Shown here: positions 1 through 46,443 of the stretch, one piece after another
Numbering within the stretch: the first letter of the stretch is position 1
Layout of the letters: each line of letters begins with the position of its first letter
IMG/VR virus record: IMGVR_UViG_3300045136_000222
Location: 1 to 46,443 of that record
DNA: 46,443 nucleotides
Source: a virus
Reading direction: 5' to 3' (one strand)
Notes under the pieces: model-generated
Database searches by the model: none
Told to the model about the DNA's origin: nothing
The model's input: the letters and a program-made list of their open reading frames with translations, nothing else
Made by a program: the position numbers and the translations under genes

Positions 1-123
1 ACTGACAATGGTAGCGCTATGCCGCAAGGTGATTCACACACACACCAAATCTATAATGATTTAGGGATTTATCAACTTAACCCTCAACACATTGTTCTAC
101 AACCTTACATGAGGATATTATGA
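1..123 (+). CDS. Tail collar/fibre protein, C-terminal end only (partial)
   Basis: The reading frame is open from the first base and ends with TGA at 121-123, giving the last 40 residues of a protein cut by the window edge. It carries an H-x-H motif (DSHTHQ) and ends in LQPYMRIL. The next two proteins share both traits: H-x-H motifs, and a C-terminus of the form Y or F, M, then R-I or K-I. The HxH motif is known from tail-collar and short-tail-fibre domains, where it binds a metal ion along the trimer axis. The stop overlaps the next start codon (120), so the genes are probably translationally coupled. Identity as the first of three fibre paralogues is inferred from this C-terminal similarity only. 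Confidence 0.65.
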   Translation, partial: TDNGSAMPQGDSHTHQIYNDLGIYQLNPQHIVLQPYMRIL

Positions 124-629
124 ACGGCATTAATGACATTTATACAAAATTTGGCAAAATTTTAAGTGCTGATTTATTTACACAAATAAAATCAATGCAA
201 GAGTACATAAACGCTTGTGTACCTATTGGAGCAATTTTTCCGATTATGGTAAACATAAGCGGCGTAGACGCACCAGACCCTAACATTTGGCAAGAGTGTG
301 ATGGTTCAGAAATAACTAATGAAAACTCACCACTACGCAGTACACCTTCACAACCACGATTTGTACCAGATTTAAGAGATAAGTACATAAGATTGACTAC
401 TCAACTTGGACAAGTAGGCACTAGTGGTGGAGTCAATCAAATCAATTTAAAGCATAAACACGATGTCGCTACTTGGTGGAGTGCCGAAGGCGCAGACCCT
501 TCGCAAGGCAGTGATCCTAAACCTAACACAATGTTTGGACACTCACACGGAATGAGTTATGACCTTGTTAATGATATAAATATAGAGCCAAACTATTATG
601 TGGTAAAATTTTTTATGAGGATTCAGTAA
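120..629 (+). CDS. Tail collar domain fibre-like protein (paralogue 2)
   Basis: The 169-residue protein has a tail-collar layout. Around residues 35-90 there is PIGAIFPIMVN, then NIWQECDGSEI and PDLRDKYIR, resembling the PVGTI...GW..CDG...PDLR pattern of phage collar domains. Two HxH pairs follow (KHKH and GHSH), and the end is VVKFFMRIQ. The next gene has the same blocks in the same order, so the two are paralogues. It probably forms a trimeric tail fibre or fibre tip for receptor contact. ATG overlaps the upstream stop and TAA/ATG overlap downstream, so the three genes form one tightly coupled operon. The precise position in the virion is unknown. Confidence 0.7.
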   Translation: MNGINDIYTKFGKILSADLFTQIKSMQEYINACVPIGAIFPIMVNISGVDAPDPNIWQECDGSEITNENSPLRSTPSQPRFVPDLRDKYIRLTTQLGQVGTSGGVNQINLKHKHDVATWWSAEGADPSQGSDPKPNTMFGHSHGMSYDLVNDINIEPNYYVVKFFMRIQ

Positions 630-1159
630 TGCCAATAATAGTGCCAAGCAAATTTCAAAAAATAGATTCAAGAGAGTATGAGCTTTTAGAAAGTATTGAT
701 GAACAACTTTTAAAAAAAATAGTTCTTAATATAAATTTTTTATCAAATCTTTTACCGATTGGAACAATAATTTTTGTCAATGTAAATCAATTTGGTTTTC
801 AGCCGCTAGATGCTTCAGTTTGGCAACTTTGCAATGGTTCAGAAATCACCCACCCCTTATCACCATTACGAAGCATTGGTTTTAATCACAATTACACACC
901 TAATATAAATGAACGCTATGTAAAATGTGCCAATAGTGTAAGTGATGCAAACACAATGGCAGGTACTTTTGTTTGGAATTTAGCGCATTCACACGGAGGA
1001 CAAACAGGTTTAAGGGATCACTTAAACTATGGTTACGATGAAGACGGGGACAAAAGATTTAGTGGTTCACATTTTCACTATCTTGGCAGTGCTTTAAGTA
1101 ACCAAACCATTGACTATCCTAAATATGTAAAACTTGCACCATACATGAAAATAAGATAA
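629..1159 (+). CDS. Tail collar domain fibre-like protein (paralogue 3)
   Basis: The 176-residue protein repeats the plan of its upstream neighbour: PIGTIIFVNVN, then SVWQLCNGSEI, SPLRS, PNINERYVK, the HxH pairs AHSH and SHFH, and an APYMKIR ending. The N-terminal 35 residues differ and are rich in charged residues, as expected of a segment attaching to a different partner. Its start overlaps the previous stop by one base. It sits directly before the endolysin, a usual place for the last tail gene. The role is inferred as receptor-binding fibre or collar, with family-level support only. Confidence 0.7.
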   Translation: MPIIVPSKFQKIDSREYELLESIDEQLLKKIVLNINFLSNLLPIGTIIFVNVNQFGFQPLDASVWQLCNGSEITHPLSPLRSIGFNHNYTPNINERYVKCANSVSDANTMAGTFVWNLAHSHGGQTGLRDHLNYGYDEDGDKRFSGSHFHYLGSALSNQTIDYPKYVKLAPYMKIR

Positions 1160-1166
1160 GGTTTTT

Positions 1167-1886
1167 ATGAAAAATTTTTTAGAAAAGGTTTTGAAATTCA
1201 TCATGGAGCTTGCAACGAGTTTGAAAAAAAACTTTACTAAAAACATAGTAGTTATAGATTTTAAAAAACAAAAAAGCGAATTAAAAAAATATAATGCGTA
1301 TGATGTTTTATGTGAGTATCTAATCAATATAGCTTCTAGTTATGTGGGAGTAACAGAAGAAGGTGGTGATAACAAAGGCGCACAGGTTGAGCTTTTTCAA
1401 AAAGCTGTAGATGGAGTGGCTAATGGTGAAAGCTGGTGCTTATGTTTTATTCAGTATTGTGTTAAGAAAGCTCAAGAAAAATTTTATCAAGATTTTGGGA
1501 TTGATGTAAAAACCATACTTTACCCCACTGAGCATGTACTTACTCTATGGAACAAAACAGATTATAAGTACAGACTTAAAGAAATGCCACACTCGGCTTG
1601 CATAATCTTATGGCAACATTATGTACAAGGTAAGCCAACTAACATGGGACATGCTGGAATAATTGAGTCATTAGTAAACAATTCTTTAGTAAAGACGATT
1701 GAAGGTAACACTAGTGCTAGCAGCAACCTAAATCAAATAGAAAGAAATGGTGATGGAGTTTATTACAAAATAAGGCACATTGATAGTAACTCTAGATTAC
1801 TCACTAGTACAAAATCAATGAAGCTTTTAGGATTTTTAATGGCATGGGATAGAGAAGCTTTAAAAGATATTTTTGTTTATAAATGA
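1167..1886 (+). CDS. Endolysin, NlpC/P60-CHAP-like cysteine peptidase
   Basis: The 239-residue protein has a CHAP-like core. The nucleophile motif GESWCLCFIQYC has its cysteine at about residue 91, and the likely catalytic histidine is in MGHAGIIES at about 162. It is followed by TIEGNTS and a GDGVYYKIR strand, as in phage CHAP peptidases that cut peptide links in peptidoglycan. The first 40 residues are lysine-rich and amphipathic and do not form a typical signal peptide, so export probably depends on the holin. It lies after the fibre genes and before the holin and spanin-like genes. The start ATG follows AAGG at short distance. Muramidase activity is not supported; no glycosidase motif is seen. 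Confidence 0.8.
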   Translation: MKNFLEKVLKFIMELATSLKKNFTKNIVVIDFKKQKSELKKYNAYDVLCEYLINIASSYVGVTEEGGDNKGAQVELFQKAVDGVANGESWCLCFIQYCVKKAQEKFYQDFGIDVKTILYPTEHVLTLWNKTDYKYRLKEMPHSACIILWQHYVQGKPTNMGHAGIIESLVNNSLVKTIEGNTSASSNLNQIERNGDGVYYKIRHIDSNSRLLTSTKSMKLLGFLMAWDREALKDIFVYK

Positions 1887-1932
1887 TTTTTGAGTTTGCA
1901 TTTTGAAAAAAATAACTGCAAAATTTTTTTAG

Positions 1933-2523
1933 ATGCAACAATTAAGTTTAGATTTTTCAAATACAAAATTGTTCAATGAATATAAAAAATATGAAAATTT
2001 AATTCATAAACTTGCCAAGAAAAAAATCTTTAATAGTGATTGCTCAAATGTATGCATGGACTATGAAGATGTTATTCAATATGGTCGCAGTCTAGTTATT
2101 GAAGCAATAAGGGATTACAATAAAAGGCGTGGCGCAAGTCTTATTACTTTCATATACATTAAGCTAGACACAAAGTTTGCTAATCTTGCTCAAATGATAA
2201 AAAAGCGCACGGAGCTTGCGCGTGAAATCAATTTTAGTAATTTAGCAATTGAACAAGAAAATGACAGAAGTGAAACTAACTTAATTGAAAATTTATGTAA
2301 AGAAACAACTGACTTTTCTAGTATTGATTTTGTTTTAGATTTAGAAAATTTTTTAAAAACATTAAAGCCGATTGAAAAAAAAGTTTTTAAATTAAAATTC
2401 ATTGAACGATATACTACTAAAGAAATAACAAAAAAATTAAAAAACTTAAGTGAAAATCAAATTGAAGTGATGACTAACATTTTAAGTAGCCGTTTTAAAA
2501 AGTGGTATAATGAACAAGTATGA
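1933..2523 (+). CDS. Sigma-70-family-like factor (first of two)
   Basis: The 196-residue protein resembles a minimal sigma factor. Residues 45-75 carry a region-2-like helix pair (YEDVIQYGRSLVIEAIRDYN followed by a GASLITFIYIKL segment). Residues 140-190 look like region 4, with KPIEKKVFKLKFIE, YTTKEITKKL and a helix-turn-helix-like NQIEVMTN. It lies in the lysis region, with SD-less start ATG preceded by CAAAAT eight bases upstream and TTTGCA 18 bases before that, a possible leaderless promoter. It may redirect host RNA polymerase to phage genes. A second, longer sigma-like protein is at 11084-11761. An alternative is a non-sigma HTH protein; the match is by pattern only. Confidence 0.55.
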   Translation: MQQLSLDFSNTKLFNEYKKYENLIHKLAKKKIFNSDCSNVCMDYEDVIQYGRSLVIEAIRDYNKRRGASLITFIYIKLDTKFANLAQMIKKRTELAREINFSNLAIEQENDRSETNLIENLCKETTDFSSIDFVLDLENFLKTLKPIEKKVFKLKFIERYTTKEITKKLKNLSENQIEVMTNILSSRFKKWYNEQV

Positions 2524-3056
2524 ACGAGGAGCTATTAAAAAAATTCAAAATTGATGTTAAAGAAAATTTTGTTTTAGATAGTTCAAAAAAATATCTTGGC
2601 TTTAAAGTAGTACTTAACATTGAAAATTCAATCATAAGTGCATTTAAAAATTTAGCTTTCACTCATAATACAAAGCGTGGTTTTGAGGTAGTAATTAAAG
2701 ATTTTAGTGAATATGAAAATGGAGTAAGTTTTTTTGTTTACTTTGATATAAGTAAATTTGAAAAATTTTTTAATTTAATTTTTAGTAATAAAATCAGAAT
2801 TGCTACTACTTTTTTTGACTTTTGTAACATTTTGGCAAGTGGTTCAAGCGTTGAAAGCATTTATTCAATCAATGAAAACATTTTAGTAAAAGAAAATGCG
2901 GAAGCTGGTGATTTAACGATAGTAGTACCTAGTAAGGTTGCCGACGATTTGATAGATATTTTAGCTATAGTAAATGACGCCATACTTGATGGACTCATGG
3001 AAGACTCGGTTATCGTTGGTACATTTATTTTTGAGGGAGGATCAAAAAATGAGTGA
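2520..3056 (+). CDS. Protein of unknown function
   Basis: This 178-residue protein is not recognised. It is acidic and rich in Phe, Ile and Asn, with alternating hydrophobic residues that suggest a mixed alpha/beta soluble fold. No signal peptide, membrane segment or catalytic motif is visible. The start overlaps the stop of the sigma-like gene (ATGA type), so the two are probably translationally coupled. It ends seven bases inside the holin gene, and the holin SD (GAGGGAGG) lies within its 3' end. A GTATAAT box at 2505-2511, eight bases before the ATG, fits the leaderless promoter pattern seen elsewhere but also encodes part of the upstream protein. Confidence 0.6.
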   Translation: MNEELLKKFKIDVKENFVLDSSKKYLGFKVVLNIENSIISAFKNLAFTHNTKRGFEVVIKDFSEYENGVSFFVYFDISKFEKFFNLIFSNKIRIATTFFDFCNILASGSSVESIYSINENILVKENAEAGDLTIVVPSKVADDLIDILAIVNDAILDGLMEDSVIVGTFIFEGGSKNE

Positions 3057-3363
3057 AATAAGCAATCAAGACTTTATAAATTTACTTTTAAAAAGTATAG
3101 GTGATATAAAAGGCGCAACAGGACTAGGGATTGTAGTAATTATTGTGCAACTTTTGATGGCGTTTTTTAAAACTCAACTCAGCAACTTTGCTGGTAAGTA
3201 CAAGCTTTTAATTGTAACATTTTTGACTTTGGTGCTCGGGGTCCTAACATTAAAAACAAGCGGGCTTACTTGGTCAGCGGCTTTATTACATAGTAGCACA
3301 ATTGCGGCATTTCAAGTTTTTTTCAATCAACTTTATAAACAATTTTTTGTCAAAAATGATTAA
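3049..3363 (+). CDS. Putative holin
   Basis: The start at 3049 is chosen because GAGGGAGG lies eight bases upstream; a longer in-frame start at 2974 would lie inside the previous gene without an SD. The 104-residue product has three hydrophobic stretches: GIVVIIVQLLMAFF (about 34-47), LLIVTFLTLVLGVLTL (about 59-74) and ALLHSSTIAAFQVFF (about 79-93). A short basic C-terminus (YKQFFVKND) follows. Small size, three membrane segments and its place between endolysin and spanin-like genes fit a holin that permeabilises the inner membrane at lysis. No sequence family is recognised with certainty. Confidence 0.6.
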   Translation: MSEISNQDFINLLLKSIGDIKGATGLGIVVIIVQLLMAFFKTQLSNFAGKYKLLIVTFLTLVLGVLTLKTSGLTWSAALLHSSTIAAFQVFFNQLYKQFFVKND

Positions 3364-4309
3364 GTTTTCAATCCTAAACTTAAAACTACTCATGGGCGCA
3401 ATCGTTTTTAGTGGTTGCGCTCATTTTGATTTTGTAAACGATATTTGTAATGATAACTCTAGATGTAAAAGCTCAATTTCTAGCAATTATTCAAGTTTAG
3501 TTTTTGAAGCTTGCGGCGGATTACATAATGGCATAGCTATTTGTGAAATTCATGACGGACAAAAATTTAAGGATTTAAAAATTAAAATTCAAACTCTAGG
3601 TGAAAATTCAGAAATCTATTTTTTATCTAAAAATTGTGGTATCAATGAAAATTTTGTTTCAAAAAATTATGAAAAGTTTTCTTATGAAACTGAAGCTCTT
3701 ATTCAAGATGGTTGTGTTTTAAGTATCCTTTTAAAACCAATCTATAATCAAGCATTAAAAAAAGGTATAGTAACTAGTTCACTGCTCGGGCGCATTTATC
3801 TTTATAAGAAAAAACACAATGCAGAATTATTTTTGACTAAACTCGGATTTGAAAATAAAAAAATAAGATTAAAACTTGAGCAAAATGGTAGCTATAAATT
3901 TTATTTAAGCGGTTGTGATTTTGATTACTCACAAACTTTAGAAATTGAAAACAATGCTCTTGAAATTAGTACTGACGATTTTTTTAAAGATAAACAAGTC
4001 GGTGATTGCATTCTGCATGGCGTTTTAATTCATAAGCAATCAAACTACTTTAAAAGATTTGTGTGGTATGTTCAAAAATATGATAACAATTTTATAAAAC
4101 TTTCAAAGCCAAGTTTTAATTTTAGAAAAAATGAAATTGAAATTTATGCCGACAAAAATGTAAGTGTAATTTTGTATAATGATAAAGTTTTTTTTGGCAA
4201 TTTTTTAAAATTCAATAAAAGTGAAGATGCAGTAATTTCAATGTTTACTTCAAGCGGTAGAAGTTTGATTTTAATTTATAAGCAAGGTGAATTTTTATGG
4301 AAGGATTAA
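3356..4309 (+). CDS. Phage lipoprotein, lysis cassette
   Basis: The start at 3356 gives a classic lipoprotein signal peptide: MIKF, a hydrophobic run, and the lipobox FSGC with the acylated cysteine near residue 22. A start further upstream would bury this signal. The mature part (about 295 residues) has several cysteines and beta-rich repeats resembling Ig-like strands, but no known domain is recognised. It overlaps the holin end by eight bases and the next gene by thirteen. Beside a holin and a membrane coiled-coil protein it could be the outer-membrane partner of a spanin pair, although o-spanins are normally much smaller. Superinfection exclusion is another possibility. Confidence 0.6.
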   Translation: MIKFSILNLKLLMGAIVFSGCAHFDFVNDICNDNSRCKSSISSNYSSLVFEACGGLHNGIAICEIHDGQKFKDLKIKIQTLGENSEIYFLSKNCGINENFVSKNYEKFSYETEALIQDGCVLSILLKPIYNQALKKGIVTSSLLGRIYLYKKKHNAELFLTKLGFENKKIRLKLEQNGSYKFYLSGCDFDYSQTLEIENNALEISTDDFFKDKQVGDCILHGVLIHKQSNYFKRFVWYVQKYDNNFIKLSKPSFNFRKNEIEIYADKNVSVILYNDKVFFGNFLKFNKSEDAVISMFTSSGRSLILIYKQGEFLWKD

Positions 4310-4566
4310 GTATTGAAAAGTTATTTGAGTTAGTCAGTGGCGGTCAAACTACTTTAGTTTTAAAACTAGTTTTAATCTTGATTGCTTTTTGTGCCTATTT
4401 TTATTTCAAGTATATTCTATCAAAAAAAATAGAACAAGAAACTAAAACTAAAATTGATTCTAGTTTTTTAAATGATATAGAAAAAGAAAAAAAAGAAAAT
4501 GCCGAGCTTGAAAGTAAAACTCAAAACTCGGCACAGAAAATTGACGATTTAATAAATAAACATTAG
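4297..4566 (+). CDS. Membrane-anchored coiled-coil protein, inner-membrane spanin-like
   Basis: The 89-residue protein has one membrane segment (LVLKLVLILIAFCAYFYF, about 22-39) followed by a charged heptad-rich helix (IEQETKTK... EKEKKENAELESK). This N-in, coiled-coil-out plan is that of i-spanins such as Rz, which join the inner membrane to an outer-membrane lipoprotein and fuse the two at the end of lysis. It overlaps the lipoprotein gene, in keeping with a paired system. Its stop lies four bases past the end of the convergent minus-strand gene. Function is inferred from topology and position only. Confidence 0.5.
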   Translation: MEGLSIEKLFELVSGGQTTLVLKLVLILIAFCAYFYFKYILSKKIEQETKTKIDSSFLNDIEKEKKENAELESKTQNSAQKIDDLINKH

Positions 4567-5750
4567 CATACATAATGGTCTGGGTCATCACTTTGACCTA
4601 GTTTTCTAGCGTAAGGAGCATTTAACCATTTATCCTTATTTTCTTTGAATTTCTTTTCTTTTTCTTCTATGTTTTCAAAAATAACAGCTATATGAAGGTC
4701 GTTACAAGATAAATCGGCATGAAACAATTGTATCCTATAACCTAAAGCATTTGTCTTAAATAAGTATGTCTTACCTTCTGACTTTAATAGCTCTACTTCC
4801 TCTGGCTGTAACATTAAAGTATTTGCAAGTTTATTAGCGTCAAAATAACGACCACGACATTCATTAGTCGGTAGGGCTATATGTAACGCCCAACTATCTA
4901 TTGCCACAGGGTAAACGCCTAGTTTATCGGCTCTTTTTTGTATGTCTTCGCTAAAACGCGAGCTTCCGTATACAAACAATGCATTTTTATAAATGATTGG
5001 GTTCAGTTTTTTCAAATCTTTTATCAATGATTTGTTTATTAGTTTTAAAGGACAATTCTTTCTATTTAACTTGTCTGCATTAAAATTCTTTTTAATTCTT
5101 TCAAAGTGAAGATCTGCATCGGCTCTTAACTTGTCTAAATCAATTTTGTATTTGCGTATGTCCCTACCTAAACTAGTTCTATAATCTATTTTTGTGGTAA
5201 AAATTATCTTAGCAAAACTCCATTTTTTGTAGAATTTTTTAAGGTCTAGCTGTTTAAGATTAAAAGCTTTTATGTATTTCTTTTTAAGTTTCTTTTTTTC
5301 CTTTAAAAAAGTAAGTATTTGTTCAATTGATTTATCGGACACATCAGTTAGTTTTCCTTTTAGTTTTTTATCTAAAATTTTGTAAAGGTCTCTGTATGAA
5401 AACACTCGCCACTGCCAACCTGTACAACTTTTTTTGATAAGTTCACTATTTGTTTTAAAAGTATTTATCGGCTTAAAGTAATAGATATTTTTTGGTGTCT
5501 CATTATCAACTTTTGCTACAAAATAATTTTCATTTTTTGGCAACTTCACATCAACTATATCTTCCTTTATAATTTGATTATTTTTTAGAATTTTTAATTC
5601 TATAAACCCTTCTGGTAAAATCTGTGGCTTTATTGACTTTTTATATCTTGAAGCAAATCTTTTAGCTTCTTTTAAATTGTTTGTTTCAAATATAGTTTTT
5701 TGATTATTGCCGATTTTTTCAATTACTTGATATTTTTTAGTGTTTTCCAT
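4563..5750 (-). CDS. Orphan protein sharing its N-terminal domain with the upstream neighbour
   Basis: This 395-residue lysine-rich protein is not recognised. The first 45 residues (KKYQVIEKIG, then TIFETNNLKEAKRFASRYKK) resemble the start of the 5782-6375 product (NKIYRVVSYV, then EYETTDKQEALDKAKTI), so they probably share a small N-terminal domain. The centre is a long basic helical region (about 140-240). The C-terminal third is mixed and ends QSDDPDHYVC. Upstream is a strong SD (AAAGGAGGCAA) in a leader nearly identical to that of the neighbour. It closes the minus-strand methyltransferase block, which suggests an early accessory role, possibly in host takeover or DNA protection. No motif proves it. 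Confidence 0.6.
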   Translation of the reverse strand: MENTKKYQVIEKIGNNQKTIFETNNLKEAKRFASRYKKSIKPQILPEGFIELKILKNNQIIKEDIVDVKLPKNENYFVAKVDNETPKNIYYFKPINTFKTNSELIKKSCTGWQWRVFSYRDLYKILDKKLKGKLTDVSDKSIEQILTFLKEKKKLKKKYIKAFNLKQLDLKKFYKKWSFAKIIFTTKIDYRTSLGRDIRKYKIDLDKLRADADLHFERIKKNFNADKLNRKNCPLKLINKSLIKDLKKLNPIIYKNALFVYGSSRFSEDIQKRADKLGVYPVAIDSWALHIALPTNECRGRYFDANKLANTLMLQPEEVELLKSEGKTYLFKTNALGYRIQLFHADLSCNDLHIAVIFENIEEKEKKFKENKDKWLNAPYARKLGQSDDPDHYVC

Positions 5751-5781
5751 AGTCTTGCCTCCTTTCTTTTGTTTTTATTGT

Positions 5782-6375
5782 TTATAAAAAATTGATTTCA
5801 AATTCATCATCGTATTCAATCATTTCTGAGCCTTGAATAAAACCATGCTCGTTCAAAAATTCTTGCACAACAAAAAAGCCTGTGTGCACTTTATCGAGTG
5901 GGTAAGGTGCTTCTTTCCATTTGTTTTCTTTTTTTAATCTATAGTATTCAAGTAAATCGTTTAAACTTAAAATTATATTAAATGGTCTAAATGAAAGGTC
6001 GGGATCACCTTTTAATTCAGAATAATACTTATAGTTAGTATTTTTTATAAACTCCAATTCATGTATATCAATCGCGTAGTTAGGGTGTATGTGCCAGCTT
6101 ATAGTCGCAATCACCACATCGTCTTCTTTGGGCAATGGGGTTTCGTTATAGAAAGTTTCAATAATTTCTATTTCTTCAATATCAACTTCAAAATCAAATC
6201 TTACTTCTTGCACTTCAACAACTAATTGTTCACCTACAACTTCATAAGGTTCTGTAACTATAGTTTTTGCTTTATCTAAAGCTTCTTGTTTATCGGTAGT
6301 TTCATATTCAATTTTAAAACTACCTTCAATGTCAATCACATAACTTACTACTCTATAAATTTTATTTGTTTCCAT
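5782..6375 (-). CDS. Orphan acidic protein, paralogous N-terminus
   Basis: The 197-residue protein is strongly acidic (many Glu and Asp, ending EYDDEFEINFL). No catalytic motif is recognised. Its N-terminal 45 residues match the start of the next gene, while the remainder is unrelated. High acidity and small size are typical of DNA-mimic inhibitors, but also of many early phage proteins, so that remains a guess. It starts with ATGGAA after an AAAGGAGG ribosome site. It is the first gene after a promoter-like sequence (6436-6469) and so probably an early, highly expressed gene. Confidence 0.6.
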   Translation of the reverse strand: METNKIYRVVSYVIDIEGSFKIEYETTDKQEALDKAKTIVTEPYEVVGEQLVVEVQEVRFDFEVDIEEIEIIETFYNETPLPKEDDVVIATISWHIHPNYAIDIHELEFIKNTNYKYYSELKGDPDLSFRPFNIILSLNDLLEYYRLKKENKWKEAPYPLDKVHTGFFVVQEFLNEHGFIQGSEMIEYDDEFEINFL

Positions 6376-6435
6376 AGTATTGCCTCCTTTCTTTTTTTTC
6401 TTTTTTTTAACTCACCGCTTTATCACTCACTCTTA

Positions 6436-6469
6436 ATTATAGAATATAATAGTATATCTATTTAGTCAA
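6436..6469 (-). promoter_or_regulatory. Sigma-70-type promoter for the orphan gene pair
   Basis: Read on the minus strand there is TTGACT at 6469-6464 and a cluster of -10-like boxes: TATATT at a 15 bp spacing and TATAAT at 6441-6436 at 22 bp. Which box is used is unclear. The A-rich leader ends in a strong SD before the ATG at 6375. The interval 6376-6627 holds no gene and is otherwise plain AT-rich DNA. Confidence 0.45.
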
Positions 6470-6627
6470 CTATAAAAATACTAAATTTATAACCTATTGA
6501 TTTTATTAAAGAATTTGTTTAAAAAAGTGAAAAATTATGATTTAACTAAATAATAAATTCTTTCTTTTATTTTATCTTATAATTAAATTACTTTTATATC
6601 TTTATGATTGTCTATCACTTGAAAAAT

Positions 6628-7350
6628 TTAAAATTTAAATCTTAATTGTTTTAAATTACTTATTCTATGTACTGCGGCTTTATAATAATCATGATTTATT
6701 TCAAAATCTATAAATTTTCTATTTAAATTTAAAGATGCAACACCTGTTGAGCCTACTCCCATAAATGGATCAAAAACTATATCATTTTCATTTGAAGCTA
6801 TTTTAATTATGTGTTCTAAAATCCTAACAGGTTTTTGTGTCGGATGACTTGGATCTTTTAACCTTTCTTCTCCCATACAAATAGGTGATTCAATAAAATT
6901 GTGCATATTTTTTTGATTTATAAAATTCCAAGTATGACCTTTATTCCACATACAAGCTATAAGCTCACAGCTATTGCGAAAACCTGCTTTATAAATTTTT
7001 GGTGGTGGGTTTGTTTTGTGCCAAACCATAAATTGAAATGTATCAAATTCAGTATCAAAAGCTTCATGCCATTTGCCAATTGTGCTGTAACAGCAAAATG
7101 CAAAAATGTTACCTTTTGGCTTTAAAATTCTTTTAAATTCTTGCACAAAATCTTTATGATTAAATTCAATCTTGTCCCATTCTGCTATGTCATTATTTAT
7201 TGTTTTGCCATTTTTAAGTTTTATATTTCCCCTTGATTTTAGAGCTAAATTATAAGGTGGATCTGTAAGTATTAAATCAATAGAAGCATTTGGGATTTGC
7301 TTTATCAATTCATAAGCATTGCCATGATACAATTTATAGTTTTCAATCAT
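6628..7350 (-). CDS. DNA methyltransferase, beta class (N4-cytosine/N6-adenine)
   Basis: The 240-residue protein has the motif order of beta-class amino-methyltransferases: catalytic DPPY at residues 30-33 (LILTDPPYNLAL) near the N-terminus, and the SAM-binding motif I late (VFDPFMGVGSTGVASL, about 194-209). HPTQKPVRILEHII, the usual motif X segment, lies between. It transfers a methyl group from SAM to adenine N6 or cytosine N4 in DNA. The target sequence cannot be told. It is the last of three methyltransferase genes with overlapping ends and no restriction gene nearby, so it most likely protects phage DNA from host restriction. Confidence 0.88.
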   Translation of the reverse strand: MIENYKLYHGNAYELIKQIPNASIDLILTDPPYNLALKSRGNIKLKNGKTINNDIAEWDKIEFNHKDFVQEFKRILKPKGNIFAFCCYSTIGKWHEAFDTEFDTFQFMVWHKTNPPPKIYKAGFRNSCELIACMWNKGHTWNFINQKNMHNFIESPICMGEERLKDPSHPTQKPVRILEHIIKIASNENDIVFDPFMGVGSTGVASLNLNRKFIDFEINHDYYKAAVHRISNLKQLRFKF

Positions 7351-8249
7351 TGTTTTAACTTTATAAAAATTCTTTTAAATAGCTGTTTTCCATTTATTGA
7401 AGCATCATGAATTAAATCAAAAATTTCAAATTGTTCAGGGTTATAATAATCTAAAAAACAAAATGGCACTCCAACAATGCCATTATAATCACTAGGTATT
7501 GCAGTATAACTAGGCACTTCAATTGCTTCATAATTATCATATTTTTTATAAACATTTGGGTTATTTTTTATTTTTTTATTACTTAATAAATTATAAGCCA
7601 TAGTGTTTAAATTTAAAATTTTGTAATTTTTATTATGCTCTAAATTTGTAAACCATCTGGATTCTATTTTTTTTATTTTATCTTTAGTAATAAATTTTTG
7701 AACTATATTGACTCCAAGTTTAATTTTATTTTCTTTAAATTTTTGAAAAACACTTACATAAATTAAAGCAACATAATTGCCAATAATTAAAAATTTTTTA
7801 TCATACTTATAAAGCAAATCAATAAATTCTATAAATAAAGAAAAAGGTGGATTTGTTATTATAACATCAGCTTGCTTTAGTAATTCTATACATTCATGAC
7901 TTCTAAAATCACCATCTCCTTTCAATTCTTTAATTTCTAACTCATTTATATCTTTTATTTTTTCACCATTGTATTCTAAAAATAAACCTTTTTTAATTTC
8001 TTTACTAAACAAATTTGTTTCATTTTTTTGGTAACAAGTCGCTATGAGTTTTTTAAGTTTTAATCTTTCAAAATTATTTATAAAGTACTTTACAAAAGTA
8101 CTTTCTCTAGGATTGTCGCAGTTGCAATAAATTATTTTATTTTCTAATTGCTTTTCATAATGATAAATTTCTTTTTCAATGTCTTCATATAAAGTATAAA
8201 ATTCATCATTTTTTTCTTTTTTTGCTTTATGCAAACTTTTATTTGTCAT
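7347..8249 (-). CDS. EcoRI-type adenine-specific methyltransferase
   Basis: The 300-residue protein begins with KNDEFYTLYEDIEKEI, then IYCNCDNPRESTFVKYF and LKKLIATCYQK, a pattern typical of the EcoRI methylase family. The catalytic motif is NPPF (VIITNPPFSLF, about residue 137). The family methylates adenine N6; EcoRI methylase itself targets GAATTC, but specificity here is unknown. ATG overlaps the stop of the upstream Dam-like gene (ATGA), and its own stop overlaps the next start. No cognate endonuclease is present, so it is an orphan, anti-restriction-type enzyme. Confidence 0.85.
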   Translation of the reverse strand: MTNKSLHKAKKEKNDEFYTLYEDIEKEIYHYEKQLENKIIYCNCDNPRESTFVKYFINNFERLKLKKLIATCYQKNETNLFSKEIKKGLFLEYNGEKIKDINELEIKELKGDGDFRSHECIELLKQADVIITNPPFSLFIEFIDLLYKYDKKFLIIGNYVALIYVSVFQKFKENKIKLGVNIVQKFITKDKIKKIESRWFTNLEHNKNYKILNLNTMAYNLLSNKKIKNNPNVYKKYDNYEAIEVPSYTAIPSDYNGIVGVPFCFLDYYNPEQFEIFDLIHDASINGKQLFKRIFIKLKQ

Positions 8250-9142
8250 AATAAATAGTCATTAAAAAATTCAAAATTATTGCTTATCAATAATTCAGTG
8301 ATTTTATTTCTTTTTTTTGTGTCTATATTTATTTTTCTTGCCGCATAAACTTCTTTAATAACATAGTTTTTATACAAGTTTTTGATTTCTTGCGCATTTG
8401 AATTACTTTGTACCCAATAAACATTCTGACTACTTAACTTGTCGCAAAATTTTTTTAGTCTTAAATGGTCATCAAGATAAAACCTGCAAGAATCATATCT
8501 TGTAAAATTCGCGGTTTTGCTTATTGGAAGATAAGGTGGATCAAGATAAATAAATGAATTACTTTCAATATAGTCTAAAACAATTTCAAAATCACCACAA
8601 AGTATTTCAACATTTTTTAATTTTTCACTTATATTTAAAATGTTTTCTTTATCAAAAATAATTGGCTTTACATAGCGACCGAGTGCCGCATTAAATTCAT
8701 TTTTATTGTTTGTTCTATAAAGACCATTGTAACAAGTTTTATTTAAAAAAATAAAAAGTGCCGCTTGTTTTATTGAGTCTAAACTTTTTTCATTAAAAAT
8801 TTTTCTTTTTGAGTAATAAAATTTTTCTTTTTCAATCTTATTATTTTCAAGATTATGAAATTGCTCTTGTAAAGTTTCTAGTTCGCAGATTAAAGCATAA
8901 GGAGCATTTTTAATTACTTTGTAACAATTTATCAACTCTTGGTTTATATCATTTATGATTACTTTTTTTATGTTTTTAAATTCATTTAATAAATGAAATA
9001 AAACAGCACCGCTTCCTATAAAAGCTTCAATGTAAGTAAATTGATTATAGTAAAATTGTGATGGTAAAAATTGTATTATTTCATTTATTAAATTAGTTTT
9101 ACCACCAAGCCACTTAATAAATGGTTTTGCTTTTTTTGACAT
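8246..9142 (-). CDS. Dam-like DNA adenine methyltransferase
   Basis: The 298-residue protein is an alpha-class (Dam/D12) methyltransferase. Motif X and I are at the N-terminus (PFIKWLGGKTNLINEI, then YIEAFIGSGAVLFHLL), followed by NDINQELINCYK and CYNGLYRTNNKNEFN. The catalytic SFIYLDPPYLPIS lies near residue 198. Dam enzymes methylate adenine in GATC, but this is a family expectation. It is the first gene of the three-methyltransferase operon. There is no SD; GTAAAAT lies seven bases before the ATG, so the message may be leaderless. Confidence 0.88.
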   Translation of the reverse strand: MSKKAKPFIKWLGGKTNLINEIIQFLPSQFYYNQFTYIEAFIGSGAVLFHLLNEFKNIKKVIINDINQELINCYKVIKNAPYALICELETLQEQFHNLENNKIEKEKFYYSKRKIFNEKSLDSIKQAALFIFLNKTCYNGLYRTNNKNEFNAALGRYVKPIIFDKENILNISEKLKNVEILCGDFEIVLDYIESNSFIYLDPPYLPISKTANFTRYDSCRFYLDDHLRLKKFCDKLSSQNVYWVQSNSNAQEIKNLYKNYVIKEVYAARKINIDTKKRNKITELLISNNFEFFNDYLL

Positions 9143-9186
9143 TTTTTTAATTTTACTTTTATGAAAAAGTATTTATCATTTTAAAT
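9143..9186. promoter_or_regulatory. Divergent promoter region, probably leaderless both ways
   Basis: Only 44 bases separate the divergent methyltransferase and RuvC-like genes. On minus, GTAAAAT (9156-9150) ends seven bases before the ATG. On plus, TATCAT (9174-9179) ends seven bases before the GTG at 9187. Neither start has an SD. This fits -10 boxes that place the transcription start on the start codon. Confidence 0.45.
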
Positions 9187-9897
9187 GTGCTTCTTGCTTT
9201 AGATATTTCTACTAAAACAGGTTACGCGGTTTTTAATTATGAAGGTGCTTTAATTACTTACGGCGTTTTTAATGTATCACCTAAAGATTTTAATTGTGAA
9301 TATCCTAGAAACTATATCTATGCTTGCAAAAACCTGTCAGCCAAGATTAAAGACTTAATAAAACTTTATAACATTGACAAAGTAATTATTGAAGAAACAA
9401 ACAATGGAGGTTTTCTTGTCAGTAGATTTACACGCAAGCTTCTTGAGTGGTTTCATTATGAATTATGCAATACACTTTTAGACTTAAATATCAAAATTAT
9501 TTACATTGATTCGCGCAAATGGCAATCTATACAAGGCTTGATACTTACTAAAGAACAAAAAAATAAAAATAAAATTTTAAAAGAAAAAAAAGAAATAAAT
9601 AAAAAAATGATTATTCAAAAATACAAAACAGAAATAGATTTAAAGCTTCTTGAGTTAAAACAAAAATTAAATAAAAAAGAATTTAAAGAACAAAAAAAGC
9701 TTCTTGAGAAAGAATTAAAAAACAAAGTTGCCAATGAGCTTATGAGTTTTTCACAAGAGTTTAAAGGTGGCACTAGTAAAAAACATCTTTCAGTGAATAA
9801 AGTAAATGAGCTTTTCAAATTAAATCTTAAATTAAAAGACAATGACATTAGTGACGCCATCTTAATTGGCAAAACTTACTTTGACCTGTATAAATAA
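9187..9897 (+). CDS. RuvC-like Holliday junction resolvase
   Basis: The 236-residue protein has an RNase H-fold nuclease pattern. LALDISTKTGYA carries the first acidic residue (D6), VIIEET the second (E69/E70), and NDISDAILIG near the C-terminus the last pair (about D220 and D223). This is the RuvC layout. A lysine-rich helical insert of about 60 residues (about 118-180) separates the last two sites. It should resolve branched DNA before packaging, in keeping with its position upstream of the terminase. The GTG start is taken because the RuvC N-terminal strand begins there. Confidence 0.75.
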   Translation: MLLALDISTKTGYAVFNYEGALITYGVFNVSPKDFNCEYPRNYIYACKNLSAKIKDLIKLYNIDKVIIEETNNGGFLVSRFTRKLLEWFHYELCNTLLDLNIKIIYIDSRKWQSIQGLILTKEQKNKNKILKEKKEINKKMIIQKYKTEIDLKLLELKQKLNKKEFKEQKKLLEKELKNKVANELMSFSQEFKGGTSKKHLSVNKVNELFKLNLKLKDNDISDAILIGKTYFDLYK

Positions 9898-9920
9898 AAA
9901 ATGAAATGGGGGGTTAAGCA

Positions 9921-10523
9921 ATGAGTGAACAACAAAATGAAAATCAAGAAAACAAATCAGAAATAATTGAACTAAAAGCTAAAGAACTTTTTAATGAAAG
10001 AATTTTTTCAAACACGGATAAAGAGCTAGAATTGTCGGAGGAAGAGAAACAGGAAGCACCAGCAAGTGCTGGAGTACGTGGACAAATCAAAAAAATTTTG
10101 CGAGTTTTTAAAGATGATATCTACAATCTTTTGAAACATGAAGACAAAGTAATCAACCAAAACATACAACTTATTCAAACAAGTATGGCTAATTTTCAAA
10201 ATAACATAGTTAACAAGGTAGAAGAACTAGATAAAAAATACAAAAACTTATACAGTGGCCTTGTGCGACAAGTTTTAATTCCAATAGAAAGTACCTTATT
10301 TAACACGGACACTACTTTGCAAGCTACTATTGAGTATTTTTCTAAAAAGCTTTATGCTATAAGTAAAGAGTGTGAAAGTGAAACCGAGTATATTGCTAAA
10401 GTAAAAAATGAAATTGAAACTCTACGACAATCAATTGATGCAAAAATAAAAGAGGAAGTGTTAAAGAAATTCAATGAAACTAATCAAAATCAAAATAATA
10501 ATCAATCAACAAAACCTGCATAA
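9921..10523 (+). CDS. Coiled-coil protein of unknown function
   Basis: The 200-residue protein starts after a strong SD (GGGGGG). The first 55 residues are acidic and look disordered. Residues 55-180 are mostly helical with heptad-like spacing (VINQNIQLIQTSM, NNIVNKVEELDKKY, IETLRQSIDAKIKEEV). The tail is rich in Asn and Gln. It has no known catalytic motif. It overlaps the next small gene by one base and is part of the late-early operon running to the terminase. A scaffold or structural role is possible but unproven. Confidence 0.65.
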   Translation: MSEQQNENQENKSEIIELKAKELFNERIFSNTDKELELSEEEKQEAPASAGVRGQIKKILRVFKDDIYNLLKHEDKVINQNIQLIQTSMANFQNNIVNKVEELDKKYKNLYSGLVRQVLIPIESTLFNTDTTLQATIEYFSKKLYAISKECESETEYIAKVKNEIETLRQSIDAKIKEEVLKKFNETNQNQNNNQSTKPA

Positions 10524-10717
10524 TGTTTTTTAAAAAGAAAAAACAACAAAAAGAAATTGAACCATTTGACTACGCAATGAAACTAGTTGCCAATGTTTTA
10601 GAACCTAGTTTTAAGAAGCAAGTTAACTTGCTAAATGAATTTTTAAAAGACTATGATGTTGTAGTTGGTGCAGAAATTAAATGGTTTTTTGAAAAAATAA
10701 ACAAACAAAAGGAGTAA
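10523..10717 (+). CDS. Small basic protein, unknown
   Basis: The 64-residue protein has a lysine/glutamine-rich start (FFKKKKQQKE) followed by an amphipathic helical body. It is not recognised. The start codon overlaps the stop of the upstream gene by one base, which supports it as a real, coupled gene. The SD of the next gene (AAAAGGAG) lies at its 3' end. Confidence 0.55.
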   Translation: MFFKKKKQQKEIEPFDYAMKLVANVLEPSFKKQVNLLNEFLKDYDVVVGAEIKWFFEKINKQKE

Positions 10718-10721
10718 AAAA

Positions 10722-11087
10722 ATGTTACAGCATTTTAGTATAAGCTTCCAAAAAAGTGAAAAAACGCAAAAAATCATAGAAAGCAAGTTAAATGAAATCT
10801 TAAGTAAAGGTAAATTCATTACAGCATTACAAGTTGAATCACCCGTTACAGGAAGGCTTTACTATACAATAATTCTTAAAACAAATGCACTAGCCGACAC
10901 ACAAGTTAAGATAGTTCGTGAAATTACTGAAAGTGAACTAACCAAAAAAACAAATGAGCTAATCAATGAACTTGAAATCAAACATATTACCAAGTCTATT
11001 TCTACAAAATCTAATGCTATAGTGCTTTCACTTTTTTACTCTATAAAAACAAAAAATGAAAAGAGTTCAAATGATAAAAAAGAATGA
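10722..11087 (+). CDS. Protein of unknown function
   Basis: The 121-residue protein starts after AAAGGAG with good spacing. It is predicted to be a compact alpha/beta domain: an N-terminal helix, strands around TALQVESPVTGRLYYTIILKT, and a C-terminal helix and strand, ending in a charged tail. No family is recognised. It overlaps the next gene by four bases (ATGA). Location between coiled-coil proteins and a sigma-like factor suggests a regulatory or DNA-handling role, without direct proof. Confidence 0.6.
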   Translation: MLQHFSISFQKSEKTQKIIESKLNEILSKGKFITALQVESPVTGRLYYTIILKTNALADTQVKIVREITESELTKKTNELINELEIKHITKSISTKSNAIVLSLFYSIKTKNEKSSNDKKE

Positions 11088-11761
11088 AAAAAAATGGCAA
11101 AATTAAAAGTAAGTTATTAAGTCTTGATAAAAATAAGCTTCAAGAACTAAATCATGAAATAGAATATCTAATCAAAAATGACCTTTCATTTATAATAAAC
11201 AAACTTATCAATTCTTACTATTACACGCTTAAAGAAACTTTTGGCTATGAGCGTGAGGATATTATGCAATTGATTCGCATTAGGTTATGGCGCGGGCTTG
11301 CCACCTTTGATTCAAGTAAAAATGTAAAAAAAACCACCTACCTGTATTCCGTTCTTAATAACTACTTTCTTACTTTAAGCACTATGAGTAAGGCTTTAAA
11401 AAACAAAAATTCAAAGTTTACTTTTCTAGATGATGAGGAGGATAAAAACGATGATGTTTTTGACAAACAAAATTTTCAAACTTATGAACAATCTGAATTT
11501 AATGAAATAGATGAAAATTTTTTTTACAGAATTCAAAACAGATTATCTTTATTTGAAAGAAACGTTTTTATACTGTATTTTTTAATGCAAAACAATCACT
11601 GTGAAATTGCCCAGCGTCTAGGTACAGGAGTAAAAAAGATTTCACAAACAATTAAAGAACTAAAAACAAAAATCAACGAGTTTAAGATAGAACTAGAGCA
11701 TGAAGAGGGGGAGTTGGACAATGAATTCAAGCTTGAACCAGAATCAGAACCAGAAATCTAA
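11084..11761 (+). CDS. Sigma-70-family-like factor (second of two)
   Basis: The 225-residue protein shows sigma region 2 around residues 55-100: YEREDIMQLIRIRLWRGLATF and a KTTYLYSVLNNYF helix, as in ECF-type sigma factors (DxxQ.....aw......w...i..N). Region 4 is at about 150-205 (LSLFERNVFILYFLMQNNH, then EIAQRLGTGVKKISQTI, a helix-turn-helix). The end is an acidic Glu-rich tail. It is probably a phage transcription factor for late genes, as it lies just before the terminase gene. The second sigma-like protein at 1933-2523 is shorter and only distantly similar. Confidence 0.65.
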   Translation: MKKNGKIKSKLLSLDKNKLQELNHEIEYLIKNDLSFIINKLINSYYYTLKETFGYEREDIMQLIRIRLWRGLATFDSSKNVKKTTYLYSVLNNYFLTLSTMSKALKNKNSKFTFLDDEEDKNDDVFDKQNFQTYEQSEFNEIDENFFYRIQNRLSLFERNVFILYFLMQNNHCEIAQRLGTGVKKISQTIKELKTKINEFKIELEHEEGELDNEFKLEPESEPEI

Positions 11762-12050
11762 TTATTGTATAATTGAACAAAATAAATTTAATGAGCATGA
11801 ATTTAAGATTGTTCTTGGTATTGATAGATTAAATGGTTTTTATGTGCAAGTAGTTTACAATCTTGAAAATTCAAATGATATTATTGTTTTATTTACTAAA
11901 GTTATAAATGCGGACTTAAAAAATTTAGAAAACATAAAAATTGAAATTGACAATGCTATCAGTGAAGCAAAAAATCTAGTTGCTATTTACAAATCAAAGC
12001 TTGAAACAATTGAGATTATATTTAATGAGTATTCAAGTAAATGTAAATGA
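11721..12050 (+). CDS. Protein of unknown function
   Basis: The start at 11721 is chosen because GAGGGGGAG lies seven bases before it; a start at 11700 lacks an SD. The 109-residue product begins Asn/Gln-rich and continues with a compact domain of strands (FKIVLGIDRLNGFYVQVVY) and one helix. It is not recognised. The gene begins inside the 3' end of the sigma-like gene in another frame and overlaps the terminase start (ATGA). Small proteins directly before the large terminase are sometimes small terminases, but no HTH is seen here. Confidence 0.55.
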   Translation: MNSSLNQNQNQKSNYCIIEQNKFNEHEFKIVLGIDRLNGFYVQVVYNLENSNDIIVLFTKVINADLKNLENIKIEIDNAISEAKNLVAIYKSKLETIEIIFNEYSSKCK

Positions 12051-13405
12051 TAAAGATAAATTATAGAAGACATGCTGGACAACACAAGGTACTTTGTGCA
12101 CTAACACAAAAAAATGCTTTAATCAATTTAATAGTAGCGCCGAGAGGTTGGGGCAAAACTATCTTTGGTACTTTTGACATAGTTTTACCTGTTATGTTAA
12201 CTAATCCCAACGCACAAATCATGTGGGTTGCGCCAATTTACAAACAAGCTAAAGCATGTATTGATGATGCATGGTTTGGCGTTGATGAAAAAACAAATAA
12301 GAAATATATCATGGATTATGATTTTGAAGCTAAAGAAAGAATTTTTGATTACAAAAGCAGTGAAATGTGTCTTCACATGGCTAATGGTGCTAGATTGTAC
12401 TTAAGATCAGCCGACAACCCCGATTCAATCGTATCTAAAGGTTTTAATTTAATCGTTGTAGATGAAGCCGCTTTAATAAGCAAAGAAGTTTTTTATCAGC
12501 ATATTTTGCCAACAGCGCGTCGTGAAAATTGTAGAATAGTTTTAATTACAACGCCGAGAGGTAGAAACTATATCTACGAGTTGTACTTAAAAGGTAAGGA
12601 AGATAAAAATTTTTTTTCAATAAAACAGACTTGGCGCGACCGACCTGACTATCCTAAAATTCTTTTAGAACTAATGAATAGTGTACCAGAGCATATTCGC
12701 AAGCAAGAATTTGAGTGTGAATTTATTGACTCAATCAATTCAGTATTTAGAAACATTGATAAAGTTTTTGAAGGTAAAGAAATTCATTTTGAAAATCAAA
12801 ATCAAAAATGGGTTGCAGAAAACATTGATTATGACAATGAACATTACATTTGCGCGGTAGATTTTGCAAAACTAGTTGACTACAATGTTATCGTTGTAAT
12901 GGGCGTAGAAAGTAAAAGACTAGTTTACTATGAGCGTTTCAATCAAGTTGATTATTCAATCGTGATAAAAAAACTAAAAGACATTTGTTCTAAATTTAGC
13001 TGTCCCTTGATTTATGATGCCACAGGAGTTGGTCAAGGTATTGGTGATTTTTTAAGCAGTGAAATTGAAAGTGTGCCATTTACTTTTACAAGCCAATCAA
13101 AAAATGAAATAATAAACAAATTAAGTATGGCATTTGACAATTGTCTTATTAAGTTACCAAACATTTCTACCATTAAAAATGAGTTTGAGCTTTTTGAGTA
13201 TGAAATCAATCGTACAGGCAGGTTAAGTTATAGAGCGCCAGATGGTAAACATGACGATTGTGTCATGGCAATTGCTATGGCTTATTATTATTCGCTTGAA
13301 AATTCTGCAAGTGAGTCTATGAAGGTTATTGATGACTATTTAAAACTTATTGAACAAGAAAAACAAAAATCATTTTTAGATACTATTTTTGAAAATGATG
13401 ACTAA
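12047..13405 (+). CDS. terL: Terminase large subunit
   Basis: The 452-residue protein is the packaging motor. The Walker A variant APRGWGKT lies at residues 31-38, and Walker B LIVVDEA at 135-141 with catalytic Glu140. A coupling motif follows (RIVLITTPRG). The C-terminal nuclease has acidic positions in CAVDFAKLVDYNVIVV, IYDATGVGQGIGDFL and KHDDCVMAIAMAYY. Length is normal for phage large terminases. It starts within the upstream stop (ATGA). The likely small subunit is not adjacent but about 12 kb away (25187-26017). Confidence 0.92.
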   Translation: MIKINYRRHAGQHKVLCALTQKNALINLIVAPRGWGKTIFGTFDIVLPVMLTNPNAQIMWVAPIYKQAKACIDDAWFGVDEKTNKKYIMDYDFEAKERIFDYKSSEMCLHMANGARLYLRSADNPDSIVSKGFNLIVVDEAALISKEVFYQHILPTARRENCRIVLITTPRGRNYIYELYLKGKEDKNFFSIKQTWRDRPDYPKILLELMNSVPEHIRKQEFECEFIDSINSVFRNIDKVFEGKEIHFENQNQKWVAENIDYDNEHYICAVDFAKLVDYNVIVVMGVESKRLVYYERFNQVDYSIVIKKLKDICSKFSCPLIYDATGVGQGIGDFLSSEIESVPFTFTSQSKNEIINKLSMAFDNCLIKLPNISTIKNEFELFEYEINRTGRLSYRAPDGKHDDCVMAIAMAYYYSLENSASESMKVIDDYLKLIEQEKQKSFLDTIFENDD

Positions 13406-13437
13406 AAATTTTTTAATTAAAGTAAAAATTAAATTGA

Positions 13438-13632
13438 GTGGAGTTATTTAAGGAAGGCGAACGCGTCATAGTTGTTAATTCTAAAAGCGGATACAAAGGT
13501 GAAGCTACAATCGTGTGTCATCTTTTTGGAAGCAAATATCTTGTTAAAATCGAAGTAGATGGTAAAGAAAAATGTATATCTGTAAACGTAAAGGACTTAA
13601 GAAAGGTCAATAAAAATGCAAAGAAAGTATAA
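13438..13632 (+). CDS. Small KOW/SH3-like protein
   Basis: The 64-residue protein starts with GTG. It looks like a single small beta barrel: FKEGERVIVVNSKSGYKGEATIV resembles the KOW pattern of nucleic-acid-binding SH3-like folds, followed by KYLVKIEVDGKEKCISVN. Function is unknown; RNA or protein binding is possible. The gene follows the terminase after 32 AT-rich bases and overlaps the next gene by 17 bases. Confidence 0.5.
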   Translation: MELFKEGERVIVVNSKSGYKGEATIVCHLFGSKYLVKIEVDGKEKCISVNVKDLRKVNKNAKKV

Positions 13633-13831
13633 AATCAAATGGTTTAAAGTTAACAATACTAAACTAGAAACTAAAAACCATCGTGGTTATATCGGCACAA
13701 TTGATATTCTAAATACTAGTCCTAAATATAAACTCACAATCAGTGGTTATGGAGTACTTGGGACTTACAAAACGCTTGCAAATGCTAAAAATGCTTTTAG
13801 AAAATTTTTATTCAATAAACCTGTGCAATGA
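13616..13831 (+). CDS. Small protein of unknown function
   Basis: The 71-residue basic protein begins after GAAAGG. It contains strand-like segments (YKIKWFKVNNTK, YIGTIDIL, YKLTISGYGVLG) and a C-terminal helix (TLANAKNAFRKFL), suggesting a small alpha/beta domain. No family is recognised. It overlaps the next gene by four bases (ATGA), so the three small genes after the terminase form one coupled operon. Confidence 0.55.
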   Translation: MQRKYKIKWFKVNNTKLETKNHRGYIGTIDILNTSPKYKLTISGYGVLGTYKTLANAKNAFRKFLFNKPVQ

Positions 13832-14070
13832 GTGAACCAAACTTAATTGATAAACTAAAAAACTTAAAAGACACATTAGTAGATGCTTTAGAAACTTATA
13901 AATCAACAGGTAAGTTGATTGTGGAAGGTAGTATTGCGGATCAAAGACTTAAGATTTGCCGTGAGTGTGAATTTTTTTTGCACAATCGTGAAGTGTGTGG
14001 AGTGTGTGGTTGTAACATGAGTTTTAAAACTAGGTTAGTCGCAGGTCGCTGTCCTAAACAAAAGTGGTAA
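13828..14070 (+). CDS. Small zinc-ribbon-like phage protein
   Basis: The 80-residue protein has a C-terminal metal-binding pattern: ICRECEFF, then VCGVCGCNM, then RCPKQKW, giving six cysteines fit for a zinc ribbon. Small proteins with the pattern RxxICxxC...CxxCGC....K....CPxxKW are common in tailed phages, usually near structural or terminase genes; their role is not established. The N-terminal half is one helix (LIDKLKNLKDTLVDALETYK). Its 3' end is convergent with the small minus-strand gene, one base apart. Confidence 0.65.
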   Translation: MSEPNLIDKLKNLKDTLVDALETYKSTGKLIVEGSIADQRLKICRECEFFLHNREVCGVCGCNMSFKTRLVAGRCPKQKW

Positions 14071-14071
14071 A

Positions 14072-14257
14072 CTAATTATTTTTTTTAAATATAGTGTCTT
14101 CTATAAAAATCAAAGCTTCATCAATTTTGATTCTGTCTACTTTTGCATGTTTAATAATCTGATAAACTACTTGCAAAGCATTGTAGTATTTTTCTTTTGC
14201 AAGTTTTTCTTTGTTTAGTAGCTCTCTTAATGAGTCTATTTCTAAATGATTTTCCAT
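14072..14257 (-). CDS. Small helical protein, unknown
   Basis: The 61-residue protein is predicted to be entirely helical (IDSLRELLNKEKLAKEKYYNALQVVYQII, then a second helix). It is not recognised. It lies beyond the terminator at 14290-14319 that follows the annealing-protein gene, so it may be expressed from read-through or its own weak promoter. Codon use and placement between closely packed genes support it moderately. Confidence 0.45.
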   Translation of the reverse strand: MENHLEIDSLRELLNKEKLAKEKYYNALQVVYQIIKHAKVDRIKIDEALIFIEDTIFKKNN

Positions 14258-14281
14258 AATTTTAACTTAAATTGATTTAAA

Positions 14282-14319
14282 TAAAAAAACAAGGTTAGCA
14301 CTATTTAGTGTTAACCTTG
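14282..14319 (-). terminator. Rho-independent terminator after the annealing-protein gene
   Basis: A 12-bp stem pairs 14290-14301 with 14308-14319 (core GGTTAGCAC, one G-T pair) around a six-base loop. On the minus strand it is followed by seven T (14288-14282). It lies 17 bases past the stop of the 14336-15262 gene. Confidence 0.88.
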
Positions 14320-14335
14320 CTCGCATGAGTGCAAA

Positions 14336-15262
14336 TCACAACAAGTCTTCTAAAGTCATTGAGTTATCAATGTTAGTTTGTTCAACCTGAGGTTTAGTAT
14401 CATTTAATTCTTGAGTTTGTTCAAGTTGTTTTTCTTTTTTTGACGATTTTTTTTTGGTAGCAATTTCAGAAAGACTTTTTGCGTTAGTTGTAGTTTCTTT
14501 TGCACCAAAAATCTCTTCAATTGTTGCCATGCCATCTACGATAGATTGATAAAGTTTTCTCATGCTTACTAGCTCATACTCAATGCAAGTATCAATTCTA
14601 TGACCTAGTCTATTTTCAAGCATTTCTTGTGTAACGCCGATAGATTCAAATGCTTTTACCATATTTGTGATTCTATCTTTTAATGGCACGCCATTGCCTT
14701 TTTTCAATGTATCGTCGCAAAGTTTTAATGCTTTTTCTACCAAGTCAGAAGGTATGATGGACAAAATGCAAGCTCTTAATCTTCTTGCGCCAAAGTTGGC
14801 AGTAAGCTCGTAAATATCTCTTTGTGATTTTAGTTTTTTAGTACCTTCTTTAGTGTCAATTTCGTGTTTTACACTAAAAATTCTTTTTACTTTTACATTA
14901 GTTTCAAGGTCGTGGCAATATGCCATCATAATTGACTCATTTCCTCTATTTTCTATTTCAACAATGCCATAATCAAGATTGCCGTACACTTGAGCAAGAG
15001 CTTCCGCAAGTCTAATTGAAGCACCTGTAACTATTGTGTTACCTTTAGGGTAAGCATATTGGCTACTTTCAGCAAGACCTTGTCGTTTGCACATTTCTTC
15101 TATTGCGCGTTCTATTGTAATGATATTACGCCTATCTAACTTTGCCATTTGAATTGCCGCTTTTGTTTCTGCGACAGCTCTACTTGCTTCAACATTGACG
15201 ATACTATTATTTAGCTTTGACCATTGGTTTTCATTGTCTCTAGTTATTATTTCTTGACTCAT
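14336..15262 (-). CDS. Putative single-strand annealing recombinase (RecT/Erf-like)
   Basis: The 308-residue protein resembles a widespread phage family found next to PD-(D/E)XK exonucleases. Recognisable blocks are SRAVAETKAAIQMAK, ICKRQGLAE-like CKRQGLAESSQYAY, TIVTGASIRLAEALAQVYGN, RDIYELTANFGARRLRACIL, and a C-terminal LVSMRKLYQSIVDGMATIEEIF. The last 50 residues are a lysine-rich linker and an acidic tail ending DNSMTLEDLL, as in proteins that contact SSB. It probably promotes strand annealing in phage recombination with the upstream RecE-like nuclease. Both genes end with a strong terminator. Assignment to RecT versus Erf is uncertain. Confidence 0.65.
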   Translation of the reverse strand: MSQEIITRDNENQWSKLNNSIVNVEASRAVAETKAAIQMAKLDRRNIITIERAIEEMCKRQGLAESSQYAYPKGNTIVTGASIRLAEALAQVYGNLDYGIVEIENRGNESIMMAYCHDLETNVKVKRIFSVKHEIDTKEGTKKLKSQRDIYELTANFGARRLRACILSIIPSDLVEKALKLCDDTLKKGNGVPLKDRITNMVKAFESIGVTQEMLENRLGHRIDTCIEYELVSMRKLYQSIVDGMATIEEIFGAKETTTNAKSLSEIATKKKSSKKEKQLEQTQELNDTKPQVEQTNIDNSMTLEDLL

Positions 15263-15298
15263 GCTTTTTCTTCCTTTCTTTTATTTGTGGTGGTTATT

Positions 15299-15372
15299 AA
15301 AAAAAGTTACGACACTATAGCATAGATGACTTATGTACTAGGTTGGGGTAAACATACTTATAGTGCCGTAAC
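15299..15372 (-). terminator. Rho-independent terminator with long apical segment
   Basis: A 14-bp stem pairs 15306-15319 with 15359-15372 (one G-T pair). On the minus strand seven T follow (15305-15299). The 39-base loop can fold further (ACTTATGTACT against AGTATGTTT). It starts eight bases after the stop of the RecE-like gene and separates it from the annealing-protein gene. Confidence 0.75.
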
Positions 15373-15379
15373 CACTACG

Positions 15380-16297
15380 CTACCACGCCCATGAAGGTAA
15401 ACCAACAGGTTGAATTTCTCTTGAGTAGCCGTACCAATTGTTAGTTTTAAGACAGGTAGCGTAAACTTCTAAATTCTTTTTGTATTCTTCACGACCTTTA
15501 TCTATTGCGGCTTCTTGTAAGTAATAGACGCCGATTTCATAGGGCGGAGTTTTTTCAATGACCACAAAAACAAAAGTATTAAAGTTTTTGCCTGTTAATT
15601 CATTTAAGCCATCTAGATAAAATGCGGCTTGCACATGGTAGCGGTGATTTGCAATCATTTTTTCAAATTCTTTTAAGCTAGCATTTGCCGCAGTTTTTAC
15701 ATCAATAACTATTCCATCGTCTCTAATAAAATCAACCTTACCTTTGCATAAAACATCATATTCAGAATTGTGCCATATTATTGAAAGTTCAGGAGTTCCT
15801 ACAAAACCTTCCTTACAGATAGGGTGATTTTTAACTTTTTCGCACATCTCTTCAATCATTGTATATTCTTCATGAGTTAGAATAATTTTATTTTCATTTT
15901 CTTTTTGAAAACTCTCTAAAACCACGTCCCAAACTATTGCATCTTTATCATTTTGTAAAACTAAATCAATTAATTCTTTCTTTTGAGCATTGTTCTTGAA
16001 TTTAACGCCTAATCTAGTTAAATGTTCTTTTAAATCTTGGTTAGTTGCTAAAACGTTCCCGAAATCATCAATTTTTGGAGTTTTCGTGTATTTAACTTTA
16101 AATTTATCAGGTTCTAGTAACGCTTGATGAAGTAATCTACCAAATTCCATAGCTTTAGTTGGCTCGGGTTGTCTACCTAGTATAAATCTATCGTAGTAGT
16201 GTGCTGGGGATTGATTGATTAAGTCAAGACCGCTTTTTGAAATTGCTTTGATTGAAAAGTATTGATCGTCATCTAACTTAAAAATACCTAGTTCCAT
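15380..16297 (-). CDS. RecE-like exonuclease, PD-(D/E)XK fold
   Basis: The 305-residue protein has the pattern of exodeoxyribonuclease VIII-type phage nucleases. It shows ISKSGLDLINQSPAHYYD and FGRLLHQALLEPDKF near the N-terminus, then the active site KGKVDFIRDDGIVIDVKTA (Asp, then D-x-K) near 190-205, and HRYHVQAAFYLDG. A helix-extension-helix SAP-like insert is possible at 80-115. It should degrade one strand from DNA ends to create single strands for the annealing protein encoded downstream. The leader carries GTGAGGCAATACTT, a variant of the leader shared by the 5750 and 6375 genes. Confidence 0.8.
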   Translation of the reverse strand: MELGIFKLDDDQYFSIKAISKSGLDLINQSPAHYYDRFILGRQPEPTKAMEFGRLLHQALLEPDKFKVKYTKTPKIDDFGNVLATNQDLKEHLTRLGVKFKNNAQKKELIDLVLQNDKDAIVWDVVLESFQKENENKIILTHEEYTMIEEMCEKVKNHPICKEGFVGTPELSIIWHNSEYDVLCKGKVDFIRDDGIVIDVKTAANASLKEFEKMIANHRYHVQAAFYLDGLNELTGKNFNTFVFVVIEKTPPYEIGVYYLQEAAIDKGREEYKKNLEVYATCLKTNNWYGYSREIQPVGLPSWAW

Positions 16298-16390
16298 AAG
16301 TATTGCCTCACTTTCTAATTTAAGTGTTTTTTTATTTATAAAACTTTTTTAAGTTTTACAAGTAAAAAAATAAAAAAGTATAATAAAAAA
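16298..16390. promoter_or_regulatory. Divergent promoter region with operator-like inverted repeat
   Basis: On plus, TTTACA (16355-16360), an 18-base spacer and TATAAT (16379-16384) end six bases before the ATG at 16391, with no SD, so a leaderless start is expected. On minus, TTGTAA and TATAAA lie upstream of the RecE-like gene. The inverted repeat AACTT-TTTT-AAGTT (16342-16355) lies between the two promoters and could be an operator. Confidence 0.5.
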
Positions 16391-16708
16391 ATGCCTAAAA
16401 ATAAAAATCATTTAAAAAATCATAATAAATTTGAATTATACGCGGAGCTAAAAAAAGAAATTACAAAAAATCTTGAAATAATTAAAATTGATATTTATAA
16501 AGACGAACGCCTTTTTTATTTGTGCGACCAGCTAGCTTATCGTTTAGCTAATTTATTTTGTGAAAAATTAAGTCTTGAAATAATTGACATAAATGTTTTT
16601 AATGAAATTATAAAACTTCCGCATGATTTGGTAACATTTATTACTACAAAAGACTACCGCGACAATCTAGATTATGAATACACAACAACCTTCACAAGAT
16701 TTAAATAA
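16391..16708 (+). CDS. Protein of unknown function heading the deazaguanine operon
   Basis: The 105-residue protein is basic at its start and otherwise helical (LYAELKKEITKNLEIIKIDIY, then CDQLAYRLANLFCEKLSLEIID). No domain is recognised. It has no SD; the leaderless-type promoter ends six bases before it. It overlaps the DpdA-like gene by 35 bases, which implies coupled expression and possibly a shared function in base modification. This link is by position only. Confidence 0.5.
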   Translation: MPKNKNHLKNHNKFELYAELKKEITKNLEIIKIDIYKDERLFYLCDQLAYRLANLFCEKLSLEIIDINVFNEIIKLPHDLVTFITTKDYRDNLDYEYTTTFTRFK

Positions 16709-17597
16709 TAAGTCAAAACTAAACATTCTTATATCATGGGTATATTTTGATAAAAGAACCTACCATCTACTTAAAAATTTAGAAAAAGGTAGTTATAGAC
16801 TTTTAATAGATAGTGGAGCTTTTACTTCTTGGACATTAGGCAAAAAAATTCAATTAAAAGATTATTTAAGATTTATAGATAGTATTTCGGATTTACGACC
16901 TTTTAATTATGCTCAATTAGATGTAATTGGTGATTCTAAAGCTACTTATAAAAATTTAAAAGAAATGCATAGATTAGGATATAAAGACACATTACCTATT
17001 TTTACAAGAGGTGAATCTTTATCTAGATTAGATGAATTATATTCTTATAATGATTATCTAATGCTAGGAGGAGTAGCTAAAGGTATAGGTAACCTAAAAT
17101 ACATAAAATGGTTTCTAAATAATAATAAAGGTAGAAAATTACATATACTTGGTTGTTCTGAAATTAACATAATTAAGTATTATAAACCGACATCTGTAGA
17201 TAGTAGTTTAATGATTTTACCTTTTAGATATAATAATATCTATATCTATAAAGGTGATGGTAAAATAAAATCATATCAATTAAAAAAAATTTTATCTAAT
17301 AAAGAAAAATTTATAAAAGATAATTTAATCTATTTAAAAAATCTAGGTTTTAGTAATACCGAAATAAATTATTTAAGAAGTAATGATGCTTATATTTATC
17401 ATGGAGAACTAAAAAATTTTGACTCAATAAATTACAAAAGTTTTTGTTACATAGTTTCAATGGCGAGCATTTTTAGATACATGATTGATATTGAAAAAAA
17501 AAATAATACTATCTATTATTTGTCTTTAACTACAAGCGTTCTTGAAATAGTTATAAATTATTTTAAGATATTCTATAATAAAGGTATAATAAAATAA
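16674..17597 (+). CDS. dpdA: DpdA-like DNA guanine transglycosylase
   Basis: The 307-residue protein resembles phage DpdA proteins, relatives of tRNA-guanine transglycosylase that act on DNA. Visible blocks are RLLIDSGAFTSW (Asp46), FNYAQLDVIGD (Asp83), TLPIFTRGE, YLMLGGVAKG, LHILGCSEI and TSVDSSLM, matching the TIM-barrel active-site strands of the family. It should cut the glycosidic bond of guanine in DNA and insert a 7-deazaguanine such as preQ0. It is followed by queC, two ParB-like genes, and opposite-strand folE, queE and queD. The gene is notably AT-rich. tRNA-type TGT is unlikely because the zinc site of TGT is absent. Confidence 0.8.
   Translation: MNTQQPSQDLNNKSKLNILISWVYFDKRTYHLLKNLEKGSYRLLIDSGAFTSWTLGKKIQLKDYLRFIDSISDLRPFNYAQLDVIGDSKATYKNLKEMHRLGYKDTLPIFTRGESLSRLDELYSYNDYLMLGGVAKGIGNLKYIKWFLNNNKGRKLHILGCSEINIIKYYKPTSVDSSLMILPFRYNNIYIYKGDGKIKSYQLKKILSNKEKFIKDNLIYLKNLGFSNTEINYLRSNDAYIYHGELKNFDSINYKSFCYIVSMASIFRYMIDIEKKNNTIYYLSLTTSVLEIVINYFKIFYNKGIIK
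17584..17590 (+). promoter_or_regulatory. GTATAAT box for queC
   Basis: The TATAAT ends at 17590, eight bases before the queC ATG at 17599, with no SD. It overlaps the 3' end of the DpdA-like gene. The same box and spacing precede several other genes here. Confidence 0.45.
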
Positions 17598-17598
17598 T

Positions 17599-18261
17599 AT
17601 GAAACGAGTAATAATTTTATCAGGTGGTTTAGATTCTACAACCGCACTTGCTTATTATATTGATACACAAAATAAAAAAGATATTACTACAATAACATTT
17701 AATTATGGTTCAAAACATAATACGCAAGAAAATAATGCGGCTAAAAAAATAGCAAATTATTATGGTGTAAAGAATACGATCATAAATTTAGATTTTATAA
17801 ATAAACTTTTTAAAAGTAATCTATTAAAAAAAGGAGGTAAAATTCCTTTTGGTCATTATGCTGATAAAACAATGAAAAAAACTGTCGTTCCTTTTCGTAA
17901 CGGCATTATGTTATCAATAGCTTCTGGCTATTGTGAGTCTATTGGTTTTGATAGCATTGTTCTTGGCAATCATTCTGGGGACCATTTTATTTATCTAGAT
18001 TGCAGAACAAGTTTTTCAAAGCCAATGAGTGAAGCTATATTTCAAGGCACTGATAGACATATAATTGTAGAAAGACCTTTTGAAATGATGACTAAAACTG
18101 ATATTGTAAAACTTGGCTCAAAACTTAAAGTTCCGTATGAGTTAACCTATTCATGTTATAATGGTGAAAAAATACATTGCGGTAAATGTGGTACTTGTTA
18201 TGAAAGAAAAGAAGCTTTTAGAGATGCTAGTGTAAAAGATCCTACTATCTATCAACAATAG
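17599..18261 (+). CDS. queC: QueC, 7-cyano-7-deazaguanine (preQ0) synthase
   Basis: The 220-residue protein converts 7-carboxy-7-deazaguanine to preQ0 with ATP and ammonia. The PP-loop ATP site is LSGGLDSTTAL (residues 7-17). The zinc site uses four cysteines in YSCYNGEKIHCGKCGTCYERK. Between them lie FRNGIMLSIASGYCESIG and the PFEMMTKTDIVKLG segment expected of QueC. Length matches the family. It gives the last precursor step before the DpdA-like enzyme encoded just upstream. A shift to ADG or archaeosine chemistry by a QueC variant is possible but not visible. Confidence 0.93.
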   Translation: MKRVIILSGGLDSTTALAYYIDTQNKKDITTITFNYGSKHNTQENNAAKKIANYYGVKNTIINLDFINKLFKSNLLKKGGKIPFGHYADKTMKKTVVPFRNGIMLSIASGYCESIGFDSIVLGNHSGDHFIYLDCRTSFSKPMSEAIFQGTDRHIIVERPFEMMTKTDIVKLGSKLKVPYELTYSCYNGEKIHCGKCGTCYERKEAFRDASVKDPTIYQQ

Positions 18262-18264
18262 TTT

Positions 18265-18271
18265 GTATAAT
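18265..18271 (+). promoter_or_regulatory. GTATAAT box for the ParB-like pair
   Basis: The box TTTGTATAAT ends at 18271, seven bases before the ATG at 18279, with no SD in between. It fits the leaderless spacing seen for queC, queD and others. Confidence 0.45.
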
Positions 18272-18278
18272 TTCAGAT

Positions 18279-18842
18279 ATGAATAATTTAGAAATTAAAT
18301 TTATTAAACTAGAAGCATTAAAACCATTTAGTAAAAATCCTAGAAAAAATGAAAAAGCAATACAACCTGTAATGAAATCTATTCAAGAGTTTGGTTTTAA
18401 TGTTCCTATATTAGTAAGCAAAGATTTTGAAATAATTGCAGGTCATACTCGTTTTGAGGCCGCAAAAAAACTTGGTTTAATTAAAGTACCAGTTATTATT
18501 CTAGAACATCTAGATGAAATTAAAAAAATTGCTTTTAATATAGCTGATAATAAAATAATAGAATACTCAAGATGGGATTATGATAAGTTAAAAGAAGTTT
18601 TTGTAGAATTAAAAAATGAAGATTATCCATTAGAAAATACCTTATTTCAAATAAATGAAGTAGAAACATTTTTGACTTCATGGAGTGTAGAAATTGATAA
18701 ATTAAAACCTAATGATTATGAAGACTCACCTATTCAAGAAAAAATAATAATAACCTGTAATAAAAGTGACTTTCAAGAATTAAGAGATTTTATTGAATTA
18801 AAATTAAAAGAAACAAATTTTGAAGGTATTAAAATTTTATGA
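18279..18842 (+). CDS. ParB/Srx-fold protein 1 in the deazaguanine island
   Basis: The 187-residue protein has a ParB-like N-terminal domain: IKFIKLEALKPFSKNPR, SIQEFGFNVPILV, and the ParB box IIAGHTRFEAAKKLG (about 52-66), followed by IADNKIIEYSRWDYD. The C-terminal 60 residues are less conserved. In the bacterial dpd cluster, DpdB carries a ParB/Srx domain and works with DpdA, so a similar partner role is attractive. Phage DpdA enzymes are thought to work without DpdB, and such ParB proteins also occur beside phage methyltransferases, so this is inference. It overlaps its paralogue by four bases. Confidence 0.75.
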   Translation: MNNLEIKFIKLEALKPFSKNPRKNEKAIQPVMKSIQEFGFNVPILVSKDFEIIAGHTRFEAAKKLGLIKVPVIILEHLDEIKKIAFNIADNKIIEYSRWDYDKLKEVFVELKNEDYPLENTLFQINEVETFLTSWSVEIDKLKPNDYEDSPIQEKIIITCNKSDFQELRDFIELKLKETNFEGIKIL

Positions 18843-19405
18843 AAATTAAGTATCTAAAAATTTCAGAAATAAAACCTTATGAAAAAAATCCGCGATTAAA
18901 CAACGATACAATAGAATTACTTATTAAATCAATTAAAGAATATGGCTTTAATGTTCCAATTTTAATAGATGAAAAAAACATAATTCTTGCCGGACATGCA
19001 CGCTATAAAGCCGCTCAAAAATTAGAAATAGATAAAGTACCTACAATTAAAATTACTCATCTAAACGAGTCTCAAAAAAAAGCATTTAGAATTGCCGATA
19101 ACAAATCTAGTGAGTATGCAGAATGGGATTATAAATTACTTAAAGACGTAATTGAAGATATTACAATAAATAATTTTGACATTGAAAATATATTTTTTAA
19201 AAATTTTGAAATAGATGATATAATTTTTAATTCAGAAATAGAATTAAATAACGAAATAGAAAATAATAATAAACAAGAAATAAGTCATGAACAACAATTA
19301 GCTAAAATCACAATAATTTGTCCAGCTACTTCTAAAAATGATGTAATTCAATTTTTAAATAATATTCTAAAACAAGTATCATTTACTAATGTTAATATAA
19401 AATAA
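18839..19405 (+). CDS. ParB/Srx-fold protein 2, paralogue of the upstream gene
   Basis: The 188-residue protein repeats its upstream neighbour closely over the first 105 residues: IKYLKISEIKPYEKNPR, SIKEYGFNVPILI, IILAGHARYKAAQKLE, IADNKSSEYAEWDYKLLKD. About half of the positions match by eye, so it is a tandem duplication that has diverged. The C-terminal region has an Asn/Glu-rich linker and then a short domain. ATG overlaps the upstream stop (ATGA). It ends one base from the convergent folE gene. A heterodimer with its paralogue is possible. Confidence 0.75.
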   Translation: MKIKYLKISEIKPYEKNPRLNNDTIELLIKSIKEYGFNVPILIDEKNIILAGHARYKAAQKLEIDKVPTIKITHLNESQKKAFRIADNKSSEYAEWDYKLLKDVIEDITINNFDIENIFFKNFEIDDIIFNSEIELNNEIENNNKQEISHEQQLAKITIICPATSKNDVIQFLNNILKQVSFTNVNIK

Positions 19406-19957
19406 CTAAAAATTTAAAATTTTAGATAGTTCATTTTTATAGTATCTTGAATTAAAAATTCCTGTAAAAGCATAAGTTTTCATAACTGCATTTTGTTTAT
19501 TTATACCTCTTGAGATCATACAAAAATGTTTTGCTTCAATAACTACTGCTACGCCTTTAGGTTTTAAGCACTCATTTAAAGCTTCTGCAATTTCTTTTGT
19601 TAATCTTTCTTGTATTTGCAATCTTCTTGAAAAACATTCAACTAATCTGGCAATTTTTGATAAACCTACAATTCTTTTGTTTGGTAAATAAGCTACGTGA
19701 GCTTTACCAAAGAAAGGTAACATATGATGCTCACATGTAGAAAACAATTCAATATCTTTTAATAAAATAATTTCTTTATATCCTTCTGCTTTAAAACTTG
19801 TTTTTAAAATATCTTTATAATTTTGTGAGTAACCTTTATAAAGTTCACTAAATGATTTAATTACTCTTTTAGGAGTATCAATTAAGCCTTCACGATTAGG
19901 GTTTTCACCGATAAATTTCAAAATTTTTCTTATTAAATCTTCACAATTATTTTTCAT
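19406..19957 (-). CDS. folE: GTP cyclohydrolase I
   Basis: The 183-residue protein converts GTP to dihydroneopterin triphosphate, the first step of preQ0 synthesis. Key blocks are [17 protein letters not shown], the zinc site [51 protein letters not shown] and [11 protein letters not shown]. The start at 19957 is chosen because AAGGAG lies at proper distance and overlaps the queE stop; a start at 19984 would add nine residues not typical of the family. It is the last gene of queD-queE-folE. Having its own FolE makes the phage independent of host pterin supply. Confidence 0.93.
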
Positions 19958-19961
19958 TAGT

Positions 19962-20669
19962 CTAAACTCCTTTTTTATTCCCATAAGCTCTAATGTGAAA
20001 TCTATCTGTTACTAGGTAATTAGTATTTTTTTTAACAAGTTCAAAACATTTTTTTAAATTTTTGTTTAAAATTCTACCATTATAACCTTGTGGCATAAGG
20101 TAAATTTTATAGTTATCTTTTTTATTTAGTTGTAAAACAATTGAGTTAATTTCATTTATATCACTTAATTCATTTACTACAAACTTGAATTGTAAAAAAT
20201 TATAATAATCAATAAACTTGTTTAGTGTGTCTATATCAATTGTTTTTTTTTCATTATTGCTGGATTTTAATTTTGGCGATAGTGAAATAAAATCAGCTGT
20301 AACCTCATAAAAAATCGTTCCGTTAGTTTCTATTGTTATAAATTTATTTTTCTCTTTTAATTTATTGCATAGTTCTTTTAATGCATCTTTTTGCAAAAAC
20401 GGCTCGCCGCCTGTAATAACTACATGATAAAAGTTAAACTTTTCAAACTTTTCTACCTCTTTTAAAACTTCCTCTATCGTTTTTAGATTTTTTTCTGGAT
20501 TAAAAGATGAATAAGGTGTATCACAAATGTATTCTTTACCTTGCAAAAACCATTTACATCTTAAATTACAACCACTAAATCTAATAAAAACACTTGGAGT
20601 TCCTATGTAAAAACCTTCGCCTTGTATTGTATAGAAGATGCCGTTATTAACTAAATTTACTTTTTGCAT
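19962..20669 (-). CDS. queE: QueE, 7-carboxy-7-deazaguanine synthase (radical SAM)
   Basis: The 235-residue protein has QueE landmarks: [26 protein letters not shown] at residues 13-38 and CDTPYSSF at 49-56, then [19 protein letters not shown] and LSPKLKSS. It converts 6-carboxytetrahydropterin to 7-carboxy-7-deazaguanine. The iron-sulfur cysteines are C34, C38 and C49. The usual CxxxCxxC spacing is broken by eight extra residues (FLQGKEYI) between the second and third cysteine, while all three cysteines remain. E. coli QueE also has an expanded motif, so activity is plausible. It overlaps queD by 13 bases and lies just before folE. Confidence 0.9.
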
Positions 20670-21223
20670 GTTAGTTTTCTGTCGTCGTATTCTACTATAC
20701 CAATATTCTTTTTATAGTTTTTAAGCACTTGCATTAAAGGACTTTGTTTTAATAGTTTTTTTTCTTTAAAACTCAAGCCTTCACACTCAACAAAGCAATT
20801 TATTGTTTCATGCAAGACAATCTTTTCAAGTTTTAAGTTTTTATCACCCAAAAGAAAATTTACCATAAAAAACATTTCTTTTGCTATGTTCTCGGCTGTA
20901 GGGTTACAATAACCTTCTTTATCAACTAGATTCATAATATAGGTTTTAGAATTTAATCTTTTAAGCGTATCAATTAAAACAACATCTTTAGGATTTACTA
21001 AAAAGCCATGATCAAAAACATCGTCTATAAACTGCATTGCAACTCGTTTAATTTCTTTAAAATCAATTGCGTAGCCAATTTCTAGTTCACTTTTGTAATT
21101 AAAATGAAGTTCGTACTTGTACTCATGACCATGTACGTTAAAACATTTAAACCTTTCGTTCATTACTCTATGACCAGCGTCAAACTTGCCGACTCTTACC
21201 ACTTTATTTCTCTTCTTAATCAT
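20657..21223 (-). CDS. queD: QueD, 6-carboxy-5,6,7,8-tetrahydropterin synthase
   Basis: The 188-residue protein turns dihydroneopterin triphosphate into 6-carboxytetrahydropterin. Zinc-binding histidines are in FDAGHRV and VHGHEYK, with the catalytic cysteine in KCFNVHGH. AIDFKEIKR, FDHGFLVN, NPTAENIAKE and LHETINCFVECEG complete the family pattern. It is longer than bacterial QueD (about 120 residues) because of inserts around DTLKRLNSKTYIMN. The gene is first in the queD-queE-folE operon. It has no SD, and a good promoter ends six bases from its ATG. Confidence 0.92.
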   Translation of the reverse strand: MIKKRNKVVRVGKFDAGHRVMNERFKCFNVHGHEYKYELHFNYKSELEIGYAIDFKEIKRVAMQFIDDVFDHGFLVNPKDVVLIDTLKRLNSKTYIMNLVDKEGYCNPTAENIAKEMFFMVNFLLGDKNLKLEKIVLHETINCFVECEGLSFKEKKLLKQSPLMQVLKNYKKNIGIVEYDDRKLTCKK

Positions 21224-21229
21224 TTTTTA

Positions 21230-21259
21230 ATTATACTTTTCTTTTTTTACTCATTTCAA
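21230..21259 (-). promoter_or_regulatory. Promoter of the queD-queE-folE operon, leaderless
   Basis: On the minus strand TTGAAA (21259-21254), an 18-base spacer and TATAAT (21235-21230) form a near-consensus promoter. Only six A/T bases lie between TATAAT and the queD ATG (21223), so transcription should start at or next to the start codon. No SD is present. Confidence 0.65.
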
Positions 21260-21322
21260 ATTTTATTTTTCATTTATTTTTAAATTCTTTCAATTCTTTG
21301 AAATCTATTTAGAACTCTAGCC

Positions 21323-21545
21323 AAGTAAATATCTTTATAATTCATTTAAGTGTGATTACTTAATAGTTTACTTATTTAGTTTACTAATTTTTGGACAATT
21401 TCCAGAGCGAGCGTAGATCGCTTGCTGTAATGAGTTTATAATAAGTAGATTTCTTTTAAAAAAAAAGTAAATAATAGAATTAAGTAAATAAGTAAATAAT
21501 TAAGTATTTAGTAGTAAGTAAAAGATACAAGAATAGAATAATTAA
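21323..21545. repeat. AT-rich iteron-like repeats, candidate replication origin
   Basis: AAGTAAAT occurs at 21323, 21465, 21482 and 21490 (the last two in tandem), with near-copies around 21505-21545. A 13-bp unit TAGTTTACTTATT is tandemly repeated at 21364-21389 with one change. Between the two groups is a small GC-rich hairpin (AGCGA/TCGCT, about 21405-21424). The array lies in the only large gene-free region, between divergent operons and just before the replication genes, as expected for an origin. Function is inferred. Confidence 0.4.
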
Positions 21546-21570
21546 GTAACACAAAAATTATTCTAGTCTT

Positions 21571-22080
21571 GGTCGCCAGAAAAGCAAAAAAAATAAAATT
21601 GCTTTTCCAATGTACTTCTTAATATGGACGCCTCGCGCGGCTAACTGGTCAGAGCATTATCCTCTAGATTAACGGACTAGAGCTTTTGCTCACGTTAAGA
21701 TTTTAGTTGCTTTAATGATTTTACACATTCAAATCTTCTTGCAAGCAATCCGAAATGAATGTATCATTAAAACAACGGCGAAGGTACTGGGCAGTCGGCG
21801 CGCGAGCCTTCTCAAGTCGTAGCCCCTAGAAGCGAATTTATCGCCGCAGTAACTACGAGTCCCGACCTTCAGCCACAGACTTACCGAGGTTGACAATTTC
21901 CGTCGCTTCGGTGAGTCGCCTGCCGTCAGTAGTGGTAAGTCGTGATGGGCACACTTACCTGTATCGTGCTTACTTTTTTTGAGCAAGCCGTTCTCGGCTA
22001 ATTGCCGACACACGAGCCAATGCCCGCTCGTGCTTTGAGATGTACTGCCACCTCTTTAACTGCGAATTTAGCAGTAATTA
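21571..22080. ncRNA. Candidate large structured non-coding RNA
   Basis: This island is GC-rich (101 of 180 bases G or C in 21781-21960) amid DNA near 20-30% GC, and has no credible gene. It is full of stems: 21662-21667/21677-21682; 21706-21719/21763-21776 (13 pairs, one mismatch); 21725-21731/21756-21762; 21776-21781/21841-21846; 21878-21885/21934-21941; 21986-21990/21995-21999; 22011-22017/22026-22032; 22059-22063/22071-22075. CGTAG at 21818 can pair with CTACG at 21853, crossing one stem as a pseudoknot. Large ornate RNAs such as GOLLD and ROOL occur in phages and have this character, but no family is identified. Strand is not settled; a tRNA D-arm-like stretch favours plus. Confidence 0.5.
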
Positions 22081-22132
22081 TTTAATAAAATACGCTTAAA
22101 AAAAAATCAAGTGCTCAAAAAAATTTTTTTAT

Positions 22133-22159
22133 TGTTTTTATAAAATTATAAGCTATAAG
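22133..22159 (+). promoter_or_regulatory. Promoter-like sequence for the replication operon
   Basis: TTGTTT (22133-22138) and TATAAG (22154-22159) precede the ATG at 22167, which has no SD. The -10 box ends seven bases before the start codon, the leaderless spacing seen at other genes. The 15-base spacer is short. Confidence 0.4.
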
Positions 22160-22166
22160 TAGCTTC

Positions 22167-22811
22167 ATGCATATTTCTGTTTTATCGTCTATAGTAGATA
22201 CAGAAAACTTTAAATTTTTTTGTAAAACTTTATCAGTAACAAAAGAAACTGCGCTTTGGATACTCTTTTCAATTTATAAGTTTTGTAAAGAAAATAATGC
22301 TCATTTTATCACTCAAGATTTTTTAAAAACAATCAATTCAAAATTTAATGAAAAAAAATTATTTAAAGCGTTAATTCAAGCTGGTTTTATAATTGAATTT
22401 AAAAATAAGTTTTATGTGTGCGGTGTTAAACATAGATACTTTAGACCAAGAAAAATTAAGATTAAACAAGATGATTTATTTGAACCTGTGCAATTTTTTT
22501 ATGAACTATGGCAAAACCACAAACATGAAAAACTACCAGATATAAAACTAATCAATGACCAAAGAAAAAAAGCTATCAAAGCAAGATGGCAAGAAATGCC
22601 AGATACGCACTATTGGAAGCAGGTTCTATTAAAAATCAATGAAAGTGATTTTCTACTAGGTAATAACAAGCGTGGTTGGGTCGCTAACTTTGATTTCTTT
22701 ATAAGACCAATGACTCACATTAAAGTCATGGAAGGTTTTTATTCTAACTATAATAATAAAATGAAAAATAATAATTTATTTTTGCTAAAAAAAGTTTATG
22801 AACAAAAATGA
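22167..22811 (+). CDS. Replication initiation-like protein
   Basis: The 214-residue protein begins with a winged-helix-like domain (about 1-90). Its C-terminal half has a pattern common in phage replication initiators and replisome organisers: QRKKAIKARWQEM, WKQVLLKINESDFLLG, NKRGWVANFDFFIRPMTHIKVMEGFY. It likely binds the origin region directly upstream (21323-21545) and recruits the helicase loader encoded next. It overlaps that gene by 14 bases. DNA-binding specificity cannot be read. Confidence 0.65.
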   Translation: MHISVLSSIVDTENFKFFCKTLSVTKETALWILFSIYKFCKENNAHFITQDFLKTINSKFNEKKLFKALIQAGFIIEFKNKFYVCGVKHRYFRPRKIKIKQDDLFEPVQFFYELWQNHKHEKLPDIKLINDQRKKAIKARWQEMPDTHYWKQVLLKINESDFLLGNNKRGWVANFDFFIRPMTHIKVMEGFYSNYNNKMKNNNLFLLKKVYEQK

Positions 22812-23385
22812 AAAGACAAAAAAACTAAAAACTATGCTTATATTACTTGCCGAGTACTATGGTGAGCAACTTACAGAAGCACGGCTTGAACTTTTTGCTC
22901 AAGATTTAATTCAATTTGATTTAAATGATGTTAAAAAAGCAATAGATGTTTACCGCCTTGACCATAACAATAAGAAAATGCCGCTTCCTGCACAACTAAT
23001 TCAAATCATAAATGGAGTATTTATTGATAACAAAACAGAAGCAACTTTAATTGCCAACAATATCATTGCGGCTATCAATAAGTATGGCTATTATTGGGAC
23101 GAAGGTTTGTTTATGAATGGTCAGACTACTTATCAAGTGCATAAAGAAGGTAAAACTTTTTACTTTAAAACTTTTAAAGAAGCACTACTATGTGAATTAG
23201 GTGAAATAGGAGCTTTGATTGTTCAAAAAATAGGTTGGAAAAATTTATGTGCAGACGATAGTGATAAAACTTTTAGAATTGCTCAATTGCGAGATTTAGT
23301 TAGTTACTTTTTAGCAAAAAATCAAAGAAATCAAAGTTTAAACTTAATAGAAAACAATAAAACTTTAATGTTAGAAAAAAAATAA
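22798..23385 (+). CDS. Helicase-loader-like protein
   Basis: The 195-residue protein has an N-terminal helical domain, ILLAEYYGEQLTEARLELFAQDL and then VKKAIDVYRLDHNNKKMPLPAQLI, resembling the phage helicase loader/inhibitor (G39P-like) domain, which is built from similar helices. The rest is not recognised. It overlaps the initiator-like gene and precedes HNH and SSB genes, as in many initiator-loader-SSB modules. No AAA+ motif is present, so it is not a DnaC-type ATPase. No phage helicase or polymerase gene is visible in the window, so host enzymes are probably recruited. Confidence 0.55.
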   Translation: MNKNEKTKKLKTMLILLAEYYGEQLTEARLELFAQDLIQFDLNDVKKAIDVYRLDHNNKKMPLPAQLIQIINGVFIDNKTEATLIANNIIAAINKYGYYWDEGLFMNGQTTYQVHKEGKTFYFKTFKEALLCELGEIGALIVQKIGWKNLCADDSDKTFRIAQLRDLVSYFLAKNQRNQSLNLIENNKTLMLEKK

Positions 23386-23389
23386 TAAA

Positions 23390-23662
23390 ATGTTTTTAAA
23401 AAGAAAGCGCATTGTAGATAGAAAACTTATTGAGCAAGTAAAACAAATGAAATGCATAGCTTGCGGCGCTTTACCTCCCGTAGACGCCGACCACATAACA
23501 ACAAGAGGTGCTGGTGGTGATGACACAGAAGATAACTTAATGCCGCTATGCCGTAAATGTCATACATTAAGACATAAGTTAGGGATTAAAACTTTTGCAA
23601 AAAAATTTCTTTCTGTAAGAAGATTTTTAATCTTGAAAAAAAGATTTGATGTAATAGATTAA
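23390..23662 (+). CDS. HNH-type nuclease, small
   Basis: The 90-residue protein has an HNH/zinc-finger core: CIACG at 22-26, DADHITTRGAGGDD with the His35 pair, EDNLMPLCRKCHTLRHKLG with Asn49 and Cys54/Cys57/His58. This is the pattern of small phage HNH endonucleases often found with replication genes. It has no intron or homing context and no extra DNA-binding domain. It may process DNA during replication or recombination. It begins four bases after the previous gene. Confidence 0.75.
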   Translation: MFLKRKRIVDRKLIEQVKQMKCIACGALPPVDADHITTRGAGGDDTEDNLMPLCRKCHTLRHKLGIKTFAKKFLSVRRFLILKKRFDVID

Positions 23663-23688
23663 AAACTAAAAACAAAAAGGAGCAAACA

Positions 23689-24108
23689 ATGAACAAAGTA
23701 ATGATAGAAGGTAATTTAGGTAACGATGCAGAATTGAAAACAGGTGGCAATGGTAAAACTTTTGTAACCTTTAGTGTAGCTGTTAATGAAGGGATTACTC
23801 AAGAAACTAAAAAAACAACTTGGTTTGATGTGGTAGTTTTTGGCTATGAAGCCGAGTTTGCAAAACTTTTAAAAAAGGGTGATAGTGTTTTCATAATAGG
23901 TAGATTTGAAAAGAAAGTTTACAATGAAAAAACTTATTTTAGTGTTATAGCAGAATCAATCTATTATTCACTTAAAGAACACAATTTACCTTTAATCAAT
24001 AGAGCTAATCAACAAAACAACAACACAACTCAAAAAGAGCAAGTGAATAATCAAGATTTTTCACAATTTGATTTTTTAAATTCAAGTTATGGAAAAATTG
24101 ATTTCTAA
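23689..24108 (+). CDS. ssb: Single-stranded DNA-binding protein
   Basis: The 139-residue protein has an OB-fold SSB pattern: NKVMIEGNLGNDAELK, FVTFSVAVNE, KKTTWFDVVVFGYEAEFA, LLKKGDSVFIIGRFEKKVY. A Gln/Asn-rich linker follows, then a short tail ending SSYGKIDF, where cellular SSB ends with an acidic DDDIPF-type tip; the tail here keeps only the final Phe and one Asp. Start follows AAAAAGGAG. It coats single strands during replication and recombination and probably works with the annealing protein of 14336-15262. Confidence 0.92.
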   Translation: MNKVMIEGNLGNDAELKTGGNGKTFVTFSVAVNEGITQETKKTTWFDVVVFGYEAEFAKLLKKGDSVFIIGRFEKKVYNEKTYFSVIAESIYYSLKEHNLPLINRANQQNNNTTQKEQVNNQDFSQFDFLNSSYGKIDF

Positions 24109-24331
24109 AAAGGCAAGTAATCTTAAAGAAGCATTTATGATGCTGTACGACTGGCGCAAAAGACCAAAAGAAATAACACCTTATCATTTAATCTTTAACC
24201 GATTACGCGCTGGCGACACAAAGTCAGTAGCAGAAATAAAAAAAACAAATTATTATGAATATAGTGCTTTTACATTATGGCAAAATTCAATGAGGGGAGA
24301 TGACATTTTTAAGATTTATCTTGATCTTTAG
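24089..24331 (+). CDS. Small protein of unknown function
   Basis: The 80-residue protein starts inside the 3' end of ssb in another frame (20-base overlap). It is basic and helical with many Tyr and Trp (MMLYDWRKRP, YHLIFNRLRAGD, YYEYSAFTLWQ). It is not recognised. It overlaps the next gene by 32 bases, so it belongs to a very compact operon. Its reality rests on tight packing and lack of alternative reading. Confidence 0.5.
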   Translation: MEKLISKKASNLKEAFMMLYDWRKRPKEITPYHLIFNRLRAGDTKSVAEIKKTNYYEYSAFTLWQNSMRGDDIFKIYLDL

Positions 24332-24575
24332 TATAGTTTTTAATATTATTATTGCTTGGTTTTTTTATAATGAAATAAAAAAATCAAAGAAAAATTACTA
24401 CCAAAGAAGAGCGGCGCAAGCACTTAACAATCAAAAAGAGCTTGAAAAGCTTTGTTATGATTTAAAAAAAAATAACGACCTAAACTATAATGCATTTTTG
24501 CATTTAGCTTGTGCATTTAAAAACGATAAACTCTTTAGCAATACCGCACTAACTTATGCAATTCAATCAGAATGA
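24300..24575 (+). CDS. Small single-pass membrane protein
   Basis: The 91-residue protein starts after GAGGGGAG, which is very close to the ATG. Residues 3-24 are a membrane segment (FLRFILIFSIVFNIIIAWFF) followed by a basic stretch (KKSKKNYYQRR), so the C-terminus is likely cytoplasmic. The rest is helical and has two cysteines. It is not recognised. Its place in a replication operon suggests an early membrane protein, perhaps for host inhibition, but nothing proves this. Confidence 0.5.
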   Translation: MTFLRFILIFSIVFNIIIAWFFYNEIKKSKKNYYQRRAAQALNNQKELEKLCYDLKKNNDLNYNAFLHLACAFKNDKLFSNTALTYAIQSE

Positions 24576-25143
24576 TATAAAAGTATCTTGTAAAGCAACA
24601 AAGTATATTGAACTAGCTAAGATATTGCCATTTCAAGATAACCTAAAAAATTTATCAAATAAAAATTTTGAAAAATTAAAAAATTCAATCTTAAAACACG
24701 GGCTACTTGCACCTTTTATAGTATGGAAGCATGAAAATACCTACTACCTCCTAGATGGACACCAAAGATTACGAGTGTTAGAAATTTTGTTACAAGAAGG
24801 ATTTAAACTTGAACAAGTACCGATTATTGAGGTTGTAGCTAGTTCTTATCAAGACGCAAAACAAAAACTTTTATCACTTGCATCGGCTTATGGTGAGTTT
24901 GACAAAGACGGGCTTTATCAGTATTTACATGAAAATCAGTTACCGCCAACGCTGATAGAAGACTTTTTTGTACCTACCAATTTTAGTTTTGAAAGTTTTT
25001 TAAATGAGTACTTTATAGAGCAAGAAACGATTGAAAGAAAAGAAAATAAAAAGCATAAGTTAATCATAGAAGGTGATTTTGAATCATTAAAAGAAATTCA
25101 AAAAATTGCAGAACAAAAAAATCTTAAAGCAAAATTAAAATGA
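24556..25143 (+). CDS. ParB/Srx-fold protein 3
   Basis: The 195-residue protein has a ParB-like domain: KYIELAKILPFQDNLKNL, LKNSILKHGLLAPFIV, and YYLLDGHQRLRVLEILLQ with the DGHQR box around residue 72. It then has YQDAKQKLLSLASAYGEFDKDGL as in phage ParB-like nuclease-domain proteins. It is only distantly similar to the pair at 18279-19405. It sits just before the putative small terminase, where such proteins are frequent in tailed phages. It overlaps the upstream gene by 20 bases. No partition partner (ParA) is present, so plasmid-like partition is unlikely. Confidence 0.72.
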   Translation: MQFNQNDIKVSCKATKYIELAKILPFQDNLKNLSNKNFEKLKNSILKHGLLAPFIVWKHENTYYLLDGHQRLRVLEILLQEGFKLEQVPIIEVVASSYQDAKQKLLSLASAYGEFDKDGLYQYLHENQLPPTLIEDFFVPTNFSFESFLNEYFIEQETIERKENKKHKLIIEGDFESLKEIQKIAEQKNLKAKLK

Positions 25144-25172
25144 TTATTCGCTCAAACTAGAATTTTCAAAAT

Positions 25173-25179
25173 GTATAAT
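25173..25179 (+). promoter_or_regulatory. GTATAAT box before the late packaging operon
   Basis: The box ends at 25179, seven bases before the GTG at 25187, with no SD. It lies in a 43-base gap after the ParB-like gene. It probably drives the operon that begins with the putative small terminase. Confidence 0.45.
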
Positions 25180-25186
25180 TTTTAAA

Positions 25187-26017
25187 GTGAGCGAAGATCA
25201 AAATAATCTTGACGATAAAAAAAAAGCGGCAAATGAAAAAAGAAAAAAATCTTTAAGTAAAAGAAGACGCACGCGAGTTTCTGTACCAGAATTTGTAGAA
25301 TTTGAAAATACAGAACAGCCAAAAAAAGAAAAAATCTTCATAGACCCCAATTGGAAATACAGCGACCTACCACCAATTGGTCAACGCATGTTACAGCTTG
25401 AAATTGCCAATCCCGACATTACAGGTCAAGAACTAAAACGACTTTTAAACACAAAAATATCACACACTTCGTTCTACAAAATTAGAAATTCAAAACTATA
25501 TCAAGCACTACTTGCAGAAGCTAGAAAAGATGAGTGGACTTTACTCAAGGAGTTAAGACTTGAGGCGTTAAAAAAAATGCGTAGTTTTTTAAGGTCAGAA
25601 GATAAAAATTTATCATTTAGAGCCGCTTCCATATTGATTAAAAATGGCATGATGATTGAGCTTATGCAAAAGAAAATTGAGCTTGATAAGCAAGCACAAG
25701 CAGAAGTATTTAATAACCCTATTAAAAAAGTCATTGAATTTAAATTTGAAGACAAACAATTCCCAATTCTTGGCAAAACAATCTTAAAAGAAGATGGAAG
25801 TATAGAATACATAGATCAGACAAATGGCATTGTCGCAAAAAAAGACGCCAATTCAAATGAAATAGAGGTCGTTTACAAAAAGGTAAATGAAACAAATGAA
25901 CAAGAAAACAATAGTAATGTATCAAATACCAATAATGAACAAGAAAAAGAAAATGAAGAGATTAAGATTAGTTTAAACATGGAAAGTTTACTTAATGATG
26001 ACGATGACAGAGAGTAA
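25187..26017 (+). CDS. Putative terminase small subunit
   Basis: The 276-residue protein starts with GTG. Residues 1-45 are basic and disordered (KRKKSLSKRRRTRV). Residues 65-125 resemble the helix-turn-helix of small terminases: PPIGQRMLQLEIANPDITGQ, then LLNTKISHTSFYKIRN. An oligomerisation-type helical stretch follows (about 125-170), and an acidic Asn/Glu-rich tail ends it. Position directly before the portal fits a DNA-recognition subunit, although the large subunit gene is about 12 kb upstream. It overlaps the next gene by 23 bases. The assignment is moderate. Confidence 0.5.
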   Translation: MSEDQNNLDDKKKAANEKRKKSLSKRRRTRVSVPEFVEFENTEQPKKEKIFIDPNWKYSDLPPIGQRMLQLEIANPDITGQELKRLLNTKISHTSFYKIRNSKLYQALLAEARKDEWTLLKELRLEALKKMRSFLRSEDKNLSFRAASILIKNGMMIELMQKKIELDKQAQAEVFNNPIKKVIEFKFEDKQFPILGKTILKEDGSIEYIDQTNGIVAKKDANSNEIEVVYKKVNETNEQENNSNVSNTNNEQEKENEEIKISLNMESLLNDDDDRE

Positions 26018-26444
26018 TTTTATTCAATTAAGTGATGAACTTGGTTTAGTTCAATTAAAAAACAGGTCATTTTATGTAAAACTTTTTAAGATTAAAAGCA
26101 TGAGACAATATGTCGGCGACATAGCTCGTAGGGTTTCGCCGATTGAGCAGTTTTATTTAGACGCTTTGCAAGTGGTTACTAGAGTACATGGGCAAGGTAT
26201 TTATATCAATAAGTCAAAAGTTTTTATAAGTGAAAAAAATTTTAATGTACTTTTTTATTTAGTAGTAGACTATATTGTGCGGTTAACAAATCTAGATAGA
26301 AATAAAGCTATGATAGAGGCTGGTAAGTTATTTCGCGACATGGGTCCCACTCTTGCCGACTTTGCGCCAGATACTCATGTTTTAGCCGAGTTAGATTATT
26401 TGTTTATATTAAATAATGAACAAAAGTCAGAAATAGAGCATTAA
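25995..26444 (+). CDS. Protein of unknown function before the portal gene
   Basis: The 149-residue protein is not recognised. It is predicted mixed helical (VSPIEQFYLDALQVVTRVHG, YLVVDYIVRLTNLDRNKAMIEAGKLF). Three in-frame ATGs occur in the first four codons; the first (25995) has GGAAAG eight bases upstream. It starts within the acidic tail of the putative small terminase. A role in packaging or head assembly is suggested by position alone. Confidence 0.55.
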   Translation: MMTMTESNFIQLSDELGLVQLKNRSFYVKLFKIKSMRQYVGDIARRVSPIEQFYLDALQVVTRVHGQGIYINKSKVFISEKNFNVLFYLVVDYIVRLTNLDRNKAMIEAGKLFRDMGPTLADFAPDTHVLAELDYLFILNNEQKSEIEH

Positions 26445-26454
26445 AAAGTATAAC

Positions 26455-26460
26455 TATAAT
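26455..26460 (+). promoter_or_regulatory. Possible promoter for the portal operon
   Basis: AAAAGTATAACTATAAT lies in the 35-base gap before the portal gene; TATAAT ends 19 bases before the ATG at 26480. A short SD (CGGAG) follows at 26466-26470, so this would be a leadered message. Confidence 0.35.
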
Positions 26461-26479
26461 AGCAACGGAGTTAGTTTAG

Positions 26480-29400
26480 ATGGCAATTTTAGATTTTTTT
26501 ATAAAAGATAAAAGATTAAAACAGCTAGAATCAGAAATTGAAAACCTAAAAAAACAATTAGAAGATGCTACCTTTGACGATTTTATAAGACAAAAAGAAA
26601 TTGACGATTTTGGAGCGCCGACTTCAAACATTTTTAACTACTATTCAAGTATAGAACAACAACTTGATACTGCAACCTTGCTAAAACTACTTACTACAGA
26701 AGGTTGGTTTTATATTGCTGTTAATGCAATTGCTAAAACCATAGCTTCACTACCGATAAAACTTTACAAACAGGTATACCGAGACGAATTAAACGAGCAA
26801 ACAGGAGTAGTTACTAGAAAGTTAATACTAGAAGACGCAAGCGGCGAGCCAGAATCATTAATTTTTCAGTACCCAAATGACTTAATCACCGCAACCGAGT
26901 TTTATTGGCTTATACTTTCAGACTTACTTGCCACAGGGGACGCTTTTATCTATCTAGATATCGGCACGGGCTCAATAAATGTCTCTACAAGAGAGCTAAA
27001 ACTAAAACAGCTTTTTAAAGAGAAAAAAATCAAATCAACCGACCTTAAAGTACAAGGCATCTACAGAATCAACCCTGCTCTTATTGACATAACAATAGAC
27101 AAAGAAACCGCAATGCCAAATGGTTATGTGATTAGAAATTTTAATACACAGCACTATTTTAGTTTAGATGAAATTATTCACATTAAACTACCTAACCCTG
27201 CCAATCACTTACGAGGACTTGCGCCAATAGTACCTGTTTTTAAAAATGTTTTACTAGATAGATATTCAACCGAGCACATGATTAGATTTTATAAACAAGG
27301 TGCTAGGCTTGGTGGAGTAATTGAGACACAACAAAAACTAACAAAAGAACAGATTACAAGATTGCAACGAGCATTTGAAGCTGACTATACAGGTAAAAGA
27401 AACCACCATAGGACTCTAATCTTACCGCAAGGCATGACCTACAAAGCAATAGAAGAAAACCCCTACCAAGAAAGCTTAATCAACTTTATAAAAAACAACC
27501 GCGAGCCAATCATGAGCGCGTACAATGTGCCGCCAATTAAGGTAGGGCTACTTGATGGCGCTACTTATGCAAATGCGCTTATACAGCTTAAGATTTTCTT
27601 TACCGATACAATCATGCCGATTATTTCAATTCTTGAAGGTGCTTTAAATAAGTCTAATATACTTTTGCCGAGTGAAAAAAATCTAGTTTTGAAATTTGAC
27701 TTATCACAAATTGAAGCACTTCAAGAAAACCAAGAACAAAAAGCTGAAACTGCAATTAAATTATTACAAAGCGGTTGGACAATCAATGAGGTAAGGCAAC
27801 GACTATGGTCGTTACCTAATATAGAAAACGCCGACACTTCACCTTTAATCAATACAGCAACTAGACAAAGTGGTTTAGATATTTTGACTACTCAAGAAAG
27901 TGAATCTAAAACTATTGAGACAAAACTAGATGCACAAGCGCCGCAACCAGATGCTCAACTTATTGCTAGTGATATAACCGACACAAAACAAACTTTTGAG
28001 CAACGAGTCGCTACTCTTATTGCACAACTTATGGCTCAAGGAGTGCCGCTAGATTTGGCAACTAGACAAGCAATAGAGCAAGCTTTATTAGAAGGTTATA
28101 AACCACAAACTAGCAATGAAACTACTATTAGTGAACAAGCTCAAAATGAACAAAGCAATCAAATTGAGATTAAAGTAGAAAATGAAAGTGAACAAAATGA
28201 TAAGACTATTTTAGAAACTTATGACGGCTCACACTTTCACAAATATCAAGCAAATGCTACAAAAACAGAAATAGACGGCGCTCACTGCCATATTTTTGTG
28301 TTAAGTGATGGCACACAAATCACGACAGAACTAGACGGCGAACATGAGCATATTATTCCAGAACCAAGCACAAATGAAAAACAAGAAACAGGAGCGCACT
28401 ATCACATAGTAAGAATTGGTGATAAAGAATATAAAACAGAAATTGACGGAGCTCACTCACATGAGTATCTAGTCAATGCAACTACTTTAAGCGGAGTGCA
28501 TACTCATAAACTAGTACTTGATGACGGCACAGAAATTTATTCTATTACACAACTTGAGTCATTTATAACTACTGCAATAAATGAAGACGATGTTAACACT
28601 CAAGAACAAGAACTTGAACCTAAAATTGATAAGCATCCTTTCACTCAAGAACAAATTGACGCTCATTTAAAAGCAATGACAGGTGAAGGTATAAAAGTTT
28701 ATTATGAAAAAAGATTAGAGCTAGCAAAAGAATTTTTTAATAATTTAAGTAAACTAGTGTCAGAAGAGTGGAGTGATAAATTCAAGCAATATGGTATTTA
28801 TCATATAACAAAAGCTAAAAACAATGTCTTTGATAAGAAAAAATTAAAAACATTTATTGAGCAAGAGACAGAAAAGTTAATTGAATTTTTTAATGCTACA
28901 CAAGAGTATGGCTTTAATAATACACTCATTGATTTTAGATTTAAATTCCCAAATGAAAAAGCAACAGAACTATCTAGAGAGTATGCCGCCGAGATGGTGC
29001 AAAATGTTACACAAACAACAATTGACCAACTTAATGAAATCATAAGTAGCGGCATGGATCAAAATTTGAGTGTAGCAGAAATTTCAAAAAACATAAGAGA
29101 CTATTTTCAAGGTGAAGAAGCAATTACACGAGCTAGAGCAGAAACTATTGCAAGAACAGAAACTCTTACAATGATAAGTGAAGGTCAAAACCTTAAAGTG
29201 AAAGAGTTTAAAAAAGAATATCCTAAAGAATCAAAAAATCTAATGAAAGTATGGATAACTGCACAAGACGAACGCGTACGCGGCAACCCTGAAGGTATCT
29301 ATAAACACTCTAAAGCAAATCATTTTGATTTAGATGGCGAGGTTGTAAAAGAAACTAAACCATTTTCAAACGGGCTTATGTACCCCAGACAAAAAGGCGC

Positions 29401-29509
29401 ACCACCAGAAGAGGTTATCAATTGTCGTTGTACTTATATGATCTTCTTTAAGGAAGACAAAGACGATGTTTTAGAAAATCTTGAGCCAAGCGAGGCAAGT
29501 GATTTGTAA
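26480..29509 (+). CDS. Portal protein fused to a MuF-type head morphogenesis domain
   Basis: The 1009-residue protein joins two head proteins usually encoded separately. Residues 1 to about 430 are an HK97-type portal (LLKLLTTEGWFYIAVNAIAKTIASLP, AFIYL, RGLAPIVPVFKNVLL, GVIETQQKLTKEQ, NVPPIKVGLLDGATYAN). A Gln/Glu-rich linker follows, then four to five H-x-H repeats (577-687). From about 740 a helical region leads into a MuF domain: ARAETIARTETLTMISEG, VWITAQDERVRGNP, HFDLDGEVV, PEEVINCRCTYMIFF. The portal is the DNA gateway, and MuF proteins are internal minor head proteins. The fusion is continuous without frameshift. Confidence 0.88.
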   Translation: MAILDFFIKDKRLKQLESEIENLKKQLEDATFDDFIRQKEIDDFGAPTSNIFNYYSSIEQQLDTATLLKLLTTEGWFYIAVNAIAKTIASLPIKLYKQVYRDELNEQTGVVTRKLILEDASGEPESLIFQYPNDLITATEFYWLILSDLLATGDAFIYLDIGTGSINVSTRELKLKQLFKEKKIKSTDLKVQGIYRINPALIDITIDKETAMPNGYVIRNFNTQHYFSLDEIIHIKLPNPANHLRGLAPIVPVFKNVLLDRYSTEHMIRFYKQGARLGGVIETQQKLTKEQITRLQRAFEADYTGKRNHHRTLILPQGMTYKAIEENPYQESLINFIKNNREPIMSAYNVPPIKVGLLDGATYANALIQLKIFFTDTIMPIISILEGALNKSNILLPSEKNLVLKFDLSQIEALQENQEQKAETAIKLLQSGWTINEVRQRLWSLPNIENADTSPLINTATRQSGLDILTTQESESKTIETKLDAQAPQPDAQLIASDITDTKQTFEQRVATLIAQLMAQGVPLDLATRQAIEQALLEGYKPQTSNETTISEQAQNEQSNQIEIKVENESEQNDKTILETYDGSHFHKYQANATKTEIDGAHCHIFVLSDGTQITTELDGEHEHIIPEPSTNEKQETGAHYHIVRIGDKEYKTEIDGAHSHEYLVNATTLSGVHTHKLVLDDGTEIYSITQLESFITTAINEDDVNTQEQELEPKIDKHPFTQEQIDAHLKAMTGEGIKVYYEKRLELAKEFFNNLSKLVSEEWSDKFKQYGIYHITKAKNNVFDKKKLKTFIEQETEKLIEFFNATQEYGFNNTLIDFRFKFPNEKATELSREYAAEMVQNVTQTTIDQLNEIISSGMDQNLSVAEISKNIRDYFQGEEAITRARAETIARTETLTMISEGQNLKVKEFKKEYPKESKNLMKVWITAQDERVRGNPEGIYKHSKANHFDLDGEVVKETKPFSNGLMYPRQKGAPPEEVINCRCTYMIFFKEDKDDVLENLEPSEASDL
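28208..28540 (+). repeat. HxH-repeat linker within the portal-MuF fusion
   Basis: Encoded residues about 577-687 contain SHFHKYQANAT, TEIDGAHCHIFVLSDGT, TELDGEHEHII, GAHYHIVRIGD, TEIDGAHSHEYLVNAT and SGVHTHKLVLDDGT. Each unit pairs an H-x-H motif with a beta hairpin and a T-E-(I/L)-D-G turn. The pattern suggests a metal-binding beta repeat. It separates the portal and MuF parts. Confidence 0.7.
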
Positions 29510-29568
29510 AAATAAAGTATAAATAAAATAGAGAGTTAAATTTAGTTGATTAAAAAGGTTTTATAATT

Positions 29569-30555
29569 ATGGACAACAATAACAAACTGCAAAAAAAAAT
29601 TAAATATCTAGATTGCAAGGTTGAATTTGACAAAAAGCACATTACTAAATCGGTAGATGGTGGATTGTATATTGAAGGCTATGCGAACACTATAGATAAA
29701 GACCGAGTAGGTGATGTGGTTTTACCTACGGCTTTTGAAAAATCTTTACCAAACTATTTAAAGAATCCTGTTCTACTCTATCAACACTCATGGGACAATG
29801 TTATCGGTAAAGTTATTGACGCAAAAGTAACTGACAATGGGCTTTGGGTTAAGGCTTATGTTTCTAGCTCTAAAGATTGTGAAGACATAAGGACAAAGAT
29901 CAAAGAAGGTATCTTGAAAACTTTTTCAATTGGTTACGATGAAAAAGAAGCAGAAAGAGACGAGTTAACAAAAACAAACTATGTAAAAGATATTGAATTA
30001 CTAGAAATCAGTATAGTATCTATACCAGCCAACCCTAACGCAATCTTCACTCAATCAATTGAAGAAAAATTTATGAAAAAAGATAAAGCTTCGCAAAGTG
30101 ATAAGCCAGAACGCTTAAGAGGTGAAAGTCATTCAGAATGTATGCATAGAATAATTTCAATGCTTATGGATTCAGAACACAACTACCCTCAAGACCGAGC
30201 CGTTGCGGCGGCTTATAGTATTTGCGGTGAAAAAGATTTTGACGTAGAAACTTTAAAACTTTTAATTGAAAAAATTGACGCTTTACTAACTAACTTAACA
30301 CAAGAAAAGGAGAAACAAAAAATGGAAGAAAATAAACCAGAACAACCACAAGAACAAGCTCAACAACCACAAATTGATATTGCTAAAATTCATGAGCATT
30401 TGAATTTAATCATGGAAAAATTAAATTCAATTGAAGCAAAACTTGACGCAATGTCGGCAAAAGAATCTATAGAAAACATGAGCGAAGAGGAAGCTATGAA
30501 AGAGCTTGAGGCAGTAACTCAAGAGCTTGAAAAGTTAACAGAAAGAGGAGCTTAA
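29569..30555 (+). CDS. Prohead protease (HK97 family) with C-terminal scaffold-like region
   Basis: The 328-residue protein starts with a serine protease domain: LYIEGYANTIDKDRVGDVVL, LLYQHSWDNVIGKV (His73), ILKTFSIGYDEKEA (Ser120) and IELLEISIVSIPANPNA. This is the S78 HK97 prohead protease pattern. Then comes a cysteine-containing segment (HSECMHRIISMLM, RAVAAAYSICGE) and a Gln/Glu-rich coiled coil (about 235-325) that may act as scaffold. It should cleave the capsid N-terminal region and itself during maturation. Start lies after a weak AAGG. It sits between portal and capsid as usual. Confidence 0.9.
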   Translation: MDNNNKLQKKIKYLDCKVEFDKKHITKSVDGGLYIEGYANTIDKDRVGDVVLPTAFEKSLPNYLKNPVLLYQHSWDNVIGKVIDAKVTDNGLWVKAYVSSSKDCEDIRTKIKEGILKTFSIGYDEKEAERDELTKTNYVKDIELLEISIVSIPANPNAIFTQSIEEKFMKKDKASQSDKPERLRGESHSECMHRIISMLMDSEHNYPQDRAVAAAYSICGEKDFDVETLKLLIEKIDALLTNLTQEKEKQKMEENKPEQPQEQAQQPQIDIAKIHEHLNLIMEKLNSIEAKLDAMSAKESIENMSEEEAMKELEAVTQELEKLTERGA

Positions 30556-30557
30556 AA

Positions 30558-30749
30558 ATGTATGAATTAAATTTTGGTACAGGTTCAAGAAACAAAAATA
30601 AAAAAGGCGGTCGCGGCAAGACAAGTTCAAGAAAAAGAGGCGGATCAAAAAAACGCGGCGGCAAAAAGAAAAAAAGCTACATTGATATAACAAACTTCAA
30701 TGTGAAAAAATTTTCAAGTAATAGTAACCAATTTTTTAATTTAATATAA
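30558..30749 (+). CDS. Small highly basic protein, histone-like tail composition
   Basis: The 63-residue protein follows GAGGAG with good spacing and begins three bases after the protease stop. Residues 9-40 are almost only Gly, Lys, Arg and Ser (KKGGRGKTSSRKRGG, SKKRGGKKKKS), giving extreme positive charge. The rest (YIDITNFNVKKF) is ordinary. It is probably a DNA-binding protein packaged or assembled with the head, or a minor capsid component. Such a gene between protease and major capsid is unusual. No family is recognised. Confidence 0.6.
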   Translation: MYELNFGTGSRNKNKKGGRGKTSSRKRGGSKKRGGKKKKSYIDITNFNVKKFSSNSNQFFNLI

Positions 30750-30779
30750 ACCAAAATTACAAAGAGAGGAGAACAAAAA

Positions 30780-32174
30780 ATGGACACAAAACAATTATTA
30801 CAAGAGGCCAAAGCAAAACTTGCTGAGGCTAAAAAACAAAAACTTAAAGCACTTTTAAACAATGTTTCTGAGCCAAAAAAATTTGGTAAACTATCAGAAA
30901 AAAGCGTGCAAATTCTTAAAAAATGGGGTTGCTACGGATCAGAACACGATGGTGAGGAAGTGGTAAAAAATTTTGACCGCTTACTTAGAGTAAATACAGC
31001 TGACAAAAAATACTCTTACATACCTAAAGAAGAAAGAGAGCAATTAAGACAATTCAAAGAAGCTGTAGATGTCGCAGTTATCTTAAGCAAAATCTTTAAA
31101 AAACCAATCACAGAATTAAAGTTTTTTAAAGAAGATTTAGAATATAGATTAAAAGCATTTGGTATCGGACTAGGAGCTGAGGGTTATGAATGGATACCAA
31201 CTATCGTATCAGACACTTACGTAGATGAATACAACATTGAGCGCAAAGTGTCTACGCTCTTTACAGAAATTAAAATGCCATCTAACCCTTACAAATTTCC
31301 AGTTTTATCAAACGGAGCAATTGCAAGGAAGATAGGCGAGGTAACAGCTTTATCACCATCACAAACATTTAAAACTGACAATTCAATTCTTTTAGACGCA
31401 GTAAAATTTACAAATCAATATGCGTTACCAGAAGAGTTAAATGAAGACTCGGCAGTAGACATGGTGAAAGTAATTCGCCAAGAATTGATTGAAGGACAAG
31501 AAAAAGCTCTAGAGATTGCAATTCTTGAAGGTGATAAAGCAGGCACAATGCATCACTTTTCACAGCTACCTGATGTAGCGCCAAATACACCAATATCTAC
31601 TTTAGTTAACACACCAGAAACCGCTTTTGATGGATTAAGAAAAAGAGCAATTGCGGCTGGTGGTGCGGCAAAAGTAGACGCTGGAGGCAATGCTCTTACT
31701 GAGGCAGAGCTTTCACTTGCAAGACAAAAATTGAAAAAATTCGGAGTTGTACCAAGTGATCTTGCAATCATTGTATCACCAAAAGTGTACAATCAAATGT
31801 TACAACTTGATGATGTAAGAACAATGGAGCAATATGGCGCTCAAGCGACCGTATTAAGTGGCGAGCTTGCAAAATATGAAGGCATACCTGTAATTGTTAG
31901 TGAGTACTTAAGAGAAGATTGTGATGCAACAGGAGTTAACAGCAACACACCTGCAAACAATAATAAAGGCTCACTAATTATTGTAAACAGAAAACGCTTC
32001 TTTGTAGGTACAAGGAGAGCAATCAATATCTTAGTTGAGAAAAACAGAACTCAATACGATGTGCTTGACCTAGTATCTTTTGCAAGAAAAGCGTTTGAAG
32101 GTATCTTGAAAGCCGATGGCTCTAACTACTCACAAGAGTCAAGTGTAGTGTTAATTCACAATATCGGATTATAA
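30780..32174 (+). CDS. Major capsid protein, HK97 fold
   Basis: The 464-residue protein follows a strong SD (GAGAGGAG). The first about 110 residues are lysine-rich helices typical of a delta domain removed by the protease. The shell part starts around EGYEWIPTIVSDTYVDEYN and has HK97-type blocks: VSTLFTEIKMPSNPYKFPVL, ALPEELNEDS, EKALEIAILEGD, DLAIIVSPKVYNQML, YEGIPVIVSEYL, RRAINILVEKNR. It ends with VVLIHNIGL. It forms the icosahedral shell. A strong terminator follows. Confidence 0.9.
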   Translation: MDTKQLLQEAKAKLAEAKKQKLKALLNNVSEPKKFGKLSEKSVQILKKWGCYGSEHDGEEVVKNFDRLLRVNTADKKYSYIPKEEREQLRQFKEAVDVAVILSKIFKKPITELKFFKEDLEYRLKAFGIGLGAEGYEWIPTIVSDTYVDEYNIERKVSTLFTEIKMPSNPYKFPVLSNGAIARKIGEVTALSPSQTFKTDNSILLDAVKFTNQYALPEELNEDSAVDMVKVIRQELIEGQEKALEIAILEGDKAGTMHHFSQLPDVAPNTPISTLVNTPETAFDGLRKRAIAAGGAAKVDAGGNALTEAELSLARQKLKKFGVVPSDLAIIVSPKVYNQMLQLDDVRTMEQYGAQATVLSGELAKYEGIPVIVSEYLREDCDATGVNSNTPANNNKGSLIIVNRKRFFVGTRRAINILVEKNRTQYDVLDLVSFARKAFEGILKADGSNYSQESSVVLIHNIGL

Positions 32175-32180
32175 TAGGTT

Positions 32181-32250
32181 TCTAGACAAGGAAGTCTAGA
32201 TTGTGGTGGTAAAATCAAGGTAGGTAGCTTAAGAGCTATCTACCTTTTTT
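32181..32250 (+). terminator. Strong terminator after the capsid gene, preceded by a second hairpin
   Basis: A 12-bp stem pairs 32218-32229 with 32234-32245 (one G-T) around the loop TAAG and runs into six T. A separate 7-bp hairpin (TCTAGAC/GTCTAGA, 32181-32200) lies between the capsid stop and it, and may protect the 3' end. Confidence 0.9.
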
Positions 32251-32270
32251 AATTTAATGAGGTGAAAAAA

Positions 32271-32498
32271 ATGAAAACTTTGATTGTAAAAAATGTACGC
32301 AAAGCAAGAGAAATTTTAAAGGTAGAGCACATAAATTTAAATCAAGAAATCTTTGTTAGTAACAACGACTACGCAAATGCTTTACTAGAAAATTATAAAG
32401 ATGTTTTTGTATTAAAAAAAACAGATAAAGAAAGTAAAAAACCAGATAAAAACAAAATGTTAACTAAAGATAAAGTAAAAAAAATCAAGACAAAGTAA
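32271..32498 (+). CDS. Small basic protein, possible head-completion or capping factor
   Basis: The ATG at 32271 is preferred over GTG 32262 because GAGGTG (32259-32264) is a well-spaced SD for it. The 75-residue product has an N-terminal alpha/beta segment (TLIVKNVRKAREILKVEH, EIFVSNNDYANALLENYKDV) and a lysine-rich tail. Small proteins with such an N-terminal strand-helix pattern often follow the phage capsid gene. No firm family is recognised. Confidence 0.55.
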   Translation: MKTLIVKNVRKAREILKVEHINLNQEIFVSNNDYANALLENYKDVFVLKKTDKESKKPDKNKMLTKDKVKKIKTK

Positions 32499-32509
32499 AA
32501 CAATAATGA

Positions 32510-33364
32510 ATGGCTCAAATACAAAAGTTTTTATCAATTTATGAAACTAGTGTTTTAATTTCAAAAAAAAATTTTAGCGGCATTGCGGTTGAAAACTTTG
32601 GTTTAAAAAATGGATCTCGTTTAGTAATTACTTTGACTATAACAGCAATAGATGCTGGCGCGCAAGTAAATGTAGATATCTTAAATGGTTTTTCTTTAGA
32701 TGTACCTTTTCAAAACATTTTAAGCTTTTCAAAAAATTCAGTTGGTTCAGTAAATAGAGTACTAACAGATATTCACTCATTGTTTCAAGTAGTAGTAAGT
32801 GTAATTGGCGGAAGCGCAAGTTTTGCAATCGGTATTACTATCACGGACAATGCAATAGGCACTAGAATTGATAACGCCATAGTTGATGTAAATGTTTCGC
32901 ACTTAAATGATGTTAATGGGCAATATGACTCTATAAGAATTGGTGATGGAGTAAATTTACTACAAGTTAACAATGATGGCTCTCTTAATGTTAATGTAAT
33001 TCAATCAAGTAATGACAATGAAAAAATAAATTTATACTACAATGAGATTTCAAACTTACCTGCACTTATAGAACAAACTTTGATTACTTACATTAAACCT
33101 GTAACCATAAATAAAAGCTATGTACAAAAAGTAAGTGCAAGTGGTGGTAACATTGCGGAGTACAAACTTTATTTAAATTCAAACTTAATCTATAAAAAGC
33201 GAACAGCATTTGGTTCAAGTCTTAATTGTGAATTTAGCTTTGATACTGCAAGCGAAAGTGGTTTACTTGTAAATTCAAGTGATGTTTTAGAATTAAAGGT
33301 TATTCACAATAGAAGTCAACCTGCAAACTTTAATGCGACAATGCAGGTTTTAGAAATAGTATAA
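32510..33364 (+). CDS. Putative virion protein, beta-rich
   Basis: The 284-residue protein is dominated by alternating beta strands (LVITLTITAIDAGAQVNVDIL, FQVVVSVIGGSASFAIGITI). A segment SIRIGDGVNLLQVNNDGSLNV resembles the motif used for decoration and fibre-attached domains in phage virion proteins. The last 110 residues look like another sandwich domain. It starts a series of beta-rich proteins between capsid and connector. No SD is seen. Capsid decoration or attachment is inferred. Confidence 0.55.
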   Translation: MAQIQKFLSIYETSVLISKKNFSGIAVENFGLKNGSRLVITLTITAIDAGAQVNVDILNGFSLDVPFQNILSFSKNSVGSVNRVLTDIHSLFQVVVSVIGGSASFAIGITITDNAIGTRIDNAIVDVNVSHLNDVNGQYDSIRIGDGVNLLQVNNDGSLNVNVIQSSNDNEKINLYYNEISNLPALIEQTLITYIKPVTINKSYVQKVSASGGNIAEYKLYLNSNLIYKKRTAFGSSLNCEFSFDTASESGLLVNSSDVLELKVIHNRSQPANFNATMQVLEIV

Positions 33365-33376
33365 TATAGATTGAGC

Positions 33377-33574
33377 ATGGATATTAAAAAACAGCTACTA
33401 ATAAAAAAACTAGAAGCAGAAAAAACAGCGGTGCAAGCTTCAAGACTTAACATGGAGTGTAGGCTTATTGAGCTTGAACAAATGATTGAGACAATAAAAA
33501 GTGAAATCAAAATTCAGTTAGATAAAGAACAAGAGTTAGAAATAAAAATCAATGAATTAAAAAAGGAGGAGTAA
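33377..33574 (+). CDS. Small coiled-coil protein
   Basis: The ATG at 33377 is chosen over an in-frame TTG six bases upstream. The 65-residue protein is one long heptad helix (IKKLEAEKTAVQ, RLIELEQMIETIKSEIKIQL, KEQELEIKINELKK). A GTATAAT box at 33359-33365 ends eleven bases before the ATG. It overlaps nothing and precedes the next SD (GGAGGAG). It may be a structural stalk or trimerisation element. Function is unknown. Confidence 0.5.
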   Translation: MDIKKQLLIKKLEAEKTAVQASRLNMECRLIELEQMIETIKSEIKIQLDKEQELEIKINELKKEE

Positions 33575-33577
33575 AAA

Positions 33578-34366
33578 ATGGCAGATTTAGATTATAAAAG
33601 TGGTTTACCTATAAGGTCAGAAGCCGATGGAGCAGATGAAAGAGTGCATGTTAAGATTTATGGTAACAATACAGGAAGTGGCGCGGCTACAAATGAAGCA
33701 ATAGTTGATAATGATAAAAACTTACACATAGAAGTTCACGGCAACAACCCCTTTGGTGCAGACACAACATTAAGACTTTCAGAACTTGGCGCTGTTAATA
33801 GCGATGGTCATTACGATGCAGTTAGTAACACAAAACCTGCATCAGTTGGGATTATTGTTCATGACAGAACAGCAACGCCAACCGAGAGTAATCAAAACTT
33901 TAGAGTAACAGGTAAGCAAGGCACTTTAGATAACTCAGTTCATGCTTTAGATATTGCGCTACACGATGAAAATGGTAACGCTTTTAGCGATAGTAACCCC
34001 TTACCTGTTTCTATCGTAGATTCAGAAGGACAAGAAATCAACGATCACAATGCTTCAACCACTGCGGTAGCTTCAAATGCAAGTGATACTCATGTTTATA
34101 CAGCAACAGCAGACATGAAACTAACACAAGTAGTAATGAGTGCATCATCTAAAGCTAAATTTGATGTAGAGATTGACGCTACAAACAGCGGCACATACAC
34201 AAGAAAGTTTGTTTTCTTTAACTCAACAGCTAACCCTAACATAATCTTTCAGCTAAAAGAAGCAATTCAAATCAGTTCAGGCGGTAAAGTAAGAATTACA
34301 AGAAAAAATTTAGACAACCAATCACAAACTTTATATTCAACAATTAGTGGTCATACAATTGTATAA
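33578..34366 (+). CDS. Putative virion decoration protein
   Basis: The 262-residue protein starts after a strong SD (AAGGAGGAG). The beginning, DLDYKSGLPIRSEADGADERVHVKIYG, then NEAIVDNDKNLHIEVHG, resembles phage virion proteins that combine short beta repeats. Residues 95-130 contain GIIVHDRTATPTESNQ. The C-terminal 100 residues are a beta sandwich. It is probably displayed on the capsid or tail. The family resemblance is by pattern only. Confidence 0.6.
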   Translation: MADLDYKSGLPIRSEADGADERVHVKIYGNNTGSGAATNEAIVDNDKNLHIEVHGNNPFGADTTLRLSELGAVNSDGHYDAVSNTKPASVGIIVHDRTATPTESNQNFRVTGKQGTLDNSVHALDIALHDENGNAFSDSNPLPVSIVDSEGQEINDHNASTTAVASNASDTHVYTATADMKLTQVVMSASSKAKFDVEIDATNSGTYTRKFVFFNSTANPNIIFQLKEAIQISSGGKVRITRKNLDNQSQTLYSTISGHTIV

Positions 34367-34367
34367 T
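34361..34367 (+). promoter_or_regulatory. GTATAAT box inside the virion-protein operon
   Basis: The box overlaps the end and stop of the previous gene and ends eight bases before the ATG at 34376, which has no SD. It could allow extra, leaderless transcription of the next gene. Confidence 0.35.
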
Positions 34368-34375
34368 CTAGTTAG

Positions 34376-34783
34376 ATGGCTGACATTGACTTAAACCAAA
34401 AAGACGCGACACTATCGGTAAAGTTAGTCGGTGCAGATTCAAATGGCATTGAAACCAGCTTTGCCGATGTGTCTAATTTTAATGAATTAAAAGCAGTTGA
34501 TACTTTAAACAATGGTGCTTTAGATACAATCATAAATGTAAGCACAACAGCGGTTGAAGGTAAGGTTGGAGCAACAAGGCTTGCAGGTAGAAAGTATATC
34601 TGGTTTCAAGCTCTTTCTGTTCCTAATGCTGACAAATTTATCTTATGGGGTTTTTCTAGTACGACTCAATCTTTCAAGATTTTTAAAGATCAAATTTTGT
34701 GTTTTCCGATTGGTGAGAATACTCAAGTATGGTTTAAGACAACAAGTGGCAGTGGACAAATTGCTTTTGGCGAAGGAAGGTGA
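34376..34783 (+). CDS. Small virion-type beta protein
   Basis: The 135-residue protein starts MADIDLNQKDATLSVKLVGAD, a N-terminal hook seen on its neighbour. It continues with FADVSNFNELKAVDTLNNG, AVEGKVGATRLAGRKYIWFQALS and a final WFKTTSGSGQIAFGEG. This looks like a small beta domain attached to a virion. It is not recognised beyond that. It overlaps nothing but nearly abuts the next gene. Confidence 0.5.
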   Translation: MADIDLNQKDATLSVKLVGADSNGIETSFADVSNFNELKAVDTLNNGALDTIINVSTTAVEGKVGATRLAGRKYIWFQALSVPNADKFILWGFSSTTQSFKIFKDQILCFPIGENTQVWFKTTSGSGQIAFGEGR

Positions 34784-34788
34784 AAGTA

Positions 34789-35265
34789 ATGCCAGCGCCA
34801 TTTACAACGCCAGTTGCTTCAAGCACACCTTACGATGACTCAATAACTAATCTTACTGTAAGTTATGGTTCAAGTGTGGATAGTGTGCAAACTGCCATTG
34901 AAGCTTTAAAGCAGTATGCAGAAAAGGTTGCAAGATTTTGTGTAAATGCAGGATTTGATGGCAATGCAGGAGTAGGAAGGTATTTAGAATTTTTTACCAA
35001 TTTGGATTCAAACTCAACACCTTTTATAGTTCCAAAAAATGCCATGTTAAAAGAAATTTCAATTTCAGCTTCTACTAACTCAACAGGTACGGCTACAATT
35101 AGGGTAAATGGAGTAAGCCAAGCAAGTATAAGTTTATCAAACTCAAGAAAAAATGCAGTTTCTAATTTATCAGTTAGTTTAAATGCTCTTGATGCAGTAT
35201 CAATTCAAGTTACTAGTGGTTCAATTTCAAAACCAATGGTTTCACTTTTCATAGTTTTTGTATAA
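34789..35265 (+). CDS. Virion protein with jelly-roll-like C-terminal domain
   Basis: The ATG at 34789 is chosen over GTG 34780, because AAGGAAGG (34773-34780) is properly spaced. The 158-residue protein has an N-terminal helix (VDSVQTAIEALKQYAEKVA) and then a jelly-roll-like domain: RYLEFFTNLDSNSTPFIVPK, AMLKEISISASTN, TATIRVNGVSQASISLS, VSIQVTSGSISKPMVSLFI. This resembles C-terminal sandwiches of phage and collagen-like surface proteins. It probably decorates the virion. Confidence 0.6.
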   Translation: MPAPFTTPVASSTPYDDSITNLTVSYGSSVDSVQTAIEALKQYAEKVARFCVNAGFDGNAGVGRYLEFFTNLDSNSTPFIVPKNAMLKEISISASTNSTGTATIRVNGVSQASISLSNSRKNAVSNLSVSLNALDAVSIQVTSGSISKPMVSLFIVFV

Positions 35266-35295
35266 CAAAGTAAAATAATAAACGAGGGCAAAAAT

Positions 35296-35949
35296 ATGAT
35301 TAGAATAAAGAATATAGGTCAACCGCAAGTTTATGCAGGATTGTTTTTAAATCAAGACGACGATTATTTGATACCGCAAAACGAGTTAAGCAAATGGGCT
35401 AATGACTCACAAGTCTTACAAGCAGTATTAAATGGTGCGCTTCAAGTTTATGGACATGATGGCAATTTAGTAGCGGATAGAGCTTTAGCTATTTCTGTAT
35501 TACGAGATGAGCAGATAAAAAAGGTACTACCAAGTGTAAGCGAGTCGCCGATAAATCTTTATAGACCTTTTGGATTTATACTACAAGCGCAATCAAACGA
35601 TGTAAGTATTCTTGATTTTGAGCTTGATAAATCTTGCAGAATAAAAGGTGGTTTTATAGAGATTGTAAATAGAAACATTGGTGATTACTTTAGTCTTTAT
35701 CTAGTAGACAAAAACAATGTGCTAGGTATCGGTATCAACCCTATAAATAACCAACCAATTACGCCAGACAATGCTTTTTATATTGTTACTTATTTAAAAA
35801 ACATACCAGCATTTAGTGGAGTTGTAGATTTTTCAGATGTAGATTTATCAGATTTAATACCACAAGGTTTATTTTTTAGAATTGAGTATCACGCAGTGGG
35901 CAGTAATGCGCCAACGATACTAGCTTGTTTACACGCTTATGAAACTTAA
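35296..35949 (+). CDS. Putative virion protein
   Basis: The 217-residue protein starts after CGAGGG. The first 75 residues (KNIGQPQVYAGLFLNQDDDYLI, then NELSKWANDSQVLQAVLNGALQVYG) form a small domain found on virion proteins next to the capsid gene. The remainder is a beta sandwich (FGFILQAQSNDVSILDFELD, YFSLYLVDKNNVLGIGIN). Its 3' end overlaps the patatin gene by eleven bases. A structural role is inferred. Confidence 0.5.
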   Translation: MIRIKNIGQPQVYAGLFLNQDDDYLIPQNELSKWANDSQVLQAVLNGALQVYGHDGNLVADRALAISVLRDEQIKKVLPSVSESPINLYRPFGFILQAQSNDVSILDFELDKSCRIKGGFIEIVNRNIGDYFSLYLVDKNNVLGIGINPINNQPITPDNAFYIVTYLKNIPAFSGVVDFSDVDLSDLIPQGLFFRIEYHAVGSNAPTILACLHAYET

Positions 35950-36769
35950 TAATGAACAAAACAAAATAGCAATAGTAATGAGCGGCGGAGGCGCAAAAGG
36001 TGCATTTCAGGTTGGAGTATTAAGAGAGCTTGTAAACAATGGAGTTAAACCTAATTGTTACTATGGGACTTCAGTTGGAGCACTTAATTCAGCCGCAATG
36101 GCTTATGCAGATATAGATACACTAGAAAACATTTGGCTATCTATTAAAAAACGATCAGATATTTTATCATTTAACTTTTTTAGCTTACTTTTTAAAAGCG
36201 GGCTTTATTCAATGAAGCCATTAAGAAAAAAGTTACAATCTATAGTTCAAGGTTTTCCGCACACAGAAGCAAAAGTATGTTACACTAATTTAGTTAGCGG
36301 TGAGGTTGATTATTGTAGTAATAGAGAGGTTAGCAATGAGGAGTTTATAAAATTTACGGAAGCTTCAGCCGCTATACCATGTATAATGGAGTTACCTAAT
36401 GATATTTATGCCGATGGCGGAGTAAGAGAACAAACGCCGCTAAAGAAAGCTATTGACGATGGACATGATACTATTTACTTAATTTTATGCAACCCCATCA
36501 CTCAATCACCTTTAAGCGAATTCAAGTTAAAATTTCCAAAAATTCTTTCAGTTACTTTTAGAGCTCTTGATTTAATTGAGCATGAGGTTTATTTAAACGA
36601 CATAGCAGTGTGTTTTGCAAAAAATCAAAGCGCTAATTACAAAAAAATAAATCTTCATGTTTTTGCGCCAGCTTATCAAATAATAGACACACTTGAATTT
36701 GACCACGAAAAAATCAAAAAAGCAATTTTACATGGTAAAGAGGTGGCTAAATGCAAACTAAATATCTAA
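35939..36769 (+). CDS. Patatin-like phospholipase
   Basis: The 276-residue protein has all patatin hallmarks. The oxyanion hole is SGGGAKGAFQVG at residues 15-26. The nucleophile elbow is GTSVG with Ser45. The catalytic aspartate is in YADGGVREQTP (Asp159). The family hydrolyses acyl bonds of phospholipids with a Ser-Asp dyad. No signal peptide is present. The gene overlaps virion genes on both sides (11 and 19 bases), so it is expressed with structural proteins. It may be a virion-borne or late lipase for membrane passage or release. It is not placed near any CBASS-like genes. Confidence 0.9.
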   Translation: MKLNNEQNKIAIVMSGGGAKGAFQVGVLRELVNNGVKPNCYYGTSVGALNSAAMAYADIDTLENIWLSIKKRSDILSFNFFSLLFKSGLYSMKPLRKKLQSIVQGFPHTEAKVCYTNLVSGEVDYCSNREVSNEEFIKFTEASAAIPCIMELPNDIYADGGVREQTPLKKAIDDGHDTIYLILCNPITQSPLSEFKLKFPKILSVTFRALDLIEHEVYLNDIAVCFAKNQSANYKKINLHVFAPAYQIIDTLEFDHEKIKKAILHGKEVAKCKLNI

Positions 36770-37800
36770 ATGCTTATTCATACATTGAATTGATTGACAT
36801 TGCGGATTGGCTAAAAATTAAACCTGCAATTTTGAATTTAGAAACACAAGTACAAGCAGGCGCTACTATTCAAGACCTTACCTTTACAGCAAATCGTTTA
36901 TATGGAGCAAGCGGCAATTTAATCAGTATAGAATACATTGACGACAGCACAATCAAAGAAGGTGAAGAGATAATTCAAGTTCATGGTTTTGATATTAAAG
37001 TAAAAATAAATTCTACAAAAACAAAAGCAATAGATATTTTTAATGCTTTTAAGAATAATCAATTAGCAAGTAATTTAGTAAATTGCATAATCAATGGAGC
37101 AGAAACTAATTTACAAGTAGGACAGCCAAAAACTTTTTTATCGGGCGGAGTAGATTCTAGTTTATATGATTCAAGGTTGTATCGTGTTTTAGTAGATTTA
37201 ATAAATAGTAGTTGTAACAAAGTAGAAAGTTACATAAACACAGCAGTCATTTGTCGTGAATTTACTGAGTTCTACGATGGTAACTACTCTAATGTAATTA
37301 AGCCGCATCATTTTCCTGTAAGAAAAGTTCTAGATTTACGGATTGATTACAATAGAAAATTTACTGACGCAAGTAAGCTAGAAGAAGTGAATTATTTTTT
37401 AAGAGGATTTCAAGATATAAACTTTGATTTAAACAATTTTGAAATTAAAATCATAGGTACTGACATAGTTTTAAGAGATGACAATGAAAGATTTGTTCTT
37501 GGAAGGTTATTTTCTGGAAGCGTGCTCGGATCAATCAAGTTAAGATATTTAGCTGGCTGGGCGCTTAATATCAATGATGTGCCAAGTGATATTCAGTTAG
37601 CCACAAAAATGATGGTTGAATTTTTTTACTACCAAAGAGAAAACCGAGACATTGGAATAGCAAGCAAAGGCGTAAAAGGTGAAAGTTATTCAAAACCAAA
37701 GGACACGATACCTAAACAAATCTACGAGCTTTTAGACCCTTACATTGATATTTCACTAGGCACTAAACCTGTACCGCAAAGAAATTATTTTGGTTTATAA
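36751..37800 (+). CDS. Head-tail connector protein with inserted beta domain
   Basis: The 349-residue protein is a gp6-like adaptor. Residues 1-25 (YSYIELIDIADWLKI) and 135-200 (RVLVDLINSSCNKVESYINTAVICREFTEFYDG) are the helical adaptor, and VLGSIKLRYLAGWALNINDVP with LATKMMVEFFYYQRENRDIG continues it. Between them (about 30-133) is an insert: TIQDLTFTANRLYGASGNLI and ending FLSGGVD, a module also found in the tail tube and in the last gene. It connects portal to tail. It overlaps the patatin gene. Confidence 0.78.
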   Translation: MQTKYLNAYSYIELIDIADWLKIKPAILNLETQVQAGATIQDLTFTANRLYGASGNLISIEYIDDSTIKEGEEIIQVHGFDIKVKINSTKTKAIDIFNAFKNNQLASNLVNCIINGAETNLQVGQPKTFLSGGVDSSLYDSRLYRVLVDLINSSCNKVESYINTAVICREFTEFYDGNYSNVIKPHHFPVRKVLDLRIDYNRKFTDASKLEEVNYFLRGFQDINFDLNNFEIKIIGTDIVLRDDNERFVLGRLFSGSVLGSIKLRYLAGWALNINDVPSDIQLATKMMVEFFYYQRENRDIGIASKGVKGESYSKPKDTIPKQIYELLDPYIDISLGTKPVPQRNYFGL

Positions 37801-37803
37801 AAA

Positions 37804-38394
37804 ATGTCTAAAAATGAATTTAAAACAAAAGCAAATAAATTAGCAGAATTAAAACTAGAGCTTGAACAGCTACCAGAACGATATAAAAAAAGCATAAAGC
37901 TAATGATGTGGCGAGCATTAAGCATAGTTCATGCTTCAATAATTCAAAACATAAGAAAAAATTTTAAAATAAGAACAGGCTATTTACTTAATTCAATTGA
38001 TAACTCAATCAAAGTCTATGATAGAGGCGACGATGTAATTGGTGAAATTGGTAGTAGTGCAATCTATGCGGCTATTCATGAATTTGGCGGCATAATAAAA
38101 CCAAAGCGTGCTAAATATCTTGCAATACCATTAAACGCAGTTAAATCTAGCGCTGGTATAGCACGCTATAAGCCAATGGACTTTAGAGGTAAGAGTTTTG
38201 TTTTTAAGTCTAAAAAAGGTTCTCTTTTAATGGCAATGAAGCAAGAAAAATCTTTAGAATTACTTTTTGCACTAAAAGAAGAAGTAAAAATACCAGCACG
38301 ACCTTTTATTTTTCCAGCGCTTGAAAAAAATAGAGAAAAAATTGCAGAAAAATTTGGTATTTTTATGCAAGAGGTATTTACATTTAAGGAGTAA
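37804..38394 (+). CDS. HK97 gp10-like head-tail joining/tail protein
   Basis: The 196-residue protein has the HK97 gp10 pattern: NIRKNFKIRTGYLLNSID, GEIGSSAIYAAIHEFGGIIKPKRAKYLAIP, and PARPFIFPALEKNREKI near the C-terminus. This family sits at the head-tail joint. It begins three bases after the connector gene without a clear SD, suggesting coupling. It is followed by the tail-completion gene as in many siphophages. Confidence 0.82.
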   Translation: MSKNEFKTKANKLAELKLELEQLPERYKKSIKLMMWRALSIVHASIIQNIRKNFKIRTGYLLNSIDNSIKVYDRGDDVIGEIGSSAIYAAIHEFGGIIKPKRAKYLAIPLNAVKSSAGIARYKPMDFRGKSFVFKSKKGSLLMAMKQEKSLELLFALKEEVKIPARPFIFPALEKNREKIAEKFGIFMQEVFTFKE

Positions 38395-38403
38395 GATTAA
38401 AGC

Positions 38404-38904
38404 ATGGCAAAACTAACTACCGCAGAAGTTCAAGCAATTCAAGCAAAGTTACTACCTATTAAATCAAAGCGCATGAAAATTTTGACTGCGCTAAAATATC
38501 TTTTAGAAACAATTACTATTAGTCGTGGTTACTCAAGTAACATTTACGAGGTTAGTTTTGATGTAAAGTCTTGGAAGGATAGAACAGAAAGTCAAACGCC
38601 GATTGCTTACATAATTGACGATGAAACAAGAATAATTAAGCACGCTGGTTGTGTAAGAGAGTATGAGTGGACTATCAGAATTTTTGGTCAAGTGCGAGAT
38701 AAAACAATAACAGAATTTGAGGAGTTTATAGCGGATATTGAGCAGTGCATTTATGACAACAATAGTCTTTTTGGTGAATGTAACTTAATGTGGGTTAGTG
38801 AAATTACAACAGACAATCAATTTTTTTCAGAAATTGCTGGAGTGCATTTTTTTGAGGTTACTCTAATCGTAGCTTATACACGCAAATTTGACAACCCTAG
38901 ATAG
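38404..38904 (+). CDS. Putative tail terminator/completion protein
   Basis: The 166-residue protein is in the classical place between gp10-like and tail-tube genes. Its pattern fits small tail-completion proteins: a helix (RMKILTALKYLLETI), then strands (NIYEVSFDVKSWKD, YEWTIRIFGQVRDK), a helix (EFEEFIADIEQCIYD) and VHFFEVTLIVAYTRK. It likely caps the tail end. The assignment comes mainly from gene order. A terminator follows. Confidence 0.6.
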   Translation: MAKLTTAEVQAIQAKLLPIKSKRMKILTALKYLLETITISRGYSSNIYEVSFDVKSWKDRTESQTPIAYIIDDETRIIKHAGCVREYEWTIRIFGQVRDKTITEFEEFIADIEQCIYDNNSLFGECNLMWVSEITTDNQFFSEIAGVHFFEVTLIVAYTRKFDNPR

Positions 38905-38943
38905 CTAGTTGCCGATTTTTTCTAGCAATTTAGTATAAACTAA

Positions 38944-38992
38944 ATAGCGGAGCACACATTCAATAGTAATCCTAACCGCTATGCTTTTTTTT
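38944..38992 (+). terminator. Terminator-like hairpin with T-run
   Basis: ATAGCGG (38944-38950) pairs with CCGCTAT (38976-38982) around a 25-base loop, and eight T follow at 38985-38992. The long loop makes it weaker than the others. A small GCTAG/CTAGC hairpin lies just upstream at 38904-38926. Confidence 0.55.
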
Positions 38993-39025
38993 AAAAACAT
39001 AGCGAAACGCTGGAAGGAGTAATCA

Positions 39026-39325
39026 ATGTTAATCAAAGAAAAATACAAGTCAGGATTAAAATCAAAATCAGAGTCATTATTAAAAAAAATCAAATCAGTG
39101 TTAGCAAAGAAACCTAATGCGGTTAAAATCAAAAAAGGCAATAAACTTTATTTAAGTGAAAAACTAGTTTCACTTACTATCAATGAAACAGCACCTACTA
39201 ATACAATTAGTTTTGATGACGGCAGTGGTGCTCAAAACTATGATCTTGCAGATATTCTTTTTATTAAGAGAATAAGAACAAGAAAATGGCTTATAGTAAT
39301 TAAAGACAATGCAAACCCTGCTTAA
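39026..39325 (+). CDS. Small protein between tail-completion and tail-tube genes
   Basis: The 99-residue protein starts after GGAAGGAG. The N-terminal 45 residues are highly basic (KYKSGLKSKSESLLKKIKSVLAKK). The remainder is strand-rich (LYLSEKLVSLTINE, TISFDDGSGAQNYDLADILFI, KWLIVIKD). No family is recognised. Position after a terminator and before the tail tube suggests a minor tail or assembly role. Confidence 0.55.
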   Translation: MLIKEKYKSGLKSKSESLLKKIKSVLAKKPNAVKIKKGNKLYLSEKLVSLTINETAPTNTISFDDGSGAQNYDLADILFIKRIRTRKWLIVIKDNANPA

Positions 39326-39360
39326 TAAAATGTAAAATTTAAACAAAGGAGAAACTAAAA

Positions 39361-40929
39361 ATGGCAAGAAACTTATTAAACAGAAGCTATGAAATACTAG
39401 GACTAGATCAAAAAATATGGGCTAAACTTGAAACAGGTGGTTATGGTGAAAATAGCACTTCAGGGCTACCTACTGCAAGTGATGCAATTGAGCATATAAG
39501 TTTTAATTCAAAGTTTGAAATACCAAGAGAAAACTCGGCAGGTCGTTCTGGTCGTTCTGTAGCGGTTAGACTTAGTGGCAAAAAACAAGCAGAAATGAGT
39601 TTAGAGTCTTACATAATAGCCAATGCGCCAGATGCTCTTGGTCAACCTACTTTACCACCATTACACGCTTTCTTTTTATCAGCATTTGGCAATGTAGACT
39701 TAAGCGACCCTACAAAAATCGTCTACAAACTTTCAGCTCTATCAGATAAATCAATCAAGATTATTGAAGAAGCAACTCACTATTCAAGAGTAATTCACGG
39801 CGCGGTTGTAGAAACAGCTACTTGGACGCTTGCGGGTGATGGCAAGGCAATGTTTAAAGCAGAAGGTTTTGCGCAAGATGTTTATGTAGCAGGTGAAAGC
39901 AACCTTGCACAAGCAACCACAGGTGCGGCACAAACAGCAACAGCAGTAATTCAAGATTTGACTTATACTGCACAAGTAGCAGGATCAAGTGGTAACTTAA
40001 TAACTATCAATTACATTGGTGGCGGCACAGCTGGTAGTGAGGTAGTCGCTGTAACAGGTACTAATATCGTTGTTCAAATTGAAAATGGAGTTTCAACCGC
40101 ACAAGACATTAAAAACGCAATTGACGGATTTCCTGCGGCAAATGCACTTGTTTCAGTATCAATCACAGGACTTGCAACCAACACGCAAAACACACTTACT
40201 AGCGCAGTTCATCTAAGTGGTGGACTTAACGCAAATGAAATTAAAGTAGCATTAAGCACAGGTGAACTTTTTGAAGTCGGTTCTTACATTGATATAATTG
40301 ATGAAACTGATGGTAACACTACTTATTTAACAGCCGCAAAAGTTATAGGAAGAGGCACAGGAGTAAATAAAGATATTTTAGCTCTAAATGTGCCAGCAGT
40401 GCCAGCAATTGCAAGCAATAGAATTGTAATAGGTCATGCGCCAGCTACTTATCAACCAACAAGTTCAGAAAACGCTCTTGTGGGATTAAAAGGCAGTGTA
40501 ACTTTTGCTGGTTTTCCAACTCTAGCTTGTGAGGTGATAAGTGCCGAGATCACACTAACAAACAATTTCACTAAAAAAGATTTCTTATACGGCACAAGTA
40601 AATCTTGTGGTTACATACCAGACAAGCGTAGAGAGGTTAAACTAAAACTTTCTGTTCTTTTGACTAAAGATAACTTTGCGCTCTATATGCGCAACAAACA
40701 ATTTATTGCAGAAGATATTAAAATAACATTAGAGCCACAAGACATACCAGCACCTCAATATACTAGTTCACAAGGTAGGACTTTTGAGTTTCATTTTCCA
40801 AAAGTAGAATTCAATGTACCACCTATTGAACAACCATCAGACAAGTATGTAACACTAGAGCTAGAAGGTATTGCAATGGCAACTGACTTAAACAACCTTG
40901 ACAGCGAATTTACTTTAACTATAAAATAA
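39361..40929 (+). CDS. Tail tube protein with inserted beta module
   Basis: The 522-residue protein starts after AAAGGAG. The N-terminal part (ISFNSKFEIPRENSAGRSGR, KKQAEMSLESYIIANAP) and the C-terminal part (SVTFAGFPTLACEVISAEIT, GYIPDKRREVKLKLSVLL, KYVTLELEGIAMATDL) fit a large major tail protein. Residues about 193-295 are an inserted module: VIQDLTYTAQVAGSSGNLIT, GGGTAGSEVVAVTG and HLSGGLN, shared with the connector and the last gene. It forms the tail shaft. A strong terminator follows. Confidence 0.75.
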   Translation: MARNLLNRSYEILGLDQKIWAKLETGGYGENSTSGLPTASDAIEHISFNSKFEIPRENSAGRSGRSVAVRLSGKKQAEMSLESYIIANAPDALGQPTLPPLHAFFLSAFGNVDLSDPTKIVYKLSALSDKSIKIIEEATHYSRVIHGAVVETATWTLAGDGKAMFKAEGFAQDVYVAGESNLAQATTGAAQTATAVIQDLTYTAQVAGSSGNLITINYIGGGTAGSEVVAVTGTNIVVQIENGVSTAQDIKNAIDGFPAANALVSVSITGLATNTQNTLTSAVHLSGGLNANEIKVALSTGELFEVGSYIDIIDETDGNTTYLTAAKVIGRGTGVNKDILALNVPAVPAIASNRIVIGHAPATYQPTSSENALVGLKGSVTFAGFPTLACEVISAEITLTNNFTKKDFLYGTSKSCGYIPDKRREVKLKLSVLLTKDNFALYMRNKQFIAEDIKITLEPQDIPAPQYTSSQGRTFEFHFPKVEFNVPPIEQPSDKYVTLELEGIAMATDLNNLDSEFTLTIK

Positions 40930-40955
40930 AATTATTCCATAGTATTGTCTCTACA

Positions 40956-40989
40956 AGGTGCTAGGTATTTTTACCTAGCACTTTTTTTT
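40956..40989 (+). terminator. Strong terminator after the tail-tube gene
   Basis: A 10-bp stem pairs 40958-40967 with 40972-40981 (core GTGCTAGGTA) around four T, extended by a G-T and an A-T pair, and a run of eight T follows. Confidence 0.92.
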
Positions 40990-41001
40990 ATAATCATAAA
41001 A

Positions 41002-41008
41002 GTATAAT
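41002..41008 (+). promoter_or_regulatory. Promoter for the tail-assembly operon
   Basis: AAAAGTATAAT lies 13 bases past the terminator T-run. The message would have a leader of about 20 bases with SD GGAGGGG (41020-41026) before the ATG at 41036. Confidence 0.5.
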
Positions 41009-41035
41009 AAGTGTGAATGGAGGGGACACACTTAA

Positions 41036-41488
41036 ATGGCTCTAAAAAGAATAAACCTAAATGATGTTTTTAAATTTGTATCAATTTATGATGATGCAAT
41101 TGATAAAGAAAAATCAGATTTAGACACTTTTTTAAAAGATAGAGATTATAAAAAGTTAGTATTCAAAGAAAATCAGCAACCAACTATTTTTTTGATTAAA
41201 AACATTTCTGTAAAAAAAGAAAAAGAAATAAGAGAAGGTCATTTTTCTTGGCAACCGCAAGGCACAGATAAAGATGGCAAACCTGTGCCACCAAAAATCG
41301 TTATCAATGATGAAATCGGACTTTTAATTAAATACTTTGAAGCTTGTGTGCATGAAATAGAAGAATATCAAAATGGGCAATGGGTAAAATCAAAAACAAG
41401 TGTAGATGAGTGGCCAACTAATCTTGTAATTGAAATTGGTTCATTTATAATGACAAGAAATTCTTTGAGTGATACAGAAAAAAAGTAA
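41036..41488 (+). CDS. Tail assembly chaperone, zero-frame product (gpG-like)
   Basis: The 150-residue protein lies between tail tube and tape measure, the standard place for a tail chaperone. It has a mostly helical pattern with strands (DDAIDKEKSDLDTFLKDRD, LVFKENQQPTIFLIKNIS, IGLLIKYFEACVHEIEEY). It ends SLSDTEKK at a slippery A AAA AAG immediately before the TAA stop. A fraction of ribosomes should shift by -1 and extend it. Lambda G is the functional model. Confidence 0.75.
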   Translation: MALKRINLNDVFKFVSIYDDAIDKEKSDLDTFLKDRDYKKLVFKENQQPTIFLIKNISVKKEKEIREGHFSWQPQGTDKDGKPVPPKIVINDEIGLLIKYFEACVHEIEEYQNGQWVKSKTSVDEWPTNLVIEIGSFIMTRNSLSDTEKK

Positions 41489-41877
41489 TAAATGCAGTCG
41501 TTGATTTACAGCTAGATAGAGACAAAGCAAAAACATTTGACTGCAATTCATGTGATAAAAGACTACAAGTTTTAAGAAATTGTCAAGGTAAGTATAAACC
41601 AGCCAAGAATTTATTAAATGGCGAAATATACGATATTTGCCCGCGCTCTCTATTCAACGACAACGAGCAACTAGCTTTATTAGTAGAATTATACTTTGAA
41701 TGCCGCGACTACAAGATATACCCTTCAAAAGGCACTATTCTAGATCAAACGCCATTTGTTTATAACTTGTTTAAATTCATAGACGACAAGGTAAATAAAT
41801 TTCTAGATAAAAAGCAAAAAGACTTTGAGTATAAAAGAGATAGGGAGCTTAAAAGTCTAAAACATGGCAGAAGATAA
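41036..41877 (+). CDS. Tail assembly chaperone, -1 frameshift product (gpGT-like)
   Basis: After the A AAA AAG slip the frame continues from 41485 to a TAA at 41875-41877, adding 130 residues and giving about 280 in total. The extension has no ATG in frame near its start, so independent initiation is unlikely. It begins VINAVVDLQLDRD and includes FDCNSCDKRLQVLRNCQGKY and DICPRSLF, a cysteine pattern that could bind a metal, then NEQLALLVELYFECRDY. It ends KHGRR and overlaps the tape measure start by 14 bases. This mirrors the lambda G/GT pair that keeps the tape measure soluble and recruits tube subunits. Confidence 0.85.
41479..41485 (+). promoter_or_regulatory. Programmed -1 ribosomal frameshift site
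   Basis: The heptamer A AAA AAG lies in the correct zero frame (AAA 41480-41482, AAG 41483-41485), immediately followed by the TAA stop (41486-41488). No strong downstream stem-loop is obvious, though the stop codon itself may stimulate slipping. Confidence 0.82.
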
Positions 41878-44875
41878 AAAGCAATTAAAAATAGAATTTG
41901 TCGCAAGTGAAAATGTAAGTGAAGCCATAAGTCGCATAGTAGCAACTCTTGGTGATTCACAACTAGGTCGTGCAATTACTTCAGCAGGTGCAGGGCTTGC
42001 AGGACTTAAAGCTGGTTTTGATATAGTAACAGGCGCAATTTCTACTGCAATTCATGGCTTTGAAAGTTTAATTAAAGCAGGACTTAAAGCAGATCAGGCC
42101 GATAGAAATTTAGTTCAATCACTTGCATTTGTAGGTGAGTACTCAAATAAGGCTTTTCAAAGTATTTCAGAATTTGCAAATGAAATAGAGCGAACAACAG
42201 GAGTAAGTGATGAACAGGTTAAAAGTCTTATAAGTCTAGGACTCAATTTAGGTATGACTGCGGAGCAAGCCACTAAAGCCGCAGAAGCCGCTATCAATTT
42301 TGGTGCGGCAACTGGTCAATCAGCCGAGTTTGTTTTAAGACAATTAAATGTAACTTTATCAGGCACAGCTGGAAGGCTTGGCAATCAAGTAGGTATAATA
42401 GGCAACTTAACAAAAGCACAACTTGTAAATGGTGAAGCAATTGAAATTTTAAGAAATAAATATGCTAACTTTGCCGCACAAAGCGCCAAAGGACTAGAAG
42501 GTTCATTGCACCATGTATCAGTAGCTTTTGGCAATATCATTGAAGAAATTTCTAAATTTATAACTCAAAATGAGTTAGTGAGTGAGATAGTTCATGCAGT
42601 AGGTAAAGCATTGCAATTTGTAGCAGATAGCATTGCAAGTTTTAGAAATTTTTTAAATGAAAATTCAAATGAAATAAAACAATGGTTAAACGCACTTGCA
42701 AGTGCAGGAGCTATCATTGGTGGTCTTATAGTAGCTTTTAATGCTTTGACTATTGCACAAAATCTTGCCGCAGTAGCAATGAGAGGGTTACTACTAGTCA
42801 TGAATATCAACCCTTTCATGCTTATGATTACTCTAGTAGGCGGCGCATTGGTTGCGGCTTTTAAGTACTTTAATGTAACGATAGAAGATGTAATCGGCGT
42901 GCTTAAAGTAATGGTTGGCTATGCAATAATGCCGCTTACTCAAGCAATTGGTTTTTTGCTTGGTTCAATCGGTACAGCCGCACAAGCTCTTGGACTAAAA
43001 TTTGGTGAATCTTTAGTCAAAGCAAGTGAAAGCTTAAAAAGCTTAAGCAATAATTTAATTGAGTCAGGCAAGCAACAACTAGAAGCTTCACAAGCGGCAA
43101 AAAAACATAAAGAAGAGATTGATTCATTAAATTATGCTACAAAAGGTTTTGAGACACAACTTGATAAACAATCACAAATGCTTGCAAAGCTTGAGCAAGA
43201 TTTTACAAGAAATTCAAATGCGGCAAAAAATGCAATAGATGCAATAAAAGACTTTGCGCCACAATTAAGCTTAAATGAGTGGAAGCAAAACTATGATGTT
43301 TTTTTAAAAAACTTAAATGATTTAAAAAACAATGCAATCACAATTAAAGCAACAATAGAACAACAAGGTGGCGCTAAAAATGCGGCACAAGAAGCTCTTT
43401 TAAAACAAGCAATTGAAGCAGAAACTCAAGCTCAAATAGCTATTCAAGCAATTAAAATAAAAAACTTTCAACAAGAAAGACAAGCAAAATTAAAGGAAGT
43501 AGACATTGCACTTGCTTATGAGTTAGCAAGAAACATTCAAGTAGCCGATGAAATTTATTTAAAAAGAGTAGCTTACGAGCAATCATTACGACAAAAACAA
43601 CTTGAAATTGCAACTCAAAGAATAATTGATGAACAAGGCATACAAAGAAACGGCATTGATGTAATGACAGAAGCAAAACTTAAAGCTCAAGAGGTTGCTT
43701 TAAATTCAGAAAAGCAAGCGCTTGAAGCAAGTTTAAATCTAGCTGTAAGTATGGAGTTAAGAAAACAAGCGCAACTTATACAGATAAGAAACTCGGCTTT
43801 AAGTGGACTTGGTGGTGCGGCTGGTGCAAGTCTTCAAGCTGACCAAGAAATAATAAATGCACAAAATAGAAATGAAATTTTAAAAACTTTAAGAGAGCAA
43901 AATTTAATAAGCGAACAGCAGTATTTAAATCTTTCAATGCAAAATGCAATGCAATTAGAACAAGCAAAAACAAATGCGCTTGTAGCAATTCATACTCAAA
44001 GAGCAGAATTACTTGGACTCACAGATGCCGCTTTAAATGATAGAATTGCAAAAGAGCAATTGGAGTATTCAAGAAGGTTAGAAAGTTTAAGAATTGCAAA
44101 AGAAAATGAATTGATAACAGAACAAGAATATCAACAAGCATTTTTACAAGCCGAGTATGAGTACCAATCAAACTTAAATGAAATACAAATGCAGTTTTAC
44201 AATCAACGCGCAGATCTTGCAATGAAGCAATATGACACTTGGAATGAAATGCTAGCAAAAATTCAATCGGCGCAAGTGCAACACGGAGCTATTATGGGTG
44301 CAATCATTGGAGCACAAAATTCTGTTATCATGCAAACCACGCAAAATGCTTTACAAGAAACTGCAACAATGATGCAAACAGGTAACCAAACTCAATTTGA
44401 AATCGGTAAAGCCGCCGCAATTGCAAACGCTACGATTGCTACTTTATCAGCTTCAGCAAAGGCATTTGAAGCTTTAGCAGGCATACCAATCGTAGGTCCT
44501 GCGCTCGCAACCGCCGCTTCAGCCGCTATTTTTACTGCTGGTATGCTTAAAGTTCAACAAATACGCGCTACAAATTATAGAAAAGGTGGACAAGCCGACG
44601 AGGGTTTAACAGAAGTGCCACACTATTTAAGCGGCCGTTCATTTATTCTGGAGGGCGGTGAAAGAGTAATAAAGACCGAGCAAAACAAAGATTTGACTTT
44701 AGCATTGGAAAAAATCAATTCGGGTCAAATAACAAATGCTCCAACCATAAATATCACTATCAACGGCAATGCAGATAAATCAGCAGTTGGTTCTATAAAA
44801 GATGCTGTAATAGAAGCCTTACGAGAAGCTTCAGAACGAGGACGACCAATAATTAGTAGTAGGGGCGTAGTATGA
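41864..44875 (+). CDS. Tape measure protein
   Basis: The 1003-residue protein is the longest tail gene and follows the chaperones. The N-terminal third is Ala/Gly-rich helical (TGVSDEQVKSLISLGLNLGM, a tape-measure repeat pattern). About 275-390 holds hydrophobic segments (AGAIIGGLIVAFNAL, MLMITLVGGALVAAF, GYAIMPLTQAIGFLLGS) that may enter the host membrane. About 400-850 is a long coiled coil rich in Gln, Ala and Glu. The end has IPIVGPALATAASAAIFTAG and GRSFILEGGERVIKTEQN, common tape-measure features. Length suggests a tail of roughly 150 nm by the usual 0.15 nm per residue. Confidence 0.92.
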   Translation: MAEDKKQLKIEFVASENVSEAISRIVATLGDSQLGRAITSAGAGLAGLKAGFDIVTGAISTAIHGFESLIKAGLKADQADRNLVQSLAFVGEYSNKAFQSISEFANEIERTTGVSDEQVKSLISLGLNLGMTAEQATKAAEAAINFGAATGQSAEFVLRQLNVTLSGTAGRLGNQVGIIGNLTKAQLVNGEAIEILRNKYANFAAQSAKGLEGSLHHVSVAFGNIIEEISKFITQNELVSEIVHAVGKALQFVADSIASFRNFLNENSNEIKQWLNALASAGAIIGGLIVAFNALTIAQNLAAVAMRGLLLVMNINPFMLMITLVGGALVAAFKYFNVTIEDVIGVLKVMVGYAIMPLTQAIGFLLGSIGTAAQALGLKFGESLVKASESLKSLSNNLIESGKQQLEASQAAKKHKEEIDSLNYATKGFETQLDKQSQMLAKLEQDFTRNSNAAKNAIDAIKDFAPQLSLNEWKQNYDVFLKNLNDLKNNAITIKATIEQQGGAKNAAQEALLKQAIEAETQAQIAIQAIKIKNFQQERQAKLKEVDIALAYELARNIQVADEIYLKRVAYEQSLRQKQLEIATQRIIDEQGIQRNGIDVMTEAKLKAQEVALNSEKQALEASLNLAVSMELRKQAQLIQIRNSALSGLGGAAGASLQADQEIINAQNRNEILKTLREQNLISEQQYLNLSMQNAMQLEQAKTNALVAIHTQRAELLGLTDAALNDRIAKEQLEYSRRLESLRIAKENELITEQEYQQAFLQAEYEYQSNLNEIQMQFYNQRADLAMKQYDTWNEMLAKIQSAQVQHGAIMGAIIGAQNSVIMQTTQNALQETATMMQTGNQTQFEIGKAAAIANATIATLSASAKAFEALAGIPIVGPALATAASAAIFTAGMLKVQQIRATNYRKGGQADEGLTEVPHYLSGRSFILEGGERVIKTEQNKDLTLALEKINSGQITNAPTINITINGNADKSAVGSIKDAVIEALREASERGRPIISSRGVV

Positions 44876-45687
44876 GTAGTCAGCAAGGAATAAGTTTTTT
44901 ATATCAATTTGATTTAGGCAACTATAATTTAACCAACTTTGGTGCTAACATTTTATCAGTTACTAGTACGGCGGCTGGTGATTTTGACAAAGGCAATCTA
45001 ACAACTGACATTTTAAGTCAGACATGGCGTTCTGCTAATACAATAGGTTGGCAAGAAATTGTAATAGAAGCAGATGTACAAAGTAGAATTGATACTTTTG
45101 CAATTTTAAATCATAACCTTTCAGAAACAGCAATAGTTTATGTTCAAGCAAACATATCTAATAACTTTTTAGCACCACCAGTTAATTTTTTAGTACCATA
45201 CCAAGAAAAACATTTAATTTTATGCCAAGATTTTGGCGCGGCTTACAAATACTACAAAGTTAAAATTTTAGACCCTGCAAACGCTTGCGGTTACATAGAA
45301 ATCGGGCGCATTGTAGGTGGTCGTGCTTTTACTTTTGACAACTCAAAAGGTGAAGATATTACAGACGATATTGATTTAGCTTGGGAAGACTATGCAGAAA
45401 CAATGAAAACGGAAGGATTTTTTAGAGTATCAAATGAAAGAATAAAAACTAGGACTTTGTCGGTAAATTTTTCAAAATTAAATACAATAATGGGCATGAA
45501 TAAAAATTGGCTAGGCTTAAGGCATTTTATAAATTATGTCGGAGTAAGTAAACCTTTTCTTACCATAGTAGACAGAAACGACCCTAGCTTTATATCTCTT
45601 TGGGGTCAACTAAAAGATTTACCTAATGAGAGATTTACGATCAATAGATTTGTAAACTTAAGTTTGAAAATTGAAGAAACTTGGTAA
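44872..45687 (+). CDS. Distal tail-type protein
   Basis: The 271-residue protein starts within the tape-measure stop (ATGA). It has sandwich-like segments (QSRIDTFAILNHNLSETAIVY, YYKVKILDPANACGYIEIGRI, TRTLSVNFSKLN) and a C-terminal part (KPFLTIVDRNDPSFISLWGQL). The GYIEIGRIVGGRAF region resembles discoidin-like domains of distal tail proteins. Position after the tape measure fits a baseplate hub or distal tail ring. Family assignment is approximate. Confidence 0.6.
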   Translation: MSSQQGISFLYQFDLGNYNLTNFGANILSVTSTAAGDFDKGNLTTDILSQTWRSANTIGWQEIVIEADVQSRIDTFAILNHNLSETAIVYVQANISNNFLAPPVNFLVPYQEKHLILCQDFGAAYKYYKVKILDPANACGYIEIGRIVGGRAFTFDNSKGEDITDDIDLAWEDYAETMKTEGFFRVSNERIKTRTLSVNFSKLNTIMGMNKNWLGLRHFINYVGVSKPFLTIVDRNDPSFISLWGQLKDLPNERFTINRFVNLSLKIEETW

Positions 45688-45701
45688 AACTAAAATAGAT
45701 T

Positions 45702-46443
45702 ATGAGCCAAAACATTTTTAAGAACCCTTATGTATCATCACCACCAATTCTAACAGGTACAGGAAACGGCACACTTGTAATTGATAGACTTACTCACTTT
45801 ACTATTACACAAACATACACGGTAACTTGCACAGCTACTAATCCTTTTACCGTATTTCAGGTTGTCGGCTCTCTTGATGGAGCTGTCGGCGTTGCAGTAG
45901 TAGGCACTCAATTTGTAGATGAAGATTTAAAAGTATTTTTTACAATCAATCAAGGTTCTATACCTTTTCAGGTTGGCGACCAATTTGTTTTTTCAGTAAA
46001 TCAAGGCACTGACTTAAATCAACAAAACATAGATACTTATGATGAATTGCCGCAAAAAAATTTTTCACAAGGTATTCTTGGTCAAAATGCTGGTGATGAC
46101 AATTTAAGATTTTTAACTAGTGCACTATACGCAAGAGCTGTTATTCAAGATTTAGAATTTGTTTCAAAAATTGCAGGACTTGATGGAAACAATATCAAGA
46201 TAACTTATTACGACACAGGACTACCACAAAAAGCATTTGTAGACATACAAAGCTTAAGATTTCAAGCTAAAACCGCTGGCAGTGCGGGAAATTCTATTTC
46301 AATTGAATATGAAGAGCACTCACCAGCAACTCAAGCTTATGCAATTGTTCAAGATATTAAATGGCAATCAGTGCAATATGGTTCTATTGGTAACTCAATA
46401 TCTATTGAGTACATAGGCGGAGGCACAGCTGGTAGTGAGGTTG
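45702..46443 (+). CDS. Large beta-rich tail/virion protein, N-terminal part only
   Basis: The ATG at 45702 opens a frame running past the window edge, giving 247 residues. The first about 115 form beta strands (LVIDRLTHFTITQTYTVTCT, FQVVGSLDGAVGVAVVG). From residue about 150 three tandem copies of a module follow: VIQDLEFVSKIAGLDGNNIK, FQAKTAGSAGNSISIEYEE and QYGSIGNSISIEYIGGGTAG. The same module is inserted in the connector and tail tube. The protein is probably a tail-tip or baseplate-attached component with repeated binding modules. Confidence 0.6.
   Translation, partial: MSQNIFKNPYVSSPPILTGTGNGTLVIDRLTHFTITQTYTVTCTATNPFTVFQVVGSLDGAVGVAVVGTQFVDEDLKVFFTINQGSIPFQVGDQFVFSVNQGTDLNQQNIDTYDELPQKNFSQGILGQNAGDDNLRFLTSALYARAVIQDLEFVSKIAGLDGNNIKITYYDTGLPQKAFVDIQSLRFQAKTAGSAGNSISIEYEEHSPATQAYAIVQDIKWQSVQYGSIGNSISIEYIGGGTAGSEV

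Follow-up and report, generated by a model that had tools for sequence, protein, structure and literature searches.

Gene content and context of the island

The window (the whole stretch of DNA analysed here, 46,443 bases) contains a GC-rich island between two divergent operons and upstream of both. The locus comprises the following features:

20657..21223, minus strand: queD-like gene (PTPS family), reading away from the island
21230..21259, minus strand: sigma-70-like promoter (TTGAAA-18-TATAAT, 11/12) before queD, with the island on its other side
21571..22080, strand open with minus slightly favoured: the island, GC-rich, gene-free and hairpin-dense, a candidate structured RNA
22167..22811, plus strand: gene for a replication initiation protein/DnaD-like helicase loader (family match), the next gene on the right

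Left of the island, the minus strand carries queD, queE and folE; further left are queC, a gene for a DpdA-like transglycosylase (PHROG 887) and two ParB-like genes. Names on this side come from family-library tests for queD, one ParB-like gene and the transglycosylase, and from the sequence for queC, queE and folE. We take the combination of a DpdA-like transglycosylase with que and folE genes to be a 7-deazaguanine DNA-modification module. Right of the replication-initiation gene are HNH, SSB and a further ParB-like gene. There are no tRNA genes across the 46-kb window. The gap from the island to the start of queD is ∼350 bp. Promoter-like sites around the island and queD occur at chance frequency, and the sequence offers no clear candidate for a promoter or terminator of the island's own.

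The AT-rich segment 21300–21560 carries long imperfect inverted repeats (21336–21381 with 21482–21527), and a GC-rich 8-bp hairpin lies inside this pair at ∼21404–21425. The plus-strand fold of 21401–21570 has a z-score of −4.7. The segment could be an origin or a terminator region.

Base composition and coding potential

The GC content of the island (21571–22080) is 46% and that of its core (21777–22034) is 56%, the same value as an earlier reading made from the sequence alone had given; whether measured over 150, 300 or 500 bp, the island is the GC maximum of the window. That sequence-only reading had put the surroundings at mostly 17–30% GC, which holds for the immediate AT-rich flanks (20% in 21224–21570 and 17% in 22081–22166); the mean of the whole 46,443-base virus record is 31%. 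A GC peak within an AT-rich genome is a usual mark of structured RNA genes.

All six reading frames of the island are broken and none looks coding. The longest ORF (94 a.a., GTG start, minus strand, 21729–22013) scores −0.78 per codon, as compared with +0.29 ± 0.07 for the genes of the phage, its third-position GC is 56% against 21% for phage genes, and it has no match in PHROGs. The earlier description of about 500 bases without a credible gene is thus upheld.

Excess of hairpins and of folding stability

Repeats and hairpins were compared with dinucleotide-preserving shuffles. The island has 13 pairs of exact inverted 7-mers at a distance of up to 80 bases, as compared with 2.4 ± 2.2 in shuffled sequences, and none of 100 shuffles reaches 13. 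Non-overlapping local hairpins number 10 on the minus strand (5.9 ± 1.2 in shuffles) and nine on the plus strand (5.7 ± 1.3), with a shuffle maximum of eight. Local hairpin density is above chance, and the island is hairpin-dense, as the sequence-only reading had it. Direct repeats (8-mers and 9-mers) inside the island are at shuffle level, so the island is not an iteron array.

The fold of the whole island has z-scores of −5.1 to −5.9 on the plus strand and −6.3 to −6.9 on the minus strand, and the two halves reach −6.6 and −7.5 on the minus strand. For 170-nt windows elsewhere in the phage the mean is about −0.1 (sd 1.2); within the island, windows of this size range from −0.4 to −3.8 and are unevenly exceptional, so the fold excess is clearest at the scale of domains. 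The GC contrast between stems and loops and the A-rich loops were considered as support for an RNA and dropped, as shuffles match both. G–U pairs make up 7–8% of pairs in the island against 12–14% in shuffles, and are rarer on both strands; a hairpin or palindrome array acting at the DNA level would therefore fit as well.

The hairpin excess, the lack of a coding signal and the GC contrast together make the island a real, unusual, structured non-coding element.

Predicted helices and the favoured strand

The predicted helices, from the high-coordinate end, are listed below (energies in kcal/mol).

22059..22075, minus: H1, 5-bp hairpin ACUGC/GCAGU
22037..22054, minus: H2, 6-bp hairpin whose pairing is complete on minus alone (−6.6; −1.0 on plus)
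22010..22033, minus: H3, 8-bp hairpin GCACGAGC/GCUCGUGU
21994..22008, minus: H4, 5-bp hairpin UCGGC/GCCGA
21965..21990, minus: H5, 9-bp hairpin with an A-rich loop; one G–U, which is an A–C mismatch on plus
21934..21959, minus: H6, 10-bp hairpin with a one-base bulge; strands about equal
21878..21917, no strand assigned: H7, 16 bp on plus (−22.2); on minus, 13 pairs interrupted by mismatches (−12.5)
21817..21858, minus: H8, 15-bp hairpin with internal loops; minus favoured (−19.3 vs −10.4 on plus)
21777..21874, minus: helix B, 21874–21865 with 21785–21777, 9 bp with one bulge, enclosing H8
21632..21806, minus: helix A, 21806–21799 with 21639–21632, 8 bp (−14), crossing helix B
21706..21776, minus: H9, long hairpin of 14 bp plus inner helices (−24.4 vs −15.9 on plus)
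21652..21691, minus: H10, two-part hairpin, CUCUAG/CUAGAG inside GAGCA/UGCUC
21578..21608, minus: H11, A/U-rich hairpin of 10 bp at the low-coordinate end of the island
21528..21571, no strand assigned: H12, AT-rich inverted repeat of 16 nt immediately beyond the edge of the GC island, a possible weak terminator for the minus strand

Four hairpins (H2, H5, H8 and H9) pair better on the minus strand, where G–U pairs take the place of A–C mismatches, and the summed hairpin energy is −139 on minus against −121 on plus. We lean slightly towards minus as the strand that would be transcribed. The best argument for plus is H7, which is far stronger there, and the strand preferences of the two halves of the island conflict.

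Helices A and B cross, with their arms nearly adjoining, and in the model this is a plausible H-type pseudoknot geometry. A long-range stem as strong as helix A is present in 38 of 100 shuffles, however, so that the pseudoknot announced in the sequence-only reading, which requires this helix, is unproven and does not exceed chance. A perfect 12-base complement (22112–22123 with 21974–21985; TGCTCAAAAAAA/TTTTTTTGAGCA) joins sequence upstream of the island, in the minus sense, with the loop arm of H5; it is possibly an alternative pairing, or a chance match owing to an A run.

An element acting as DNA is an unlikely reading of these helices, though the best placed of the alternatives: the hairpins would form a cruciform array which, with the adjoining AT-rich inverted repeats (21336–21527), would be a replication origin, or a region regulating it, at which the initiator of the neighbouring gene acts. 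The neighbouring gene does match phage replication-initiation and DnaD-like families, the flank 21224–21570 combines 20% GC with long AT inverted repeats and a fold excess of its own, and the stems are nearly pure Watson–Crick and strong on both strands. But the island is not enriched in the direct repeats expected of iterons, H2, H8 and H9 pair fully on one strand only, and a hairpin array of 500 bp is unusual for a theta-type origin.

Searches against known RNA families

Scanned with cmscan against the 4227 families of Rfam, the island has no match at gathering thresholds, and at E ≤ 10 the hits are at chance level. The earlier statement that no family could be matched stands. The conserved 3′ region of GOLLD was sought within the same scan and was not found. 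ROOL (RF03087) searched alone was negative, though its controls also gave no signal, and RF01998 (a group II intron fragment) was negative against the island. There is no Rfam model match to self-splicing introns, RNase P, tmRNA or riboswitches, and ARAGORN finds no tmRNA. Judged by these searches, the island can be assigned to none of GOLLD, ROOL, OLE, introns, RNase P, tmRNA or riboswitches.

Relatives of the phage and the cargo module

Comparison of the island by blastn with INPHARED phages and PLSDB plasmids gave chance matches only. No relatives were obtained through the adjacent replication protein or the portal, and the terminase yielded mainly distant ones. The capsid search gave nine relatives and later two more close ones and one distant one, with capsids 53–66% identical. 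The records L154–L162, L188 and L189 form an apparent IMG/VR phage family, defined by major capsids of this identity, that has no close cultured relative in INPHARED; the phage itself likewise has no near relative in that collection.

Relatives reached through the capsid or the terminase lack the island: by DNA similarity it is absent from about a dozen, whose records may be fragments, and it is known as a single copy. Rfam searches of ∼400 kb of relatives, in gathering and permissive modes, returned one tRNA only. Two single-sequence covariance models (R1 and R2) match the window only, such models having little reach, and a degenerate 16-base pattern of the core occurs in 38 contigs, all unrelated. 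The non-coding gaps of the relatives (e.g. G004:16441–17045 and G001:64976–66189) show no similarity to the island. The GC-rich end of one contig, L002 (61% GC), was rejected as a counterpart, being a short tandem repeat with no fold excess: at the end of this AT-rich relative (17608–17710), a GC-rich unit of about CCCGGTGTCCCAGATAGTG is repeated in tandem in ∼five copies. A non-coding segment of another relative (G004:C1:16741–17041, in L175) has fold z-scores of about −4 to −4.5 on both strands and repeated AATATCTTCAA-type arms, and is unrelated to the island.

Six relatives are records of 54–84 kb that have structural genes in common with the window, and in all six queD and the replication initiator are undetected. 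In one of them (G001), the HNH homologue comes almost immediately after a homologue of the nuclease encoded at 15380–16297 of the window. On both grounds the stretch of ∼16.4–23.4 kb that holds the island is, as far as the compared records indicate, a variable cargo module outside the core of the phage family. Its genes (16391–23385: the DpdA-like transglycosylase, queC, two ParB-like genes, folE, queE, queD and the replication initiator) suggest cargo for 7-deazaguanine DNA modification.

The occurrence of the island in this phage only, within a module missing from the large relatives, would also suit a functionless remnant or fragment of a foreign insert (a mobile element, a host structured RNA or an assembly artefact). 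We give this reading slightly less weight than the DNA-level element and consider it improbable: the island matches no plasmid, phage or RNA family, its flanks have no clear direct repeats, and decay would erode perfect stems. A long cis-regulatory leader, either on minus for queD–queE–folE, where it might sense a 7-deazaguanine, or on plus for the replication operon, would suit a position upstream of both divergent operons and is the least probable of the alternatives, given the consensus promoter-like sequence for queD between island and gene, the ∼350 bp that separate the two, the lack of a riboswitch family match in Rfam and the size of preQ1 riboswitches, which are much smaller than the island.

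A candidate phage RNA gene

The explanation we favour, with somewhat better than even confidence, is that the island is a phage-specific, independently transcribed gene for a structured non-coding RNA. The phage would produce a free-standing RNA of ∼500 nt during infection, transcribed from the divergent intergenic region and slightly more likely leftwards (minus), with a predicted start near 22080 and a predicted end near the hairpins at 21608–21528. Since queD has a promoter-like sequence of its own downstream of the island, the RNA would act in trans and not as a leader and, in the manner of other large RNAs that phages make in abundance, could be a compact scaffold or RNP. We would guess at an accessory RNA that is stable and abundant, of the kind represented by GOLLD, ROOL and the ICP1 RNA.

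The sequence-only reading had likened the island to GOLLD and ROOL. The large structured non-coding element survives from that proposal, carried by the hairpin excess, the non-coding frames and the GC contrast; the likeness itself extends to size, ornateness and phage context, with no Rfam match, and the island may be placed as a candidate in a loose class of GOLLD, ROOL and ICP1 RNAs in this sense only. Tentatively, and with less than even confidence, it may be the first known representative of a hitherto undescribed class of large structured RNAs in phages, unrelated to GOLLD, ROOL, OLE or any Rfam family and travelling as cargo next to a module for DNA hypermodification. Neither a new class nor a mechanism can be claimed from a single copy, which offers a defined target but is as yet too little to test as a class. 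Phages repeatedly carry large structured RNAs, among them GOLLD and ROOL, which assemble into RNA cages with no known purpose. A further unrelated RNA in an uncultured phage family, if real, would show that the repertoire extends beyond the families described so far and that such RNAs behave as exchangeable cargo.

Comparison with known systems

ROOL RNAs (RF03087; the Rfam model has 574 positions) resemble the island in length, phage context and the many hairpins; env-120, for example, is 659 nt long (PMC12286853). The island differs in having no Rfam match at E ≤ 10, no tRNA island and no recognisable counterpart of the conserved ROOL pseudoknots; ROOL is commonly, though not obligatorily, near phage tRNA genes, whereas the window has none. 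GOLLD RNAs, many of which exceed 800 nt and which have a conserved 3′ region (PMC12286853), are like the island large, ornate, phage-borne and of no known function, but their 3′ region is unmatched in the island by the all-family cmscan. Both GOLLD and ROOL RNAs form cages (PMC12286853), the GOLLD cage being homo-oligomeric.

Staphylococcus phage K encodes two long intergenic RNAs, lnc001 and lnc002 (PMC9241854). Like the island they are long, intergenic, phage-encoded and without a known function; unlike it they lie near tRNA genes and are supported by RNA-seq, and no phage record shares detectable DNA sequence with the island. In the Vibrio phage ICP1, which has no tRNAs, the most abundant transcript is an ∼800-nt RNA from an ∼1-kb gap without ORFs (PMC7567579). 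The ICP1 RNA differs from the island in its RNA-seq support and its length of ∼800 nt, and comparison with phage records gave none similar in sequence to the island. The ICP1 RNA (in the gp139–gp140 gap) and the island nevertheless have in common that they have no assigned function, are intergenic, are ORF-free for hundreds of bases and belong to phages without tRNAs.
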